DNA of 64,000 nucleotides from Natribaculum breve (lineage in GTDB: Archaea; Halobacteriota; Halobacteria; Halobacteriales; Natrialbaceae). A program made the position numbers and the translations under genes. Numbering within the stretch: position 1 is the stretch's first letter; each line of letters opens with the position of its first letter. The stretch covers positions 558,001-622,000 of the forward strand of contig NZ_CP095391.1 of NCBI RefSeq assembly GCF_023008585.1. The letters run 5' to 3'. Below, one piece after another: positions 1 to 64,000 of the stretch. The notes below the pieces were generated by a model. The model was not told the DNA's origin. It did no database searches and was given only the letters and a program-made list of their open reading frames with translations.

Positions 1-1232
1 TCGACCTCGAGGTCGTAGATCTCCTCGAGATCGATCTGCTCGAGTGCGAACTCCTCGACGGAATCGAGCATCGGATCGACGCCGTACACGGTTGCACCGG
101 CGTCCGACAGCTGTTTCGAAATCGGGATCGACGGTGACGCACGAATCTCTTCGACGCCGGGTCGGTAGGTCAGCCCGAGAAGTAACACGGACGCCTCCTC
201 GAGAGCAGTCCCATCTGCCGCAAGCCCCTCCCGGACCTTCTCGCCGGTAAACGCGGGCATCGTGTCGTTTACGCTACGGGCCGTCTCGAGTAGCGGCGTC
301 GGACTGTCGAACGGCTTGATCAGGAAGTACGGGTAGTACGGAATGCAGTGGCCACCGACGCCCGGACCAGGGTCGTGGATGTCACAGAACGGCTGGGTGT
401 TCGCCGTCTCGATCGCCTCGTTGACGTCGATCCCCAGTTCGTCCGTACACCGTGCGAGTTCGTTCGCGAGCGCGATGTTGACGTCCCGATACAGCCCCTC
501 GAACACCTTCACTGACTCTGCGGTCGTCGCGTCGGAAACCGGCAGTACGCCCTTCGAGTTGATCTCCTCGTAGATCAACGCCGCAGCACGGGTGCTCTCC
601 TCGTCGACCCCACCGACGACCTTGGGATAGGCACCGCGAATGTCTTCGAGTGCCCGCCCGGACGACGTCCGCTCGGGACAGAACGCCAGTCCGAACTCGC
701 CGAGCTCCAGCCCCGACGTTTCCTCGAGGGCAGGTAGCACGCGCTGTTCCGTCGTCTGGGGTGGGACCGTACACTCGACGATCACCAGGTCACCTTCCTC
801 GAGCCCGGTGCCAATGTCCTCGACGACGGCGTCGAGAATGGCGAGATCCGGCTCTTTCTCGTCGGTGATCGGTGTAGGAACGATGATGACGTGAACCGAT
901 GCCGCCGCCGCAGCCTCACGCGGTTCTGTCGTCGCGGTCAGCGACTGCTCGGAGACCAGTTCGAAGACGAGGTCCTCGAGACCGGGTTCGCGTTTGACGT
1001 GCGATCCACCGTCCTCGATCGTCTCGACCACGTGCGGATCGATGTCGGCACCGGTGACGTTCCCGCTCGTCTCCGCGAAGACCGACGCGAGCGGCAGCCC
1101 CATCTTTCCGAGTCCGTAAACGGCGACGGGGACGTCCCCGTTGAGGAACGACGCTCGCTGCGTCGCTTCGTCTGCAGATGTGCCGTAAATCGACTCGACG
1201 GGCTCTTGTGCCGCCATGTCAGACTCAGTCAT
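1..1232 (-). CDS. Nucleotide-sugar 6-dehydrogenase (UDP-HexNAc type), 3'-partial
   Basis: NAD-dependent oxidation of a UDP-HexNAc C6 alcohol to the uronic acid. The gene runs off the window's left edge, so about 410 codons are visible. Near residue 35 there is a GLGKMG nucleotide-binding loop, followed by KREPGL and a IVPTP segment typical of the WecC/WbpA branch, and later VGGHCIPYYP, which carries the expected catalytic Cys. The start ATG overlaps the stop of the upstream oxidoreductase by 8 bases, so it is the last visible gene of the operon. By family and neighbours it probably makes the UDP-GlcNAc uronic acid on which the next three enzymes act. WecC-like UDP-ManNAc activity is the alternative. 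Confidence 0.88.
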   Translation of the reverse strand, partial: MTESDMAAQEPVESIYGTSADEATQRASFLNGDVPVAVYGLGKMGLPLASVFAETSGNVTGADIDPHVVETIEDGGSHVKREPGLEDLVFELVSEQSLTATTEPREAAAAASVHVIIVPTPITDEKEPDLAILDAVVEDIGTGLEEGDLVIVECTVPPQTTEQRVLPALEETSGLELGEFGLAFCPERTSSGRALEDIRGAYPKVVGGVDEESTRAAALIYEEINSKGVLPVSDATTAESVKVFEGLYRDVNIALANELARCTDELGIDVNEAIETANTQPFCDIHDPGPGVGGHCIPYYPYFLIKPFDSPTPLLETARSVNDTMPAFTGEKVREGLAADGTALEEASVLLLGLTYRPGVEEIRASPSIPISKQLSDAGATVYGVDPMLDSVEEFALEQIDLEEIYDLEV

Positions 1233-2211
1233 CTGCGACCACCGTCCGTTTCTGCTCACTGAGCGCCGTCGTCTCGATCGCCTCTGCGACCTCGAGTGCG
1301 TTGATGCCGTCCTGGACGGTCACCTCGGGGATACCGTGTGCGTCGATGACGGAGACGAACGACTCGAGTTCTTTTCGCAGTGGTTCGGCGTTCGTCACGG
1401 TCGGCCGTTCGACGATACTCTCGTGGCGGAAGCGAACGTCGCCATCGTGTTCGATATATTCTGGCACCGAGCTTCGGTGAATCTCGATCGACTGATCCAT
1501 GTAGTCCAGTTCTACGAGACACTCTTCGGCCGTGATCTCGAGCGTTCTGACCTTTCGCTCCGTTTTCCGGCTTGCGGTCAGCGACGCCATCACGCCGGAG
1601 TCGAACTCGAGCAACGCCGAAGCGTGGCGGTTTTCGTCGACGCCTGCACTCTGGATCGACGACGGCATCTCGTCGAGCAAGGAGAGAACGATGTCGATAT
1701 CGTGGATCATCAGGTCGAGCACGGCACTGTCGTCGATTTCGCGGTCGAGTTCTGGTCCAAGTCGCTGCGCTCGAATGCTGACGATCGACAGGTCGTCGAC
1801 GATGTTCGAGAGCTGCGTCACTGCCGGATTGAATCGCTCGATGTGTCCCACCTGAACGGGGACGTCGGCGATTTCCACGCGAGACTGGAACTCGTCTGCC
1901 CGATCGAGGTCGTCGAGGACAGGTTTCTCGACGAGGACCCCGACGTTGGCGTCGAGACACGTCGTCGCCATGTCGTAATGATACTGCGTCGGCACGACCA
2001 CGGAGACGGCGTCGACGCGCTCGAGAAGCGTCTCGAGTTCGAGTGCTTCGACATCGTGTTTGGTCGCGATTTCCGCTGCCTGTTCGTCGTCGACGTCGAA
2101 GACGCCAACAAGGTTAGCGTCGGGAAGTTCGTCGTATACTCGTGCGTGATGCTGTCCCATCGAACCGACGCCGATGACGCCGACGTCGATCGCTGTGTCA
2201 TTACGAATCAT
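1225..2211 (-). CDS. Gfo/Idh/MocA oxidoreductase, probable UDP-GlcNAcA 3-dehydrogenase (WbpB/WlbA-like)
   Basis: A 328-residue NAD-dependent dehydrogenase. The N-terminal Rossmann domain shows GVGSMGQHHAR at residues 14-24, and the family EKP motif lies near residue 95; the rest is the alpha/beta substrate domain. In the Wbp/Wlb pathway this enzyme oxidises C3 of UDP-GlcNAcA to a keto group for the aminotransferase. The gene overlaps the aminotransferase upstream by 11 bases and the 6-dehydrogenase downstream by 8, so the genes are translationally coupled. Substrate assignment is inference from operon content. Confidence 0.88.
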   Translation of the reverse strand: MIRNDTAIDVGVIGVGSMGQHHARVYDELPDANLVGVFDVDDEQAAEIATKHDVEALELETLLERVDAVSVVVPTQYHYDMATTCLDANVGVLVEKPVLDDLDRADEFQSRVEIADVPVQVGHIERFNPAVTQLSNIVDDLSIVSIRAQRLGPELDREIDDSAVLDLMIHDIDIVLSLLDEMPSSIQSAGVDENRHASALLEFDSGVMASLTASRKTERKVRTLEITAEECLVELDYMDQSIEIHRSSVPEYIEHDGDVRFRHESIVERPTVTNAEPLRKELESFVSVIDAHGIPEVTVQDGINALEVAEAIETTALSEQKRTVVADD

Positions 2212-3274
2212 AGTTTCTAATCACCTGGATGATGTGGTCGATGTCTTCGTCAGAGACGTTCGGATGGACGGGCAGTGAGAGAACGGACGCTGCTGCGTCC
2301 TCTGCGTTCGGTGCCGTACACTCGAACTCGTCGTATGCGGGCTGTTCGTGGATGCACGCCGGGTAGTAGACGCCAGCACCGACGCCGTTCTCTCCGAGGT
2401 ATTCCGCGAGTTCTTCTCGATCCGACGTCCGAATCGTGTACTGGTGGTAGACGTGCGTCGTGTGGTCGGATTCCGTCGGCACCGTCACCGAACTCTCCGC
2501 CAGGCCGTCCGTCAGTCGCTCGGCGTTCGATCGGCGGGCCTCGATGAACTCGGGTAGCCGCTCGAGCTGGGCACGGCCGATGGCGGCAGCGATGCTCGTC
2601 ATTCGGAAATTGTGTCCGACGGTCGCGTGTGCGTACGTGTCCGTCCGTCCGTGATTGATGAACTGTCTGGCACGTTCCATCACGTCGTCTCTGTCCGTGA
2701 CGACCATCCCACCCTCGCCCGTGGTCATGTTCTTCGTCGGATAAAACGAGAAGCAGGCAGCGTCGCCGAACGAGCCAACGCGAGCACCGTCGTACGTCGC
2801 GCCGTGAGCCTGGGCAGCGTCCTCGATCAGTGGTACGCCGAGTTCGTCGGCTAACTCGCTCAGCGGCTCCATCTCTGCCGGCAAGCCGTAGAGGTGGACG
2901 GGAACGATCGCGTCGATGTCCTCCTCGTCAGCGACCTCACGTGCCGACTCGGGATCGAGATTGTACGTAACTGGGTCGATATCGGCAAAAACGGGCTCGG
3001 CACCGGCGAGTCGGATGGCGTTTGCCGTTGCGATGAACGAAAACGGCGTCGTGAGGACGCGATCACCCTCTCCGATCTCGAGTGCTTTGAGCGCTGTGTG
3101 GAGAGCGGTCGTCCCGTTCGACGTCGCGACACCGTGGGAGGCCCCACAGTAGTCGGCGAATTCGGCTTCGAACTCGCGGACTTCTGGTCCGTCTGCGAGC
3201 ATGCCACTGTCGAGAATCGCATCGACACGCTCTTTCTCTGCTTCTGTAAGTTCTGGATTTGCAATTGCTATCAT
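2201..3274 (-). CDS. DegT/DnrJ/EryC1/StrS aminotransferase (WbpE-like)
   Basis: A PLP-dependent sugar aminotransferase of 357 residues, the usual family length. Visible motifs are SNGTTALHTAL (PLP phosphate region), EDAAQAHGA, and FYPTKNMTTGEGG, whose Lys should form the internal aldimine. Its likely job is transfer of an amino group to the 3-keto sugar made by the neighbouring dehydrogenase. The start ATG overlaps the last base of the acetyltransferase stop codon, and its end overlaps the next gene, which supports one polycistronic message. Confidence 0.92.
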   Translation of the reverse strand: MIAIANPELTEAEKERVDAILDSGMLADGPEVREFEAEFADYCGASHGVATSNGTTALHTALKALEIGEGDRVLTTPFSFIATANAIRLAGAEPVFADIDPVTYNLDPESAREVADEEDIDAIVPVHLYGLPAEMEPLSELADELGVPLIEDAAQAHGATYDGARVGSFGDAACFSFYPTKNMTTGEGGMVVTDRDDVMERARQFINHGRTDTYAHATVGHNFRMTSIAAAIGRAQLERLPEFIEARRSNAERLTDGLAESSVTVPTESDHTTHVYHQYTIRTSDREELAEYLGENGVGAGVYYPACIHEQPAYDEFECTAPNAEDAAASVLSLPVHPNVSDEDIDHIIQVIRNYDS

Positions 3275-3867
3275 TAAATGTCGTTCTCTCCCTGTAGAGA
3301 CGCTGGTAATGGTTTATGCTCAGCAGGCGTACCGACTGCCAGAGTTTCTTCAGGGACGTCCTCCGTGACGACCGCTCCGGCCGCAACGAACGATCCTCGT
3401 CCGATGGTCACACCTGGAAGAACAGTCGCGTTCGCACCGATTGATACGTGGTCCTCGATCGTTGGACCGGCCAGTTCGACGTCCTGACGAATCGGATACG
3501 GATCGTTCGTCAGGACGGCGTGTGGACCAAGAAACACGTTACTGCCGATCGTCGTATTCGACGGGACGTATACGCCAGTCTGGAGACTGACGTTCGATCC
3601 AATCTCCGTCCGTCCATCGATCACCGTCTTCGTTCCGACGAGGACGTCGTCACCGACTGTGGTGAGCTCGCGAACGAGTGCAAAGTGACCGGTAGAAAAT
3701 CGCTCTCCAGTCACGACGTCGTTGTAAACGATCGTCCCACCTCTGATCGTCGACTCCGCACCGATCACTGGCGCACTCGAGTCTTCAGCGTACTCGTAGC
3801 CGACCGTCGCGGTTTCGTCGATTTCACACCCCTCACCGAGTGTCTCCTCTGAATTCGTCGCGGTCAT
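3274..3867 (-). CDS. Hexapeptide-repeat N-acetyltransferase (WbpD/WlbB-like), first gene of the operon
   Basis: A 197-residue left-handed beta-helix acyltransferase. Imperfect hexapeptide repeats such as IGSNVS, IGSNVF, IGANAT and [23 protein letters not shown] fill residues 75-185. In the WbpD/WlbB branch it acetylates the 3-amino group of UDP-2-acetamido-3-amino-2,3-dideoxy-hexuronic acid. It is the 5'-most gene of the minus-strand operon, so the promoter should lie in the AT-richer stretch around 3870-3960; no single TATA box stands out. Confidence 0.9.
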
Positions 3868-4555
3868 TCTATCCTATCACCATAATGGATCCAATAGTTC
3901 AATCGGTATAGACTATCAACAGGATCTACAAATAGCTAATGGCCTCTATCTGGGAGATAGAGACTATCAAACACAGATTTGGGAGACATCTCTATCTGCA
4001 CACAATGCACATCCGACCACAGAGTGGACGCCAGCCACTGCCACGATCGGATGTGGCTTTCGAGTGTTCTACTCGAGGTTGATCACGACTCGGTAATCTG
4101 CCGCGATGAACCCCTCTAGAAGACAAATCAGGAATACGCACACTCGAGGCAGCAGACCGTTGGTAACGAGCAGTCTCCGAAGCATTTGTGACGATACTCC
4201 GCAGAGCAAGGTTCAGGAGCCGCTGATCTTGAATACGCTTTCGTCAGCTCAGCTGAAAGTGCACAGGTTGATTTTCTACACTACCTCTCTTGGATTGGTT
4301 TGCGGACACGGATAGAGTGCCCGTCAACCCGAGAGGCAAGGAGACGAATCCGAGATACAGGCGTTGGATAAATCGGCAAAATCGGGACCACTACCTCCTT
4401 TTTGCCACTGCATCAACACAGGCAAGATCACAACGCTCGCACTACGCAGCGATCGCCGTTGGTTGCCGTGATAGTGACATCCTCGTTCTATCGACCGACG
4501 TCGACTATGGCCAGCGATCACCCAGAATCGACGTCGAATCGCATTTCGTGATCGC

Positions 4556-4665
4556 TCAGTCGAACCACTCGAGGTAGTCCTCGCAACTCGTGTACCTCGC
4601 ACGAGTACACCGTCCCACCGTTCTCCTCGGTCGTGGTTGTCGAGTGGGAGTTGCGTTTTTAATGC
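4556..4665 (-). pseudogene. Broken copy of the 51-residue zinc-finger gene at 15202-15357
   Basis: The reverse strand carries the same C-terminal end (codons for EDYLEWFD then TGA) and the DNHDRGERW stretch of the intact paralogue, but an indel between them shifts the frame and the N-terminal CPxC part is lost. The bases just after its stop are gcgatcacgaaatg, the empty version of the site that holds a 78-bp MITE in the paralogue. Confidence 0.65.
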
Positions 4666-4890
4666 GTGGGTGCGATCCGCCGAGGCGGCCTTGCCAGGTG
4701 ATCGACCCGATCGGCCGTTTTTTCTCGAGTACTGTCGCGATCACGATACCAGGGTCGCATTCGGCATGAACGGGGGTGTCTTTTATCTGCAATACTTGCC
4801 GTCCAGGCATTCTGGATACCGGGAAAATGCCTGGACGGGGATGTCCAGGGAAAATTCGCCCGACGGCGGCGGACGTCCAGGCAAAATCGG

Positions 4891-4940
4891 GGCAAAAACC
4901 GACTAGTATAGAGGGGGGTTACCCCGTCGGTCCAGGCAAT
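4891..4940. ncRNA. Conserved small hairpin, copy 1 (strand unknown)
   Basis: An outer 6-bp stem ACCGAC/GTCGGT (4898-4903 and 4926-4931) encloses a single-stranded tagtatagagg and an inner gggg-tta-cccc hairpin. A second copy at 14587-14640 has the outer stem changed on both sides (ACCAAC/GTTGGT) while the loop segment is unchanged. That compensatory pair argues for a structured RNA or DNA hairpin. A short peptide frame (KPTSIEGG) is also conserved, so a coding origin is not excluded. Confidence 0.5.
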
Positions 4941-5164
4941 CGAGATCAGGTGAGTGTTCGGTTCCTCGAGTACTTGTGACTTCGGCAGCGTCGGCGATTC
5001 GGTATCGATGGAGCTCGAGTGTGATGTGTCCGAAAGGGGAGAACTCGTCGCGAAGTGAGGTGGGTCTGTCCACTATCTTCTTGGAGTCGTAGTGTCGCAT
5101 GATCTGTGTTCAAACTGACTGTCACGATATTTGGCTCCAGAGAACGATCCCTGCCGACGCGATA

Positions 5165-5446
5165 GCAGAAGCTGACTCCGTGAGGCAGGGACGTCCTGCT
5201 TCGACGACGCGACGTGCAGACACACGACGAGTGTCCGCAGCGGTCGCAGTCTCCACAGGCGCTCTCTTGGAGTGAATCACTCACTGTGGTTTCGGTAGCG
5301 TACTGAACCCCGATTCCGAGCAATCGGAGAGCGAATCGCCGTCGGTATCCGATGTCGACTGCCGAGCGCGGAAATCCTGCGACAGCCCGACTGTGAACGT
5401 CGATCAGCCGTGAGCAGCCTGGATTTTCGCAGAATTTCCATGCCAC
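5165..5446 (-). pseudogene. TnpB (IS200/IS605) C-terminal remnant
   Basis: Bases around 5185-5270 match the 3' end of the intact TnpB gene at 55660-56895: the reverse strand encodes an APVETATAADT...VSARRVVE tail in a broken frame, and the nearby DNA (gcagacacacg, cagtctccacaggcg) is shared. No RuvC domain remains, so this is a scar of an old IS200/IS605-type element. Confidence 0.55.
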
Positions 5447-5495
5447 GATCGCTCCCAGTGTTTAACTCTCTGGGGGAATTCTATACAATCGATCA

Positions 5496-6461
5496 ATGAA
5501 ACGCCTGACCCGCCGGAAAGCACACGAGAATCAAACGGAGCACGAAGCTGCTGACCAGGCGGGGGTTCGGACCTGCCCGGAATGCGATTCGAGTACGCTC
5601 ACGAGAAGCGCAGACGAGAGCGAAATTAGTTGCGAGGAGTGTGGGTTGATTCTCGAAGAGGAGACGATCGATCGAGGACCAGAATGGCGGGCGTTCAACG
5701 CGTCGGAGCGAGACAGCAAATCTCGCGTTGGTGCGCCAACGACCCAGACGATGCACGACAAGGGCTTGACGACCAGCATCGACTGGAAAAACCAGGACGC
5801 CTACGGACGGTCGCTCTCCTCGGAGAAGCGGAGTCAGATGAATCGGCTGCGAAAATGGCAAGAGCGTATTCGGACGAAGGACGCTGGCGAACGCAACCTC
5901 CAGTTTGCACTCTCCGAAACTGACCGGATGGCCTCTTCTCTGGGCGTTCCGCGATCCATTCGGGAGGTCGCCAGCGTCCTCTACCGACGCGCACTCGAGG
6001 AGGATCTCATCCGCGGACGCTCGATCGAGGGTGTCGCCACGAGTACGTTATACGCGGCCTGCCGGATGGAAGGGATTCCACGATCCCTGGACGAAGTTGC
6101 TGTCGTCTCACGTGTCGATCGGATGGAGATCGGTCGCACGTATCGGTATATCTCGAAGGAACTCGGTCTCGAGATGGAGCCCGTCGATCCGAAGAAATAC
6201 GTTCCGCGGTTCTGTTCTGAACTCGAGCTTTCCGAAGAAGTCCAGGTGAAAGCCAACGAAATCATCGATACCACAGCCGAAAAGGGGATGTTATCGGGAA
6301 AATCGCCGACCGGATATGCCGCCGCTGCAATCTATGCGAGTGCGCTCCTGTGTAACGAGAAAAAGACGCAAAACGAAGTCGCCACTGTCGCCCAGGTGAC
6401 CGAAGTCACCATTCGAAACCGATACCAAGAACAGCTCGGCGCAATGGGGCTTCCCAACTGA
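5496..6461 (+). CDS. tfb: Transcription initiation factor IIB (TFB)
   Basis: A 321-residue general transcription factor that bridges TBP and RNA polymerase and reads the BRE. It has an N-terminal zinc ribbon (CPEC at 27-30 and CEEC near 48-51), a B-finger/linker region (GPEWRAF, then RVGAPTTQTMHDKGLTT), and two cyclin-like repeats with the usual DEVAVVSRVDRMEIGRTYR and NEVATVAQVTEVTIRNRY helices. Haloarchaea carry several TFB paralogues with partly specialised promoters. This one sits in an accessory island next to mobile remnants, so it may be a dispensable paralogue. The start is the first ATG in a frame that stays intact to TGA. Confidence 0.97.
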   Translation: MKRLTRRKAHENQTEHEAADQAGVRTCPECDSSTLTRSADESEISCEECGLILEEETIDRGPEWRAFNASERDSKSRVGAPTTQTMHDKGLTTSIDWKNQDAYGRSLSSEKRSQMNRLRKWQERIRTKDAGERNLQFALSETDRMASSLGVPRSIREVASVLYRRALEEDLIRGRSIEGVATSTLYAACRMEGIPRSLDEVAVVSRVDRMEIGRTYRYISKELGLEMEPVDPKKYVPRFCSELELSEEVQVKANEIIDTTAEKGMLSGKSPTGYAAAAIYASALLCNEKKTQNEVATVAQVTEVTIRNRYQEQLGAMGLPN

Positions 6462-7042
6462 ATACGGCCGCCAATCCCCGTACTCAGACTCGAGAGCCGA
6501 GTCTCACAGATACCAGCGAAGAAGGCGATACCGACCAACAACGCGCTGAGCGCGAGCGACATCTCAGCAGCCATGCTTGTTTCTGCATGCCACCCACGCA
6601 TATGGCTTCATCCCACGGCTGACCAGTAGGTGCTGAAGCAGCTGAAGCGTCGTTTTCGTGGTCAGAACTGTATCTACGGTATGATCGATGCAATTGAGGC
6701 AAAGCAACTGTCCCGTGCGGCTTCTTCGCTGCCGTTCACGCACCTCGAGTTCACGACGAAACCGAACGGGAAGTATCCGAGCGAGGACTTTCTCGAAGTC
6801 CCCCCTATCGTTCCCACAGGGCTTAATGTCGAACTCGAGCGCCGGATAAACAACGGTGGAAGCGGCGCGACAGACCTGCTTTGCTTCAGTAGTTCCGACC
6901 ATAGCCGCTCTACCAGTGACGCCCCAACTTAGATTCGGCGTCTACTGTTTACGGCGAGGAGGATGTCACATCTTGATCTGCTGCCGGGTATATACGCTCG
7001 AATCCGTGCAGGTCGGTACCCATCTCATCGACGATATCCAGT
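6462..7042. other. Segment downstream of TFB with two facing gene fragments
   Basis: No intact gene is seen. Besides the inverted pair at 6664-6905, the sequence holds no recognisable protein or RNA and leads directly into the first 155-bp MITE. Confidence 0.5.
6664..6905. repeat. Inverted pair of diverged N-terminal gene fragments
   Basis: The plus strand from about 6680 encodes MIDAIEAKQLSRAAS...LEFTTKP. The minus strand from about 6902 encodes MVGTTEAKQVCRAAS...LEFDIKP. The two fragments face each other with about 60 bases between them and are similar in DNA and protein, so an ancient inverted duplication of one gene start is the simplest reading. The family is not recognised and both copies lose similarity after about 30 residues. 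Confidence 0.5.
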
Positions 7043-7197
7043 ACGCTCTTGTGGCGGAGAGTGTTGATACAGTTTCCCGTCGTCGGCTCGAGTCAAGACT
7101 TGTCCGCCAGAGCCACTGAGATGCAAGTTCGGATCTATTGGACTCGCTGCAGAATCGCGGGACGGCTCCGCATCAACAATGTGCTACACAAGAGCGT
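7043..7197. mobile_element. 155-bp MITE-like element, copy 1
   Basis: Begins acgctcttgtg and ends cacaagagcgt, a perfect 11-bp terminal inverted repeat. An apparently identical copy in the same orientation lies at 12483-12637. Internal frames (MWRRVLIQF...) are chance translations. No target duplication is evident and no transposase with these ends is present. Confidence 0.75.
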
Positions 7198-7333
7198 AAT
7201 TACTAATGGTGTGTTCACTGAACTGGCGAGAGGGTGTCTATCTTCGAATGTCCGGGCAGACATCCCTCCAGCACACCACTCTCGCTTTGATTCTCCCGAG
7301 ACTGTTTATCGGAAGCCGCGGCCAAGGTCAGCG

Positions 7334-7543
7334 ATGCTTTCGGATAAACAGGAAGACCTCCTGATCGCAATCACGCTGGCGGAGTTCAACTACGGAACCG
7401 AAAACGTCGATCCCGAACTTGCCGATCACGCGTAGCAGTTGGCCGTCGATCACCTCGTTTCGTGGGATGCCATACCGAAAGGGGCCCTTGACGAACTCCC
7501 GATCGCCGCCGCATTGACCGGATTTGCGGTTCATTACGAGTAG
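7334..7543 (+). pseudogene. Small gene with an in-frame TAG
   Basis: ATG at 7334 opens MLSDKQEDLLIAITLAEF...; a TAG interrupts at 7433-7435, and the same frame continues for 35 more codons (QLAVDHLVSW...GFAVHYE) to TAG at 7541. The acidic, helix-like composition on both sides fits a 69-residue haloarchaeal protein broken by one nonsense change. The family is not recognised. Confidence 0.5.
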
Positions 7544-7696
7544 ACCGATTCTGAGTTCACTGAAAGCGTCTGGCAGCAAACTGCCGTCCGCTTTTTTTAG
7601 TACACCGTTCTGACTCGCGAGGCTGAAATTGACGATTCAAATCATACGCTTTCAGAACATTCAAATATTTTAGACACTGTGTTTGTCATCCGATAA

Positions 7697-10600
7697 ATGA
7701 ATGCTGGACGGTTCTTCCTGCTAGTCACTGGGCTTTGTCTCGTCGTGTTCGGTGTCGGGATTGTGGGACCAGTAGCTGCAGACGACGGTGGAGAATATGC
7801 TACAAACGAGACTGGGAATGCTGAAGTCGATCCGAATGTTGAGATCGATTCTGCTGTCGCCGCTGCCGATGGGGAAACTACGGTCATCGTTCGATTTGAG
7901 AATCGATCAGATCAGAAAGTCACGACGACAGCAGCCGAGAACCAGGTCGCGTCGATGCAATCTCACGCGGATGAGACACAGACCGCGTTCGAACGGTTCG
8001 CCGACGGGAATCCACACATTGAGATTGAGCGCAAGTTCTGGATCACGAACGCGATCGTGGTGACGATTGACTCCGATAATGTCCCTCTCGAGCAGCTTGG
8101 GACTGTGGATAATGTGAAAGCAATCCGTGAAAATGCAGAATTTGAGTTACAATCCGTTCGTACGGTGCAAGAAAATGAGTCAAATAATCCAGACTACTAC
8201 CATAATCACGAATGGGGTTTGGAGCACATGGGCGTGTTTGACCACTGGGAACACTTCGATACCATGGGAGAGGGAGCAAGTGTTGCTGTTCTGGACACAG
8301 GGATAAATGAAAGTCATCCTGAATTAGAGGTGACTTCTGGTGGTTGGCAGGAATGGGACCGGTACGGAAGTCCAATCAGTTCAGAACCATGGGATCAACA
8401 TGGACATGGAACGCAATCAAGCGGTGTGATCAATGCGGGAAAAGATGATTCCGGTAATCACGTCGGAGTTGCCCCGGCAGCTGAACTCTACCACGGTAAA
8501 ATATCCACAAGTGACGATGGAGTCGCATATAGCTCTCAAATCATTGCAGGTATTGAATGGGCAACCGCAAACGATGTAGATGTTGTTTCACTAAGTTATG
8601 GAAGTGATGATTATAGACAAGTGTATGTTGACACTGTACAAAATGCTAATAGCGCCGGAACTACCGTAATCTCAAGTGCAGGAAATTCTGGCGAAGGTAC
8701 AAGTAGCTCACCAGGAAATGAGTACGAGACGACCTCTATCGGCGCCTCGACGGAAAGCAGTGAAGTTGCATCGTTTTCCGGTGGCGAAATAATCTCGACC
8801 GAGGAGGCTTGGGATAATCCGCCTGATTACTGGCCGGAAACGATTGTCGTTCCGGATGTCGTTGCACCCGGAAGTTACACTTGGACGACGACAAAGGATG
8901 GCGGCTACGGGACTTACTCCGGAACGAGTGCAGCGGCACCACACGCCGCTGGTGCAGCTGCACTACTTTTGTCAACGACTGATGTGGACATCCATCCGAT
9001 CGACCTTCGAGACCTCCTACAAGAAACTGCTGAGGATATAGGTGAGGATAAAAACAGGCAAGGGGAGGGTCGGGTCAATGCCTTCGAGGCTACGATGGTC
9101 CACTCTCGAGAAACCCTCGAGCCGGAGTTCACTCCGGGAACGGCCAACGTCTCACAACAGACATTGATCACCGTCGACGTTGACCACCCGATCGAGACCT
9201 ACCATTGGGAGATCGACGGGAAAACCGTAGCGTCGACGGACAACCCGGCTGTCGAGCACGAGTTTGAGGAGTTGGGTACAACTACCGTGAATGTGACGTT
9301 CGAAGACGTGGCTGGCGAAACCATCGAGACAGCATCCCAGATTGAAGTCGTCGACGACATTCCACCAACCACGGAACTCAAAGCCAATCGGACCGAGAAC
9401 GTAGAGGTCGGACTCAACGCAGTTGAGTTCAATGCGAGTAACTCTACGGACAATCATGAGATCAAGCGGTATGAGTGGTCGATCGATGGCGAGCACCTCC
9501 GGACTTCCAACGATTCCACAATCACGCACACGTTCGGCGACACCGGAAATCGGACGGTCACACTCACAGTTGTGGATGAGTCTGACAATAAAAACACGAC
9601 GACAGTAGATATCAACGCCGTCGACACGACCGATCCGACGGCAGCCCTCGAAGCGCCCGACAAATCGATCATTGGTACAAATGTCACGCTCAACGCAAGT
9701 GAGTCGACGGACAACCACGAGATGGCGCAGTACAAGTGGAGGTTCGGCGACGGAACCAGCGAGAATACCACGGATCCAGTCACGACACACGTGTTCGACG
9801 AGGCGGGTGAATACACTCCGAACCTGACCGTTATTGACCCATTCGGGAACACGGACACGATGGAAACGTCACTCGCGGTTCGAAATCCCCCATCAGTAAG
9901 GATCAAATCGCCCTCTAACGGAACGGCAACTGCCGAGTCCAATGTAACGGTCGAGTACGAACTCGCAGATACGGACCTCGAGAACGCTACTGCACTCGAG
10001 TACCGCGTTACCGATACGGACGCACCTGACAACGAACCGATCGTCGACTGGACGAGCGGTTCCTTCAACGCGACTAAACCCGCTCAGTCATTCGCGGTCC
10101 ACACTGGTGACCGAGCGGACGGCAACTACACTATTTCAGTACGACTGCTCAACGGCGGCGGTGACGTCCTGCCGTACGACACTGCGACTGACGAGATTGA
10201 CCTGACGATCAAGGCGACACCGCCTGCACTCGACGTCGACATTCGCAGGACAGACCAGAACTACTCTAGTATCGGTCCGAAAAATCCAGCTATCGTGAAT
10301 GTGACGACGACCGACCACCGACACGACTCGACGACGGTCACGATAACGGATAGCAACGGCGGAATCGTCAAAGAATGGGACCGCTCGAACGAAACTGGCG
10401 ATGGCGAAACAGAAACGATCGAGTGGCCGAACGACGATGACTCGATAGCGAGCGGTGAATACGAGATTACTGTCACCGCGACCGATGATTTTGGGAACGA
10501 AAACAGCACCTCGACATCGATGACAGTCGACAACGACGATCCGACCGTCGCTGTCGATTCGGTCGAGGGGGTGGACAAATACGAGGACGTTGTATATATC

Positions 10601-12448
10601 AATGAGACGACCGGCCTCACCCTCGAAGGGACTGCTGGCGACGGTCAACCGGATTCGGGTCCAGTCGAGGGTGTATCGATCAGCCTCGATGCGGCGTTCA
10701 CGAACTACCAGAACGCGACGACCGCCACACTTAATAAATCCGAAGGGACGTGGACTGCGACAATCGATCCCACGGTGCTGCCAGATGAAGGTGAGTATCA
10801 CGTTTACGCTAAGGTGACCGATCGGGCAAAGAATCAAAATCAGGTGACGGCCAATGAATCGATCGAATACGACCGAACGGCCCCACAACTGAGCGCTGTC
10901 GTCACTGACTACAATGAAGAAGTGGACGAAGCGACCGTTGATATCCGTTCGGATGAACCACTTAATGACGACCCGACGATTGAGGTGGCCGAGCCTGATG
11001 GGGGCGAATTCATCCTCCAAAACTTGACCGAAAACACTGCCACAGAGTGGACCGGAACGTTCGACGTCACCGAGGGCGGAGCCTACAACCTGACCGCCTC
11101 TGGAACGGATCATGCAGGGAACTCGGAGACGGATACTGCAAGTACGATGATTGATCCCGACAGCCCGGTCGAGAATCAGACTGTGACCATCTACAACGAT
11201 CAGACGGGGACGTTCGTGAGGATCAATACTACGGAAGCGCAAGAAATCAGTGAGGCGTTCGTCACGCACTCCGAGACGCGGTCCTCACCATACCCGCTTG
11301 AGTCTGACATGCTGGGGGTCAAGTTCCTTACGGCGGAACTCAGTTCCGACCTTGACGACGCCGTAGCGAACGCGACAATCGGTATCCCGACAAACGAGGC
11401 CCAACTCCCCGAAGGTGTCGCCACCGACGACGATCGCGTCAGCCTGCAGTGGTACAACGAAAGTCAGACGCAGTGGGAGGAACGGAACCTGACTCTCCGA
11501 GACTACGATCCTGACGGGAACACGTCCTCAATCGAGGGCGAGTACTGGACCGCGACCGTCGACGAGTTCTCGACCTACGGTGTGACCGTCGTTGACGATA
11601 GGCCACCTGAACTCCTCAACGTTACGCCGGCGGACGGCGATGAGATCGATCACGATACCGACTCGATATCGATCAAATTCAACTACGATGATGACATCAC
11701 CGGCGTGAACGCTTCCTCAATCGACCTCTTAGTCGACGGCGACCGACTAACCGACAATGATTCGACCCAGATCACCTCAAGTACAACCACTCACGAGCTA
11801 TTCGCAGTCGAACCTGGCGAATCGTACGACGTTACCCTAGAAATCAGTGACGAGGCGGGCAACAAGGATGTCTTCGAGTCTGGGTTCGAGGTCGCAACTG
11901 ATGAGTCAGACAACGGCGGTGGTATCAGATTGCCCGCACCTAGTCCGGCCGGTTCGGATGCTCCGGACGATTCCGAACCGACCGCAGTGATCGCGAGCGA
12001 CCCCGATCCGGCGACGGTCGGTGAGGAGATCACCTTCTCAGCCACGGAATCGACCGCCAACGAAAGTAACATAATCTCCTACGAATGGGAGATCAACGAT
12101 AGAACGTTCGAAGGTGAGACCGTCACCACCTCGTTCACCCAGGCCGGAACCTACGACATCGAACTCACCGTGACTAACGATCTCCGTGAGGAAAACACCA
12201 CGACGTCGACGTTAACCGTCAAGGAAGAACAAGACCCAGTCGACGAGGACTCGGCTAATGAGGACCAGGCTGATGAAGACCTGACCGATGAAGATCCAGC
12301 CGATGAGGACCCGGTTGACGATGAGGACCCAGTTGACGATGAGGAACCGGTCGACGATGCCGACGACAGAATTCCCGGCTTCGGAATATCCGTCGCGCTC
12401 GTCGCCTTCCTCTTCATCACCCTGCTGACACTCTGGCGGGATGATTGA
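7697..12448 (+). CDS. Secreted subtilisin-like protease with PKD repeats and PGF-CTERM anchor
   Basis: A 1583-residue surface or exported S8 serine protease. It has a hydrophobic signal peptide (residues 1-28), an inhibitor-like propeptide (to about 165), then the catalytic domain with Asp200 (AVLDTG), His237 (HGHGT), oxyanion Asn330 (SSAGNSG) and Ser411 (GTSAAAPH). Three PKD-like domains follow (about 475-735), then Ig-like repeats, a PGF-pre-PGF-like domain (about 1155-1300) and a last PKD domain. After an acidic DEDPVDDE stalk comes an IPGF motif with one membrane helix and RDD, the archaeosortase sorting signal. Codon use across the catalytic domain is AT-richer than its neighbours. Two direct 155-bp MITEs bracket the gene, which suggests acquisition. 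Confidence 0.95.
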   Translation: MNAGRFFLLVTGLCLVVFGVGIVGPVAADDGGEYATNETGNAEVDPNVEIDSAVAAADGETTVIVRFENRSDQKVTTTAAENQVASMQSHADETQTAFERFADGNPHIEIERKFWITNAIVVTIDSDNVPLEQLGTVDNVKAIRENAEFELQSVRTVQENESNNPDYYHNHEWGLEHMGVFDHWEHFDTMGEGASVAVLDTGINESHPELEVTSGGWQEWDRYGSPISSEPWDQHGHGTQSSGVINAGKDDSGNHVGVAPAAELYHGKISTSDDGVAYSSQIIAGIEWATANDVDVVSLSYGSDDYRQVYVDTVQNANSAGTTVISSAGNSGEGTSSSPGNEYETTSIGASTESSEVASFSGGEIISTEEAWDNPPDYWPETIVVPDVVAPGSYTWTTTKDGGYGTYSGTSAAAPHAAGAAALLLSTTDVDIHPIDLRDLLQETAEDIGEDKNRQGEGRVNAFEATMVHSRETLEPEFTPGTANVSQQTLITVDVDHPIETYHWEIDGKTVASTDNPAVEHEFEELGTTTVNVTFEDVAGETIETASQIEVVDDIPPTTELKANRTENVEVGLNAVEFNASNSTDNHEIKRYEWSIDGEHLRTSNDSTITHTFGDTGNRTVTLTVVDESDNKNTTTVDINAVDTTDPTAALEAPDKSIIGTNVTLNASESTDNHEMAQYKWRFGDGTSENTTDPVTTHVFDEAGEYTPNLTVIDPFGNTDTMETSLAVRNPPSVRIKSPSNGTATAESNVTVEYELADTDLENATALEYRVTDTDAPDNEPIVDWTSGSFNATKPAQSFAVHTGDRADGNYTISVRLLNGGGDVLPYDTATDEIDLTIKATPPALDVDIRRTDQNYSSIGPKNPAIVNVTTTDHRHDSTTVTITDSNGGIVKEWDRSNETGDGETETIEWPNDDDSIASGEYEITVTATDDFGNENSTSTSMTVDNDDPTVAVDSVEGVDKYEDVVYINETTGLTLEGTAGDGQPDSGPVEGVSISLDAAFTNYQNATTATLNKSEGTWTATIDPTVLPDEGEYHVYAKVTDRAKNQNQVTANESIEYDRTAPQLSAVVTDYNEEVDEATVDIRSDEPLNDDPTIEVAEPDGGEFILQNLTENTATEWTGTFDVTEGGAYNLTASGTDHAGNSETDTASTMIDPDSPVENQTVTIYNDQTGTFVRINTTEAQEISEAFVTHSETRSSPYPLESDMLGVKFLTAELSSDLDDAVANATIGIPTNEAQLPEGVATDDDRVSLQWYNESQTQWEERNLTLRDYDPDGNTSSIEGEYWTATVDEFSTYGVTVVDDRPPELLNVTPADGDEIDHDTDSISIKFNYDDDITGVNASSIDLLVDGDRLTDNDSTQITSSTTTHELFAVEPGESYDVTLEISDEAGNKDVFESGFEVATDESDNGGGIRLPAPSPAGSDAPDDSEPTAVIASDPDPATVGEEITFSATESTANESNIISYEWEINDRTFEGETVTTSFTQAGTYDIELTVTNDLREENTTTSTLTVKEEQDPVDEDSANEDQADEDLTDEDPADEDPVDDEDPVDDEEPVDDADDRIPGFGISVALVAFLFITLLTLWRDD

Positions 12449-12482
12449 CGATCGGCACTAAACTCACACGCTTATTGACGAA

Positions 12483-12637
12483 ACGCTCTTGTGGCGGAGA
12501 GTGTTGATACAGTTTCCCGTCGTCGGCTCGAGTCAAGACTTGTCCGCCAGAGCCACTGAGATGCAAGTTCGGATCTATTGGACTCGCTGCAGAATCGCGG
12601 GACGGCTCCGCATCAACAATGTGCTACACAAGAGCGT
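12483..12637. mobile_element. 155-bp MITE-like element, copy 2
   Basis: Same length and, by reading, same sequence as 7043-7197, in the same orientation, with ends acgctcttgtg and cacaagagcgt. It lies 34 bases after the protease stop and cuts the 3' end of a gene fragment on the minus strand. Confidence 0.75.
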
Positions 12638-12783
12638 ATTCAGTAACTTGTGGTCAGTGGCGATGGGTTCGTTACCGTACCGTTGAACGTAATCGTACGC
12701 ATCGTGGACGTTTTTGGATTTAAACAACTCTATGTATTTCTCTCGCCAAGATGGTGAACCGAAAGCCGGCGTCAACTTCATAC
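12638..12783 (-). pseudogene. Truncated hypothetical gene cut by the 155-bp MITE
   Basis: The reverse strand reads MKLTPAFGSPSWREKYIELF...YGNEPIATDHKLL and then runs into the MITE, which supplies an artificial end. The sequence looks like real protein but the family is not recognised and the 3' part is not found elsewhere in the window. Confidence 0.45.
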
Positions 12784-12861
12784 ATGGTCCTGTAATCCAA
12801 TTGTGATATCCCCGCGGATAGTTCGAGATAAAAAGAAAATACAGGTAAAATGACAACTAAA

Positions 12862-13104
12862 TTACAGTATTTCGTCATTTTTGTACCACTGCCACAAGTC
12901 AAGCCCACACCAGCAGGTGTACAGTAGTGAGAGGGGAGCAACAAGGTAGAAAGGGTCCACACTGGCAATAATCAAATTTAACGAGTAGGTCCCCGGCTGG
13001 GCGTACAGAACAGTAGCAAGAAAGACAGCGATGCCAACGGTGACGTTGGACAGATGCCAGAGCCACCCGTCAGCGCGAACAATTGCATTCTCGGTAGCAT
13101 CCAT
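12862..13104 (-). CDS. Small membrane protein, unknown function
   Basis: 80 residues starting MDATENAIVRADGW with two hydrophobic segments (about 20-38 and 45-65) and a WQWYKNDEIL tail. The IS5 copy ends 43 bp upstream of the start, so the native promoter has probably been replaced. No family was recognised; the base composition is AT-richer than the chromosome norm. Confidence 0.5.
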   Translation of the reverse strand: MDATENAIVRADGWLWHLSNVTVGIAVFLATVLYAQPGTYSLNLIIASVDPFYLVAPLSLLYTCWCGLDLWQWYKNDEIL

Positions 13105-13147
13105 ATGGGTGCCTCCAATAGAATTCAAAATAAAACTGCTGTTGAGC

Positions 13148-14278
13148 TGCTCTGTTGCAGCGTCGAATAGCACCAGTTTCAGCCTTGTTCTCGGCTGATT
13201 TCCGTGAGGCTTGTGGGGAATTGGACGCCGTCTGTCGATATGAGGTCGAAAAGACCGATCATACGGCAGTGTAAGAATCTTGCCAAACAGCACGTCGATA
13301 ACCCTGACGAACCCGCTGCGCCGGATGGCGCCAGCGGGTTCGCCGAGTGGGCTCAGATCGCGTTTATCCTCTTGCATGCGGAACTCGACAAAAATTTCCG
13401 AGAGACTGAAGCATGGTTCAATGATTCCAGAGCCATCCGTGAAGAGCTCAACATCGACAAATCGCCGGATCACACCACGCTCTGTCGATGGGAGCAACAG
13501 GTCGACATGCGTGAGCTCCGCAGCCTGCTCCGCCGCAGTGCGGAGCAGGCTGGCTGGTCGGGAACAGCAGCAATCGACGCCAGTGGCTTCCAGCGAGATC
13601 AGACCAGCTATCATTACCGGAATCGTGCTGGCTTCTCGTTTCATAAGCTGAAGACGACGGTTTTGGTCGATACAGAGTCACTGGCGATCAAAGACGTTCA
13701 TTTCACGACGAAGCGCAAGTGGGACGGACACATCGGCTTGCAGGTCTATCGGCGCAACGCCGAAGACCTGCAAGAGTTCCTTGCAGATGCGAACTATTCG
13801 TGGTCAGATCTCAGAGAGGAGTGTCGCGCTGGCGCGACACGACCGCTAATCAAACACAAGGAGCACAATGCGCTGAAGAAAGCGCATAACGCTCGGATGG
13901 ACGAAGATCTGTACCATCAGCGGACACTGAGTGAGACTGCGTTCTCACTGCTGAAGGATGACGGTGAGAAGTTACGCTCTCGGAGCTGGCACGGCCAGTT
14001 CCGAGAGCTCACGCGCAAGTGTATCGTGCATAACCTATCGCAGGCGGCGAGTTAGGGCTCGCCGCCTGCTCTCTTTCTCTGGACGTATCCGCCAGAGACA
14101 TCGCCGTCATCCACGTACGGATTCTCACAAAGTGACCTAATTCTGATGGTTGCAGAATCAACGAACTGTACTCCTCCCACATCATCCAGATCTCAAAACC
14201 AGCAGTACAGGAGATCTAACGCCATTAATTTGGATGTCAAAATTCCAATACTGCCGCCGTCTTGCGTTCAACAGAGCA
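13148..14278 (+). mobile_element. IS5-type insertion sequence, copy 1 (1131 bp)
   Basis: Ends tgctctgttg and caacagagca form the terminal inverted repeats. The flanks carry an 8-bp target duplication TGTTGAGC (13140-13147 and 14279-14286). It encodes one transposase. A second copy, identical by translated product, lies inverted at 18249-19379. Confidence 0.93.
13240..14055 (+). CDS. IS5-family transposase
   Basis: A DDE transposase of about 271 residues. The frame also opens from GTG at 13204, but the ATG at 13240 matches the start of the related enzyme at 25893-26708. The catalytic core is visible as AAIDASGF (first Asp), the following VDTESL segment, and the C-terminal SETAFSLLKDDGEKLRSRSWHGQFREL region with the Glu. 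It carries no frameshift and is likely active. Confidence 0.92.
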   Translation: MRSKRPIIRQCKNLAKQHVDNPDEPAAPDGASGFAEWAQIAFILLHAELDKNFRETEAWFNDSRAIREELNIDKSPDHTTLCRWEQQVDMRELRSLLRRSAEQAGWSGTAAIDASGFQRDQTSYHYRNRAGFSFHKLKTTVLVDTESLAIKDVHFTTKRKWDGHIGLQVYRRNAEDLQEFLADANYSWSDLREECRAGATRPLIKHKEHNALKKAHNARMDEDLYHQRTLSETAFSLLKDDGEKLRSRSWHGQFRELTRKCIVHNLSQAAS

Positions 14279-14586
14279 TGTTGAGCGGAACGGATCTTCG
14301 AACGGGCGTTACAAATTGACATCGGTAAACTCGCAGTTCTCATCGGCCATATATTTCAAATAATATTATATATGAATATTATTGATTCAGAAGAGATACA
14401 TATACTCAAACTGATTGTTATGGCATTTTGGCTCCACCAGTCCTGCGACCATCTCATTCGGTTTGTTTCGGCCGGTTCAGCGTCCTTACAGCATTTACGC
14501 GTTCTGCGGACACAATCTTACGGCAAATCGAAATGCCGTAAGGCGTTCACGTCGTGTGGTTTTCCGAACTCAGGTGCGACCCTCAC

Positions 14587-14640
14587 GGCAAAAACCAACT
14601 AGTATAGAGGGGGGATTCCCCGTTGGTCGGGACAATTCGA
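14587..14640. ncRNA. Conserved small hairpin, copy 2 (strand unknown)
   Basis: Outer stem ACCAAC/GTTGGT (14594-14599 and 14622-14627), unpaired tagtatagagg, inner gggg-att-cccc hairpin. Compared with 4891-4940 the outer stem differs at one pair with both bases changed. Shared flanks are ggcaaaaacc before it and an acaat/gcaat-cgaga stretch after it. Confidence 0.5.
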
Positions 14641-14706
14641 GAAGGAGAATACTCTGTATAGTGATGTGTTTGACGCCGGGGGATGCAGAGCCAAATTCAT
14701 AACTGA

Positions 14707-14784
14707 TACTGCCGGACGTAAGTCGTGAAAGATTCTTGCCGTTCCGGGGTGGCGAGAATCTTCACACAGTTACGTCCGATAGTA
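14707..14784. mobile_element. 78-bp palindromic MITE, copy A
   Basis: Terminal repeats tactgccggacgtaa and ttacgtccgatagta, with an internal second inverted pair (gattctcgcc-type), so the whole unit can fold into one hairpin. It is flanked by TGA on both sides (14704-14706 and 14785-14787). Slightly diverged from the other three copies. Confidence 0.85.
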
Positions 14785-15123
14785 TGAGGAATAATGAGAG
14801 AGAACGCGAGTGGTGTCGAATGCGTGGCCCGTTACGACGCTAGTGGGAGTGGATTCTCGACGGAAGCGTTGCTCGTTCTCAAACGACCGAAATCAGCCGA
14901 TTCGATAGGCCACTTTCTATTCCGAATGTGAATCGAGCCGAAAAGCGAGAATCACGACCTCGCCACTGCACCAACGCAGGCAGCGGTCCAAGGCACGGTC
15001 ACGACGCGTGCACTACGCCGCGACCGCCGTTGGTTGCCGTGCCAGTGACGTCCTCGTTCTACCGACCGACTGTGGCCAGCAAGCTGCCAGAGCCGACGTC
15101 GAATCGCATTTCGTGATTTCTCA

Positions 15124-15201
15124 TACTGCCGGACGTAAGTCGTGAAAGATTCTCGCCGTCCCGGGGTGGCGAGAATCTTCACACAGTTACGTCCGATAGT
15201 A
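15124..15201. mobile_element. 78-bp palindromic MITE, copy B
   Basis: Same unit as copy A with TCA duplicated on both sides. The right-hand TCA is the stop codon (TGA) of the zinc-finger gene read on the minus strand, so the insertion kept that stop intact. The paralogous site at about 4553-4558 lacks the element. Confidence 0.88.
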
Positions 15202-15357
15202 TCAGTCAAACCACTCGAGGTAGTCGTCGCAACTCGTGCATCTCGCGCGAGTACACCACCGTTCTCCACGGTCGTGGTTGTCGGGTGGGAGTTGAGTGAC
15301 TCTGACTGATATTTCCCCGCATTCTGGGCATTGTGCAGGGATAACTCCCGCCGCCAT
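15202..15357 (-). CDS. Small CPxC zinc-finger protein (51 residues)
   Basis: Starts at ATG 15357 (MAAGVIPAQ) and contains CPEC at residues 10-13 and a second cluster CTRARCTSC, enough ligands for one zinc knuckle, then DDYLEWFD. Small two-knuckle zinc proteins of this kind are common in haloarchaea and usually of unknown or regulatory role. The frame is open further upstream to a TTG, but the ATG fits the family's short size. A decayed copy lies at 4556. Confidence 0.65.
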   Translation of the reverse strand: MAAGVIPAQCPECGEISVRVTQLPPDNHDRGERWCTRARCTSCDDYLEWFD

Positions 15358-15414
15358 ACCAGCGAATTCAAGATTCAGTTGTATATAATTAATTCCGTTT
15401 TCCAATTATATACT

Positions 15415-15632
15415 GTCTGACAAGGTGAATGCCACGGGATCGTTCGGAAATCGTCGAGCCTCGTGATCACGGGAATCGAAGATTCTCGACTGGCGTGATT
15501 TGAAGCCAGTGGCGTCGATCGCTTGTACCGTCTCGAGGTCGTGGCGTGTGACGGATGACGGCTGGCGGACACACTGGATCCCCGTTTCGAACTCCCGCTG
15601 TTTCGTACAGACAGGTGAAAGTCCGCCAGCTG
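15415..15632 (-). pseudogene. Decayed IS5-type transposase fragment
   Basis: The reverse strand encodes VQAIDATGF followed by an SRDH-containing stretch in a broken frame, matching the first-Asp region (AAIDASGF) of the intact IS5 transposases here. No ends were identified. Confidence 0.4.
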
Positions 15633-15633
15633 G

Positions 15634-16107
15634 TCAGCTTCGGAGAACGGAAACGATCGTGCCGAGTACGAGGATAGCACCGAGCCCGATGATGTACAGC
15701 GGTTTGTTGCTGCTCTCGTATTTGAGAAACGCATTTTCAGGCGAATCTGATGGCACGTAGGCCGTCACGGTGGCTCCCGGCTCGTACCCCTCTAACTGCG
15801 CTCTGGCGTCTTCTTTGGTCCCGAATTCGTGCAACACGTCTCCTGGATACACGTGTGAGGACGTATAGGTCTCTCCCTCGTAGGTGTAGTTGAACGTCGC
15901 TTGCGGACTGTAGTCGTCCGTTCCCCGTCGTGCGTCGTGGCGTTCGATCGAGGTCGAGACGATCGTCGCATCGACCGTCTCTGTGGAGTCCAACGCCGCA
16001 GATTGGGCCGAATAACTGTAGCCACCGTACCCGATCGCTCCAAGCCCCACGATCAACGTGAGTGCGATCTGGAGCGCTCCGGACGGGCCGTTGAAATTGA
16101 ATTCCAT
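15634..16107 (-). CDS. DUF3592-type membrane protein
   Basis: 157 residues from ATG 16107 (MEFNFNG). There is a membrane helix at about 13-32, an extracytoplasmic beta-rich domain with FNYTYEGETYTSS and a VTAYVPSDSPENAFL motif typical of DUF3592, and a second helix at the C-terminus. Function unknown. The alternative upstream start would add 23 non-family residues. Confidence 0.75.
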   Translation of the reverse strand: MEFNFNGPSGALQIALTLIVGLGAIGYGGYSYSAQSAALDSTETVDATIVSTSIERHDARRGTDDYSPQATFNYTYEGETYTSSHVYPGDVLHEFGTKEDARAQLEGYEPGATVTAYVPSDSPENAFLKYESSNKPLYIIGLGAILVLGTIVSVLRS

Positions 16108-16423
16108 AGCTGAGTGCAAAAGTGGGAGAACAATAAAGGCCGAGTCGCTGTTTCTCGCTCTGTAACAGCCACCCAACAGACGTTCTGCTGGGGAATGATG
16201 GTTTTCTTGAACCCATTGGATGTTGGCATAGCGACGAGTTCTCCTTCCGACCGATGTGCGTGAATCCAGTCGAAAACTGGCCGTTCAGCAAATCGCAAGA
16301 CAGAACACGGATTTCGACAGAACCTTTTGCGACAGTTCTATCGAAATGGCAGCGTCAGCCGCTGAGAAAGCTTAAATCTGGTTTTGATACTACGATTGAT
16401 CTAATACGCGACGACGGCAATTT

Positions 16424-17242
16424 GTGGATACGATGGTCACCGTTTCCGCCTTCAAAGACGGATTCACTGCCCTCCGAGCGAATCCGATCCTGCTCGTCGC
16501 TGGCTTTCTCTTCGGGGTCGGAAGCCAACTGCAATACGTAGATCGCCTGATCGAATCACCATTGCTGTCAGCAGGTGTCTTACTCGCGTGGTTGGTTGTT
16601 TTCCCGTTCGTTCTCGGCGGCTTCATCGGAACCGCTCAGGCCGCAATCGAAGGCACAGGCGCATCGCTCACCCAGTTTTTTACTGCAGCGCGGACACATT
16701 ACCTCCCACTTCTCCTTGGAACTGTGTTGTTCGTGCTTATCGTCCTTGGAGTCGCTATGGGACTCGGCGCCATTGGGTTCGTCCTCGGAGTCGGATCGAT
16801 ATTGCTCGCCGCGATTAACGAGATGGCTGCCTTCGCCGCGGGCGTCGGTTCTATACTCGTTTGGCTGCTGTCTATCCTCATCGTCATTATGTTCGTGCAG
16901 TTTTACGACACTGCGATCGTCATCGAAAACGAGAGTGTTACTGGTTCGTTCCGGAGAAGTATTGCCCTCGTCCGCTCGAATCTCAAAAGCGTCGCCGGGT
17001 TCTCGCTGGTCTGGATCCTTCTGCTGAACGCCTTCTTCATACCCGAGTACCTCCTCCAGGTGACGCTGACGGACACTGGACCGACTGACGTATTCCCGAT
17101 CGACCTCGGAATTCCGATCGCTGTCCTCCTCCCGATCGGGATCGGTCTTTACGCGGTCGGCTTCGCGTACCTCTATACGGTGTACACGGCCTACTACCTG
17201 CGATTGATCGCTGCTTCACCTGCCACCTCGGGGGCAGTATGA
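16424..17242 (+). CDS. Polytopic membrane protein, module copy A (intact)
   Basis: 272 residues with about six hydrophobic segments and no catalytic motif. It opens MVTVSAFKDGFTALRANPIL and contains the conserved MFVQFYDTAIVIENESVTGSFRRSI segment. It is the first gene of a three-gene module repeated in inverted orientation at 21519-24793, where its partner is broken by an IS and a MITE. The promoter element cttaaatctggttttgatac (about 16371) is kept in both copies. The family resembles haloarchaeal DUF7847-type proteins; function unknown. Confidence 0.8.
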   Translation: MDTMVTVSAFKDGFTALRANPILLVAGFLFGVGSQLQYVDRLIESPLLSAGVLLAWLVVFPFVLGGFIGTAQAAIEGTGASLTQFFTAARTHYLPLLLGTVLFVLIVLGVAMGLGAIGFVLGVGSILLAAINEMAAFAAGVGSILVWLLSILIVIMFVQFYDTAIVIENESVTGSFRRSIALVRSNLKSVAGFSLVWILLLNAFFIPEYLLQVTLTDTGPTDVFPIDLGIPIAVLLPIGIGLYAVGFAYLYTVYTAYYLRLIAASPATSGAV

Positions 17243-17341
17243 ACACCCACCAACAACTACATATTACGGTCTCGAACAGCCACTGATCGGATCGGATCGG
17301 ATCGGATCCCTGCGACCGCCATTCACAGAATCCCCGTAACT

Positions 17342-17794
17342 ATGACACGGTTCTTTCCGACACAAACTGACGCCGCCGTCGAACGAAGCGATTCCCCAGC
17401 CGTACTGAGCCTCGACGACGACGCGACGCGAGAGGTGATCGAAGCGTTATCCTCTGAAACCGCCTACGAGATCTTCCGGCTGCTCAACGAGACGCCGGCG
17501 ACACCGGCGCGGATCGCTGAGCAACTCGACCAGAGCGTTCAAAACATTCACTATCACCTGACGAACCTCGAATCGGCCGGGGTAATCGAAGTCACTGACA
17601 CCTGCTATTCGGAGAAAGGCCGGGAGATGAGTGTGTACGTCGTTTCTGAAGATCCGACACTGCTCTTTCTCGGTACCGAAGACGATCGGCCGAGTCTCAA
17701 ACGCGCGTTCAAATCCTTCGCCTCGCTGCTCGGTCCGCCATCGATCCTGCTTGCAGTCGGTGAATCCATCTCACAGTTCGTGACTGCTGAATGA
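17342..17794 (+). CDS. ArsR-like winged-helix regulator, module copy A
   Basis: 150 residues. The HTH runs from about residue 35 to 90, with TPARIAEQLDQSVQNIHYHL as the recognition region and an ESAGVIEVTDTCYSEKGREMSVYVV wing. About 88% identical to the copy at 22421-22873. Its stop overlaps the start of the next membrane gene (ATGA), so the two are coupled. It probably controls the module. Directly upstream lies a run of GATCG repeats at 17285-17304. Confidence 0.85.
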   Translation: MTRFFPTQTDAAVERSDSPAVLSLDDDATREVIEALSSETAYEIFRLLNETPATPARIAEQLDQSVQNIHYHLTNLESAGVIEVTDTCYSEKGREMSVYVVSEDPTLLFLGTEDDRPSLKRAFKSFASLLGPPSILLAVGESISQFVTAE

Positions 17795-18248
17795 GCGAAC
17801 GCACCGACGCACCGATCCGAAGTATTTCTACCAGTTGATACAGTCACGTGTGGCATGGCGCCAACGATCAAGGAACGAGACGATGTCGACGGGTGTGGGT
17901 GTCTCGAATGCCGAAACATCGAGACGACTACCACCAATCGGACCGTCCTCGATGCGTTGGTCTGGTCCGTTCGACTGTTGCGATCCTCCCCGTCGGTGGT
18001 CGCCTTCGCCGGCGTGATCGTCCTCGTCAACCGGCTTCTCGAGACGGACAGTATCGACGTGCTCCCGCTGCCCGTAATCGACGTGCTCGAGGCCTTGACA
18101 GCGTTCGCGTTCATCTTCTTGATTCGAGCCTACGTGGGAACGATTGTCGCCGGAGAACTGACTGGTGACCCCGTCACGATACGCGCGGGACTGCATCGAA
18201 GTATTGCTCGGATACCGGCGGTAGTTGGCGGCGTCTTTCTACTCGTAG

Positions 18249-19379
18249 TGCTCTGTTGAACGCAAGACGGCGGCAGTATTGGAATTTTGACATCCAAATT
18301 AATGGCGTTAGATCTCCTGTACTGCTGGTTTTGAGATCTGGATGATGTGGGAGGAGTACAGTTCGTTGATTCTGCAACCATCAGAATTAGGTCACTTTGT
18401 GAGAATCCGTACGTGGATGACGGCGATGTCTCTGGCGGATACGTCCAGAGAAAGAGAGCAGGCGGCGAGCCCTAACTCGCCGCCTGCGATAGGTTATGCA
18501 CGATACACTTGCGCGTGAGCTCTCGGAACTGGCCGTGCCAGCTCCGAGAGCGTAACTTCTCACCGTCATCCTTCAGCAGTGAGAACGCAGTCTCACTCAG
18601 TGTCCGCTGATGGTACAGATCTTCGTCCATCCGAGCGTTATGCGCTTTCTTCAGCGCATTGTGCTCCTTGTGTTTGATTAGCGGTCGTGTCGCGCCAGCG
18701 CGACACTCCTCTCTGAGATCTGACCACGAATAGTTCGCATCTGCAAGGAACTCTTGCAGGTCTTCGGCGTTGCGCCGATAGACCTGCAAGCCGATGTGTC
18801 CGTCCCACTTGCGCTTCGTCGTGAAATGAACGTCTTTGATCGCCAGTGACTCTGTATCGACCAAAACCGTCGTCTTCAGCTTATGAAACGAGAAGCCAGC
18901 ACGATTCCGGTAATGATAGCTGGTCTGATCTCGCTGGAAGCCACTGGCGTCGATTGCTGCTGTTCCCGACCAGCCAGCCTGCTCCGCACTGCGGCGGAGC
19001 AGGCTGCGGAGCTCACGCATGTCGACCTGTTGCTCCCATCGACAGAGCGTGGTGTGATCCGGCGATTTGTCGATGTTGAGCTCTTCACGGATGGCTCTGG
19101 AATCATTGAACCATGCTTCAGTCTCTCGGAAATTTTTGTCGAGTTCCGCATGCAAGAGGATAAACGCGATCTGAGCCCACTCGGCGAACCCGCTGGCGCC
19201 ATCCGGCGCAGCGGGTTCGTCAGGGTTATCGACGTGCTGTTTGGCAAGATTCTTACACTGCCGTATGATCGGTCTTTTCGACCTCATATCGACAGACGGC
19301 GTCCAATTCCCCACAAGCCTCACGGAAATCAGCCGAGAACAAGGCTGAAACTGGTGCTATTCGACGCTGCAACAGAGCA
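18249..19379 (-). mobile_element. IS5-type insertion sequence, copy 2 (1131 bp)
   Basis: Inverted repeat of the element at 13148-14278 with the same ends and length. It is flanked by the 8-bp duplication ACTCGTAG (18241-18248 and 19380-19387). Removing the IS and one duplication rejoins the membrane-protein frame exactly. Confidence 0.95.
18472..19287 (-). CDS. IS5-family transposase (same product as copy 1)
   Basis: Translation is identical to the copy at 13240-14055, including AAIDASGF and the C-terminal SETAFSLLKDDGE region, so the two copies are recent. As in copy 1, the ATG inside the longer GTG-opened frame is taken as the start. Confidence 0.92.
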   Translation of the reverse strand: MRSKRPIIRQCKNLAKQHVDNPDEPAAPDGASGFAEWAQIAFILLHAELDKNFRETEAWFNDSRAIREELNIDKSPDHTTLCRWEQQVDMRELRSLLRRSAEQAGWSGTAAIDASGFQRDQTSYHYRNRAGFSFHKLKTTVLVDTESLAIKDVHFTTKRKWDGHIGLQVYRRNAEDLQEFLADANYSWSDLREECRAGATRPLIKHKEHNALKKAHNARMDEDLYHQRTLSETAFSLLKDDGEKLRSRSWHGQFRELTRKCIVHNLSQAAS

Positions 19380-19558
19380 ACTCGTAGTCTTCGGTATGAT
19401 GATCCCATCCCTCCTCACTCTGCCACTACTCGTGCTTGTTGGTGTTATTCCGGGCAATCCCGTGGCGATGGTCAGCTTTCCCGTCGCGGCGGCAGTCGGC
19501 GGGATCGTCTTTGCCGTGCCGTTTCTCCTCTTGATGTTCAAATTCTGGGTCGTGTCCC

Positions 19559-20970
19559 AAACTCGTCTAGAGTCGTAACTGACTCCTGTGGAAACAGGGT
19601 CACCTCTGGTATCCACCCCGAAGTGACCCATGCACGCCACAATCGACGCGCAAGTCACGGTTAGTATCGACTTAGACAAAACGCTACCGCTTGCCACTCT
19701 CGCTGAATCTTTTACAGAGCTTCACCTCGAGGCGACGATCCTCGAGGAGCTTGTCAAAAGCCTCGACGAGCGCCTCGTCGAGGCGTACTGTGGGGAGAAG
19801 CACGCGCGCGGAAACGGCGATCGCCGTTTCCAGCGCGCCGGAACCGCAACACGAACAGCTGTGACAACCGCAGGAGAGCACGAATTCACCCTTCATCACG
19901 TCAAAGATACCGCTGCCACCGGTGACAATCCTACCTACTTCCGCCCTCTCGAAGATCTCATCAAATTCGACGGGCAGCGCATCTATCAAGAGGATATTTC
20001 ACTCCAGAGTACCGAACTCGCTACGTCGCTCAGCTTTCGTGATGCCGTCGCCCACGGCGACGGCTTCACTCCGATGCCTTCGAGAACGACGATCAACCGC
20101 CGAGTCCGTGAGTACGGCAGCAAACTCGGTGACTTCGTTCGTGATCGGCTTCCTGGGACGAATGCAGACACTGTCGTTCCTGACGGAACGAAGTGTCATC
20201 GCCAGGACGATCACTGCACGTACCACGACGTCAACGTCACTCTCGGACAGATCACCGAAGACAACGCGGAAACCACGCTCTTAGACGTCAATGTCAACGA
20301 GCCGTGGGACGATACAGCAGAAGATCTCGAAGAGAACGAGGCGATCACTGACGACGCGACGGTCGTCAGTGACGCCGAGGAATCCCTCGTCGACGCCTTC
20401 GAGACCAGCTATCGATCTCATCAGCTCGATCTCGTTCATGTCGGTCGAACGCTTGGATACAAGCTGTGGAAGGACGGTACCTTTTCGCTCGAAACGCGGA
20501 AAGCGATCGCCTCAGACGTCACAAACGACTTGTTCCATCTGAAAAACTCGGTTGCGCTCCATGCACCGAGGAATGAGCGTTTGGGCGATCCGCGAGCGGA
20601 TCGCCCAAACGCTCGAGAACCTCACGAAGGAGGCGTGGCGCTTAGAGCAACAGGACTCTCCAAAAGCAGCGGCGTACCTCCGAAAATGGGCAGAAGCAAC
20701 CGTCACGTTCGCCGAACTCGCACTCGAGGGACAAGAGGTTCTGTGGACGTCGAACGTGGTCGAACGAGCCATGGGCGAAATCTCGAAGCGGTGTAAAAAC
20801 CAGTGGATGAGATGGACAGAGTCCGGCTTAGAATCGCTCCTCTGGCTCAATCTCGTGAGATATGCCGAGTCCGAGCAGTTCGCGGCGTTCGCCGACGAAC
20901 TGCTCGAGCGTTCAGCCAAAACAGCCATCACATTGGAGGTATCAGTTAGAGGCGAACTCTAGACGAGTTT
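19559..20970 (+). mobile_element. ISH6-like insertion sequence (about 1412 bp)
   Basis: Terminal repeats aaactcgtctagagt at the left and its reverse complement at the right (ends at 20970). The two flanks do not share a target duplication, and each belongs to a different truncated gene, so an IS-mediated deletion has probably joined them. A 70-bp remnant of the same right end lies at 49884-49955. Confidence 0.85.
19630..20962 (+). pseudogene. ISH6-type transposase, frameshifted
   Basis: The first frame gives MHATIDAQVTVSIDLDKTLP...VVPDGTKCHRQDDHC...TNDLFHLKNSVALHAPR and then loses sense near 20560-20580. The second frame picks up from RIAQTLENLTKEAWRLEQQ to RSAKTAITLEVSVRGEL. Together they make one ISH6-family protein of about 440 residues, so a single indel has broken it unless programmed frameshifting operates. 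The inverted cggatcgccc/gcgatccgcg pair sits exactly at the shift. Confidence 0.75.
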
Positions 20971-21491
20971 GTGACGGGACCAAGAATTTTCGACCCGAGT
21001 ACGAAGCGAGGGACGTTACGGATGAGACGCTTTTTCGCACCACGTACCAGATGTACGAGAAAAAAGACGTGTTCCCATTCGTCGATGCCGAGGGGACCGA
21101 GATCTGTCGCGTGAAAGCGATCGACACGTGGGATATCGCCGGCGACTATCTTCTCACGGATAGCCGTACCGACGAAGAACTCGTCATCTTTGAGAATGAT
21201 CTCTCGGTGTTTCAAGACACGTGGCGGCTCCGCGACCCCGACGACCGGTCGCTACTCGCCGAGATAAACTCGCGCGGCGCACCCGTCACACTCGCACGGA
21301 AACTCCTGCCGGGCGGCCAACTCCTCGCGCACAAGTACGAGATAACCGACGCCAACGGCGATTCGGTCGGCACCATCGAGGGCGAGTTCGCGCTGTTTGA
21401 CTTCGATCAATACGAGATCGATCTCAGCGATACGAGTTCAATCCCGACAGAGCCGATCGTGATCGCCGCGATCATCATCGATGCGATTTAA
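20971..21491 (+). pseudogene. LURP-one-related protein, N-terminus removed by IS
   Basis: The frame after the IS end reads TDETLFRTTYQMYEKKDVFPFVDAEG...DIAGDYLLTDSRTDEELVIFENDLSVFQDTW...LLPGGQLLAHKYEITDANG and ends PIVIAAIIIDAI, typical of haloarchaeal LURP-one-like beta-barrel proteins. The usual first 20-30 residues are missing. Translation from an internal ATG near 21051 is possible but would lose a strand. Function of the family in archaea is unknown. Confidence 0.75.
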
Positions 21492-21518
21492 CCGCGAATT
21501 CACGGGATGACTCCTAGT

Positions 21519-22424
21519 TCACGACACGACACCTTGGACGTAGATGTGTGCGTACGCGCTTGCCCACACGATCGAGAGCAGTTCACCGACGCTCGATGAG
21601 ATCGCATCGAAAATAGGAGACACTGGAGCCAGTTCCGCACCTAGCTCGGGGAACATTGTTGGCAGATAGAGGCTAAGTCCACTTCCGATAACGATCACCC
21701 CTACGAGCACGAACTTTCCTCGGTAGTTTGTCGTGATGCGCCAGCTCACCCGGAGCGATTCGATGGGGCCGTACTGGCCGATAACGCAGGCTTCCGGTGC
21801 GAACCAGAACTTAAACAACAAGAAGAGAAACGGCACGGCAAAGACAATCACACCGACTGCTGCAGCAACCGGAAAGCCAACGATCTCTACGGGATTGCCC
21901 GGGATCGCACCGACCAGCACCAAGAGGGGAAGAAACAGGAGGAAGGGTATCGTCATAGCGGAAAAAACGATGAAGAGGATCAAACCGACTAATGCTGGCG
22001 TACGGGCAAAGCTTCGATGGAGTCCCTCGCGTATCGTCACGGGATCGCCGGTCAGTTCGCCGGCGACGATTGTTCCCACGTAGGCTCGAATCAAAACGAT
22101 GAACGCGAACGCTGTCAGCGTCTCGAAGACGCCAATTGCGGGCAGCGGGAGTATGTTGATACTGTCCGTTTCCAGGAGCCGGTTAGCGAGGATGATCACA
22201 CCCGCAAAAGCGACGATTGACGGGTAGGACCGAAACAGACGAATGGACCAGACTAACGTATCGAGAACCGTTCGGCGGGTTGCTGTTGTTTCGATGTTGC
22301 GGCATTCGAGACATCCACAGCCATCGGTATCGTTTCGGGCCTTGATCGTCGGTGCCACGTCACAGGCGGTTGTACCGTGACCGGTAGAAGTGCTTCGGAT
22401 CGGTGCGTCGGTGTAGTCGCTCAT
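21519..22424 (-). CDS. Polytopic membrane protein with N-terminal CxCxxC motif, module copy B (intact)
   Basis: 301 residues. A soluble N-terminal segment of about 55 residues holds DGCGCLECRN, a possible metal or redox site. Six hydrophobic segments follow, with FAPEACVIGQYGPIESLRVSWRIT, a motif seen in haloarchaeal DUF7544-like proteins. Its ATG overlaps the stop of the HTH gene upstream. This is the only intact copy of the gene, since copy A carries a frameshift and two insertions. Confidence 0.8.
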   Translation of the reverse strand: MSDYTDAPIRSTSTGHGTTACDVAPTIKARNDTDGCGCLECRNIETTATRRTVLDTLVWSIRLFRSYPSIVAFAGVIILANRLLETDSINILPLPAIGVFETLTAFAFIVLIRAYVGTIVAGELTGDPVTIREGLHRSFARTPALVGLILFIVFSAMTIPFLLFLPLLVLVGAIPGNPVEIVGFPVAAAVGVIVFAVPFLFLLFKFWFAPEACVIGQYGPIESLRVSWRITTNYRGKFVLVGVIVIGSGLSLYLPTMFPELGAELAPVSPIFDAISSSVGELLSIVWASAYAHIYVQGVVS

Positions 22425-22873
22425 TCAGCAGTAACGAACTGTGAGATGGATTCACCAGCGGCAAGCAGGATCGATGGCGGGCCAAGTAGTGAGGCGAAGG
22501 ATTTGAATGCGCGTTTGAGACTTGGCCGATCGTCCTCCGTCCCAAGAAAGAGCAGCGTCGGGTCTTCAGAAACGACGAACACGCTCATCTCACGGCCCTT
22601 CTCCGAATAGCAGGTATCGGTGATTTCGATCACGCCGGCCGATTCGAGGTTCTCCAAGTGGTAGTGGACGTTTTGCACGCTCTGGTCGAGTTGGTCAGCG
22701 ATCCGCGACGGCGTCGCAGGCGTCTTGTTGAGCAGCCGGAAAATCTCGTAGGCGGTCTCGGAGGACAACGCTTCGATCACGTCTCTCGTCGCCTCGTCGT
22801 CGAGACTCAGGATGGCCGGGGTGTCGCTTCGTTCGACAGTGGCGTCTGTGTGTGTCGGGAGGAGTCGTGACAT
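22421..22873 (-). CDS. ArsR-like winged-helix regulator, module copy B
   Basis: 150 residues, nearly the same as the copy at 17342-17794. Differences are mostly conservative and lie outside the recognition helix (TPSRIADQLDQSVQNVHYHL), so both paralogues should bind the same operator. Coupled by ATGA overlap to the membrane gene downstream. Confidence 0.85.
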   Translation of the reverse strand: MSRLLPTHTDATVERSDTPAILSLDDEATRDVIEALSSETAYEIFRLLNKTPATPSRIADQLDQSVQNVHYHLENLESAGVIEITDTCYSEKGREMSVFVVSEDPTLLFLGTEDDRPSLKRAFKSFASLLGPPSILLAAGESISQFVTAE

Positions 22874-23184
22874 AATGGGATTAGCTTCTGTGGATGGTGG
22901 GCGCGGGAAACTGATTCGATCGGTGGCTGTTCGAAACTGTCGTTCGTAATTGTTCGCAGGTGTTTATGTTGCTTCTGGGGCGGCTGGTGAGGCAGCGATC
23001 AATCGCATATAGTAAGCTGTGTACACCGTATAGAAGTACGCGAAGCCGACCGCGGAAAGGACGATCCCGACCGGGAGCAGGACAGCGACAGGAATTCCGA
23101 TATCGGTCGGTAATACGTCACCCGACCCAGCGTCCGACATTGTCAACTGGAGCAGGTATTCGGGGATGAAGAAGACGTTCATAA

Positions 23185-23262
23185 TACTGCCGGACGTAAG
23201 TCGTGAAAGATTCTCGCCGTCCCGGGGTGGCGAGAATCTTCACACAGTTACGTCCGATAGTA
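23185..23262. mobile_element. 78-bp palindromic MITE, copy C, inside the membrane gene
   Basis: Same 78-bp unit as copy B, flanked by TAA on both sides (23182-23184 and 23263-23265). The paralogous gene gives the uninterrupted target, which shows precisely what was inserted. Confidence 0.92.
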
Positions 23263-23317
23263 TAAGGACGACCCAGACCAGCGAGAATCCGGCGACGCTT
23301 CTCAGGTTCGAGTGAAC

Positions 23318-24248
23318 TGCTCTGTTGAATAGCGATCTAATCAGCCGATATCACTAGTTTAGAAGGATGAAGCCGAGGAATTCGGTTCTGTCCTATGGAA
23401 CTCGATATCCTCGACTTCGTTGAGCAGTGTCGTGACCTAGCTAAACAAGCGTTGGGGAAGCATGCGGGCGAGCCCGCCAGCGGCGGGTTCGCCCGCTGGG
23501 TCCACGTCGTTCTGCACTGCTTTCGGCTCGAAGAAGGCCACAGCTACCGTGAAACGCCGAATCGGCTGAAGTATATGACTGAGATTCGTGAAGCGCTCGG
23601 CTTAGATCGGGACGATCTGCCGGACTACAGCACGATCTACAAATCATTCGACCGGCTGAAAATGTGGGTGTGGCGGGCGCTGCTGCGCGTTTCAGCGCAG
23701 CAGCACCCGCAATCTGGACACGCCGCTCTCGACAGCACGTTTTTCGACCGCCGCCGTGCGTCGTCGTACTTCCGCCAGCGGTCGGGAAGTACCGTACAGA
23801 CGCTGAAAGTGACGACATTAACTGATGTGGAATCGCTTGCGGTTCTTGACGTTCACATCACAGCACGGTGGAAGCATGATACGAAGACCGGACCGCAGGT
23901 CGTCCGCCGAAACGCGGACGACCTGCAGTCCGTCGCCGCCGACAATGGCTTCCAAGACTGGCACACCGAGTACGAGATCGCCGCATATGACGTTGAGTAC
24001 CTCGTTCACTATCGTGGATCATCACCGAAAGCAGCTCTGAACAACGCGCTCAACCGGGCAAAAGGCTACTCTCAGCGGTGGATGGCCGAAACGTCGTACT
24101 CGACAACCAAGCGCTCGCTCGGCGACGCCGTGCGAGCGCTCGGCTGGTATCGGCAGTTCCGTGAAATTGTCTTGATGTTCGCTATCATTAACATAGAATC
24201 GCTGTGTGAACCGCTGTAACCGTGACTCAGCATCTATTCAACAGAGCA
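23318..24248 (+). mobile_element. IS5-type insertion sequence, 931 bp
   Basis: Ends tgctctgttgaatag and ctattcaacagagca form a 15-bp terminal repeat. The 8-bp duplication GAGTGAAC lies at 23310-23317 and 24249-24256. Different from the 1131-bp copies but with the same outer 10 bp. Confidence 0.95.
23395..24219 (+). CDS. IS5-family transposase (second type)
   Basis: 274 residues opening MELDILDFVEQCRDLAKQAL. HAALDSTFF holds the first Asp, TDVESLAVLDVH the second, and the AETSYSTTKRSLGDAVRALGWYRQFREI region holds the Glu. The frame is intact. A 3' fragment of a related gene lies at 37226-37320. Confidence 0.92.
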   Translation: MELDILDFVEQCRDLAKQALGKHAGEPASGGFARWVHVVLHCFRLEEGHSYRETPNRLKYMTEIREALGLDRDDLPDYSTIYKSFDRLKMWVWRALLRVSAQQHPQSGHAALDSTFFDRRRASSYFRQRSGSTVQTLKVTTLTDVESLAVLDVHITARWKHDTKTGPQVVRRNADDLQSVAADNGFQDWHTEYEIAAYDVEYLVHYRGSSPKAALNNALNRAKGYSQRWMAETSYSTTKRSLGDAVRALGWYRQFREIVLMFAIINIESLCEPL

Positions 24249-24886
24249 GAGTGAACGAGTCCGATGCTTCTCCGGAATGCGTCAGTAACGCCCTCGTTTT
24301 CGATGACGATAGCGGTGTCGTAGAACTGCACGAACATAATGACGACGAGGATCGACACCAACCAAATGAGCAAAGAGATGACGCCCGCTGCAAATGCAGC
24401 CATCTCATGAACCACGGCGAGCGCCATCGACCCGATACCGAGGACGAACCCGATGAGGCCGAGTCCGATTGCGGTTCCAAGGACGAGCAGCAAGAACAAG
24501 ACACTTGCGAGGAGCAGTCGGAGGTAATGAGTCCGGGCTGCAGTGAAAAACCCAGTGAGCGACGCGCCTGTTCCGTCGATCGCTCCTCGGGCAGTGCTGA
24601 TGAACCCGCCGAGAACGAACGGGAAGATGATCAGCCAGGCGAGCGATGCGCCTGCCGAGATGAGGGGTGATTCAGTTAGGTGATCGACGTATTGCAACTG
24701 GCTGCCGGTCCCGACGAGGAGGCCAGCGACGAGGAGGATTGGATTCGTTCGGAGGGCGGCAAACCCATCTTTGAATGCGGAGACGGTGACCATCGTATCT
24801 ACAGAGTACTGCTGTCACATATTAGGTCAGACGTAGTATCAAAACCAGATTTAAGGCTTCATCAAGTGTCGAGCTTCCTTCGGAGA

Positions 24887-25550
24887 GGCACTGTTGAAAT
24901 CCTCTGCAGATGATATATATAAATTCGATTACGGTGGTGCAGGGGACTTACAAATCGCTCAGTACAGGGCAAGCAAATTTGGTCCGATTACTGCTGCTTA
25001 ACGACGACTGTATCTGCAACGAGGTCGCCGACCCGCTGATTGTCATCAGTAACCAATATTGATATCATTGCGATGAGGTTGAAGGTCGGGAGTGAGTCAA
25101 CGATCCATAACAGGTTCCGTAGTATTGAGGCGCCGATTGAACAGTTGGAACCATCGGACTTGATAACGACTAGTCCGAGCAGGTATTTCCCTGGCGTGTA
25201 GCCGTACAGTCCCTCCAGTAGAAACCCGTAAACCAATGTTGCGACCAGCCCCGCGAAAATGAACATGAGGGCAACGATATCGCCGAGGGCCGCCCCTGCG
25301 AGCATCACAGGAACCCAGATGAGCCCCATGAGGATCGAGTCGATGAAGAATGCACCTACTCGGTGCCAGATCACATTTCCATTCGTCCCTAGTTGCGGTT
25401 TCGGATGTTTTTCCATAACTCACGTCTGTTACTCATCACTCATTAATCTTTGATGGTGATCTCGGAGGTAAAGTGATTGGATTGTTCGCACCTTTCAGCG
25501 ACCAGCCGTTTCAGACAAGGATATATGTGAAGAAGAGGATTTCAACAGAG
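24887..25550. mobile_element. Transposon-like unit carrying an RDD gene
   Basis: The left end contains ctgttgaaatcctct (24891-24905) and the right end its reverse complement agaggatttcaacag (25534-25548). The direct repeat ccttcggag sits just outside both (24878-24886 and 25551-25559). No transposase lies inside; the only gene is the RDD protein. This fits a non-autonomous IS5-like element with cargo, or an IS remnant with its transposase replaced. Confidence 0.65.
24988..25416 (-). CDS. RDD family membrane protein
   Basis: 142 residues. It has WHRVGAFFIDSILMGLIW (first helix with the R and D of the RDD family), a second helix, the YTPGKYLLGLVV motif, and the C-terminal NQRVGDLVADTVVV. RDD proteins are small multi-span proteins linked to ion or solute transport, with poorly defined function. 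The gene lies between inverted repeats and flanking direct repeats, so it may move as cargo. Confidence 0.88.
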   Translation of the reverse strand: MEKHPKPQLGTNGNVIWHRVGAFFIDSILMGLIWVPVMLAGAALGDIVALMFIFAGLVATLVYGFLLEGLYGYTPGKYLLGLVVIKSDGSNCSIGASILRNLLWIVDSLPTFNLIAMISILVTDDNQRVGDLVADTVVVKQQ

Positions 25551-25669
25551 CCTTCGGAGCATAAGTCCTGGCGTGTACGACGAGGAAGCCACGGTCAGCA
25601 TCCGATCCATGACCGTGTTCGTCTCCGTCCAACAGAAGTCAATGCAGAACGCCCCCTACCGTGGGATGA

Positions 25670-26781
25670 TGCAGTGTTGAACGCAAGACAGCGCCGTCAT
25701 AGAAATTTTGATATTCGCTTTTCCACCGGTAGCTCCGCTTTATCGGTAGGTTCTGAGATCGGACGATTCGATTTCAGCCGACTTGTGCAGTGATCAAAAC
25801 ATCAGTTTCACAAGATGCTGCACGAAGTGTGAGATGGACGATGGCGATGCCTCTCTCGAATACGTCCGGAGAAGAGGAGCAGGCGGCGAGCCTTAACTCG
25901 CCGCCTGCGCGAGGTTATGGACGATGCACTTCCGTGTGAGCTCCCGGAACTGGCCATGCCAGCTCCGGGAGCGGATCTCGTCGCCGTCGTCCTTCAGCAT
26001 CGCAAATACGGTCTCACTCATTGACCGTTGATTGTAGACTTCGTCGTCAATTCTGGCGTTGTGAGCCTTCTTGAGTGCGTTTTGCTCACAGTGTTTGATC
26101 ACTGGTCGCGTTGACGCTTCACGACAGGCCTCCCGGAGATTGCTCCATGAGTACATCTTGTCAGCCAGAAGTGCCTGCAGGTCTTCGGCGTTGCGCCGAA
26201 AGACCTGCAGCCCAATGTGGCCGTCGTAGGCTTTCTTTGTGGTGAAATGAGCGTCCATGATAGCAAGTGACTCCGTATCGACGAGCAGCGTTGTTTTCAT
26301 CGCATTGAACGAGTAGCCGACACGATTTCGGTAGTGCGAACTAGCCTGATCTCGCTGGAAGCCGCTGGCATCGATCGAGGCAGTTCCTGAGAGCCCCGCC
26401 TGCTCCGCTGACCGGCGGAGCAGGCGGCGCAACTCTTTCATCGGGAATTCTCCGTCCCACACGCTGAAAGACGTGTAATCAGGTGATTTCTCAAGGCCGA
26501 ACACAGCAAGGATTCCCGGCATCTCGTTCAGATAGTCCTCGAACTGCCGGAGCGGCTTGTTGACTTCCTCTTTGGGCAAGAGCAACGCGATCTTCGTGGA
26601 CTTGGCGTACCCGTCCGCGCCGTCCGGCGCGGCGGGTACGTCTGGTTCTTCTACGTGGGTCGTGGCGAACTCGTGAAACGTCTGTGCGAGGTTCCTGAGA
26701 CGTCCCATATCGCCAGACGGCGTCCAAATCCCCTGAAATCAGCGATACAATCCGCAGAGGGCGTCGGCGTTCAACAGAGCA
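25670..26781 (-). mobile_element. IS5-type insertion sequence, third type (1112 bp)
   Basis: Ends tgcagtgttgaacgc and gcgttcaacagagca, which resemble the right end of the 1131-bp element. The flanking octamers differ, so there is no target duplication; the toxin gene on the right is cut at the element's edge, which suggests deletion after insertion. Confidence 0.85.
25893..26708 (-). CDS. IS5-family transposase (third type)
   Basis: 271 residues related to the 13240-14055 enzyme. It shares ASIDASGF, LLVDTESLAIMDAHFTTK and the SETVFAMLKDDGDEIRSRSW region that carries the catalytic acids. Full-length and in frame. Confidence 0.92.
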   Translation of the reverse strand: MGRLRNLAQTFHEFATTHVEEPDVPAAPDGADGYAKSTKIALLLPKEEVNKPLRQFEDYLNEMPGILAVFGLEKSPDYTSFSVWDGEFPMKELRRLLRRSAEQAGLSGTASIDASGFQRDQASSHYRNRVGYSFNAMKTTLLVDTESLAIMDAHFTTKKAYDGHIGLQVFRRNAEDLQALLADKMYSWSNLREACREASTRPVIKHCEQNALKKAHNARIDDEVYNQRSMSETVFAMLKDDGDEIRSRSWHGQFRELTRKCIVHNLAQAAS

Positions 26782-27112
26782 TGTTCTGTTCAATCTCTGT
26801 GCGTATTGACTTCTCTCCCGCATCTTCTCCATGCGGACGAGGAACACATGGAACTACAGCAAACGATTCGTTCTCGTCATTAGCGAACGGCTCAAGTGCC
26901 TTTTTGCTCCCGTGATGGATCCATTGCTCCCTCGTCCCTTCGGGCGCATACTCAGAGTTCTCTCGAACATGTCGTTCGAGTTCTTGGTAACAGACGTTCG
27001 TTGTCGTCAGGTTCAGCGTTTCCGTGAGACGAGACCAGAGATTGGTGTTTGCGACAGCGATCAGTGCGTCAGTATCGACGATAATCGGATAGCGTACTCC
27101 ATTGTCCGCCAT
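26782..27112 (-). pseudogene. PIN-domain toxin, 3'-truncated by the IS5 element
   Basis: Opens MADNGVRYPIIVDTDALIAVAN, with the first PIN acid in VDTDAL, then ELERHV, and breaks off after GEDAGEKSIRTEIEQ, where the second acidic cluster lies. The frame enters the IS end and stops. PIN toxins are usually 20-60 residues longer, so the last acidic site and helix are lost and nuclease activity is doubtful. Starts 2 bases after the antitoxin. Confidence 0.8.
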
Positions 27113-27114
27113 CG

Positions 27115-27423
27115 CTATTCTTGGAATACCCCAGTCGTATCAAGTTCTGAAGCTTCCTCAAAGGCATTCCGCTCGCGCTCAATCTCCTCTAAGCCATCAT
27201 CGAGAAGAATCTCTGCAACATCTTTAGAGATATCTCCCTGCTTGTACCGCTGGTGAAGAGTGATTTTCTCTTCGTCCGAAAGGGCTTCTCGAAGTTTCTC
27301 TCGGAGCCCCTGTCGAGCAAGCTCACTAATGTTTATTCCCCCGAGACGCATCTGGTCAACGACCTGCGTTGCTTCCTTCTCAGCTTCACCCCGGAACTGG
27401 ATTTTGTCGTTGTTCGTCGCCAT
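27115..27423 (-). CDS. Probable antitoxin paired with the PIN toxin
   Basis: 102 residues. The N-terminal part (IQFRGEAEKEATQVVDQMRLGG, then INISELARQGL) is compatible with a short DNA-binding fold, followed by an acidic helical tail (EEKITLHQRYKQGDISKDVAEILLDDGLEEIERE) suited to wrap a toxin. The order antitoxin then toxin with 2-base spacing is typical of type II pairs. With the toxin cut, this may be an orphan antitoxin. Confidence 0.75.
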   Translation of the reverse strand: MATNNDKIQFRGEAEKEATQVVDQMRLGGINISELARQGLREKLREALSDEEKITLHQRYKQGDISKDVAEILLDDGLEEIERERNAFEEASELDTTGVFQE

Positions 27424-27591
27424 CTTATCTACTCGTTCGTTCCCTACAGCAATAGATGTTGTGACGCGCCATCCATGTCATCACAGATCACCACTAGACT
27501 ACAACTTGAGAAAAGAGATTCGTTGTTTCAATGATCGGACCGCGAACTACACTCGCCAAAACAGTGCCTATGATTACCACACCCTGACTAA

Positions 27592-27599
27592 TTTTAATA
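27592..27599 (+). promoter_or_regulatory. TATA-like box upstream of the tRNA array
   Basis: ttttaata in an AT-rich patch is the only clear archaeal TATA-like element between the antitoxin and the first tRNA. It predicts transcription from about 27622-27626 into the array. Confidence 0.45.
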
Positions 27600-28077
27600 C
27601 AGTTGCCACGATAATCCGTAACTGACGTCCGAAACAAACCTCGTAAACGGAAAATTCCGCAACATGGTCGATACTCGCTTCAAACCGCGGCGTGCTCGTT
27701 CTCGCTTAGCCGCGGGTCGCGTGTTCGGCGAGTATCTACAAGACCAGCGTGCGAAGAGTTCGGCCGAGAATCGCTGGGCTTGCGTCGCCATCGAACGCGA
27801 AAGTGCGACGCACTCCGGCGATCTCCGGACACTCTCACCCGCATAACCCGGCTCCCACGCGGACTACCCGTCAGGGGCTGGGGAACACGGGAGTGCCGCC
27901 TGCTTTCGTCTAGTACTCGCTTAGCTCACAGCGTCACGCGAGTACGGCGACTGAGGCTCGCGGCAGTTTGGTCTGCGTTCGTTCCTGACGGTGGGACGAA
28001 CGAGCGATTCCGTATGCGCTGAGCGTACGAAGAGTCGCTAGCACACATCCCCCGCAGCGAGAGCTGCGGCTACGTCG
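27600..28077 (+). other. Structured leader of the tRNA array
   Basis: No tRNA recognised. Stable inverted repeats include gtactcgc/gcgagtac (27913-27938), gttcgttcc/gggacgaac (about 27978-28002), gtatgc-gctga-gcgtac (28012-28028) and ccgcagc-gaga-gctgcgg (28052-28069) just before the first tRNA. A 60-codon frame at 27664-27846 is strongly basic, unlike haloarchaeal proteins, and is not called. Confidence 0.45.
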
Positions 28078-28153
28078 AGCCCCGGAGTCTCCGCTGGCGA
28101 GGGACGCCGGACTTTGAATCCGGAGGCCGCCGGTTCGATTCCGGCCGGGGCGA
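28078..28153 (+). tRNA. tRNA-Gln(UUG)
   Basis: Acceptor agccccg/cggggcg (first pair A-G mismatched), D arm gtct...ggac, anticodon stem ccgga/tccgg with loop ctttgaa, T arm gccgg-ttcgatt-ccggc, discriminator a. The D arm is identical in layout to tRNA-Glu(UUC) at 29914, which suggests common descent. Confidence 0.85.
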
Positions 28154-28156
28154 CAT

Positions 28157-28230
28157 GCCGACGTGGTGTAATCCGGCGAGCATACGGTCCTGTCACGGCC
28201 GTGATCCGGGTTCGAATCCCGGCGTCGGCG
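28157..28230 (+). tRNA. tRNA-Asp(GUC)
   Basis: Acceptor gccgacg/cgtcggc with G73 as expected for Asp. Anticodon stem cggtc/ggccg, loop ctgtcac; T arm ccggg-ttcgaat-cccgg. It starts 3 bases after tRNA-Gln. Confidence 0.92.
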
Positions 28231-28482
28231 TGGACGCGTGGACAAACCACGTGGGGATACCCATCGAGGTAGGCAGCCCGTTAATGCGATCATCTGGATC
28301 GTTCCCACGATGCTGGGCCCAGCAGGGTCTGCAACCTACATGAGCCGGTGTGGTATTCCCGGGAGCACCCGAAGTACGCCCCCGCGATGAGACGCGCAAT
28401 CACAACTACCCGTTCGTGGTTGCGCAGTTGGAAACAGTCGTACAGATAGATAATCAACTGCCGAATGCTCGGCAGTACCCGT
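28231..28482 (+). other. Structured spacer between tRNA-Asp and tRNA-Pro
   Basis: No complete tRNA is found. Hairpins visible: cgtgg-acaaa-ccacg (about 28237-28251), a gcgcaa...ttgcgc pair (about 28394-28425) and actgccga-atgc-tcggcagt (28457-28476), the last 6 bases before tRNA-Pro. Confidence 0.45.
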
Positions 28483-28555
28483 GAGCCGATAGTCCAGTGG
28501 ACGACGATCTGTGCCTTGGACGCACACGACCGAGGTTCGAATCCTCGTCGGCTCA
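28483..28555 (+). tRNA. tRNA-Pro(UGG)
   Basis: Acceptor gagccga/tcggctc with A73. Anticodon stem tgtgc/gcaca and loop cttggac; T arm cgagg-ttcgaat-cctcg. The D stem has only three good pairs. Confidence 0.9.
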
Positions 28556-28559
28556 GTGT

Positions 28560-28642
28560 GCCGTGTCTGGGGAATGGTGACCCCACTGGCCTGCTACGCC
28601 AGCCCCGACGACGGGTTCTCGGTTCAACTCCGGGACACGGCG
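28560..28642 (+). tRNA. tRNA-Ser(GCU)
   Basis: Acceptor gccgtgt/acacggc with G73. Anticodon stem ctggc/gccag and loop ctgctac; long variable arm cccg-acga-cggg; T arm ctcgg-ttcaact-ccggg. Confidence 0.92.
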
Positions 28643-28644
28643 TG

Positions 28645-28785
28645 ATGCCAAAGAATGTCTACCCTGACTGCAACGAGGAAGCGTTCCGCCACGTCTCACT
28701 CGGTGAAACAACGTCCATCGACACGATTGGAAGCGTGAGAATCTGCGTCACCGACGAAGGCACGTACTTCCACGGAACGAGGTGA
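28645..28785 (+). CDS. 46-residue ORF inside the tRNA array
   Basis: Begins 2 bases after tRNA-Ser: MPKNVYPDCNEEAFRHVSL...RICVTDEGTYFHGTR. It is acidic in the N-terminal half, and short ORFs between tRNAs are common in viral tRNA clusters. No family recognised. Confidence 0.4.
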   Translation: MPKNVYPDCNEEAFRHVSLGETTSIDTIGSVRICVTDEGTYFHGTR

Positions 28786-28800
28786 CCGCCATTCGCCCCT

Positions 28801-28873
28801 GCCGTGACCGGGTGCTGGTGAACCCACTCGCCCCGAAAGCGAGGGGCAGAAGCTGAGCAATACGCAGCTTCCG
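28801..28873 (+). pseudogene. Degenerate tRNA-Ser(CGA)-like sequence
   Basis: Starts gccgtga, like tRNA-Ser(GCU), and has a D arm gggt-gctggtga-accc, an anticodon-like hairpin ctcgc-cccgaaa-gcgag (CGA, but C at position 33) and a long variable-arm hairpin gaagctg/cagcttc. The T arm and 3' acceptor strand are missing, so it is not a normal tRNA. It may be a decayed gene or a tRNA-derived RNA. Confidence 0.45.
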
Positions 28874-28927
28874 ACATCCCGTGAGTAGCGCGAAGGGGGC
28901 TCGTCGGAGCTTGCTCCGACGGCGTGT

Positions 28928-29009
28928 GGTGAGACAAGCAGATTGGTGACTGCGCTCGGTTTGAAACCGAGAGCTGCGAGGCTTCGGAGTTCGACTCTCC
29001 GTCTCACTG
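28928..29009 (+). tRNA. tRNA-Ser(UGA)
   Basis: Acceptor ggtgaga/tctcact (G-U first pair), G73. Anticodon stem ctcgg/ccgag, loop tttgaaa, short variable arm agc/gct, T arm cggag-ttcgact-ctccg. A perfect hairpin cgtcggag-cttg-ctccgacg ends 6 bases upstream. Confidence 0.88.
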
Positions 29010-29011
29010 TT

Positions 29012-29097
29012 GGCGGGATTTCCCTAGCCCGGCCAAGGGACCGCATTGGAAGCGCGGCGTCCGCGAGGGCACGAGTGTTCAAATCACTCTCCCGCCG
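29012..29097 (+). tRNA. tRNA-Ser(GGA)
   Basis: Acceptor ggcggga/tcccgcc with G73. Anticodon loop ttggaag on a stem with one A-C mismatch; long variable arm; T arm gagtg-ttcaaat-cactc. Third serine isoacceptor in a row. Confidence 0.85.
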
Positions 29098-29144
29098 CTG
29101 CGTGCCGAAGTGATTCGCAGAGTCGTTAGCGATTCTCGAATTGT

Positions 29145-29226
29145 GCCGCCATGCCAGAGTGGTCAAACGGACACGGTCGAGGACTGTGTGGTTAGTCCTT
29201 CCCAAGTTCGAATCCTGGTGGCGGCA
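29145..29226 (+). tRNA. tRNA-Leu(GAG) with C33
   Basis: Acceptor gccgcca/tggcggc, A73. Anticodon stem cacgg/ctgtg; loop tcgagga has C instead of the near-universal U at position 33. Variable arm gg-ttagt-cc; T stem has one A-C mismatch. Function is therefore uncertain. Confidence 0.8.
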
Positions 29227-29266
29227 TACCGGTCACTGTACCAGTAGACGATTCCCTGTATTCTCT

Positions 29267-29349
29267 GTCGCCGTACCCAAGTGGTCAACGGGAAGCGGCT
29301 CAGAACCGCTGGCGTAGGTCCTTCCGAGGTTCGAATCCTCGCGGCGACA
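29267..29349 (+). tRNA. tRNA-Leu(CAG)
   Basis: Acceptor gtcgccg/cggcgac, A73. Anticodon stem agcgg/ccgct, loop ctcagaa, long variable arm, T arm cgagg-ttcgaat-cctcg. All stems paired. Confidence 0.92.
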
Positions 29350-29352
29350 TTT

Positions 29353-29424
29353 CTCTCCGTGGTCAAGTGGTCACGACGCCTCCCTGTAGAGGAGGAGACG
29401 CACGTTCGAGTCGTGCCGGGGAGA
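29353..29424 (+). tRNA. tRNA-Tyr(GUA)
   Basis: Acceptor ctctccg/cggggag gives the C1-G72 pair that archaeal TyrRS reads; A73. Anticodon stem cctcc/ggagg, loop ctgtaga; T arm gcacg-ttcgagt-cgtgc. Confidence 0.92.
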
Positions 29425-29428
29425 CTGC

Positions 29429-29553
29429 GGGACGGTGGAAGAGCCTGGCATTCACGCTCTCACCGAGTTTTCACCGGAGAACCGGTGCGACGGTGAGGGC
29501 TCCTTCATCTCACTTGTAACGAGAACACGCAGGTTCGAATCCTGCCCGTCCCA
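29429..29553 (+). tRNA. tRNA-Th(r)(UGU) with a ~49-nt insertion in the D arm
   Basis: tRNA-Thr. Acceptor gggacgg/ccgtccc, A73; D stem gaag/cttc; anticodon loop cttgtaa (29513-29519); T arm gcagg-ttcgaat-cctgc. Between the D-loop bases and the 3' D strand lie about 49 extra bases (29454-29502). They fold into a 10-bp helix (29456-29465 with 29491-29500) topped by caccgg-agaa-ccggtg. Whether it is a spliced intron or a permanent extension is not known. Confidence 0.82.
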
Positions 29554-29587
29554 CTGGCCGATGACCCTTTCCAGGAGAGGCCAACCC

Positions 29588-29660
29588 GCTCCAGTGGAGT
29601 AGCGGCCAAACTCACGGCCCTCTCACGGCCGAGCCCCCGGTTCGAATCCGGGTTGGAGCT
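29588..29660 (+). tRNA. tRNA-Glu(CUC)
   Basis: Acceptor gctccag/ttggagc; D stem gagt/actc; anticodon stem cggcc/ggccg, loop ctctcac; T arm cccgg-ttcgaat-ccggg. Confidence 0.92.
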
Positions 29661-29662
29661 GC

Positions 29663-29735
29663 GGGCCCGGAGCCTATGAGGACAGGCGAGCGGCTTTTAA
29701 CCGCAGGATAGCGGGTTCGAATCCCGTCGGGCCCT
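29663..29735 (+). tRNA. tRNA-Lys(UUU)
   Basis: Acceptor gggcccg/cgggccc; D stem gcct/aggc; anticodon loop cttttaa on a gcgg/ccgc core; T arm gcggg-ttcgaat-cccgt. Its last 13 bases, cccgtcgggccct, recur at 29800-29812. Confidence 0.9.
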
Positions 29736-29817
29736 TCGGAATCGCCAAGCGATTCCTCGTCACCGACGTAGATCGCAAACACTCCGTGTTTGCTCACTCC
29801 CGTCGGGCCCTCTCGAT
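29736..29817 (+). other. Spacer with two perfect hairpins and a repeated tRNA 3' end
   Basis: ggaatcgc-caa-gcgattcc (29738-29756) and gcaaacac-tcc-gtgtttgc (29775-29793) are both perfect 8-bp stems with 3-base loops. They are followed by a copy of the 3' end of tRNA-Lys. Confidence 0.6.
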
Positions 29818-29892
29818 GCCTGGGAGACCCCCCCTGGTGGGGGTGCCGGGCTGTTACGCCGGTCGCGGGAGGTTCGAGTCCTTCCTCAGGCG
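29818..29892 (+). tRNA. tRNA-Asn(GUU)
   Basis: Acceptor gcctggg/ctcaggc, G73 as usual for Asn. Anticodon loop ctgttac on ccggg/gccgg (one mismatch); T arm ggagg-ttcgagt-ccttc. GC-rich D arm. Confidence 0.87.
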
Positions 29893-29913
29893 CTCGGAAC
29901 CAATTGCAGTGAT

Positions 29914-29989
29914 GCTCCCGGAGTCTCCGTTGGCGAGGGACGCCAGCCTTTCAAGCTGGAGGTCGGGGGTTCGATTCCCCTCGGGAGCA
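29914..29989 (+). tRNA. tRNA-Glu(UUC)
   Basis: Acceptor gctcccg/cgggagc, A73; D arm gtct...ggac; anticodon stem ccagc/gctgg, loop ctttcaa; T arm ggggg-ttcgatt-cccct. Close relative of tRNA-Gln(UUG) at 28078. Confidence 0.92.
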
Positions 29990-30002
29990 CTCGGGGCTGC
30001 AG

Positions 30003-30058
30003 TGGCAAGCGCTTTCCGTACCCTCCCAGCGGGGTACAACGGATTGGAACGCTGCCAC
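30003..30058 (+). ncRNA. Long bulged hairpin RNA, Y-RNA candidate
   Basis: The 5' strand gtggc-a-agcg-ct-ttcc pairs with the 3' strand ggaa-cgct-gccac: 13 pairs with unpaired A and CU only on the 5' side. The apical part carries a 6-bp hairpin gtaccc/gggtac. Bulges confined to the 5' strand of the closing stem are also a feature of Y RNAs, the ligands of Ro60, whose gene lies 540 bp downstream. No sequence match to known Y RNAs is claimed. Confidence 0.35.
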
Positions 30059-30166
30059 CGTCAGTTCCCCCAGCGTGTGGTCGTCCAGGTGGTGCGTTCC
30101 TTCAGCCCGCAAGGCACCCACCGGGAGTCATAGCCCGTCGCGCCGCCGGTTTCCCGACCGCACGTG

Positions 30167-30229
30167 GCGACCGTCGAGTCGGAGCGTTGCTTCGCCAGGA
30201 ACTCGCAGGTTCAAATCCTGCCGGTGGCT
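30167..30229 (+). ncRNA. tRNA-like RNA without anticodon arm (1)
   Basis: Acceptor-like gcgaccg/cggtggc (6 of 7 pairs), a D-like arm gagt...actc with a 21-base loop, then directly a perfect T arm gcagg-ttcaaat-cctgc. No anticodon arm fits. This acceptor, D-like and T-arm order matches the tRNA-like module of bacterial YrlA Y RNAs. Alternative: gccaccg at 30054-30060 pairs perfectly with cggtggc and would close a 176-nt RNA. Confidence 0.5.
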
Positions 30230-30256
30230 CAGTCCATCGAGAACATCCCGGACAAA

Positions 30257-30276
30257 GAGAGTCCGAGGGGACTCTC
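30257..30276 (+). other. Perfect hairpin between RNA units
   Basis: gagagtcc-gagg-ggactctc, an 8-bp stem with a 4-base loop, between the two anticodon-less tRNA-like units. Confidence 0.6.
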
Positions 30277-30331
30277 GACACCGGCCCCGCTCCGACAGGT
30301 TTCCGGTCGCCGTATTGCCAGTGGTCGTCGA

Positions 30332-30387
30332 CCTGGAGCGATCCTTCGATGGCACTCTTCGGGTTCGAATCCCGCTTTCGCTCCAGG
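30332..30387 (+). ncRNA. tRNA-like RNA without anticodon arm (2)
   Basis: A 10-bp closing stem cctggagcga/tcgctccagg encloses a short 17-base segment and a T arm (cggg-ttcgaat-cccg). There is no room for D and anticodon arms. It resembles an acceptor/T-arm minihelix. Confidence 0.5.
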
Positions 30388-30405
30388 AATTTCCCGGCCA
30401 CTCTC

Positions 30406-30480
30406 GTTCCCGCAGCTCAGTCAGGACAGAGCACCGGCCTTCGAAGCCGGGTGTCGCACGTTCGAATCGTGCCGGGAACG
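30406..30480 (+). tRNA. tRNA-Arg(UCG)
   Basis: Acceptor gttcccg/cgggaac, G73; D stem gctc/gagc; anticodon stem ccggc/gccgg, loop cttcgaa; T arm gcacg-ttcgaat-cgtgc. All stems are perfect. Last canonical tRNA of the array. Confidence 0.95.
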
Positions 30481-30595
30481 TCCAGCCGAGCGAAGCGAGG
30501 CTGGGCTCGGGGGAGTTTCTTTCCCGATGCTCGCTGCTCGCAGACGCTGTGGGCAGCCGCGGTCGGAGTCGCCTGTTGCGGCTCCGGGTGATAGT
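30481..30595 (+). promoter_or_regulatory. Structured leader between tRNA-Arg and the Ro60 gene
   Basis: Hairpins ccagcc/ggctgg (30482-30504) and ggagtcgc-ctgtt-gcggctcc (30565-30585), the latter ending 10 bases before the ATG. No TATA box is visible, so the gene probably relies on read-through from the array. The hairpins could release tRNA-Arg or control translation. Confidence 0.5.
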
Positions 30596-32125
30596 ATGGA
30601 ATTCAACAGGCCGAAGCAAACGGTCGCGGAGGCGACGCGAACCACCAACTACGAAGGTGGCGAAGCGTTCGAGCCTGCCGACCCTCGACTCGCACTGTAC
30701 AAGCGGACGATCAACCAGCTGCTGGAAGGGTCGTTCTACGAATCTGATGACGAGCAGTTGGCCGCCGTCGTCCACCGGTTCGATGCCGCCGCAGACGAGG
30801 ACCCGGAGTTCGTCCTGAAGCTCGCCGCGTACGCGCGCCAGGAGCTCTATTTGCGGGACATCCCGCAAGTGCTGCTCGTGCTGGCAGCCAACGACGACCG
30901 GTTCAAAGACGACTCTCCCGAGTCGCTCATCCGCGAGTGGACGCCGGCGATCGTCCAGCGAATGGACGAGACGGCAACCGCCCTCGCTATCCACGATCAG
31001 CTGTTCGGTGGCACCGCACCGTGGCCGCTTCGGCGGGGAATCGAAGACGCGCTCGTTGAGATGGCTGACGCCTACACGCTCGGCAAGTACGAGCTGTCGC
31101 GCCGTGAGGTGACCCTTCACGACGTGTTCAACCGCGTCCACCCTGCACCCGTCGACGCCGAGCAGGAAGCGCTGTTCGAGCGGTTCATGCGCGGCGACCT
31201 CGACGACTACCCCGACATTGAACCGTTGCCGTCGCCCAACACGTGGGAGACGGTCATCTCCGAGCGCGGCAACACACAGGAGTCGTGGGAACTGCTCATC
31301 GAGGACGACGCGTACACGCTGCCGATCTTCGCGTCGATCCGGAACCTCCGGAACATGCTCGAGGCCGGCGTTCCGGAGGATACCGTCGTGAACCACCTGG
31401 ACCTGGAGGCGGTGCGTCACGCGCCGCTGTACCCATTCCGGTACTACCAGGCGTACACCGCGCTTCAAGACGCAGATGTGCAGGCACCGGCGGTTGAGCA
31501 GTGGCTAGAAGACGCAATTGATGTCGCAGTCGAGACGGTTCCCGACGGACTCGGCGACACCTTCGTCGCAGTCGACCTGTCGGGATCGATGGAGCATCCG
31601 CTCTCTGCGAACAGCACGCTCCGGTTAAAGGAAATCGGCGCGTTGTTCGGTGCGATCCTGGCTGATCAGGGTGCCGACGTCGGCGGGTTCGGCGACGATT
31701 TCCAGCCCGTTTCGATGCACGTCGACACGCCAGTACTGCAGCGCCAAGAAGCGGTGCTGGCCATCGACGAGGACGTCGGGAACTCGACGAACGGCTGGAA
31801 GGCGATCGAACACCTTCACGATCGAGGCAGATCTCTCGAGCGGATCGTCGTCTTTACAGATATGCAGATCTGGGACAGCACGCCGTTCACGGCACGCGAT
31901 AACCAGACGGTCAAGGACGCGTTCGAGGCCTATCGTGACGAGGTGTCCGCGGACACCGCGTTGTACCTCGTCGATCTCGCGGCCTACGGCGATCTGGTGA
32001 CGCCGGACGGCTACGAAAACGTCTACAACATCTCCGGCTGGTCGGAGAACGTCCTCTCGTTCATCGAACACGCCGAGAATCCAAAGCAGGTCATCGACGA
32101 AATCAGGGCGTTCAAGCTATCTTAG
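30596..32125 (+). CDS. TROVE-domain RNA-binding protein (Ro60/Rsr family)
   Basis: 509 residues, close to the usual Ro60 size. The N-terminal TROVE HEAT-repeat ring is recognisable from TNYEGGEAFEPADPRLALYK through LLEGSFYES, ELYLRDIPQVLLVLAA and SIRNLRNM. The C-terminal von Willebrand A domain shows the MIDAS DLSGSM near residue 326 and VVFTDMQIWDS. Ro60 rings bind misfolded RNA ends in the central hole and Y RNAs on the outer surface. The start is the ATG 10 bases after a hairpin; longer upstream frames overlap tRNA genes and are rejected. The context (15 tRNAs plus anticodon-less tRNA mimics) points to tRNA or structured-RNA handling. TROVE genes are rare in archaea. Confidence 0.93.
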   Translation: MEFNRPKQTVAEATRTTNYEGGEAFEPADPRLALYKRTINQLLEGSFYESDDEQLAAVVHRFDAAADEDPEFVLKLAAYARQELYLRDIPQVLLVLAANDDRFKDDSPESLIREWTPAIVQRMDETATALAIHDQLFGGTAPWPLRRGIEDALVEMADAYTLGKYELSRREVTLHDVFNRVHPAPVDAEQEALFERFMRGDLDDYPDIEPLPSPNTWETVISERGNTQESWELLIEDDAYTLPIFASIRNLRNMLEAGVPEDTVVNHLDLEAVRHAPLYPFRYYQAYTALQDADVQAPAVEQWLEDAIDVAVETVPDGLGDTFVAVDLSGSMEHPLSANSTLRLKEIGALFGAILADQGADVGGFGDDFQPVSMHVDTPVLQRQEAVLAIDEDVGNSTNGWKAIEHLHDRGRSLERIVVFTDMQIWDSTPFTARDNQTVKDAFEAYRDEVSADTALYLVDLAAYGDLVTPDGYENVYNISGWSENVLSFIEHAENPKQVIDEIRAFKLS

Positions 32126-32248
32126 CTGGAACGAGGGCGCTACGCCGCCGTCCTCAGGGAGCGAGGTGAGGCCGATACGGATCTTCACTTTCACCTTCCG
32201 TGGCACGGACTTATAACCGAGAACGGCGAATCAGCAATCACGTCGAAA

Positions 32249-32317
32249 ATGACCGACGAACAGGCTCTCGTGAAGACGCTGGCCTTCCAACTCGACGTCC
32301 AGAGTGACGATGAGTGA
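32249..32317 (+). CDS. 22-codon ORF overlapping the next gene
   Basis: MTDEQALVKTLAFQLDVQSDDE, overlapping the start of the following gene by 8 bases. It is acidic and coupled, but could equally be the surviving start of a truncated gene. Confidence 0.3.
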   Translation: MTDEQALVKTLAFQLDVQSDDE

Positions 32318-33263
32318 TATCGAGGATACACAGGAATCATTGCATTGCTCACAATGTGATTTTGAGCAGTTAAAGGCGTTATATCAGCTCAACGTGGAAG
32401 CGAAGCGATACGCTGAATCTGCTGAAGACGCCTACACTGCTGGATTCAAGGCAAAGGCCCGTCTCTACAGTCTGCGGAAGAAGGCACTCTATGGATTGAA
32501 ACGAGCGATACTCGAAGAGCTCGTCGACGGAGGCTGTGTTGATACAATCCGTTGTCACAATATTGATGGGAAATTATATTACTGTCTCTACGTAGGCGAG
32601 TTTTCATTTCATACTCCTACCGATGAATGGGATACTCCACCGCGGGATGCCCCACCATCGCCCTCGAAATCACTCGATTCGTTTGACGCTGATCCTGACA
32701 ACCGTACCGACCATCTCTCAGAGGCAGAAGCACTGAAACGGCTTACTGAGCAATTCGAAACGCCAAACAACTACCTCCCAACACCATTCGTTGATCGTGG
32801 ATACGGGTCAGAATTTGCTGGATGGTCACAACTCCCTGGTGCCATCGAGGAAGGTGATAGGGTTGATGGGCGGTTTGGTCGAGAGATAACCAACCCGTAC
32901 GATGAGTTTCTATTCGCTGTTGGCGATACCTTTCAGACGAAGAAGGGAGACTGCCGAATCCTCGACCGTTATCAGGCGTGGCTGACGCCCTGGCTAGACC
33001 GCGCTCCAATCATGCCACGCACGGTATACGATGTTGAACTGGACGGTGAAGTACGTGAAACCGTTCGACAACGCCGGATTGTTGACGACTGGCTTATTCT
33101 TGTAGACAGTCTGGACGATCCAGTACCGAATGTAGATGGACGACAGGCAGAGATGGCTGGTGATGCCTACGACCGAGTTGCGTTCGATATCGGTGATATA
33201 ATCGAACTCAACGCGGAGTGGGATGACGATGGACCACACTACTCTGACTTCTCCCACGACTGA
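32310..33263 (+). CDS. Hypothetical protein with N-terminal CxxC, 3' end replaced by a PATE element
   Basis: About 317 residues starting MSDIEDTQESLHCSQCDF, with a helical region (residues 18-75), a Pro/Asp linker and a beta-rich C-terminal half holding GDRVDGRF and KKGDCRILDRYQAWL. The last codons (DFSHD) come from the palindromic end of the mobile element that starts at 33243, so the native C-terminus is lost. No family recognised. A GTG at 32304 would add two residues. Confidence 0.65.
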   Translation: MSDIEDTQESLHCSQCDFEQLKALYQLNVEAKRYAESAEDAYTAGFKAKARLYSLRKKALYGLKRAILEELVDGGCVDTIRCHNIDGKLYYCLYVGEFSFHTPTDEWDTPPRDAPPSPSKSLDSFDADPDNRTDHLSEAEALKRLTEQFETPNNYLPTPFVDRGYGSEFAGWSQLPGAIEEGDRVDGRFGREITNPYDEFLFAVGDTFQTKKGDCRILDRYQAWLTPWLDRAPIMPRTVYDVELDGEVRETVRQRRIVDDWLILVDSLDDPVPNVDGRQAEMAGDAYDRVAFDIGDIIELNAEWDDDGPHYSDFSHD

Positions 33264-33759
33264 AGTCGTGGGGTTCGACCGCCACAGACGGCCGAGGACC
33301 CGTCACAGACGGGCATCCCCACGTCGGGAGTTCCCTGGTCGGATGCCGGGGTTCGGGCCGAGCCAGTACGGCCCCCGACCGAGACAGTGGCTTTGGTGGG
33401 CTTGCCTCGGACTCGGTATCCCTGATTTCGTAGGGGATACCAATCAAGCTTACGGGATTCATCCCACGGCTAAAGCCCTGTCTCTTACCCACAAGTTGCG
33501 CCACCAGTCGCGGGCGATCCATCGGAGAGTGGCGATCGAGATACCAGTATTCAGCGCCTTTCGCCGGGTGAAATCCGTAATTGTGGATCCGAACGCAGTC
33601 GACTCGAGTACTACGCTCCGTACCGAGCGTCGATCTCGTCTCTCTTCCTGTGGGTCTCAGCTCGTGCTCGCCCGCCTCGAGAGCTTCCGAAACGCCACTT
33701 TCGCGGGACTCCGACGTATGGGTAAGAGACAGGGCTAAAGCCGTGGGCTTTCTCCCTGC
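33243..33759. mobile_element. PATE-like IS200/IS605 derivative, copy 1, with nested MITE
   Basis: Bounded by the hairpins cccacgac-tgaa-gtcgtggg (33253-33272) and cccacggc-taaa-gccgtggg (split by the MITE). The non-coding body between them is about 97% identical by eye to 61231-61450. Such palindrome-ended elements without transposase are known in haloarchaea as derivatives of IS200/IS605 units. Confidence 0.75.
33478..33732. mobile_element. 255-bp MITE with IS4-type ends, copy M1
   Basis: Ends ctgtctcttaccca and tgggtaagagacag, the same as those of the IS4-family IS at 41511-43171. The 10-bp duplication GGCTAAAGCC lies at 33468-33477 and 33733-33742, and the target is the loop of the PATE right-hand hairpin. 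Confidence 0.9.
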
Positions 33760-34834
33760 TTCCCCTTGTAAAATCGTGGAAGCATCACTCTCATATAACC
33801 TGGTTATGGTAGAGTTTGTGCCTGTTGAACCGACCGAAGAAGCTCCGCTGGGTCTATCGGTAGCGGAGTTTGCTGATGACGTTGTCGCAGTCCACGACGA
33901 CCCTCCACACACAGAGTGAATATCGCGGAGATGGCTCACCGAAGCTCGGTGTGAAGAAATCCCTGCTGCGGACGTCGAGTCGAAGAGATGCGTCGCAAAG
34001 AGCGGGCAACTGGCCGGGTCGATCCCCGAGAACGACTCGAGTGCGAGCAACTGGCGGAGATCAATCAGCAGGTATAGCAGGTGGCCGACAACGTTCAGGG
34101 TGCAGTCGGGCAGTCATCGCGAAGCGGATCGCCGGCCACGTCCTCGAGGGTGCGGACATGTTCGAGGACGTGAGCGCGACGAACGAAGAGTTCCGTCACG
34201 TAGCGGGGCCGATCGTTCCGACCGGCAAACTCGAGGAGGTCACAGGGACGCAATGGGAGTCGAGAGTAGGGCCTTCTCGTGCCGTTCAGGCCGGTTCTGA
34301 AGTGCATGTTTCTGGAACCACAGCGACCGGCGATGACGGAAATGTGGTCGGTAAGGACGACCCGTCTGAGCAGACGAGGCAGGCACCCCGGAGTATCGAA
34401 AGTGCCCTCCAAGGGACGGATGCCTCACTCGAGGACGTCGTCGGAACCAGACTGTTCGTCACGGATGTTGATAAATGGGAATCGATCGGCGATGCTCATA
34501 GCGAGGTGTTTGGTGGCGTTCGCCCGACGGCAGTATGGTGGAATGAACCGTCTGATCGAGCCTGATTCGCTGGTCAGGGTCGAAGCTGTCGCGATCGTCG
34601 CCGAGTAAGCGATCTCACTTTGCGAGTGACCGATACGCGCTGTGGATCTTGCACGTGTGCTATCGACCTCCTCATCTTCTAGCATGACCTGCGTGACCGA
34701 TACAGAGGTTGAGTTCAGCACGACAAAGTCGGTTATTTAACGTCGAAATCAGTGAATGATCCACTCGCTACACGCACGGACTTTTCGGTACTCCTATTCC
34801 CAAGAGATTTGTCCATACATGAAAACAAAACACT
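33760..34834. other. Decayed region between the PATE element and a lipoprotein gene
   Basis: Apart from the RidA-like remnant, no gene is recognised. A 37-codon acidic frame at 33806-33919 (MVEFVPVEPTEEAPLGL...) may be a small protein or a remnant. Confidence 0.45.
34250..34608 (+). pseudogene. RidA/YjgF-like protein, frameshifted
   Basis: The frame reads ESRVGPSRAVQAGSEVHVSGTTATG...ASLEDVVGTRLFVTDVDKWESIGDAHSEVFGGVRPTAV, clearly RidA-like, then shifts. The terminal RLIEPDSLVRVEAVAIVAE continues in the next frame. The start codon is also missing, so the gene is dead. Confidence 0.75.
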
Positions 34835-35290
34835 ATGAATCGACGCTCGTATCTCGTACTTGGGGTTACTATCGGTACCTCTGGTTGCCTCGAGTTCTTC
34901 GATCAGGAGGTGTATCTCGGTGGTTTACGTCTCGAAAACACCAGTGAGGCGGACCACAGTGTAGAGATACGGGTCCGAAAAGATGGGGGACAAGTTCACG
35001 AAAGCACCGTGGACATTTCCGGTATGGAAGACGACGAGAACGTACTGAGCACGGAGTTCGTGGAGTGTGAATGGCCGAACGACGAATCCGGTGAATTTGA
35101 AATTGCTGCGCGTCTGACCGGTGACGACTCGTGGGTAGAAACGACATCAGACGATACGGAAGGCGACGACTCCTGTCAGATGGTGTTCCTACGCATTGAA
35201 GAGACTGGTACACTCTGGTTCAACTGGGACGACTGCGAGCGCTACGAAGCGGAGAATCCAGATACCGTCTGCGGCTACGGCACTGGATAG
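34835..35290 (+). CDS. Predicted lipoprotein, unknown function
   Basis: 151 residues. MNRRSYLVLGVTIGTSGCLEF contains a lipobox-like TSGC with Cys18; the mature part is acidic with LENTSEADHSVEIRVRKDG, an Ig-like beta pattern found in many haloarchaeal surface lipoproteins. It should be anchored at the outer face of the membrane. Confidence 0.7.
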   Translation: MNRRSYLVLGVTIGTSGCLEFFDQEVYLGGLRLENTSEADHSVEIRVRKDGGQVHESTVDISGMEDDENVLSTEFVECEWPNDESGEFEIAARLTGDDSWVETTSDDTEGDDSCQMVFLRIEETGTLWFNWDDCERYEAENPDTVCGYGTG

Positions 35291-35510
35291 GTACGACTAT
35301 CCAAAACGTTCGTTCAATACCGACTGAGACTCAGTGGGCAGGTTGTTCTTGTTTATGTACATATAGTTATCCTGCACTGGTCGATCACTACACTTCGCAG
35401 ATCGGCTCTCAGCCAACGCCGCATTCGCGCTTTGCATCTTGCACGTTTTTCAACCTGCTCGGACTTTGTCAGATAGTGTGTGGTAATAACACGCGAAATC
35501 TTGGGCCACC

Positions 35511-35712
35511 GTGCACGTCTCGGTGGATCTCTTGTTCACGCCAGTTGCTGTCGTGGACGACGACAACTTGCGTGACGAGATCCGCTTACCAAACGACCGT
35601 CTCGACGAACTCGCCGAACAGTACGCCGGTGGCGAAACAGTGATCGAAGCATCCGGACGACCGTCCGGTGTACGAGATGCTCGACGAGCATCTCGACGCT
35701 CCTAACTGTTGA
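35511..35712 (+). pseudogene. IS110-family transposase N-terminal remnant
   Basis: MHVSVDLLFTPVAVVDDDNL...RLPNDRLDELAEQYAGGETVIEASG matches the start of IS110-type transposases. A frame change then leads to YEMLDEHLDAPN-like codons before the similarity ends. Confidence 0.55.
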
Positions 35713-35733
35713 TAGGTGTCGGTGTACTCGTAG

Positions 35734-35958
35734 CTATCCCGCGAGTTCGGCGACCTCGAGGAGGAGTCCGGGAACAGCAATGAGGAGAAAGCCGACGGCA
35801 ACGAGGAAAAGCGGAACGAGAAGAGCGATTTCGGTGAACAGCCAGATGCCGATTCCTGCAAGGATGGCAAGCACACCGAGGACGCGAAATACCCACGTAA
35901 CGAGCCCCTCGAGTTCTGAGTCCGCGAGCAGATCCAGTACGTCGAGTAGTTCGTCCAT
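35734..35958 (-). CDS. Small two-helix membrane protein
   Basis: 74 residues, MDELLDVLDLLADSELEG then two adjacent hydrophobic helices (about 23-42 and 45-68). No family function known; the ORF is intact and of typical haloarchaeal composition. Confidence 0.6.
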   Translation of the reverse strand: MDELLDVLDLLADSELEGLVTWVFRVLGVLAILAGIGIWLFTEIALLVPLFLVAVGFLLIAVPGLLLEVAELAG

Positions 35959-36158
35959 ATGCGTTCTGACGTCCGATCCCTGTTAAAACTATTTGACTAT
36001 CCTATAAGCTGATTTATCAAAATTCGGGGTGGAACCAACCCCTGAATCACCTCGAGGTCGAGCCCCGAAGTGCTCCGAACGACCTGTGGAATCGGTAGCA
36101 GCACTGAATTAGACGAGTCTAAAAATCAGATTAGGTAGAAAACTTTTTATCATTATAC

Positions 36159-37181
36159 TCACGGACATAAGTACGTAAAGACATCTGGCACGTTGATCTC
36201 GTCCAGTGCACAGAGAGCAGCATCACGAAGTTCGTCAAGCGTTTCGAATAGGCGGTTGCCGAGTGATTGATCGAGTTGTCGCCAGCACTCTTCCGCGGGG
36301 TTCAGCTCTGGTGAACCCCGCGGAAGGTAACACAGTTCGATCGGAGTACCTTCAACGAACTCTTGGACTCTGTTCGCCGTGAAATACGAGGCGTTGTCGA
36401 GGACAACGCAGATTTTCTCGCCGAACTCGGTCTGGAGAGCGTCCAGAAAACGAATCGTCGTGTCGCTGTTGAAGTTCTCTTCGCAGGGGAGAAAGAACGT
36501 CTCATCAGTATCGCTGACTGCACCGAGAAGTTTGATGCTGTCCCACGCGCCCGTCACCGGGAGTGACGGGCGCTCACCCTTGGGAAACCATGCGTGAATC
36601 AGTGTCGAGAGAACCTGTCGCGTCTGATCAATGGCTAAGATCGTGTATTCGTCGTCCAGGTTGTCGCGCTTTTTTTTGAACCCGTCTTGCCATGCTTCCT
36701 GTGCTCTCTCATCGGATTTGTGAAACTCCGGCCGGGCTGTCTTCCAGGACAGCCCGGCCTCGGTCATCAATCGTCGAACGTGACGCTCACTGTACTCAAC
36801 GTCGAATTCCTCGGCGAGATAGTGACGAGCTAGTGGAACGGACCACGCAGGCGCGTCAAGTCCAACTTCCTCTGGAGACTTGTGAAGCGCTTCAACGAAC
36901 TGTTCATGCTCTTTGTCGGAGAGTTTTGAGGGCCTTCCTGAACGGTGCTCGTCGTAGACGACCTCCTCGAACGGCTCGTCGGCGAGCCGTTCGAGTCGAT
37001 CAAGCCACCGCGAGAGCCAGCCAGCAGTGTATCCATAGCGTTCAGCGACCTCTTGTAGCGTTGCACCGTCTTCTTCAAGGTAATTGATCGCCGCCATGAG
37101 CCGTTGTGATGGCTTTTTTCCCTCGACCTCCGCCAAGGCCTGGCGGAGGTCTTCGGTAGAGACGTTGTCGAGAGAGGTCAT
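36159..37181 (-). CDS. IS630-family transposase
   Basis: 340 residues. The N-terminal HTH region (TLQEVAERYGYTAGWLSRWLDRL) and a second winged part (SERHVRRLMTEAGLSWKTARP) precede the DDE domain: ILAIDQTRQ (Asp), CVVLDNASYF (Asp) and LPRGSPELNPAEECWRQL (Glu). The frame is intact. The element ends were not resolved by eye. Confidence 0.92.
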   Translation of the reverse strand: MTSLDNVSTEDLRQALAEVEGKKPSQRLMAAINYLEEDGATLQEVAERYGYTAGWLSRWLDRLERLADEPFEEVVYDEHRSGRPSKLSDKEHEQFVEALHKSPEEVGLDAPAWSVPLARHYLAEEFDVEYSERHVRRLMTEAGLSWKTARPEFHKSDERAQEAWQDGFKKKRDNLDDEYTILAIDQTRQVLSTLIHAWFPKGERPSLPVTGAWDSIKLLGAVSDTDETFFLPCEENFNSDTTIRFLDALQTEFGEKICVVLDNASYFTANRVQEFVEGTPIELCYLPRGSPELNPAEECWRQLDQSLGNRLFETLDELRDAALCALDEINVPDVFTYLCP

Positions 37182-37225
37182 ATCGGAGTAACGTGCTTTT
37201 CTTTGAAATATTTTTGGCTGACAGT

Positions 37226-37320
37226 ATCAAAACGAAGCGCTCGCTCGGCAATGCCTTACGAGCGCCAGGTTGGTATCGACAGTTCCGTGAAATCGTTTTC
37301 ATGGTCGCCATCAGTGAACT
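37226..37320 (+). pseudogene. 3' fragment of an IS5 transposase
   Basis: Encodes TKRSLGNALRAPGWYRQFREIVFMVAI, nearly the same as the C-terminal region of the transposase at 23395-24219. The rest of the element is missing. Confidence 0.7.
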
Positions 37321-37376
37321 ACCCTGCCCTACTCGCTCACGTTCGTTCGCTCCTTGAGGAAGGGGGCTTAGCACCC

Positions 37377-38123
37377 TCACCAAACCGCTAATTTGGTGGG
37401 AATGAGACTGCTGCTGAGCTGGATCTCGTACCCTTTCCAGTGAGAGATCATAAGTAGGGCAGTCGCTTCCGGTGCCATAACACGTTCAACAACGTTCTCC
37501 TCACTCGAAGACCGAGAGTGGTACTCTACCATGGTAATTATACCCTCAGTCATCTGTTCCACATTTTCGTCGCGAACCCCACGAGTGAAGCTCAAGATCG
37601 CGTTGCCGTACAAAGCGGAAACTTCTGGTTTTTCCGTATTGACTGCAACAAGTCCTTCAAGCACCCACTCGCGAATATCGTCCAAGACCGTGTCCGCCAA
37701 ACAGCCCGAAAAATAATACCGGTCATCATCAGGATCGCCAGGCTCGACATCTACCGTTTCGGTTATTTCGGTGATCTCGTGGGCGAACGCCTGTGTCGAA
37801 TCCGGATCACCAGCAAGAGAGGCGTTATACAGGCCACGGGCAAGCGTCAGCGTCGTTGGGACTGTCACGTCACTTTCCTCAGCGCTTCGTTGATAGTATT
37901 CTGCTGCCCTTCGAAAGTGGTCCTGTGCCTGTTCTATCTGACCCACATATATGGACAGTATACCAGCGCTATTGTGTTTGCTTGCTAACCCAGAAAAGAA
38001 TGTAGAGAGACCTTCTCTAACCTTCTGTTCCTCGTACAATCGTTCGTGTTTCTCAGCTCGAGATTGATATCGCTCAAGCTGTTTGATGGCACGGTCGTGT
38101 TGCTCCTCTGTAAACTCGACCAT
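37377..38123 (-). CDS. Helical repeat protein, possibly Imm49-like
   Basis: 248 residues, mostly alpha-helical with TPR-like spacing (YVGQIEQAQDHFRRAAEYYQRS) and a C-terminal MAPEATALLMISHWKGYEIQL segment that resembles the end of Imm49-type immunity proteins. That assignment is tentative; no toxin gene is adjacent. AT-richer than the chromosomal genes. Confidence 0.6.
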   Translation of the reverse strand: MVEFTEEQHDRAIKQLERYQSRAEKHERLYEEQKVREGLSTFFSGLASKHNSAGILSIYVGQIEQAQDHFRRAAEYYQRSAEESDVTVPTTLTLARGLYNASLAGDPDSTQAFAHEITEITETVDVEPGDPDDDRYYFSGCLADTVLDDIREWVLEGLVAVNTEKPEVSALYGNAILSFTRGVRDENVEQMTEGIITMVEYHSRSSSEENVVERVMAPEATALLMISHWKGYEIQLSSSLIPTKLAVW

Positions 38124-38512
38124 TGTGAGTTGTCGAATAGGGGGTACGGCGTCGGGACCATAGTCCTTTGGAGCGCGTTCGACGTCGTAGATAGCGAACG
38201 TCAGGACGCCTTCTCGGAACCGTCTGGTATCGAGGTCGCCGAGGAATCTGAGATGAGGTCATAGCGACGTGTTCAGAGTATGTCAACCGAGAAAGGAGAA
38301 CGGAGAGGGACGTGCACCAGTGTGATGAAAGCGGGCTCGAGGGACACACGGATTCGAAGGCAGACCACGTGTTCCTCGACCGCGAACTCGGGACGAGAAG
38401 CAGACCGATAGCCCGACCCGCACACCGTGGGTGAGACCAGCAAATCGTTCCCTGGTCGTTTGTGCAGTTGACTCGAAGAGCCTATCATTACAGATGGCGA
38501 ACGATTTCGACG
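38124..38512. other. No gene recognised
   Basis: A short frame near 38160-38264 (IVLWSAFDVVDSERQDAFSE) looks protein-like but has no start or family; otherwise nothing is seen. Confidence 0.4.
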
Positions 38513-38701
38513 ATGCAGTTCGCTCTCCTCGACTGGAACCTGGAGCGAATAACGAGAATCGGTGGTAGCGCTGTCGCTGTTTTTCTGGCGCTTCGTCTCG
38601 CAGATGGTTTTCTGCAGGGGCTGGGAGTCGCGGTTGTGCTGACGATAGTCCTCGATATTCCGTGGTGGCTACACACCTGCTCCGCCGGGCGAGGCGAATG
38701 A
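38513..38701 (+). CDS. Small membrane protein (62 residues)
   Basis: MQFALLDWNLERITRIGG followed by two hydrophobic segments and IPWWLHTCSAGRGE. It may be functionally tied to the larger membrane protein that begins 74 bases downstream on the same strand. Confidence 0.55.
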   Translation: MQFALLDWNLERITRIGGSAVAVFLALRLADGFLQGLGVAVVLTIVLDIPWWLHTCSAGRGE

Positions 38702-38774
38702 TACAGTTGCGGTTGCGTGGACGGTCGCTACGGAAACGCTCATCTAGCGAGTCACAGTGCTTGGGCTCTACAAT

Positions 38775-40061
38775 ATGACCGATAATCGCTTCCGTCGCGC
38801 TGGCGCATTGGCTGTCGATCTCGTCGCGCTCGTGGCGGTCCTGTTCCATCCGTTTTCGCTGTACGTCGTGCTGTTGCTCTACTGGGGAGACGTAATCGGA
38901 GGGACGGTTCGGCGGTTCTGTCAGACGGTGGTTGCAGCTCCACGCGAGGAGTACTCGCCAACGGGGCCACCAGCAATGCGCCGGAACGGCGACCCGAACC
39001 CGTTCAGATTTTTGACCCCGAAGTTCGGGACCGTCCAGCCGGTCGATTGGTTGCCGCCGATCGCGGTGCACAACCTCAAGCCGGCCGTGGTCGGGCTGTT
39101 CACTGCAGTACCGCTGACCGCCTTCGCGATTGGGCTGACGGCGACGGTCCTCAAGCCGCCGTTCACTATCGGGTCGGAACCGACGCTCGAGATACTGGCT
39201 GCCGGTGGTCTCGCGATCGTCGTGAAACACGGCTGGGCCTTTCGGCGGTTCGTCCACTCGATTCGCCCACCTGCCAGGAGGATTCTCCCGAGCGTACGAT
39301 GGCTTGGGCCGATTCTGATGGCGCTTCCGGTCGTCGCCGTCGACACCGTTCACGCGGGGGCCGACTTCGATCCCTCGACCGGGTTCACCACGATTGCAGT
39401 CGTCCTCGTCGGAGGGCGGATCGCGTACGAGACACACCGAGAGTCGCCGCCGACGGGAGCGGATTCGGCCGAGCTTCTGGAACCGACGGGCCGACCGACT
39501 GAGCGGTTCCGAACCGACCGGCAGGCGGTCCGACTCGCAGGAGTCATCGACGGGCTCGTTCCCCGAATCGAGTGGGAGATGCTCAACATTTTTTCTCGAG
39601 TTGCGGCCCTTTTCTCGGTGGCTCTCGTGGGGTTCGTCGGCGCGTTCATCGGTGGACCGACGGCAGCCGTCGTCGGGATTGGCGGTGCACTCGTCGGAGT
39701 TGTAATCAGCTTCGTACTCGCGGGAATCGTTCACTTCGAGTTGGCCTTCGGGGCGATGGAGTACCGGCTGTACGACGACGAATTGGTCGCATACGACACA
39801 CGACTCGACGCCGTTCAGTGGCGTGTCCCGCTGGACGCGATCCGGAACGTGTCTGTCGAGCGGGGGTTCTGGACAGGACCGCCCGGCACGGACGCGGCGA
39901 CAGTCACGCTCGACCGGTCTGATCTGGCTATCGAGCAGTCGCCATACGGATTCTACCGGCAGACACTTCCGTACGTCGAGACACCCGCACGCGTCGCCGA
40001 TCGACTTCGTCGAGAACTCGAGCCGACAGAGCGACGACGGCAGGCGACCTCGAGACGGTAA
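38775..40061 (+). CDS. DUF6498-type membrane protein with C-terminal PH-like domain
   Basis: 428 residues from ATG 38775. Multiple hydrophobic segments (residues 5-35, 95-150, 180-225 and 265-320) include VVLLLYWGDVIGG, typical of DUF6498. The C-terminal 100 residues (MEYRLYDDELVAYDTRLDAVQWRVPL...VTLDRSDLAIEQS) look like a bacterial PH domain. Function unknown. Confidence 0.75.
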   Translation: MTDNRFRRAGALAVDLVALVAVLFHPFSLYVVLLLYWGDVIGGTVRRFCQTVVAAPREEYSPTGPPAMRRNGDPNPFRFLTPKFGTVQPVDWLPPIAVHNLKPAVVGLFTAVPLTAFAIGLTATVLKPPFTIGSEPTLEILAAGGLAIVVKHGWAFRRFVHSIRPPARRILPSVRWLGPILMALPVVAVDTVHAGADFDPSTGFTTIAVVLVGGRIAYETHRESPPTGADSAELLEPTGRPTERFRTDRQAVRLAGVIDGLVPRIEWEMLNIFSRVAALFSVALVGFVGAFIGGPTAAVVGIGGALVGVVISFVLAGIVHFELAFGAMEYRLYDDELVAYDTRLDAVQWRVPLDAIRNVSVERGFWTGPPGTDAATVTLDRSDLAIEQSPYGFYRQTLPYVETPARVADRLRRELEPTERRRQATSRR

Positions 40062-40244
40062 CCGTACCAATCTCGAGGAGATCGAACCGGTGAAGCTGCC
40101 GATAAATGGCATCGACACAACGTGACGGGGAACTCGAGGCCTTGCAGGAAATCACTCACTCGAGTGCGTCGATTCTCGACACCATCGGGAACGAAGCGTC
40201 GAACGCCCGGACGTCGAAGCGCTCACGGAACGCATTCCCGAGGG

Positions 40245-41300
40245 TCACAGTTCGATTACGTCGGCCCGATCGAATTCGACCAGAACCGGCGAGTCCTCGT
40301 CATACTGCGTTCGAGAGTGCTCGACGACGGTGAGTGAAACGCCGTCGATTCGGACCTCGTATCGCGTCCGATCTCCGAGGAAGGTCGCCCGCTCGACAGT
40401 CCCCCGTGCGCGCGTGTCTCGATCGGAGTGTGCGAGCTGTCGGTCACCGTCGGTCGCCGCGACGGGCTGCAGACGGAAGTCTTCAGGGCGAATACCGACC
40501 CTGGCTGCCTGGTCAACGTCGCCGTGGCCGAATACTCGAGTCAGTATCGCCGGCGAGAACGCGTTCAGTTCGCCGACGAAAGTCGCGACGAACTCGTTGA
40601 CCGGCGATCGATAGACGTCACGTGGAGACCCGACTTGCTGGAGTTGGCCGTCACGCAAGATTGCGATGCGATCTGCAATCTGCATCGCAGCGTGCTGATC
40701 GTGCGTCACGTAAATCGTCGTGACACCAACTTCGGACTGAATTCGATCCAGTTCCGACAGGAGATGGCGTTTCAACTGTGCATCCAGACTCGACAGGGGT
40801 TCGTCGAGCAGGAGCAACGACGGATCGGGGGCCAGCGCTCGAGCGAGGGCGACGCGTTGCCGTTGGCCACCGCTCAGGTCCCCCGGGTATCGGTCCTCGT
40901 ATCCGTCCAGTTCGACGAGCGAGAGGACCTCCGCAACGCGGGCACGTGCGTCGGCCCGTTGCGTTCCGGTCGCAACGAGTGGGAAGCTGACGTTTTCACG
41001 GACGGTTTTGTGCGGCCAGAGTGCGAAGTTCTGGAAGACCATTCCGACGTCCCGATCCTGCGGTCGCATCTGGATCGAGTCAGAAGAGACTGGTCGTTCG
41101 GCGAGTGCGATCTGGCCACCGGCTACCGGTTCGAGGCCGGCAATAGCACGCATCAGGGTCGATTTGCCGCTCCCGCTCGGTCCGACGATGGAGAGGACTT
41201 CACTTTCGGTGATGTCGATCGAGACGTCTCGGACGACCTCGACGTCGCCGTAGCTGACTGTGACGTCCGTCAGTTCGAGGATGGAGTTTCTGGTAGTCAT
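40245..41300 (-). CDS. ABC importer ATP-binding protein (PotA/FbpC type)
   Basis: 351 residues. Walker A GPSGSGKST, Q-loop FQNFALWPHKTV, signature LSGGQRQR, Walker B LLLLDEP, switch His in VTHDQ, and a C-terminal TOBE domain (GIRPEDFRL...). The family powers uptake of ferric iron, thiamine, polyamines or phosphonates. Its start overlaps the permease stop, but that permease is truncated by an IS4 element and no binding protein is in view, so the system is probably inactive here. Confidence 0.93.
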   Translation of the reverse strand: MTTRNSILELTDVTVSYGDVEVVRDVSIDITESEVLSIVGPSGSGKSTLMRAIAGLEPVAGGQIALAERPVSSDSIQMRPQDRDVGMVFQNFALWPHKTVRENVSFPLVATGTQRADARARVAEVLSLVELDGYEDRYPGDLSGGQRQRVALARALAPDPSLLLLDEPLSSLDAQLKRHLLSELDRIQSEVGVTTIYVTHDQHAAMQIADRIAILRDGQLQQVGSPRDVYRSPVNEFVATFVGELNAFSPAILTRVFGHGDVDQAARVGIRPEDFRLQPVAATDGDRQLAHSDRDTRARGTVERATFLGDRTRYEVRIDGVSLTVVEHSRTQYDEDSPVLVEFDRADVIEL

Positions 41301-41510
41301 GCTGTCATGAGTTGCTCGAAGTCGACTGCCGTCAGTCGTTTCACTGCGAGAATCCCCACGAGAAGTACCGCGGACACGATAACGAGAAGGGCTGCCGCTC
41401 GAGAGTAGAGTTCGGGGTCCTGCGGGGCGTTCAGCATATAGAAGATCTGGTACATGATCGGTGGTGCGTCGGTGATCGACGAAAGAGAGACTGTCCCCTG
41501 CGTGAACGGC
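41297..41510 (-). pseudogene. ABC permease, C-terminal fragment left by the IS4 element
   Basis: Reads FTQGTVSLSSITDAPPIMYQIFY...LYSRAAALLVIVSAVLLVGILAVKRLTAVDF, the last loop and helix of a binding-protein-dependent permease. The frame enters the IS end at 41511. The other about 470 residues are absent. Confidence 0.85.
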
Positions 41511-43171
41511 TGTCTCTTACCCATAACTCATCTCTACTGAGAAAAATCAACCAAATTCCGCCCGATATGAATAGATCAGTCAGGAAGGAATCATTATTGA
41601 TACTGGCTTACGACTTTCAGAGGCTGGACAGTCTGTGACCCTGAACAAAAGCTGGATTCACGGAGAGTCTCGCTGAATGAGCGGCTGTGGCGCTCATTCA
41701 GCACCCAGTTCGTAGCCTTCTGCCCACATGCGGAGCTTCTGAAGCCCTTTCCACATCGTCTCCCAGCCTGGAGGAGGATCTGAACCGCGGTCTAAATATC
41801 CGCCAAGCTTCGCCACATGTACCGCGTAGGCTTTCCCGCTTTGACCGCTCAGTTCTGGAAATTTCGTTTCCAGAACTGCGCGTTCGGCCTCGCTTAACAA
41901 GATCTCTGGAGCAACTGAACTCTCTCCACGGGCTAGCTCTCGTAACTCCAAGACCTTCCAGGCAATCACTGAATACACGCTCAACAACACTTCCATACGC
42001 TCCCACGTTTGCAGTTGCCGTTCTTCGATTTTACAACCGCTCTTCAGCACCTTGTGCCAGTCTTCGATCCGCCAGCGAAGGCCGTAGTACTCGATAATGG
42101 CTAGAATATCGTCGAACGTTTCGACCGATTCAGTGGTGAGTAACACCCACTGAATCGGATCGCCAGTCCCATTGACTTCATCCACTCTCACCACATTCAC
42201 TTTGACGGACCCTTCTTGATCCGGATTATTTCGCGGTGCGCGCAACTCACAGGTTCCTGCAGTGATTGAGACTTCGGCTGTTCTGGCTTCTCGTCCACCG
42301 CCTTGTTGAATCTCGATGGAGTTGCGACCTCGTTCTGCGAGGTCGCTACTCCAATCGAAGAGTTTCCCACCTTCACCACCTTCTGTCAAGACTCGTCGGT
42401 TTTGATTGGCTCGAACAACGAAACCAGCGTTAGCACTCTCCTTGCTCAGTTCCTCGTACAACGAGAAGGCGTCCCCACCTCGGTCATGGACAAAAATCGG
42501 ACGCACGTCTTCGGGAAGCCACTCGGCGGCTTCCCTATCCCCACGCAACCACTTTTCATGCTCGTTCTCAAGGAGAATTGGGTCGTCTTTGCCGTTTGTG
42601 CTGTAAGTGTTGCCCGCCTGTTGGTCCTCGACCAGCACCTGCTGGTCGATGACCCCAGTCATCTGCTGCGTGTCTGGGCGAATACCAACGGAAGTGTGTA
42701 ATTTGACGCCTTCTACGTCGATATCTGAGGAACTAATATCTCCAAGACCGTCCTTGGCTGGGTGGCGAGGAAAGGTGAGATACGTCGTGTCGGAGACGAC
42801 CAACAGCTCGTCTCCGCCACTCACCCGTGATCGCTGTGACTGCCTGTGAGCAGAGAGAATCTCGGTCGGTTCCACACTCTCATTATCGCAAAATCGGTAT
42901 GTAGCCTTTGTGGACGCCCAGTCCTCGCAGGAAGCCGGGATGGACTCGGCAGGTGAACTGCCGAGTTCATCCCCGAGTTGGACCAATCGATCGGTAAGAC
43001 GCTTGTCTCCGAACTCCGCTGCCCGAAACTCCGTCCGAATCCAACCTGATACATCCATGTCACACAACTCCCCGTCATCGTTCAGATCAGGTCGCCAACT
43101 CCGCTGATCTCGTCCCATCTCCCAGCCTCAACTTCTCAGCTACGGGAATAGAATTTGTGGGTAAGAGACAG
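41511..43171 (-). mobile_element. IS4-family insertion sequence with Tn5-like ends (1661 bp)
   Basis: Ends ctgtctcttaccca and tgggtaagagacag. The first 10 bases equal those of the Tn5 mosaic end. There is no target duplication, and an IS200/IS605 unit abuts the right end while a truncated permease abuts the left, consistent with an adjacent deletion. Confidence 0.9.
41694..43118 (-). CDS. IS4-family (Tn5-like) transposase
   Basis: Up to 474 residues; MDVSGWIRTEFRAAEFGDKRL at residue 21 is a likely start. ATYRFCDNESVEPTEILSAHR matches the N-terminal domain of Tn5-type enzymes, LLVVSDTTYLTF holds the first Asp, and Y-GL-R-WRI-E-DWHKVL-K is the YREK signature with the catalytic Glu. It shares its ends with three 255-bp MITEs in the window and probably mobilises them. 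Confidence 0.92.
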   Translation of the reverse strand: MGRDQRSWRPDLNDDGELCDMDVSGWIRTEFRAAEFGDKRLTDRLVQLGDELGSSPAESIPASCEDWASTKATYRFCDNESVEPTEILSAHRQSQRSRVSGGDELLVVSDTTYLTFPRHPAKDGLGDISSSDIDVEGVKLHTSVGIRPDTQQMTGVIDQQVLVEDQQAGNTYSTNGKDDPILLENEHEKWLRGDREAAEWLPEDVRPIFVHDRGGDAFSLYEELSKESANAGFVVRANQNRRVLTEGGEGGKLFDWSSDLAERGRNSIEIQQGGGREARTAEVSITAGTCELRAPRNNPDQEGSVKVNVVRVDEVNGTGDPIQWVLLTTESVETFDDILAIIEYYGLRWRIEDWHKVLKSGCKIEERQLQTWERMEVLLSVYSVIAWKVLELRELARGESSVAPEILLSEAERAVLETKFPELSGQSGKAYAVHVAKLGGYLDRGSDPPPGWETMWKGLQKLRMWAEGYELGAE

Positions 43172-44568
43172 CCCTTGAGGTCGGGGAGGAAGCCGACACT
43201 CGATGACACAAACCACACGCGATGGCAAGGCCGACTCCCACACGTCTAAATAAATACTTTCAAGTATCTCCAAGCATACTAATGAAGTATGGAGGTCGTC
43301 CGCAACATCCAAATAAAGCTCGACGTCACCGAGGACGCACACAGCGTTCTCGATGAGACGTTCGAGCAATTCCGTCAAGCGGCCCAACACGTCGCTGACG
43401 CGGGATGGAACGACGACCCCACAGAAATCGAGGACACCAAAAACACGCTCCACGAACAAACTTACACGGAGGTTCGGGAGCAGACAAGTTTGCAAGCCAG
43501 TCTCGTCCAATCCGCCCGCAACCTCGCCGCCGACGCACTCGGCAACTGCAAAGACCGCATCCTCGAAGACGGCAAGAAGGCAAGCAAGCCCGAGTTCCGA
43601 GGCTCAGTTGTCGTGTACAACGGGCGTACCATCACCTATCACGACGACCACGTAACGCTCGCAACCGTAGGCGACCGCGTGACCGCCGAGTTCGTCACAC
43701 CCGAAGACGGCGCGGGGACACCCTTCGCGGAGTATTGGACGGATGACTGGGAACGCAAGGAAGCCACGCTCCACAAGCGTGACGGCACGTACTACCTCCA
43801 CGTCGCAGTCGAGAAGGAAGTCGAACCCGCTGATTCTAGCGACGAATCGACCGAGAACGGAGTGGTTCTCGGCGTCGATTTGAACGTGGACGGCTACCTC
43901 GCTGTCACCAGCACAGGAGCCTTCCTTGGAAACGTAGACTACCTCAACCACCGCCGCGACGAGTATGAGCGTCGGCGCGGCAACCTCCAACAGACGGGCA
44001 CTCGCTCCGCCCACCTTACCATCAAGAGCATCGGGTCACGGTTCGCTCGGTGGAGTGCAGACTACCTCCATCGCGTCTCGAAAGCGATTGTGCAAGAAGC
44101 CGTGGAGAACGATTGTACGGCGATTGCGTTCGAGGACCTGACGCATATCCGTGAGCGCATCTCGAACGCCAGCAAGTTCCAGCAGTGGGCGTTCCGTGAG
44201 CTTCAACGCCACGTCGAATACAAAGCCGAAGAGTACGGCATCGACGTGGACGACGTTGCCCCTGCGTACACGTCACAGCGGTGTAGTCACGGCGAGTGCG
44301 GATTCACGCACGAGGACAACCGCGATGGTGACGAGTTCGAGTGCCTAAAGTGTGGAAAGGAACTCCACGCCGACTACAACGCCGCTCGGAATATCGGGTG
44401 GCGTCTTGTCCAGCATTGGCTCAAGTCTGGTGCTGGACGGGCCACCAGTCAACTGGCCCTGAAGTCAGGGACGCTGAACGCGAACGGCGATTACACGCCT
44501 TCCGAGTTGCTCGGATAGAGCGGGAGTCCACTGACAAGCCTCGGGGCTTGACCCCGAGGCGGTTGACC
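43172..44568 (+). mobile_element. IS200/IS605-type unit carrying tnpB only (1)
   Basis: The right end has the hairpin gcctcgggg-cttga-ccccgaggc (44538-44560). The left end begins inside a disrupted hairpin (cttgaggtcgggg) where the IS4 element stops. No tnpA is present. Confidence 0.8.
43289..44518 (+). CDS. tnpB: TnpB RNA-guided nuclease (IS200/IS605)
   Basis: 409 residues. RuvC acids are visible in GVDLNVDGYLAV, AIAFEDLTHIR and ELHADYNAARNIG. The zinc finger is in SQRCSHGECGF...FECLKCGK. TnpB proteins use the 3' end of their own transcript as guide (omega) RNA to cut the donor site. The reading frame is intact and the right-end hairpin is kept, so the unit may be functional as a homing nuclease even without tnpA. 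Confidence 0.93.
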   Translation: MEVVRNIQIKLDVTEDAHSVLDETFEQFRQAAQHVADAGWNDDPTEIEDTKNTLHEQTYTEVREQTSLQASLVQSARNLAADALGNCKDRILEDGKKASKPEFRGSVVVYNGRTITYHDDHVTLATVGDRVTAEFVTPEDGAGTPFAEYWTDDWERKEATLHKRDGTYYLHVAVEKEVEPADSSDESTENGVVLGVDLNVDGYLAVTSTGAFLGNVDYLNHRRDEYERRRGNLQQTGTRSAHLTIKSIGSRFARWSADYLHRVSKAIVQEAVENDCTAIAFEDLTHIRERISNASKFQQWAFRELQRHVEYKAEEYGIDVDDVAPAYTSQRCSHGECGFTHEDNRDGDEFECLKCGKELHADYNAARNIGWRLVQHWLKSGAGRATSQLALKSGTLNANGDYTPSELLG

Positions 44569-45357
44569 ACGCGTTTCCCACTCAGGACGTGGTGTCGGCG
44601 ACGGGAGCTCGGCAACTGCAGTTCGGAGTTCCTCCTCAGTAGTCCATGGAAAGCACTGGTCGTGTAATTCGAATTTGCGGAACTTGTTGAGATGAACCCA
44701 GCTGTAGGTCGCTGGTTCTGCTCCCTCGTCCTCCCGGTCGTCGATAGCATCCCAGACCTCTTCGTCAGCAACGCCGATCCCAGACTCTTGTGCGCGGTCG
44801 ACGAGCGAGTCGATCTTCGAATGGGCCTCATTTTCAGTTAGATTGTCCGCGAACGCAATTTCGAGGACGGCCTGAATGACGTGATATTTCGATTCGATAT
44901 TTGCGTCCGTCACCCACGCGTAGTCTCGTGGGAACACGTACGATTTGTCGAAATACGGCGGGTCATCGATCTCGCCTAATTCCGGCGCTTCACCGCCGCT
45001 TTCTTTCTCGAAGACACCGACGATGTAGTCGCTGTACGTCGCCAGCAGGGAGAACATGATATCGAACGTATTGAGCCGCTCAGTCGGCAACTCGAGGAGA
45101 TCGCCCATGACGAACGGATATGCGCCGAGTTGCTTCGTGAGTTCGTTCTGCACGGCGCGAAGCCGGCGGATGTAGGGATCACGATAGCTCCCGAGGATGA
45201 AATACGATGTCCGCTGACTCCAGAGATACGGCAATTCACGTTTAGCGAATCGCCAGATCTCCCGCTTCTCCGCTGGTTCGAGTTCAATGCCGCCGATCGC
45301 CTCGTGGACCACCGTCATAATGGCCGTAGCGTCTGGCGGTGGACTGGGATCAGTCAT
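44491..45357 (-). CDS. Hypothetical protein, C-terminus replaced by the IS200/IS605 end
   Basis: 288 residues opening MTDPSPPPDATAIMTVVHEAIGG. The body contains SYFILGSYRDPYIRRLRAVQNEL and VFPRDYAWVTDANIES. The last about 25 residues (GQPPRGQAPRLVSG...) are translated from the mobile element's hairpin, so the natural end was near codon 260. No family recognised. Divergent from an HTH gene with a shared 115-bp promoter region. Confidence 0.65.
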   Translation of the reverse strand: MTDPSPPPDATAIMTVVHEAIGGIELEPAEKREIWRFAKRELPYLWSQRTSYFILGSYRDPYIRRLRAVQNELTKQLGAYPFVMGDLLELPTERLNTFDIMFSLLATYSDYIVGVFEKESGGEAPELGEIDDPPYFDKSYVFPRDYAWVTDANIESKYHVIQAVLEIAFADNLTENEAHSKIDSLVDRAQESGIGVADEEVWDAIDDREDEGAEPATYSWVHLNKFRKFELHDQCFPWTTEEELRTAVAELPSPTPRPEWETRGQPPRGQAPRLVSGLPLYPSNSEGV

Positions 45358-45472
45358 TAGCTACCAGTTCAAACTACACTACCTTATCCCTTCTGAATCA
45401 CTTTGGTATTTTCCAGAATAACCAACTTGGACAATCCTAACTGTTATAGTGCCGCTCCTCCTAACGCAACGT

Positions 45473-45961
45473 ATGAGCGAAACCTCCACTGACGCGGCCG
45501 ATTCAGGGCCGTTTGCGGAACAGCAGCGGTTGTTCAAGCTGCTGTCTCAGGATACGCGCCACCTCATCATCCAGGAGCTTCTGGGCCATCCTGCACACCT
45601 CATGTCGCTCGCCGAACTCGAGTATATGACTGGCAAGAGCCAGGCGGCCATCAAAGACCAGCTGGAGACGTTGATCGAAGCGGGGATCCTCGCACGCTAC
45701 ACGTACGAACCGAGCGAGAAGAAACGCGATCTCCCATCGCAGTTCTACGGATTCACCAGGCGAGGTGTCGAGGTCCTCCACGATTACAAGTATCTGCGCG
45801 GTCTCCCGGTCGCCCGGGCTCTCTACGAAAACACGCGTAAGACCGAAAAGATCGAACGCCACGAATCGGCGCCGCGCCCGGAGCTGCCAGCGGCGGTTGC
45901 AGAGGCACTCGAATTTGATGAACCCGACCTCGACGCCGTTGATGGCGGTACAACCCCGTAG
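45473..45961 (+). CDS. Winged-helix transcriptional regulator
   Basis: 162 residues from ATG 45473 (MSETSTDAAD). An ArsR-like HTH spans residues 18-75 (LLSQDTRHLIIQELLGHP...MTGKSQAAIKDQLETLIEAG), then a wing with SQFYGFTRRGVEVL and a Pro/Glu tail. This type is common on haloarchaeal plasmids and proviruses. Its position suggests control of the divergent hypothetical gene. Confidence 0.8.
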   Translation: MSETSTDAADSGPFAEQQRLFKLLSQDTRHLIIQELLGHPAHLMSLAELEYMTGKSQAAIKDQLETLIEAGILARYTYEPSEKKRDLPSQFYGFTRRGVEVLHDYKYLRGLPVARALYENTRKTEKIERHESAPRPELPAAVAEALEFDEPDLDAVDGGTTP

Positions 45962-46496
45962 CTCGTCGTCGAACAGAACGATTCCCGCCACCAGAAATCG
46001 ATGAAGAGGGAGATTTGCATCAGAGACACCCGCAGCCTCCCGCTTCAACACTTTTGATTTAGCATCCTGTTCCGCCGCCGTCTGGCGATTCAACACAGCC
46101 GAATCGTTCGACTCGTACCGAATTCCGGTGCCAGAAGTGTGGGTCGGAGTCGAACGCAGACGACAACGCAGTCGTCGGATCACATCCGACGGGTAGCAAA
46201 GTCGCTACGCGACTCTGCGACGGCGAGGAACACCGGTATGTCTGTCGGGCCGACAGTCGCTTCGACGGATAGACAACGGTCAGCTTGCCCTGAAGTCTGA
46301 AACGGTGACGCCAACTGGCGGAGTTACCGCCCACCCTGACGGGTTCGAGGCCGAGTTCGTGGACAAGCCCTACCCTGCACGAGCGCACCCGTCAGGATGA
46401 GCGAAAGCGGGCGAGGTAGCTGACGCTACAAAAAGTACCGGAGATATTCGGGAACGGGTACTGGGTGCTGGCCGATGAACGTTCGACTGTGAACCG
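45962..46496. other. Gap holding a TnpB remnant and the promoter of the Bat-type regulator
   Basis: Apart from the TnpB scar (46095-46399) nothing is recognised; the last about 95 bases should include the promoter of the next gene. Confidence 0.5.
46095..46399 (+). pseudogene. TnpB C-terminal remnant
   Basis: EFRCQKCGSESNADDNA corresponds to the zinc-finger and third RuvC acid region of TnpB. After a disrupted middle, QLALKSETVTPTGG...FEAEFVDKPYPARAHPSG is a TnpB tail ending TGA at 46397-46399. Confidence 0.7.
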
Positions 46497-47153
46497 ATGC
46501 CACGCGCAAACCTCACGCTCACGCTCCCGGAGGACGTCTGGATCGGCGACGTCTCGCGGGCGTACCCGGACGCGCAGTTCAGGATCCTCTCGGCGTTTCC
46601 GGCCGAAAACGGTGGCGTCGGACTCGCTGAGGTCAGCGCCGACGATCTCGGGGCGGTACTCACCGAGATCCAGCACCACGAGTCTCTCGCGGAACTGTAC
46701 GTGCTGCAACGCCACCAGGACACCGCGTTGATCCAGTTCGAGACGCCGATGCCGCTTTTGTTACTGCCGGTTCAGGGGTCAGGCATCCCACTCGAGATGC
46801 CGTTTACGATCAGAGACGGGGAGGCCGAGTGGGAGATCACGGCCCCACAGGATCGGCTCTCCGAACTCGGGACGCAACTCGAGGAGTTCGGCATCTCGTT
46901 TACGGTCAACGACGTCAGCCAGCACATCGAGCCGACGCGGCTCCTGACGGCCAAACAGCTGCAACTCGTCCGGGAGGCCGTCGACCGCGGCTACTACGAC
47001 ACGCCCCGGTGTTGCTCGCTGACCGAGTTGGCCGACGAACTCGGGATCGCGAAGTCGACCTGCAGCGAGACGCTCCATCGAGCGGAAGAAAAGATCATCA
47101 AGGAGTTCATGGAGGGGGCGGCCGACAGCGTCCCCGACTCGACGTTCGCGTGA
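46497..47153 (+). CDS. Bat-type HTH regulator, probable NO/nitrogen-oxide response
   Basis: 218 residues. The N-terminal sensor half contains FPAENGGVGLAEV; the C-terminal HTH_10 domain is typical of haloarchaeal bacterioopsin-activator-like proteins (LTAKQLQLVREAVDRGYYDTPRCCSLTELADELGIAKS). Few cysteines are present apart from CC in the HTH. It lies 151 bp upstream of the quinol NO reductase on the same strand, so control of that gene is likely. Confidence 0.85.
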   Translation: MPRANLTLTLPEDVWIGDVSRAYPDAQFRILSAFPAENGGVGLAEVSADDLGAVLTEIQHHESLAELYVLQRHQDTALIQFETPMPLLLLPVQGSGIPLEMPFTIRDGEAEWEITAPQDRLSELGTQLEEFGISFTVNDVSQHIEPTRLLTAKQLQLVREAVDRGYYDTPRCCSLTELADELGIAKSTCSETLHRAEEKIIKEFMEGAADSVPDSTFA

Positions 47154-47304
47154 ATCTGATGACGACACCACCGACGACGGAATCGCGAGTCCGGCCCGGG
47201 ACACGTGAGCGCCGAAAAAGGGCGGGGCGAAGATATTCGGCTCACCTCTCGGGAGGCGAGAAGCGCCACCCAGTGAAAACCACCACCCAATCGAACCAGC
47301 AACC

Positions 47305-49608
47305 ATGGAAGTGAGCCGTCGAACGATCGCGAAAGCCCTCGTCGTGGTTTTCGTCCTCAACCTGATCGTCATGGGCGTCGGTGCACTGTACTCCTACCAG
47401 CAAGTGCCACCTATTCCGCAGGAGGTCGTCGGTCCGGACGACGAGGTCGTCGCCACCGAGTCACAGATACAGGCCGGCAAGGCCGCGTTCCAGCAGAACG
47501 GGTTGATGAACCACGGATCGATCCTCGGCAACGGCGCGTACTTCGGCGTCGACTACACCTCCGACGCACTCGAGTTGAAAACGGAGTTCATGCGCGAGTA
47601 CTACGCCCAGCAGCGATACGAGACGGCGTACTCCGCGCTCGAAGAGCCGGAACAGGCGAGCGTCGACAGCCTCGTGCGGTCAGACGTAGACGAGTCGGTC
47701 GCCCGTGATACGGCCGCCGTTCGGTACTCGGCCGCCGAGGTGTACGCACACCAGCAGGTCAGGGACGTCTACGTCGACCGCTATCACGGCGGTGCCACCG
47801 AGCGGGGCATTCCAGCCGAATTCGTCGAGTCAGAGGAAGAGGCGAGCCAGTTCGCGGACTTCGCGCTCTGGACAGCCTGGATCTCCCACACAGATCGACC
47901 CGGTAGCGACCACAGTTACACCAACGAGTGGCCCTACTCGCCAGCGGCGGGGAACGTCCCGACGGGCGCGACGATGATCTGGAGCGTCATCAGCATGGTC
48001 TTGCTCGTCGGTGCCGTCGGGATCGGGGTCTGGCTCTACAAGTCCGTCGAACTGCCGGAACCGAAGGTCACGAGCCTCGAGATCCCGTCCCCGGACGAGA
48101 TCGTTCTCACGCCGAGTCAGCGGGCCGCGACGCGCTTTATCCCGCTCGCTGCGGCGCTGTTCGTCGTGCAGGTCCTCCTCGGGGGACTGCTGGCACACTA
48201 CTACGTCGAACGCCACGCCTTCTTCGGGATCGAGGAACTGTTCGGGGTCGAACTCCTCGAGGTGCTCCCGTTCGCGATGGCGAAGACGTTCCACCTCGAC
48301 CTCGGCATCCTGTGGATCGCCTCGCTCTGGCTCGGTGCGGGCCTGTTTCTGGCACCACTGTTGACCGGTCACGAGCCCGATCGACAGCGAACGTACGTCC
48401 ACCTCCTCCTCGGGGCGCTCGTCGTCGCCGCCGTCGGCGGACTCGCCGGCATCTGGCTCGGCGCACAGGGCTACATCGACGGCGACCTCTGGTGGATCAT
48501 CGGCAACGAAGGCCTCGAGTACGTCGAGGTCGGTCGCCTCTGGCAGTTTGGCCTCCTCGTCGGCTTCGGGCTGTGGACGGTGCTGGTCTGGCGCGGATTC
48601 AAGCCGATGCTCGACAGCGAAGCCCGCTACGGGCTCGCACACATGATCATCTACGCGGGCGGGTCGATCGGACTGTTGTTCGTCGCCGGCATGTTCTACA
48701 CCCCACAGACGAACATCGTCATGACGGAGTTCTGGCGCTGGTGGGTCGTCCACATGTGGGTCGAAGGCGCATTCGAGTTCTTCATCGTCGCCATCATCGG
48801 GCTGACGCTCGTCAGTATGGGGCTGCTCCGCAAGCAATCCGCCGAGAAGGCCGTCGCCTTCCAGGCGTTTTTCGTGATGGGATCCGGCGTCATCGGCGCG
48901 GCCCACCACTACTGGTGGATCGGCCAGCCCGACGTCTGGCTCCCGTTCGGGACGGTGTTCTCGACGCTCGAGCTCATTCCGCTGATCCTCATCCTCTTCG
49001 AGGCGTTGAGCCACTACCGGACGCTGGCGACGAGCGACGAGACCTTCCCGTACACGCTCCCGTTCATGTTCATCATCGCGAGCGGAGCCTGGAACTTCCT
49101 CGGCGCCGGCGTCCTCGGTTTCTTCATCAACCTCCCGCTGATCAACTACTACGAACACGGGACCTACCTCACCGTCGGGCACGCACACGCAGCGATGTTC
49201 GGCGCGTTCGGCTTCCTCGCGATCGGGATGGCGACGTACATGCTCCGCATCGCGACGAAGCCAGGCGAGTGGACCGAACGTCGACTCAGGTGGGCGTTCT
49301 GGCTCTGGAACGTCGGGCTGGCGGTCATGGTGTTCGTCTCCGTGCTCCCCGTCGGCTTCCTCCAGCTCGAGACGGCGTTCACGGAGGGCTACGCGGCCGC
49401 CCGCGGGCTCGCGTTCTACGAGAGCGAGATCGTCCAGTTGCTGTTCTGGGCACGGCTCCCCGGGGACACGATGTTGATCCTCGGCACGCTCGTGTTCGCG
49501 TACGACGTCGTGCAAAAGCGGTTCACGCTCCGATCCGTGTCGACGCCGAGCGAGACGCCGCCAACGGGGACGATCCCCGACCGCGTGATGGCAGAAGACG
49601 ACGACTGA
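47305..49608 (+). CDS. norZ: Quinol-dependent nitric oxide reductase (qNOR)
   Basis: 767 residues. It has an N-terminal helix with an extracytoplasmic NorC-like part (SILGNGAYFGVDYT) but no CXXCH haem c motif, as expected for qNOR, then the twelve-helix NorB core. Candidate metal ligands lie in AKTFHLDLGILW, VVHMWVEGAFEFF (with the conserved Glu), GAAHHYWWIG and VGHAHAAMFG. It reduces 2 NO to N2O with quinol electrons in the cell membrane. Preceded by the Bat-type regulator. Confidence 0.96.
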   Translation: MEVSRRTIAKALVVVFVLNLIVMGVGALYSYQQVPPIPQEVVGPDDEVVATESQIQAGKAAFQQNGLMNHGSILGNGAYFGVDYTSDALELKTEFMREYYAQQRYETAYSALEEPEQASVDSLVRSDVDESVARDTAAVRYSAAEVYAHQQVRDVYVDRYHGGATERGIPAEFVESEEEASQFADFALWTAWISHTDRPGSDHSYTNEWPYSPAAGNVPTGATMIWSVISMVLLVGAVGIGVWLYKSVELPEPKVTSLEIPSPDEIVLTPSQRAATRFIPLAAALFVVQVLLGGLLAHYYVERHAFFGIEELFGVELLEVLPFAMAKTFHLDLGILWIASLWLGAGLFLAPLLTGHEPDRQRTYVHLLLGALVVAAVGGLAGIWLGAQGYIDGDLWWIIGNEGLEYVEVGRLWQFGLLVGFGLWTVLVWRGFKPMLDSEARYGLAHMIIYAGGSIGLLFVAGMFYTPQTNIVMTEFWRWWVVHMWVEGAFEFFIVAIIGLTLVSMGLLRKQSAEKAVAFQAFFVMGSGVIGAAHHYWWIGQPDVWLPFGTVFSTLELIPLILILFEALSHYRTLATSDETFPYTLPFMFIIASGAWNFLGAGVLGFFINLPLINYYEHGTYLTVGHAHAAMFGAFGFLAIGMATYMLRIATKPGEWTERRLRWAFWLWNVGLAVMVFVSVLPVGFLQLETAFTEGYAAARGLAFYESEIVQLLFWARLPGDTMLILGTLVFAYDVVQKRFTLRSVSTPSETPPTGTIPDRVMAEDDD

Positions 49609-49792
49609 TACCGATGGCTGTGACTGGTTGCCGACGCAACCGCACGACGGTTCGGGGTTGCGGCGGCACAGACTCACAGCTATCGTTATGACCGGCCTCC
49701 GACGCGCGGTCGCGCTCGTCGCCGTCTTTCGAACCCGACACGTAGTGTGACAGTACACTGGGCATTTCGGAGTGTATCTCGTATCGATGCAT

Positions 49793-49885
49793 ATGAGCAG
49801 CAACCGGACCGACGCCGAAAGTACGGTACCTGGAAATCGAGCGAACGTCCCTGCCCGAATTCGACGTGAACTGGTTCCGTTCTAA
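49793..49885 (+). pseudogene. AbrB/SpoVT-type DNA-binding protein, cut after 30 codons
   Basis: MSSNRTDAESTVPGNRANVPARIRREL is the start of a haloarchaeal AbrB-like swapped-hairpin protein (usual length about 50-90). The frame ends at a TAA created at the boundary with the ISH6 remnant. Confidence 0.7.
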
Positions 49886-49955
49886 ACTCGTCTAGAGTTC
49901 GCCTCTGGGTGCCTCGATCGATAGCTCCATTGTGATGGCTGTTTTGGCTGATCGC
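49884..49955 (-). mobile_element. ISH6-like right-end remnant
   Basis: aaactcgtctagagttcgcc plus about 50 bases, including tgatggctgttttggctga, match the inverted right end of the ISH6-like element at 20900-20970. The rest of the IS is missing. Confidence 0.8.
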
Positions 49956-50053
49956 TCGAGGCGGCCGCCACGCCCCGAGCGAGCGCTATCGGCCAGGAAC
50001 GAGTCGGGGACGACGGTCGCCAGTTCTTATAACGTGTAACCTGACGGAGTAGT

Positions 50054-51220
50054 ATGGACGCACTCGAGAACAACATCGCCGACGGGATCCTCTCCGACGA
50101 GCACCGGCTGCTTCGAGACGAGACGCGAAAGTTCGTCGCGAACGAGGTACTTCCGGAGGCCCGCGAGCGAGATGCCGAGCAGGAGTCGATGTCCGACGAA
50201 CTGGTTCGGCAGATGGCGGAGATGGGCTTCTTCGGGATTCTCATCGACGAGGAGTACGACGGACTGGGCCTGGACCTGAAGACGTACGCGGTCATCGCCG
50301 AGGAACTGTCCCGCGGATGGCTGAGCGTCGGGAGTATCATCGCCCGCGGGCAGAGTCTCGCCGGGGCGACCGAAGCCCAAAAGGACCACTACCTCCCGAA
50401 GATGGCCCGCGGCGAGATGCTCAAGAGCATCGCGATTTCGGAGGCCGAGGCCGGCTCCGACGTGTCCAACATGCGGACCCGCGCAGAGAAGGACGGCGAC
50501 GAGTACGTCCTGAACGGCCAGAAGATGTGGTGTACGTTCGCGAAGGGATCGGACTTCATCCTCACCTACGCCGTCACGGACTCGGACGCAGAGCCCGCCT
50601 ACAAGGGCATCTCGGGATTCATCGTCGAGAAGCCCGCCGGCACGTTCGACCGCGAGGGGCTGAGCGGCCAGCCGGTGAACAAGATCGGCTACCACGGCTG
50701 GAAGACCTGGATGGTGAACTTCGACGACGTGCGAGTGAGCGAAGACAAACTCGTCGGCGACGAGGAGGGACAGGGCTTCTACCAGATCATGGAATTCTTC
50801 GAAGAGGGGCGCGTTCACACCGCCGCCCGGGCAGTCGGCCTCGCCAGGGCCGCCCTGGAAGACTCCCTCGAGTACGCCCAGGACCGAGAACAGTTCGACC
50901 AGCCCATCTCCGACTTCCAGGCCATCCGGTTCAAACTCGCGGACATGGCGACGAAAGTCGAGGCTGCACGGGCGCTAACCCTTCTCGTCGCGGAGGCCGT
51001 CGATCGCGGCGATCGTGCGGACGCCCAGGCCGCGATGGCGAAACTGTTCGCCACCGAGATCGCAGAGGAGGTCACGAGCGAGGGCATCCAGATCCACGGC
51101 GGCTACGGCTACACCACGGAGTTCGACGTGGAACGCCACTGGCGGGACGCCCGTCTCACGAAGATCTTCGAAGGGACGAACGAAATTCAAAAGCGAATCA
51201 TCGCCGACCGACTGCTCTAG
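50054..51220 (+). CDS. Acyl-CoA dehydrogenase
   Basis: 388 residues, the normal length. The FAD/substrate motifs AISEAEAGSDVSNM and MWCTFAKGSDF (middle beta domain) are present, and the C-terminal helical domain has QIHGGYGYTTEFDVERHWRDARLTKIFEGTNEIQ; the catalytic Glu of this family is in EGTNE. It catalyses alpha,beta-dehydrogenation of an acyl-CoA in fatty or amino acid breakdown, passing electrons to ETF. Substrate length cannot be told. Confidence 0.95.
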   Translation: MDALENNIADGILSDEHRLLRDETRKFVANEVLPEARERDAEQESMSDELVRQMAEMGFFGILIDEEYDGLGLDLKTYAVIAEELSRGWLSVGSIIARGQSLAGATEAQKDHYLPKMARGEMLKSIAISEAEAGSDVSNMRTRAEKDGDEYVLNGQKMWCTFAKGSDFILTYAVTDSDAEPAYKGISGFIVEKPAGTFDREGLSGQPVNKIGYHGWKTWMVNFDDVRVSEDKLVGDEEGQGFYQIMEFFEEGRVHTAARAVGLARAALEDSLEYAQDREQFDQPISDFQAIRFKLADMATKVEAARALTLLVAEAVDRGDRADAQAAMAKLFATEIAEEVTSEGIQIHGGYGYTTEFDVERHWRDARLTKIFEGTNEIQKRIIADRLL

Positions 51221-51350
51221 GCTGGTCCGCCCGGTCTCGAGTCGACAGCCGCTTTCAGCCCGACGACGGTCCCTGTGCAGCCCGAGCGAGAGCAGCGAGC
51301 GGCGCTCCTCGCGAAAGGAGAGAGCGGCGGGAGAGAAGAAGGCTTATAGC

Positions 51351-51368
51351 TAACTAACCGATTAGTTA
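51351..51368 (+). promoter_or_regulatory. Palindromic operator candidate for the TetR regulator
   Basis: taactaaccgattagtta lies between a TATA-like ctta (about 51343) and the ATG at 51373, an ideal position for repression. Half-site pieces aactaacc and ttagt recur at 52581-52600 upstream of the TetR gene. Confidence 0.5.
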
Positions 51369-51372
51369 AGGT

Positions 51373-51807
51373 ATGGTCAAGTCGACGTCGCAGAAGCGAC
51401 CGTGGCTCGCAGCGCTGCTCGCAGTACTCGCGACCGGTCTCGGCCACCTCTACCTTCGCCGGTGGCGACGTGCGTTCGGGTGGCTCGCGGTCTCGTTTCT
51501 CGTGACCGCGCTGTTCGTCGAGCCGGCTGCAGTCGACGAGTTCGTAACCGGAAACTGGACACCCGACACGCTACTGGCGATCGCGCCGATGCTCGTCGTC
51601 GTGGGATTGAGCATCGTCGACGCGTACCTCCTCGCTCGAGCCCAGAACCTGGGCACTCGCCCGTCCAGTCTGTCCGACGGAGACACCGTCTCCTGTCCCC
51701 ACTGTGGCAACGAACTCGACCCCGAACTCGAGTTCTGCCACTGGTGTACGAACCCGGTCGCAGATGCAGAGCACGACCGCACCGAATCGTCGGAACGGCG
51801 TAACTAG
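51373..51807 (+). CDS. Membrane protein with C-terminal zinc ribbon
   Basis: 144 residues. Three hydrophobic segments (residues 10-28, 35-50 and 66-88) precede a zinc ribbon CPHCGNELDPELEFCHWC near residues 112-129. Its stop overlaps the convergent TetR stop at a CTAG palindrome. The operator-like palindrome in its promoter suggests TetR control. Confidence 0.8.
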   Translation: MVKSTSQKRPWLAALLAVLATGLGHLYLRRWRRAFGWLAVSFLVTALFVEPAAVDEFVTGNWTPDTLLAIAPMLVVVGLSIVDAYLLARAQNLGTRPSSLSDGDTVSCPHCGNELDPELEFCHWCTNPVADAEHDRTESSERRN

Positions 51808-52448
51808 CGCTCTTTTGCTTCTGGATCGGCGCTATCGTCGACTGCGTCTCGAGTGTCGCTCACCAGCACGGCAGTGACGTACTCGTCGGCGGCCCGTCTG
51901 GCCGTCGTCAGCACGTCCTCTTCGTCGCATACGACTGCTCGAGTCCGGGCACCGTCGACGATCGTCATGAGCGTCCGGGCCACGTGTTCGGCGTCGACGT
52001 CGTCGAACACGCCTTCTTCGATTCCGTGGTCGATCACCGTGCGGAGCATGTACCGAATGTACTCGTCGTTCTGCTGGAACCGTTCGCTGAATCGGTCCGT
52101 GTACGGCGCCTGACTTCGCATCTCCAGCATCGCGACGAGCAGGTCCTGGTGATCTTTGAGATCGACGAGGAGTTTGTCGAGCAGCAGGTCCAGTCGCTGT
52201 TCGGGATCCGTCGTCTCGACCTCGTGGACGGCGTCTTTGAACTGATCGAGGATGTAGTCGAGAAACGCCGCGAGCAGGTCGTCTTTCGTGTCGTAGTGGT
52301 AGTGGATCGCAGCGGTCGACTTGCCGTACTCGTCAGCGATTCGTTTGATCGTGAGATCTGCGTACCCGTACTCGCACAGCGCACGGTAGGTCGCGAGCAT
52401 GATCTCCTCGTTTGGACTGGAGACGGTCTCCTCCGACGGATCAGCCAT
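51804..52448 (-). CDS. TetR/AcrR family transcriptional regulator
   Basis: 214 residues from ATG 52448 (MADPSEETVSS). The N-terminal HTH is DLTIKRIADEYGKSTAAIHYHYDTKDDLLAAFL; the C-terminal ligand domain is all-helical. A longer frame reaches 52979 but its extra N-terminal part is arginine-rich and not family-like. It probably represses itself and the convergent membrane gene in response to a small ligand. Confidence 0.9.
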   Translation of the reverse strand: MADPSEETVSSPNEEIMLATYRALCEYGYADLTIKRIADEYGKSTAAIHYHYDTKDDLLAAFLDYILDQFKDAVHEVETTDPEQRLDLLLDKLLVDLKDHQDLLVAMLEMRSQAPYTDRFSERFQQNDEYIRYMLRTVIDHGIEEGVFDDVDAEHVARTLMTIVDGARTRAVVCDEEDVLTTARRAADEYVTAVLVSDTRDAVDDSADPEAKER

Positions 52449-52789
52449 TGTACGAGTAATTACGCGGGCGGCAGATAACAGTTTTGACCCACTGGTCAGA
52501 CCGCCGTAGGACGGGCTGTCGGCGTCCAGTGGGCGAGAGAACCAGATCGACTCCCGGAACGATCCCGTTTCCGGCGTTTTGACTAATTGAGTGGTTAGTT
52601 CGTATTCGTCGAGATGGATCGCGAGACAGCAGGCGAGACGTCGTGCCCACTGCCGGTTTGGAGACGGGACGACGCTGTTCGATCCGTCGTCTCGGTCGTA
52701 GTGCTCGGATTCGTCCGGTGTCGACTCGCCAGACCGACTCACGCTCGTCCGACGATCGACGCCGTCTCGAGAACGCGTACACAGCGACG
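52449..52789. other. Promoter region of the TetR gene
   Basis: Includes the operator-like repeat at 52581-52600 (actaa, 8 bases, ttagt). No gene is recognised in the rest. Confidence 0.45.
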
Positions 52790-53629
52790 CTACTCGGATC
52801 GGATTCGGAGGGTGATTCCGTCCGGATCGACGATCTCGAGACACCCCGCGCGTTCGCCGACCGAGACGTCGGCTTCCTCGAGTCGACGACGAACGGTTGC
52901 GAGCGTCTCCTCGTCCGGGACGACGAGTTCGAACCACGCCAGCCCGCGGCCGCCCGCTGGTTGTGACCGACCGTTCCACGTGTTCACTCCGAGATGGTGG
53001 TGGTAGTCACCGGCAGACAGGAACAGCGCCGACCGGGCTTCCGTCTGCACGCGCAACTCCAGCGTCTCGACGTAGAACGCTCGTGCGGCCTCGAGTGACG
53101 ACGCTTCGATGTGGACGTGTCCGACCGTCGTTTCGGGCGGTACTCGTGTCGCTCCGTCCGACGCTGCGGCGACGTCGGCGAGATCCAGCGGGATCGTTCC
53201 CAGCCGTATCCGGCCGTCGTCTGCACGCGGCCACTGTTCGCGTGGCAGATCGTGGTAGATTTCGACGCCGTTTCCCTCGGGATCGGTGAGATAGAGTGCT
53301 TCGCTCACGTGATGATCCGAGGCCCCGTCTAGCTCCCAGCGATCCCGGATCCGATCGAGCGCAGCACCGAGTGCAGCACGCGTTGGTACCCGAAACGCGT
53401 TGTGAAAGAGTCCCGCCTGATCCCCGCGACGAGGTTCGGCGTCCTCGTCGCGGTGCAAGACGAGCAGCGGCGTTTTGCCGGCACCGAGCGTCGCCGTCGT
53501 TTCGCTTCGTGACTTGACCGCGAGGCCGACGACGTCTCGATAGAAGTCCGTCATCTCCTCGAGGTCTGTCACGATCAGTGCAGTGCGGCCGATCCGTGCA
53601 GTGTCCGGAACGAGTGGCGTGCGCGTCAC
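52790..53629 (-). CDS. VOC-superfamily protein, CatE-like (two glyoxalase folds)
   Basis: 279 residues made of two VOC modules: residues 12-125 (GRTALIVTDLEEMTDFYRDVVGL...ALYLTDPEGNGVEIY) and 168-278 (VGHVHIEASSLEAARAFYVETLEL...HHHLGVNTW...EIVDPDGITLRI). The second module holds candidate metal-binding His and Glu. The type resembles extradiol (catechol 2,3-) dioxygenase-like CatE proteins; the substrate is unknown. Confidence 0.88.
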   Translation of the reverse strand: MTRTPLVPDTARIGRTALIVTDLEEMTDFYRDVVGLAVKSRSETTATLGAGKTPLLVLHRDEDAEPRRGDQAGLFHNAFRVPTRAALGAALDRIRDRWELDGASDHHVSEALYLTDPEGNGVEIYHDLPREQWPRADDGRIRLGTIPLDLADVAAASDGATRVPPETTVGHVHIEASSLEAARAFYVETLELRVQTEARSALFLSAGDYHHHLGVNTWNGRSQPAGGRGLAWFELVVPDEETLATVRRRLEEADVSVGERAGCLEIVDPDGITLRIRSE

Positions 53630-54036
53630 GGTATTACGACAGAAATTGGCGAGAGTTCGTGAAATACGTTCGCGGACGTTGGTGTCACCTAGTCACACTA
53701 CCGTCATCGGCGACCGTTCAAATCGGGACCTGACCGCGTCCCCCCTCGAGTTGTCGGCACGTCGATTGTACGTCAGTTTTCATATTCATACCACTTCATT
53801 ATTGTTTGATAGTATATTAACTAAGAATAACGTTGATGAGATCCTGTAGCGAACGATCAACTGACGTGGACAAAGATCCAGTGTTACCCTCCACCCCACT
53901 TGGACTCGAGCCAACTCGTTGTCCACGTCCTTCCAATCTCGAGCCGACTTTCCTCGGCGTTCGGTCGGTGTTCCTTCGGTACCGACGAAGATACCATCCC
54001 ACAGTGATAAGAGGGTATAGGTTGGCAACTCACTCG
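53630..54036. other. Intergenic region before the UDP-sugar dehydrogenase
   Basis: No gene recognised. An AT-rich patch around 53795-53830 contains agtatatta, a possible TATA element. The dehydrogenase frame is open upstream to 53833, but those codons are Pro/Arg-rich and not family-like. Confidence 0.5.
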
Positions 54037-55323
54037 ATGCGAATTACGGTCATTGGCAGCGGATACGTCGGGACGACGATCGCGGCGTGTTTCGCAGAGC
54101 TCGGCCATACGGTGACCGCGATCGACATCGACGAAGAAATCGTCGAGACGATCAACGACGGGCGAGCACCGATCGACGAGCCGGGGCTCGACGAACTCGT
54201 CGCCGACCACGTGGGCGACCGACTCGAGGCATCGACGTCGTACGACGCCGTCCCCGACTCCGACGTCACGTTCCTGGCGATCGGCACGCCCTCGAACGAA
54301 GACGGCAGTATCGACCTCGCGGCACTCGAGGCGGCCGCCGAAGCGACTGGTGAAGCGCTCGCCGACAAATCGGAGCGCCACCTCGTGGTGATCAAGAGTA
54401 CGGTCACACCACCGAGCATCGAGACCGTCCTCAAGCCGGCGGTCCACCGGGGAGCCGACGAGAACGAACACGTCGAGGTCGGGATGAACCCCGAGTTCCT
54501 CCGCGAGGGGAGTGCCGTGTCCGACTTCGCACACCCCGACAAACTCGTCTTCGGGGCGACCTCGGCGTGGGCAACCGACAGGCTCCACGCAGTATTCGAG
54601 CCGCTGCTCGAGGACCACGACGTACACGTCGTCGAGACCGACCCACAGACGGCTGCGATGATCAAGTACGCCAACAACGCCTTCCTGGCCTCGAAGATCA
54701 GCCTGGTCAACGACCTCGGGAACGTCTGCAAGGAGTTCGGCCTCGACGCCTACGAGGTCATGGACGCGATCGGACTCGACGACAGGATCTCCGAGCAGTT
54801 CCTCCGCAGCGGCGTCGGCTGGGGCGGCTCCTGTTTTCCGAAGGACGTCGACGCGATCATCGCGGCCGCACGAGAGGACGGCTACGAGCCAGCGCTCCTC
54901 GAGGCCGCCGTCGAGGTCAACGACCGCCAGCCAGCGCGGCTGCTCGAGCTCCTGTCAGAGCACGTCGACCTCGAGGGCGCACGCATCGCCGTCCTCGGGC
55001 TCTCGTTCAAACCCCGGACTGACGACATCCGTAACTCTCGAGCGATTCCCGTTATCGAGCGGCTCCAGGAGCACGGTGCTGACGTCGTGGCCTACGATCC
55101 GGTCGCGATCGATCCGATGCGAGAGCGGTTCCCGGAGATCGAATACACCACTACTGCAGCCGAGGCACTGGACGGGAGCGATGGTGCAGTTGTCGTGACG
55201 GACTGGGACGAGTTCGCGACACTTGACGAGGAGTTCGATGCGATGGCCCGACCAGTCGTCGTCGACGGCCGTCGGATCGTGCAGCGACGAGACGGGATCA
55301 CGTACGAAGGGCTCACGTGGTGA
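54037..55323 (+). CDS. aglM: UDP-glucose 6-dehydrogenase (AglM-like)
   Basis: 428 residues from the ATG at 54037 directly before the Rossmann motif [20 protein letters not shown]. Other motifs are [22 protein letters not shown], and [10 protein letters not shown] with the catalytic Cys. It oxidises UDP-glucose (or a related UDP-hexose) to the uronic acid used in haloarchaeal N-glycans. Different branch from the HexNAc dehydrogenase at the window's left edge. Confidence 0.93.
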
Positions 55324-55390
55324 GATTGGACAAGATCGCTTTATCGGTATCCGAAGTAAAGCCGCATCGGAATGTCTGCGAGTTTCGAGA

Positions 55391-55648
55391 TTAATTTTCT
55401 CCGGCGTGTTCCTCGTACGGTTGAACGACAACATATCCGGTGTCGCCATCAAACTCCATCTGGAAGCGTTCGCCGGACCCCTGACCGATTATGTCGGAGA
55501 GGTTCTTGTTGACCTGAACGTTTGGGGAGGTACTACTCCAGGCGACCGTCGCACCCGGGTCAGTCGAGACGGGTGGTTCGAGGACGATAGGATCGCCGTG
55601 CGTGGTGATAGCGACGTATCCCGGACCTTCGAGGTAGACGTTCGTGAA
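55391..55648 (-). pseudogene. AIM24-family protein, C-terminal fragment
   Basis: VYLEGPGYVAITTHGDPIVLEP...TVAWSSTSPNVQVNKNLSDIIGQGSGERFQMEFDG is the C-terminal half of the AIM24/TIGR00266 family. The N-terminal half was lost where the IS200/IS605 unit inserted, and no matching piece lies beyond the element. Confidence 0.8.
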
Positions 55649-56985
55649 TCGCCTCGGGGTCAAGCCCCGAGGCTTCCTGTTTCTACGACGCGCTTTGCAG
55701 ACACACGCTGAAATTCAGGTGTGTCCGTAGGGAGCGCAGTCTCCACAGGCGTTGATTCGGGCCATCCCAGCCCTAGTTCAGAAAAGCCGCGCTTGAGGAC
55801 GTTCATCGCCGCGTTCGCGTCCCTGTCTGTCTCGAATCCGCACGACGGACAGGAGTGTTCCCGCACCCAGATAGGCTTCGCCGTCTCCACACCGCACGAC
55901 GCACACTCTTTGGTGGTGCCTCGCGCTTCGACCTGCACGACGTGACAGCCGTACAAGTCTGCCTTGTATTCGAGGAGTGTAATGAATTGTCGCCACGCCG
56001 CGTCCTGCTTGTTCCGAGCGTTGTGCGAGTCTTCCAGCATCCCCCTCACGTTGAGATCTTCCACGAACACGGCGTCGTACTCGCGGACGAGCCACGTCGT
56101 AATCTTATGCTGGTAGTCCAGCACCTTCCGCTTGATGTGACGCTTCACCTTCGCTACTTCCCGGCGTTGTTTCTCGTAGTTGTTCGACCCTTTCTCCTTC
56201 CGCGAGAGTTTGCGCTGTTCGCGTCGAAGACGCTCATACTCGTCTTCGAGGTCGAGCCAATCCACTGTCTTGCCGTCAGACGTGTGGATATAGTTGTGGA
56301 TTCCGAGGTCGATACCCACGCTGTTGCTTGAACCTAACTCGTCCAGCGTGGGTTTCTCGGGTAAGTCAGCGTCGTCAGTTTCGAGACCGAAGGAGACGAA
56401 CCAGTCGCCGGTCGTCTCTTTTTTGACCGTGAGTTCTTTGATGTCGGCTTTGTCTGGGATTTCGCGGTGATAGCGGATTTTGATGTCACCGATTTTGGAG
56501 AGCCAGAGCGTCGCACGTCGGCCACTCGTGTTTTTGAGTTCGAAGCCGGACTGCGAGTACGTCATACTCTGGAACTCCCTCGGTGACTTCCACTTGAGCT
56601 TCCCGACCTTACGACCGTCCTCTTTCTGGCCGTTTAGGTTCGAGAGGTTGTCGTAGAACCGTGTGACGGTTCGTTGCAGAGCCTTCGAGTTGACTTCCGA
56701 GAAGACAGGGAACTCGTCTTTCCAGTCAGGAAGTCGGTAGTGGTGTTTGTATGCAGAGCCGATGTTGTCGGCGTCCACGTTCTCGTACTCGTACAGGGTG
56801 TAGTTGTACGCTTGGCGATGAATGTCGATGTGACGTTCCAGTTCAGCCGCTACCTCTTGTGTCGGGTATGCATGGTAGCGGTGACTGTAATCCATCGCTG
56901 TCTCTTGATTAGCGATATGTTCACTTAATGGTTTGTATCCCTGCCTATCGGATTCAACCCCGGGGTCAAGCCCCGGGGCATTCTC
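55649..56985 (-). mobile_element. IS200/IS605-type unit carrying tnpB only (2)
   Basis: Hairpins gcctcgggg-tcaag-ccccgaggc (55651-55673) and cccggggtcaagccccggg (about 56959-56977) mark the two ends. One gene, no tnpA. Confidence 0.8.
55660..56895 (-). CDS. tnpB: TnpB RNA-guided nuclease (IS200/IS605)
   Basis: 411 residues. RuvC acids appear in SVGIDLGIHNYIHT, AVFVEDLNVRGML and DRDANAAMNVLKRG; the zinc finger is CASCG...CPSCG. The N-terminal wedge region runs from HRYHAYPTQEVAAELERHI. It is a different lineage from the TnpB at 43289. The 3' end and the right-end hairpin next to it should encode the guide RNA. Confidence 0.94.
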   Translation of the reverse strand: MDYSHRYHAYPTQEVAAELERHIDIHRQAYNYTLYEYENVDADNIGSAYKHHYRLPDWKDEFPVFSEVNSKALQRTVTRFYDNLSNLNGQKEDGRKVGKLKWKSPREFQSMTYSQSGFELKNTSGRRATLWLSKIGDIKIRYHREIPDKADIKELTVKKETTGDWFVSFGLETDDADLPEKPTLDELGSSNSVGIDLGIHNYIHTSDGKTVDWLDLEDEYERLRREQRKLSRKEKGSNNYEKQRREVAKVKRHIKRKVLDYQHKITTWLVREYDAVFVEDLNVRGMLEDSHNARNKQDAAWRQFITLLEYKADLYGCHVVQVEARGTTKECASCGVETAKPIWVREHSCPSCGFETDRDANAAMNVLKRGFSELGLGWPESTPVETALPTDTPEFQRVSAKRVVETGSLGA

Positions 56986-57152
56986 CTAGACCGCTTGTAA
57001 ACGCTTGAGCGTCACTCGGCGATTGTTCGCCGGCCCTGATGCCGGGACAGTTCGCGGGTCAACTCTTCGTATAAAATTGTTTCGCAGACTTAGGTGTTCC
57101 ACAACTAGTCTGTCACCTATATGGCTATTCACTACGCTCGTCCGACCATCAG

Positions 57153-58025
57153 ATGAAGTTACGGCTGGAGAACATCGGAAAACAGTACGCAGAAGACGTG
57201 TGGGGAGTACGAGAGGTCGATCTCGAACTCGAGGTGGGGATCCACGGCCTGCTCGGCCCGAACGGCGCCGGGAAGTCGACGCTGATGCGCATCCTTACGA
57301 CCGTTTCAAAGCCGACGACCGGGACCGTCTACTGGAACGGCACCGAAATCGTCGAAACGCCGTCGGTCGTCCGCGACGGACTAGGCTACCTACCCCAGAG
57401 TTTCGGCGTCTATCCGGACCTCACCGCCGAGGAGTTCCTCGAGTACATCGCCGCATTGCGAGGACTTGATCGTGAAACCGCCGATGCCAGGATCGACGAG
57501 TTGCTCGCACTGACGAACCTCGAGCACGTCCGAAACGACAAGCTCCGGACTTTCTCCGGCGGAATGCGCCAGCGTGTCGGGATCGCCCAGGCACTGGTAA
57601 ACGACCCGGAGTTGCTGGTCGTCGACGAGCCGACGGTCGGCCTCGACCCCGAAGAACGGGTCCGGTTCCGGAACGTCATCTCCTCGACCGCCAGCGATCG
57701 GGTCGTGTTGCTCTCGACGCACATTGTGCCTGACGTCGAGGCGACGGCGAACACTGTTGCACTCCTCGACGATGGCGAACTGGTAACTCACACGGATCCG
57801 GAGACGCTCGTCGAGGCCACCGACGGGAAGGTCTACGAGTACCTTGTTTCCCGCGACAACCTCGAGGGGGTGCGGGAACGATATCGGGTCTCGAGCACGG
57901 TTCAGCGGGGCGACGGCGTCAGCGTCAGGGTGATCGCCGACGAGCGACCGGCTCCCGACGCGACGCCGGTTACCCCGACCCTCGAGGACGCCTATCTTCA
58001 CCGGATCGAACGGAGAGGTGTGTAG
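57153..58025 (+). CDS. ABC transporter ATP-binding protein (exporter type)
   Basis: 290 residues. Walker A GPNGAGKST near residue 35, Q-loop LPQSFGVYPDL, signature FSGGMRQR, Walker B LLVVDEPTVGLDP, H-loop STH. The family is the two-component exporter type that works with large membrane subunits. The stop is followed 1 base later by the permease ATG. Confidence 0.95.
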   Translation: MKLRLENIGKQYAEDVWGVREVDLELEVGIHGLLGPNGAGKSTLMRILTTVSKPTTGTVYWNGTEIVETPSVVRDGLGYLPQSFGVYPDLTAEEFLEYIAALRGLDRETADARIDELLALTNLEHVRNDKLRTFSGGMRQRVGIAQALVNDPELLVVDEPTVGLDPEERVRFRNVISSTASDRVVLLSTHIVPDVEATANTVALLDDGELVTHTDPETLVEATDGKVYEYLVSRDNLEGVRERYRVSSTVQRGDGVSVRVIADERPAPDATPVTPTLEDAYLHRIERRGV

Positions 58026-58026
58026 T

Positions 58027-59667
58027 ATGAGCGGCGAAAGACACTCCTTGCGTCGAATCGGCCACGTCGCACGGGCGGACTTCCTCCAGCGAATTCGATC
58101 CAGGAAGGTGCTCGTCGTCTTGGCTGTGATCGCGTATTTCGGGTACCTGGTCAACGTCGGCAGCGTCGAGATATTCTACCAGGACTCGAGCGGCGACCAT
58201 TTGGTCCAGTACACCGGCGAACCGACGTCGGCGTACGTCGGTCTCACCGCCGGCGTGACCGGCGCGACGATTTTCTTTCTGGCCGGTTATTACTTCCTGA
58301 GCGGCTCGCTCGAGCGCGATCGGCGGACCGACGTTGATCGACTCGTAGCGAGCACGGGGATCACCACGTGGGAGTACCTCTTCGGGAAATGGCTCAGCCA
58401 CATCGGATTCCTCGGTGTCGTGCTCGCGACACTCGGGGTCGCGGCAGTCATCAACCACCTCGTCCATGGGACGGGAACGACCGATCCGGTCTGGATTCTC
58501 GGGCCGGTATTCCTGCTCGGTGTGCCGGTCGGCTGTTTGGTCGCCGGCGTCACGCTGCTGTTCCAGTCGACCGATCGGTTCGCCGGGACAATCGGCAACG
58601 TGGTGTACTTCTTCGCCGCAGTGATCGCGCTGACGACCGTTCTAGCTGCATCCCACGAGTATGCACCGACCGAGATCCCTCTCTGGCTCCGACTGAGCGA
58701 TACGGTCGGGATGTTCGTCTCCGTCGAACTGACCTACGACGCGTTGCTCTCGGTCTGGCCCGAATACGACGGAACGGGAATCGCAAGTTTTGGCGCTGGG
58801 GCGTCCAGCGCAGAGATCGTCCGGTTCCATTGGGACGGCAGCGCGTGGCCGCGCTGGTTCTACGCGAACCGTGTCGGGCTGATCCTGATGGGAGTCGTTC
58901 TGACAGCCGTCGCGGCCGTGACGCACGACCGGTTCGGGTCCGATAGCTCCTCAGACGGCGCGGGAATCATCGCTCGGCTCGGCTGTTCCCTCCCTTCGAT
59001 CCGATCGGATTCTAGTGGGAATTCCGCCGTCCAGAACGTCGAAGACACGTCACTGACTCCCGTTACGGACCGAAACGCTGGCGGCCTCAGACGGCTCGTC
59101 CTCCAGGAACTGCGGCTGCTGGTTCGCGGTCAACCGTGGTGGTGGTACGCTGGCGCGACCGTGATCGGTGGTGTCGGGCTCACCGGGTCGGCCACCACTG
59201 AAGTGATCGTCTCGATCGCGGCAATGTGGCCGATTTTCCTGTGGTCGTCGATGGGGTTCCGACCGATGCGACACCGGATGACGCCGTTTATTGTCTCGTC
59301 GAAACAGCCCTACGGTCAGCTCATCGCGGAGTGGACCGTCGGCGTGCTCGTGGCCGCGGCGTTTTTCGGCGTCTCTCTCTGGCCAACGGTGGCAGACACG
59401 GGAACCGGCGGAGCCGTCGTCCTCGTCAGTGCCATCATCTTCGTTCCCTCTCTCGCACAGATGTTGGGGTACTGGACCGGAACGAGACGACTGTTCGAAC
59501 TCACGTACCTGCTGCTCTGGTACATCGGTCCGCTCAACCAGGTCCCGGCGCTTGACTTTGCCGGCGTCACATCGGAAACGATCGGAACGACGACACCACT
59601 GGCATTCGGCGGGATGGGTCTGGCAGCGCTCGTGGCTACGTTCACGCACCGATATCACCAGACGTAG
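58027..59667 (+). CDS. ABC transporter permease, two-block membrane subunit
   Basis: 546 residues from ATG 58027. Two sets of hydrophobic helices (residues 25-205 and 285-545) are separated by an Arg/Ser-rich loop. The first part has LSGSLERDRRTDVDRLVASTGI, a motif of bacteriocin/gliding-type ABC-2 permeases. It pairs with the ATPase upstream; the substrate is unknown. Confidence 0.85.
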   Translation: MSGERHSLRRIGHVARADFLQRIRSRKVLVVLAVIAYFGYLVNVGSVEIFYQDSSGDHLVQYTGEPTSAYVGLTAGVTGATIFFLAGYYFLSGSLERDRRTDVDRLVASTGITTWEYLFGKWLSHIGFLGVVLATLGVAAVINHLVHGTGTTDPVWILGPVFLLGVPVGCLVAGVTLLFQSTDRFAGTIGNVVYFFAAVIALTTVLAASHEYAPTEIPLWLRLSDTVGMFVSVELTYDALLSVWPEYDGTGIASFGAGASSAEIVRFHWDGSAWPRWFYANRVGLILMGVVLTAVAAVTHDRFGSDSSSDGAGIIARLGCSLPSIRSDSSGNSAVQNVEDTSLTPVTDRNAGGLRRLVLQELRLLVRGQPWWWYAGATVIGGVGLTGSATTEVIVSIAAMWPIFLWSSMGFRPMRHRMTPFIVSSKQPYGQLIAEWTVGVLVAAAFFGVSLWPTVADTGTGGAVVLVSAIIFVPSLAQMLGYWTGTRRLFELTYLLLWYIGPLNQVPALDFAGVTSETIGTTTPLAFGGMGLAALVATFTHRYHQT

Positions 59668-59874
59668 ATAGTTGTACGTGAGACGCCAGCGGTGATTGTT
59701 CCACTCGAGGTGACCCAGGCCATCGACCTTGATACTGCCGGACGTAAGTCGTGAAAGATTCTCGCCGTCCCGGGGTGGCGAGAATCTTCACACAGTTACG
59801 TCCGATAGTATGACTACCTCCTTCAAGATGGTCGGCTGGACGATCTGGCCTGATTCGAAGTCTTCGACAACCAT
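59668..59874 (-). pseudogene. Small gene interrupted by 78-bp MITE copy D
   Basis: From ATG 59874 (preceded by a good GGAGG) the frame reads MVVEDFESGQIVQPTILKEVV and enters the MITE. Removing the 78-bp element and one TCA restores IKVDGLGHLEWNNHRWRLTYNYLRL. The downstream part overlaps the end of the permease gene, so the natural stop is uncertain. Family not recognised. Confidence 0.55.
59733..59810. mobile_element. 78-bp palindromic MITE, copy D
   Basis: Identical to copies B and C by reading; TGA on both sides (59730-59732 and 59811-59813). Confidence 0.9.
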
Positions 59875-59932
59875 TCCCTCCGACTACTAGTGAAATTACT
59901 TATATTCATATATAGATCTCTTTCATCGGCGA

Positions 59933-60484
59933 TTACGGTGTCTCTTCCTGCCAGTGGTCGACGAGCGCCTCGGCAGCGTCGATAGCGGTCGTCCGATCAG
60001 GAACCGACGAAGAATCGATGATGCGGGTAGCCGATACTACACCCACGGCGTTACGGTCGCGGACCACGACGATCCCAAATACGTTGACTTCGTTGTAGAT
60101 CGCTTCATCGCCGATATCGATCGACTCGCCAGTCGTGAGGAACTCGTCAGCTAGGTCTTCAAGCGTCACCTCGAGATCCTCGTCCCGCTCGACTAGGTCT
60201 TCGAATGCAGCCTCGAGATTCTCGTCCTCGTCGATGAGCAAGACACCGATCCGCACGAACCGATTCCCGGATTGGAAGCTGCGGCTGTTTTCGGCCTCGT
60301 TGTCTATGTCTTCGTTCTCCTCGAACTCGTTCCACTCGGGGCCAAGAATGTCAGCCGGTGGGACGAGTTCCGCTTCGTCGGTGTAGACGTCCTCCTGGCC
60401 AGTGACCACGCCAGACGTGGCCACTGCCACCGCTGTTGTACTTCCCGCCACGAGGAATCGCCGCCGCGTGTGGTTGCGTGGCAT
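59933..60484 (-). CDS. Tat-exported acidic protein, unknown function
   Basis: 183 residues. MPRNHTRRRFLVAGSTTAVAV is a twin-arginine signal (RRRF) followed by a hydrophobic core and Ala/Gly cleavage region. The mature part is very acidic (FEENEDIDNEAEN; LEAAFEDLVERDEDLEVTL) with no catalytic motif, consistent with a surface or secreted haloarchaeal protein. Confidence 0.8.
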   Translation of the reverse strand: MPRNHTRRRFLVAGSTTAVAVATSGVVTGQEDVYTDEAELVPPADILGPEWNEFEENEDIDNEAENSRSFQSGNRFVRIGVLLIDEDENLEAAFEDLVERDEDLEVTLEDLADEFLTTGESIDIGDEAIYNEVNVFGIVVVRDRNAVGVVSATRIIDSSSVPDRTTAIDAAEALVDHWQEETP

Positions 60485-60949
60485 ACGTCGCGCTCCCAGA
60501 TGTGGCGAAATAAATATGTTCTAAGTTAGATGCGAGTTTCAAACGAAGCGGTCTTTCTCAAGTTCGAGTTCGTCTTCCAGCAGATTGGCTTTGTCAACCG
60601 CCTCGGGATCAAGTGGTTCGAGACGCTTCGCGTCTCGTCACTGAGCGAAGCCGAAGGCTTCGCGAGGTCTGTGAACGCGTTGCGTTCGCCCGATCACAGA
60701 CGATCGAAGATCTTCCGAACGACCCCGAAGCTTGTCAGTGGACTTCCGTTCTACCCGAGTAACTCGGTAGGCGTGAAAGTGCCGTTCACGTCCAACGTCC
60801 CTGATTTAAGGGCCAGTTGACCGGTAGCCCATCCACCGCGAGACGTTTGTCCGCGATGGATATACCCCTACAGTATCGACTCGCAATGTTCTTCGCCGTC
60901 GCAAACGCTTCGCGTTTGCTGCCCGTCAGACGCAGTCTGACGACCGCGT
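60485..60949. other. Scarred intergenic region
   Basis: Contains the TnpB tail listed below, inverted pairs such as gagacgctt/cgcgtctc, and gcaaacgcttcgcgtttgc. No intact gene. Confidence 0.5.
60747..60850 (-). pseudogene. TnpB C-terminal remnant
   Basis: The reverse strand encodes GQLALKSGTLDVNGTFTPTELLG and a stop, the tail of the TnpB at 43289-44518 with a few substitutions. The right-end hairpin that should follow is broken. Confidence 0.75.
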
Positions 60950-60974
60950 TCTGACTTCTCCCACGACTGAAGTC

Positions 60975-61230
60975 CTGTCTCTTACCCATACGTCGGATTC
61001 TCGCAAAAGTGGCGTTTCGGAGGCTCTCGAGACGGGCGAGCACGAGCTGAGACCCACAGGAAGAGAGACGAGATCGACGCTCGGTACGGAGCGTAGTACT
61101 CGAGTCGACTGCGTTCGGATCCACAATTACGGATTTCACCCGGCGAAAGGCGCTGAATACTGGTATCTCGATCGCCACTCTCCGATGGATCGCCCGCAGA
61201 CTGGTGGCGCAACTTGTGGGTAAGAGACAG
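60975..61230. mobile_element. 256-bp MITE with IS4-type ends, copy M2
   Basis: Ends ctgtctcttaccca/tgggtaagagacag; 10-bp duplication GACTGAAGTC at 60965-60974 and 61231-61240, which is the loop region of the PATE left hairpin. Inverted relative to M1. Confidence 0.9.
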
Positions 61231-61450
61231 GACTGAAGTCGTGGGGTTCGACCGCCACAGACGGCCGAGGACCCGTCACAGACGGGCATCCCCACGTCGG
61301 GAGTTCCCCGGTCGGATGCCGGGGTTCGGGCCGAGCCAGTACGGCCCCCGACCGAGACAGCGGCTTTGGTGGGCTTGCCTCGGACTCGGTACCCCTGATT
61401 TCGGAGGGAATACCAATCAAGCTTACGGGATTCATCCCACGGCTAAAGCC

Positions 61451-61706
61451 CTGTCTCTTACCCATACGACGGAGTCTCGCGAAAGCGGCGTTTCGGAGGC
61501 TCCCGAGGCGGGCGAGCACGAGCTGAGACCCACAGGAAGAGAGACGAGATCGACGTTCGGTACGGAGCGTAGTACTCGAGGCGACTGCTTTTGGATCCAC
61601 AATTACGGATTTCACCCGACGAAAGACGCTGAATACTGGTATCTCGATCGCCACTCTCCGATGGATCGCTCGCAGACTGGTAGCGCAACTTGTGGGTAAG
61701 AGACAG
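61451..61706. mobile_element. 256-bp MITE with IS4-type ends, copy M3
   Basis: Same ends; 10-bp duplication GGCTAAAGCC at 61441-61450 and 61707-61716. Same site as M1 but inserted in the opposite orientation. Confidence 0.9.
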
Positions 61707-61733
61707 GGCTAAAGCCGTGGGCTTTCTCCCTGC

Positions 61734-61830
61734 CTCCGCTGTAATCCACGTTCACCCCATACCCACACGACTGGCACCTGCAACACCTTGTCGTCGCGGT
61801 TGTCCTCGTGAGTGAATGAAACGGGCGATG
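61734..61830 (-). pseudogene. TnpB zinc-finger remnant
   Basis: The reverse strand reads FTHEDNRDDK then, after a frame change, CQSCGYGVNVDY, matching the zinc finger and last RuvC segment of TnpB. It directly abuts the PATE copy. Confidence 0.6.
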
Positions 61831-62013
61831 GTGAACGAAACTGCTTCCACCAGTGTCAAGATCGAACGAACGCACCGTACTTCCGCGCGAGCGTGTTCGG
61901 TACGAGCTTCAAACTGGTAGCGAGGCGGATTCCCCGCCCTACCGTGCGCGGGGCTGTTGACCTGCATCCGAACTGATCGAGCATACAACTCGAGTGACAG
62001 CGGTCACTTGACG
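61831..62013. other. Short intergenic region, nothing recognised
   Basis: Lies between the TnpB remnant and the stop of the nucleotidyltransferase; no gene or clear signal. Confidence 0.4.
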
Positions 62014-62988
62014 TCACTTCGTCGAACGGTCCGGTATCTGGGTATACGCTCCGATCATCGCACCGTCGAGGTCGAGTCCGCCGAGGGTGGCACCTTCGTC
62101 GATAATCGATCCGCGCACAGTCGTCGCTTCGAGCGTCACGTCCGAAAAGATCACCGCTCGCTCGACGTCGACGTCGACGAGGGTCGCCTTCGGCAGTACG
62201 TGAACGTTCGAACCGATCGTGGCGTTCTCGAGGGACGCCGTTTCGGCGATCCGCGATTCGCCGTCGAGGTGCCAGGCGACGGCGTCGAGATAACTCTCCC
62301 GGGTGCCGACGTCGAACCAGGCCCCCTCGAACGTGTACGCGTACGTCGGTTCTCTCGACTGGAGCCACTCGACGAACCGTCCGGGTTCGTCCGGATCGTT
62401 CTCCGCCTCGAGATACGTCGAGAGCAGCGACAGCGTCTCTCGAGGAAACGCGTAGCAACCGGTCGAAACGCACGTTCCCGTCGGTTCGGCGGGCTTTTCC
62501 CGGAAATCGACCACGCGATCGTCGTCGAGGTCGACGACGCCGTAGGAGGCGGCTCGCTCAGGAGAGTCGACGTCGGAGACGGCGATCGTCGGCGCGTCCG
62601 CTCGATCGAAGAAATCGAGAAAGGTACCGATCTCGAACTCGAAGAGATTGTCGCCGGCGACCACCAGCAGATCGTCGTCGATTCCTTCGCGGTCGATCAG
62701 TTCCTCGAGTGCGCCGACGACGCCGAATTTCTCGTCTTCTGTGCGCGTTTTTTCGATCGACAGTCGCGGTTTGTCGTACGCACTGTCCGCCAGATGGGCG
62801 TCGAAGTCGGCGACGAACCGCTCGTTCGTGCTGACGTACACCGTTTCGATTCGATCGTCCGCCTCGAGTTCGGCGTAGATTCGGTCGACGATGGTCGTCT
62901 CACCGAGCGGGAGAAACATCTTCGGTCGGTGTCTCGTGATCGGCCACAGTCGGGTCGCGTATCCACCGGCGAGCACGACGGCCTTCAT
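62014..62988 (-). CDS. NDP-sugar pyrophosphorylase (nucleotidyltransferase)
   Basis: 324 residues. MKAVVLAGGYATRLWPITRHRPK is the signature nucleotide-binding loop (GGxxTRLxP-like with catalytic Arg/Lys). VVAGDNLF carries the metal Asp, and FREKP and WFDVGTRESYLDA are standard. The last 80 residues (NATIGSNVHV...TLVDVDVERAVIFSDVTL...TTVRGSIIDEGATLGG) form a short left-handed beta-helix. It makes NDP-hexoses for surface glycans; the sugar is unknown. Confidence 0.94.
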   Translation of the reverse strand: MKAVVLAGGYATRLWPITRHRPKMFLPLGETTIVDRIYAELEADDRIETVYVSTNERFVADFDAHLADSAYDKPRLSIEKTRTEDEKFGVVGALEELIDREGIDDDLLVVAGDNLFEFEIGTFLDFFDRADAPTIAVSDVDSPERAASYGVVDLDDDRVVDFREKPAEPTGTCVSTGCYAFPRETLSLLSTYLEAENDPDEPGRFVEWLQSREPTYAYTFEGAWFDVGTRESYLDAVAWHLDGESRIAETASLENATIGSNVHVLPKATLVDVDVERAVIFSDVTLEATTVRGSIIDEGATLGGLDLDGAMIGAYTQIPDRSTK

Positions 62989-63540
62989 CGGTCCGGATCA
63001 CCGTGTGAAAGGTCGTCGCTTGGACCTGCCGTCGTGGCTGTCGTTCGTCGACGGGTCGGAACGTCCGATTTGACTGCGCCGAGCGTGAGCATGCAAAGAG
63101 ACGCTTCGACTGCCTCGAACTGTCGTTGCAGGCTCTGGTACTCGAGTTTCCTGAACGAATTTCTGGCCGCACTCATTCCGATCCGGGAGAGATCCCGACT
63201 TCGACTCCCACGACCCCGGTGGTAAACCTTTCATCGGGATCGGAGGAATCGCTGTGGGCTGGCTTCGGGGAATCCGTACGCGCACACGTCTTCTCGCGAC
63301 TTCTGGATTGCATCTGCTCGCCCGTTTCGCGATCGGCATCGACCAAGAACTCGCCCTCCCCGGGCCATCGACAGGGCGTCATCGCAGGAGCCGACCCGTC
63401 GAAATTCCGTTTCAGGCGTTCGAGAGACCGTGACGATTGCTCTCGACCCGTCTCGACTCGCATACGTTTCGAACTGTATCTCTCGATTTTTTACGTTTGT
63501 GGGGCAAACAAATTTAATTCTGGGTGTGTCCCTCTTACTC
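62989..63540. other. Intergenic region before GAPDH
   Basis: Frames present here (for example 63173-63463 on the minus strand) are neutral to basic and family-free, so no gene is called. A T-rich run near 63487 and the GAPDH TATA box occupy the right end. Confidence 0.5.
63512..63519 (+). promoter_or_regulatory. TATA box of the GAPDH gene, leaderless start
   Basis: atttaatt is centred about 26 bases before the ATG at 63541, so transcription should begin at or next to the start codon. Confidence 0.6.
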
Positions 63541-64000
63541 ATGGAAGAACGTGTACACGGCGACACGGGGTCGGACGAGACGCTCCGTATCGGGCTCAAC
63601 GGCTTCGGGCGAGTTGGCCGGAGCATCCTGCGCGCGTCGCTGACCGACGACGACGTCGAAATCGTCGCCATCAACGACGTGATGGACGACGACGACATGG
63701 AGTATCTGTTCCGGTACGACTCGGTTCACGGACGGTTCCGTGGGGTTTCCCGCGAGGGTAACACGCTATACGTCCACGGTCAGGAGATCCAGTTGCTCTC
63801 CGAGCGCGAGCCGTCGGCGTTGCCGTGGGACGACCTCGAGGTCGACGTCGCCTTCGAAGCGACAGGGCTGTTCCGCACCCACGACGAGGCCGCCCAGCAT
63901 CTGGAGGCCGGTGCCGACAAGGTGATCATCTCGGCCCCGCCGAAAGGCGAGCAGGACGTCCCGATGTTCGTCTACGGCGTCAACCACGAGGAGTACGACG
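63541..64000 (+). CDS. gap: Glyceraldehyde-3-phosphate dehydrogenase, 3'-partial
   Basis: The first 153 codons are visible: MEERVHGDTGSDETL then the NAD motif IGLNGFGRVGRSILRA, AINDVMDDDDMEYLFRYDSVHGRF, FEATGLF and VIISAPPKG. This is the bacterial-type GAPDH found in haloarchaea. The catalytic Cys lies beyond the window. Central carbon metabolism, cytoplasmic. Confidence 0.96.
   Translation, partial: MEERVHGDTGSDETLRIGLNGFGRVGRSILRASLTDDDVEIVAINDVMDDDDMEYLFRYDSVHGRFRGVSREGNTLYVHGQEIQLLSEREPSALPWDDLEVDVAFEATGLFRTHDEAAQHLEAGADKVIISAPPKGEQDVPMFVYGVNHEEYD

Follow-up and report, generated by a model that had tools for sequence, protein, structure and literature searches.

Gene organization of the tRNA array and the Ro60 gene

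What joins a long tRNA array to a gene for a Ro60/TROVE protein, and what would such a combination do? A preliminary description of the window (the whole 64,000-nt stretch of Natribaculum breve contig NZ_CP095391.1 that was analysed) had placed 15 tRNAs on one strand, and this count was borne out: 14 tRNAs were called by ARAGORN between 28078 and 30484, and a Thr-like fifteenth, irregular and without an ARAGORN call, was recognized by Rfam, all of them lying on the + strand. The array had the following components (ARAGORN calls unless stated):

28078-28154, +, tRNA-Gln(ttg)
28156-28231, +, tRNA-Asp(gtc)
28482-28556, +, tRNA-Pro(tgg)
28559-28643, +, tRNA-Ser(gct)
28928-29009, +, tRNA-Ser(tga)
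29012-29098, +, tRNA-Ser(gga), ARAGORN only
29144-29227, +, tRNA-Leu(gag)
29266-29350, +, tRNA-Leu(cag)
29353-29425, +, tRNA-Tyr(gta)
29487-29553, +, irregular tRNA-like element (Thr), Rfam tRNA match, 34.8 bits
29588-29660, +, tRNA-Glu(ctc)
29663-29735, +, tRNA-Lys(ttt)
29818-29893, +, tRNA-Asn(gtt)
29914-29990, +, tRNA-Glu(ttc)
30405-30484, +, tRNA-Arg(tcg)

Nine array tRNAs were found by Rfam at the gathering cut-off in the whole-window search and more in a smaller search; the best Rfam score of the Asn copy was that for tRNA-Sec, under the tRNA-Sec cut-off. All 14 anticodons were already present on the chromosome, and the array tRNAs were thus regarded as spares, as had been suggested before; they shared just 60-76% identity with the host tRNAs. 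The array was followed on the same strand by a complete Ro60/TROVE gene, identified from Pfam, conserved residues, and predicted fold:

30596-32125, +, Ro60/TROVE gene (509 aa, vWA domain at the C terminus)

Its earlier assignment as a TROVE-domain protein was confirmed by HMM search (PF05731: 77.3 bits and E 1.8e-21, above the cut-off of 23) and by a predicted fold that matched Ro60/Rsr structures across most of its length (Rsr: residues 29-496, Z 23.0). A single-sequence structure prediction (pLDDT 37.9) was not usable. The score for Pfam vWA_Ro60 (27.4 bits) lay 0.3 under the cut-off of 27.7, and D327, S329, and S331 of the vWA DxSxS metal site did not vary in alignments of 20 and of 23 proteins.

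Conservation and mobility of the cassette

With the window copy as the reference, other loci aligned over the leader and the array (roughly 20-43 loci), over the TROVE gene (48/48), and over the window flanks (at most two). This sharp outer border belonged to the window copy only: a second cassette was present on the chromosome, and with that copy as the reference 12-13 loci aligned to the left too and up to 38 to the right. The second cassette was absent from the preliminary description, as were the three Y-like RNAs and two other structured RNAs described below. The best matches listed included 10 plasmid records of haloarchaea, and some viral contigs carried TROVE beside Y-like units (see below). 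The sequence comparison supported the view, also put forward earlier as a mobile island, that the array and the Ro60 gene are conserved and transferred laterally as a single unit, headed by a conserved promoter.

Three Y-like RNAs between tRNA-Glu and tRNA-Arg

Y RNAs, the partner RNAs of Ro60, are known in animals and bacteria, and in the bacterial locus rsr-yrlBA the Ro60 gene adjoins YrlA RNAs, whose stem is in two parts and whose head is a permuted tRNA. In the window, three tandem RNAs sharing one conserved two-part stem were located at 30075-30401, a stretch that looks degenerate at first sight (bit scores from model R1):

30077-30161, +, Y-like RNA unit 1: two-part stem with a head of small hairpins; 41.2 bits, E 3.3e-7
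30167-30310, +, Y-like RNA unit 2: T arm, acceptor-like hairpin, and a third arm on a two-part stem; 61.7 bits
30321-30401, +, Y-like RNA unit 3: two-part stem, T arm only; 50.9 bits, E 1.3e-9

The stem was composed of two helices, of 6 and 9 bp, and a conserved asymmetric loop, which is a putative Ro60-binding site; because binding of Ro60 in the cell is putative, these RNAs are named Y-like RNAs and not Y RNAs. The heads varied: (i) unit 1 was devoid of a tRNA-like head in most loci; (ii) unit 2 had a third arm differing from the YrlA plan; and (iii) unit 3, reduced to the T arm in the window, took a long form in 22/49 loci (R1: 113 bits or more), a complete permuted tRNA that contained T arm, acceptor stem, and D arm and had no anticodon arm.

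Covariation was found at 12/31 and 13/30 pairs in the alignments of the long form and of unit 2 (19 sequences for the latter), and the covariation of both was matched in 0/500 shuffles; one pair-type measure of the long unit did not go beyond shuffles (35/500). Alignment A2 comprised 11 of the 15 distinct long units; L041 and L062, being of the unit-2 type, were placed in A3, and L061, which has a long insert, and an odd unit of L063 were omitted. The unit-2 alignment had the acceptor-like hairpin misplaced in one lineage, and 9/19 sequences were unpaired at two hairpin pairs. The motif scan (98 units) demanded pairing, and its pair table was therefore not counted as independent evidence.

The stretch upstream of tRNA-Arg might instead be a graveyard of decaying tRNA genes, with the tRNAs and Ro60 as the only parts that matter: ARAGORN and Rfam gave nothing regular in 30075-30401 of the window, units 1 and 3 are reduced there, and tRNA pseudogenes were counted in almost all clusters in the sections of PMC6333295 (Morgado & Vicente 2019) used here. 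This is very improbable, given the covariation in excess of all 500 shuffles, a conservation of 30075-30401 comparable to that of the tRNAs in the locus alignments, the presence of three units in 35/49 loci, and the related units that adjoin Ro60 in viral contigs.

Distribution of the Y-like RNAs

R1 detected units in 45/49 loci (11 R1-positive loci had trained R1), and two further loci, L067 and L080, had units by R2 only; the window copy of unit 2 was included in the training sequences of R2. Junctions of adjacent tRNAs were also scored by R1, with a maximum of 32.6 bits (L064), and the L068 match (32.7 bits) is accordingly carried by its fold and not by its score. Under strict search filters, R1 was positive in 41 of 391 genomes, comprising 41/43 TROVE-positive and 0/348 TROVE-negative ones. 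Haloferax volcanii, among the control genomes, gave no TROVE match. Among 46 additional loci, R1 was run on 29 (the remainder being mostly the same records as L037-L081) and ARAGORN on 16. Viral contigs L135/L136 and L139 had units adjoining TROVE; with R2, no unit was detected in L139, and the one in L135 was missed as well. No unit was found near TROVE in viral contigs L137/L138 or in L053, where TROVE was truncated.

These loci bear on whether the cassette supplies spare tRNAs for translation of its carrier element, with Ro60 and the Y-like RNAs as passengers. The largest array (L061, up to 31 tRNAs), the 10 plasmid records, a halovirus TROVE protein with 45% identity (see below), and a halovirus carrying 36 tRNAs mentioned in the sections of PMC6333295 used here are in favor of such a role, but it is unlikely, considering that tRNAs are freely lost while Ro60 and the units are retained: L128 and L129=L081 kept Y-like RNA and TROVE with the array tRNAs absent.

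Comparison with known systems

The haloarchaeal loci resembled rsr-yrlBA in having Ro60 beside RNAs with two-part stems, the fuller copies of which fold as a circularly permuted tRNA, but differed from it in that the units were usually three, several of them reduced, and located inside a tRNA operon. The L005 unit gave an end-to-end match to Rfam YrlA (RF02553; 31.7 bits, E 5.5e-5), further matches scored 28.6 and 33.0 bits, and L139 had three partial matches in the unit/TROVE stretch (35.8 bits); the gathering cut-off of 69 bits was reached by no match. Rfam reported no YrlA match and no other Y RNA in the window, and no YrlA match in L055 despite its long unit.

Clusters with TROVE are already known, contrary to the earlier view that no haloarchaeal version had been described. 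The window array, with 14 tRNAs in 2.4 kb, is a tRNA gene cluster as defined in the sections of PMC6333295 used here (at least 10 tRNAs, at least two per kb), in which TROVE was found in 20/29 archaeal clusters, links to plasmids and proviruses were noted as here, and several contigs were the same as loci of this study (among them AOLX01000027.1 = L123 and FNPC01000012.1 = L105). Those sections report tRNAs, pseudogenes, and TROVE without mention of RNA B, the leader RNA, or any Y RNA; what is new here is the Y-like RNAs between the tRNAs. No archaeal Y RNA was described among the literature matches listed, whose coverage mostly excluded subscription papers. Borg elements of Methanoperedens, with 5-23 tRNAs plus a TROVE protein according to the parts of PMC11208441 used here, are likewise archaeal mobile elements but are tied to methane oxidizers. 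Halovirus HGTV-1 (KC292026) encoded a TROVE protein of 44.7% identity near RtcB and a nucleotidyltransferase, with no array adjoining TROVE in the stretch inspected; no full Y-like unit was found in it, and partial tRNA-like matches (20-26 bits) were distant from TROVE.

Promoter, leader RNA A, RNA B, and small open reading frames

The head of the array and its first gaps contained the following:

27569-27581, +, conserved element directly upstream of the TATA box; in many relatives an inverted repeat resembling TGTG-N5-CACA
27592-27599, +, TATA box (TTTTAATA), from sequence, position conserved in relatives
27620-28077, +, leader RNA A, with a start deduced from the position of the TATA box
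28232-28481, +, RNA B, structured, in the Asp-Pro gap, from conservation and covariation
28645-28785, +, sORF2 (46 aa), found in part of the family only

Among the 49 loci inspected, 38 of the 39 bearing tRNA-Gln had a TTAATA[CT]A box 448-505 nt upstream of it, and no TATA-like word was present within 160 nt upstream of TROVE in the 7/7 loci examined; both agree with the preliminary description, which saw one TATA box at the array head and no further promoter before TROVE. An inverted repeat of at least 4 was present in the pre-TATA element of 35/38 loci (the imperfect window copy had none of this length), and it was treated as weak evidence because the shuffle control covered repeats of at least 5 only, which were met in 19% of shuffles.

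Leader RNA A (z = -7.11) had covarying helices spanning ~27685-28036, in which 26/66 pairs had both partners changed (13.0 on average after shuffling, 0/500 shuffles), and it matched nothing in Rfam at E values up to 10. A frame at 27664-27846 was open in 38/38 loci with frame-preserving indels; it was rejected as a small protein and treated as RNA because its substitutions were even across codon positions (594:551:550, vs 2099:1150:7727 in the TROVE genes of those loci), with no codon-level selection. RNA B (z = -3.46) had 15/40 consensus pairs changed on both sides (11 sequences, without shuffle control), and its region had no Rfam match. sORF2 was found in 19 loci with substitutions of 181:193:471 by codon position (12 distinct copies), and a relative's copy gave a weak DUF7385 match (17.5 bits vs the cut-off of 28); the corresponding values for ORF3 were 1983:1207:3465 (14 distinct among 23 copies).

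Proposed function

The locus is probably a mobile archaeal Ro60-RNP operon, with the Y-like RNAs as its core and the tRNAs as spares. One transcript from the conserved promoter would run from the leader through tRNAs, RNA B, further tRNAs, and the three Y-like RNAs to tRNA-Arg and Ro60; tRNA end-processing would excise the tRNAs and thereby free the Y-like RNAs. By analogy with bacterial Rsr/Y RNA, these would use the two-part stem to bind the Ro60 ring. Their head, which when complete is a permuted tRNA lacking an anticodon loop, would serve as a gate of the ring or, alternatively, recruit a tRNA-binding partner or nuclease. The Ro60 particle would survey structured RNAs, chiefly damaged or misfolded tRNAs, and the redundant, strongly diverged array tRNAs would stand in for lost ones.

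This interpretation is based on (i) the Ro60 fold, the covarying stem with permuted head, and the L005 YrlA match; (ii) R1 units in 45/49 loci, viral units beside TROVE, and co-occurrence across genomes; and (iii) the loci without array tRNAs, the TATA pattern, redundant anticodons, and lateral movement. Counted against it were the sub-cut-off YrlA scores, the absence of reported YrlA matches from the window and L055, the junction scores, the R2 misses in L139 and L135, the R1 training overlap, the strict genome filters, the single shuffle measure at 35/500, the lack of a unit near TROVE in HGTV-1, L137/L138, and L053, and the mostly headless unit 1.

Counter-defence against tRNA-cleaving enzymes is a possible though clearly less probable function, in which array tRNAs would replace cleaved ones, Y-like heads would be uncleavable decoys, and Ro60 would clear fragments. 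The divergence of redundant array tRNAs from host copies, the absence of the anticodon arm from the heads, the plasmid locations, the occurrence of TROVE in viruses, and a decoy role for YrlA proposed in the part of PMC7790460 used here all suit it; the two loci in which Y-like RNA and Ro60 persist although array tRNAs are absent speak against it. A role of the locus in virus-host conflict or RNA damage, as imagined at first, is a guess.

Possible origin of Y RNAs and significance

Where tRNAs stand side by side, the permuted-tRNA order is already present: T arm, acceptor, acceptor, D arm. This match, together with the weak R1 scores of tRNA junctions, led to a speculative proposal that Y RNAs were born from tandem tRNA arrays, a junction being grafted onto a Ro60-binding stem, and that the operon is a transferable RNA-surveillance island. 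If so, the full mimic, the T-arm-only form, and the plain hairpin would be stages still adjacent in one operon, and an island that also contains leader RNA A and RNA B, two further conserved RNAs without a family, would shield its carrier from tRNA loss. With a conserved archaeal Y-like form, mostly in triplets, it becomes possible to test how the tRNA-like head arose and, more broadly, the role and origin of Ro60 partner RNAs in Archaea; this form also offers a possible function for some array 'tRNA pseudogenes' and a non-pathogenic system for asking what Ro60 does on mobile elements.

Organization of the cassette

The cassette comprised a TATA box, leader RNA A, a tRNA array containing RNA B, three Y-like RNA units and a Ro60/TROVE gene, and the organism's chromosome carried a second copy (stretch L005; L-numbers denote stretches around TROVE genes):

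27620-28077, leader RNA A
28232-28481, RNA B
29487-29553, Thr-like tRNA, matched by Rfam
30077-30161, 30167-30310 and 30321-30401, Y-like units 1, 2 and 3
30596-32125, Ro60/TROVE open reading frame, TROVE protein
L005:6994-11081, minus strand, second cassette, 15 tRNAs including tRNA-Gly
L005:6641-6934, minus strand, conserved 97-aa ORF after tRNA-Gly, substitutions at the three codon positions 1983:1207:3465

ARAGORN called 14 tRNAs on the plus strand (28078-30484), which with the Thr-like match by Rfam accounted for the fifteen of the preliminary description. The tRNA order was common to the loci and the number varied (31 in L061, five or six in several loci). All 14 array anticodons recurred among the 48 chromosomal tRNAs outside arrays, in agreement with the earlier proposal of spare tRNAs; array and host tRNAs with the same anticodon had best identities of 60-76%, and the median Rfam score was lower for array tRNAs (48.7, n=25) than for the others (61.3, n=48). 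The array tRNAs are thus spares with their own ancestry, not recently copied from the host.

The motif TTAATA[CT]A was found 448-505 nt upstream of tRNA-Gln in 38/39 loci, while the 160 nt upstream of TROVE held no TATA-like word in any of the seven loci examined, in which the TROVE start codon was preceded by GGTGATAG or a near variant (n=7); the TATA box at the head of the array, proposed earlier from the window, was upheld. It is plausible that the array and TROVE share one transcript. Leader RNA A folded far better than shuffled sequences (z -7.1), and in 26 of its 66 consensus pairs both partners had changed (mean of shuffles 13.0, observed count reached by 0/500 shuffles; slid controls 3-10 pairs); it had no Rfam match up to E 10. 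RNA B, located between the Asp and Pro genes, had 15/40 pairs changed on both sides among 11 sequences, counted without a shuffle control.

The TROVE protein model, predicted with an alignment of the window protein and its relatives as input (pLDDT 81.5), matched (i) 9kop, a crystal structure titled 'Trove domain', at Z 30.3, (ii) the Ro60 protein from Thermus phage phiLo at Z 27.1, and (iii) Rsr from D. radiodurans and the human Ro60 protein, both at Z 23.0, confirming the TROVE gene placed after the array in the preliminary description. TROVE was present in 43/391 genomes of class Halobacteria (22/86 genera). In halovirus HGTV-1 (region L082:6414-15050), genes for RtcB and a nucleotidyltransferase occurred close to TROVE, a setting that hints at RNA repair.

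The preliminary description knew of no haloarchaeal version, a claim that did not survive: Morgado & Vicente (PMC6333295) record archaeal tRNA clusters in 29/2481 genomes (23/29 halophiles), 20/29 clusters with a TROVE gene, and several of their contigs are loci of the present set. The combination of array and TROVE is already known. The Y-like RNAs and the two other structured RNAs were absent from Rfam 15 at cut-off and no description of them was found in the literature searched; relative to these sources, they are the new part of the cassette.

Mobility and mosaicism

The window belonged to contig C2 (C2:558001-622000; 637 kb) of a four-contig genome. The comparison covered the surroundings of TROVE genes (stretches no longer than 15 kb), together with chromosomal stretch L005. 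Block 27540-32150 aligned across many loci, and the window sequence flanking it in no more than two; when L005 served as reference, the common part extended further on both sides than with the window. Over 10.4 kb, L073 was 99.93% identical to L079, the two genomes belonging to different families, and L005 matched both at 97.2% identity across 8.25 kb, which indicates from sequence that the cassette moves between genomes. The nearest named plasmid records for the window TROVE gene were from Natribaculum (99.2% and 97.8%).

The left part of the window cassette was 95.3% identical to the chromosomal cassette, and the right part, close to other Natribaculum plasmids, shared 99.0% identity with one from Natribaculum longum but 83% with the chromosomal cassette. 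The window copy is a mosaic, and its recombination border lies at 29736-29915, after the Lys gene and before the second Glu gene. The Lys-Asn gap was longer in the window than in the chromosomal cassette. In many other loci TROVE was followed 3' by tRNA-Gly and then the codon-selected 97-aa ORF; the window copy lacked both, tRNA-Gly being present in L005, where the ORF matched no Pfam family at E values up to 1. Two neighbouring small ORFs left of the cassette (26771-27423, minus strand) gave very weak matches to PIN (E 0.11) and CcdA (E 0.021) and are perhaps a toxin-antitoxin pair.

Structure of the Y-like RNAs

The Glu-Arg gap was about as conserved as the tRNAs. The Y-like plan consisted of a 6-bp helix, a loop (usually GUCGA versus ARUUUUCC), a 9-bp helix and a variable head, often with UUCCUUCGC at its start. 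In the long form (unit 3 in its fullest state), the head ran from T arm through loop-closed acceptor stem to D arm, i.e., a permuted tRNA opened at the anticodon stem, and RNAalifold recovered the helices unguided. Pairs changed on both sides numbered (i) 12/31 in the long form (11 sequences; shuffled mean 5.3; slid controls 0-3) and (ii) 13/30 in unit 2 (19 sequences; shuffled mean 5.6; slid controls 1-3), reached by 0/500 shuffles in each case; the count of pair types was matched by 35/500 and 4/500 shuffles, respectively. Rfam YrlA, the bacterial Y RNA, aligned at full length with an L005 unit (31.7 bits, E 5.5e-5) and scored 28.6 bits against L038, both below the curated cut-off of 69, and did not match L055.

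The same cassette anatomy would fit a defence against anticodon nucleases, with the array as spare tRNAs and the Y-like units as decoys lacking an anticodon, an explanation we hold to be rather unlikely.

Association of Y-like RNAs with TROVE

R1, a model derived from 11 long units of haloarchaea, gave one or more matches scoring at least 32.7 bits in 45/49 sources and exactly three in 35; because tandem tRNA junctions scored up to 32.6 bits (L064), the L068 unit (32.7 bits) rests on its fold. Under strict filters and with the 11 training loci included, 41/391 genomes were positive, all among the 43 with TROVE, and 0/348 TROVE-negative genomes had a match. The two TROVE-positive genomes without an R1 match (L067 and L080), whose TROVE was about 50% identical, were matched by R2, the model trained with unit 2 copies (30.3 and 28.9 bits), and folding gave the same stem. 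No tRNA was called near TROVE in L129 (the L081 site) or L128, which had one (5888-5968) and two (5585-5860) Y-like units without array tRNAs, respectively, the sole tRNA of L129 adjoining rRNA genes ~3 kb downstream; these are possibly minimal forms of Y-like units plus TROVE.

Among viral contigs, L135 and its near-twin L136 had one R1 unit upstream of TROVE (46.8 bits), and L139, which carries a bacterial tmRNA, had one after TROVE (45.8 bits) plus three more partial YrlA copies below the Rfam cut-off; R2 missed these R1 units, and neither model found a unit in L137 or L138. Several Y-like RNAs stood in a row directly 3' of the Ro60 gene at L139:9911-10485. In L135 (7598-7740; same positions in L136), ARAGORN called a tRNA-Pyl at the start of the Y-like unit that precedes TROVE, a warning for tRNA annotation. 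Outside the class, one of five TROVE genomes, that of an archaeon, had a unit upstream of TROVE (L193:1205-1322; 33.5 bits, stem by folding, partial sub-threshold YrlA match), and the other four scored 15.9-22 bits.

Proposed function

In Deinococcus, according to PMC7790460 and PMC4726728, Y RNA controls access to Rsr and tethers it to PNPase, which degrades structured RNA. By analogy, the haloarchaeal Y-like RNAs would load on Ro60 through their two-part stem, and their tRNA-like head may recruit or mimic; tRNA processing of a putative common transcript would free them; the archaeal nuclease so served would, at a guess, be the exosome.
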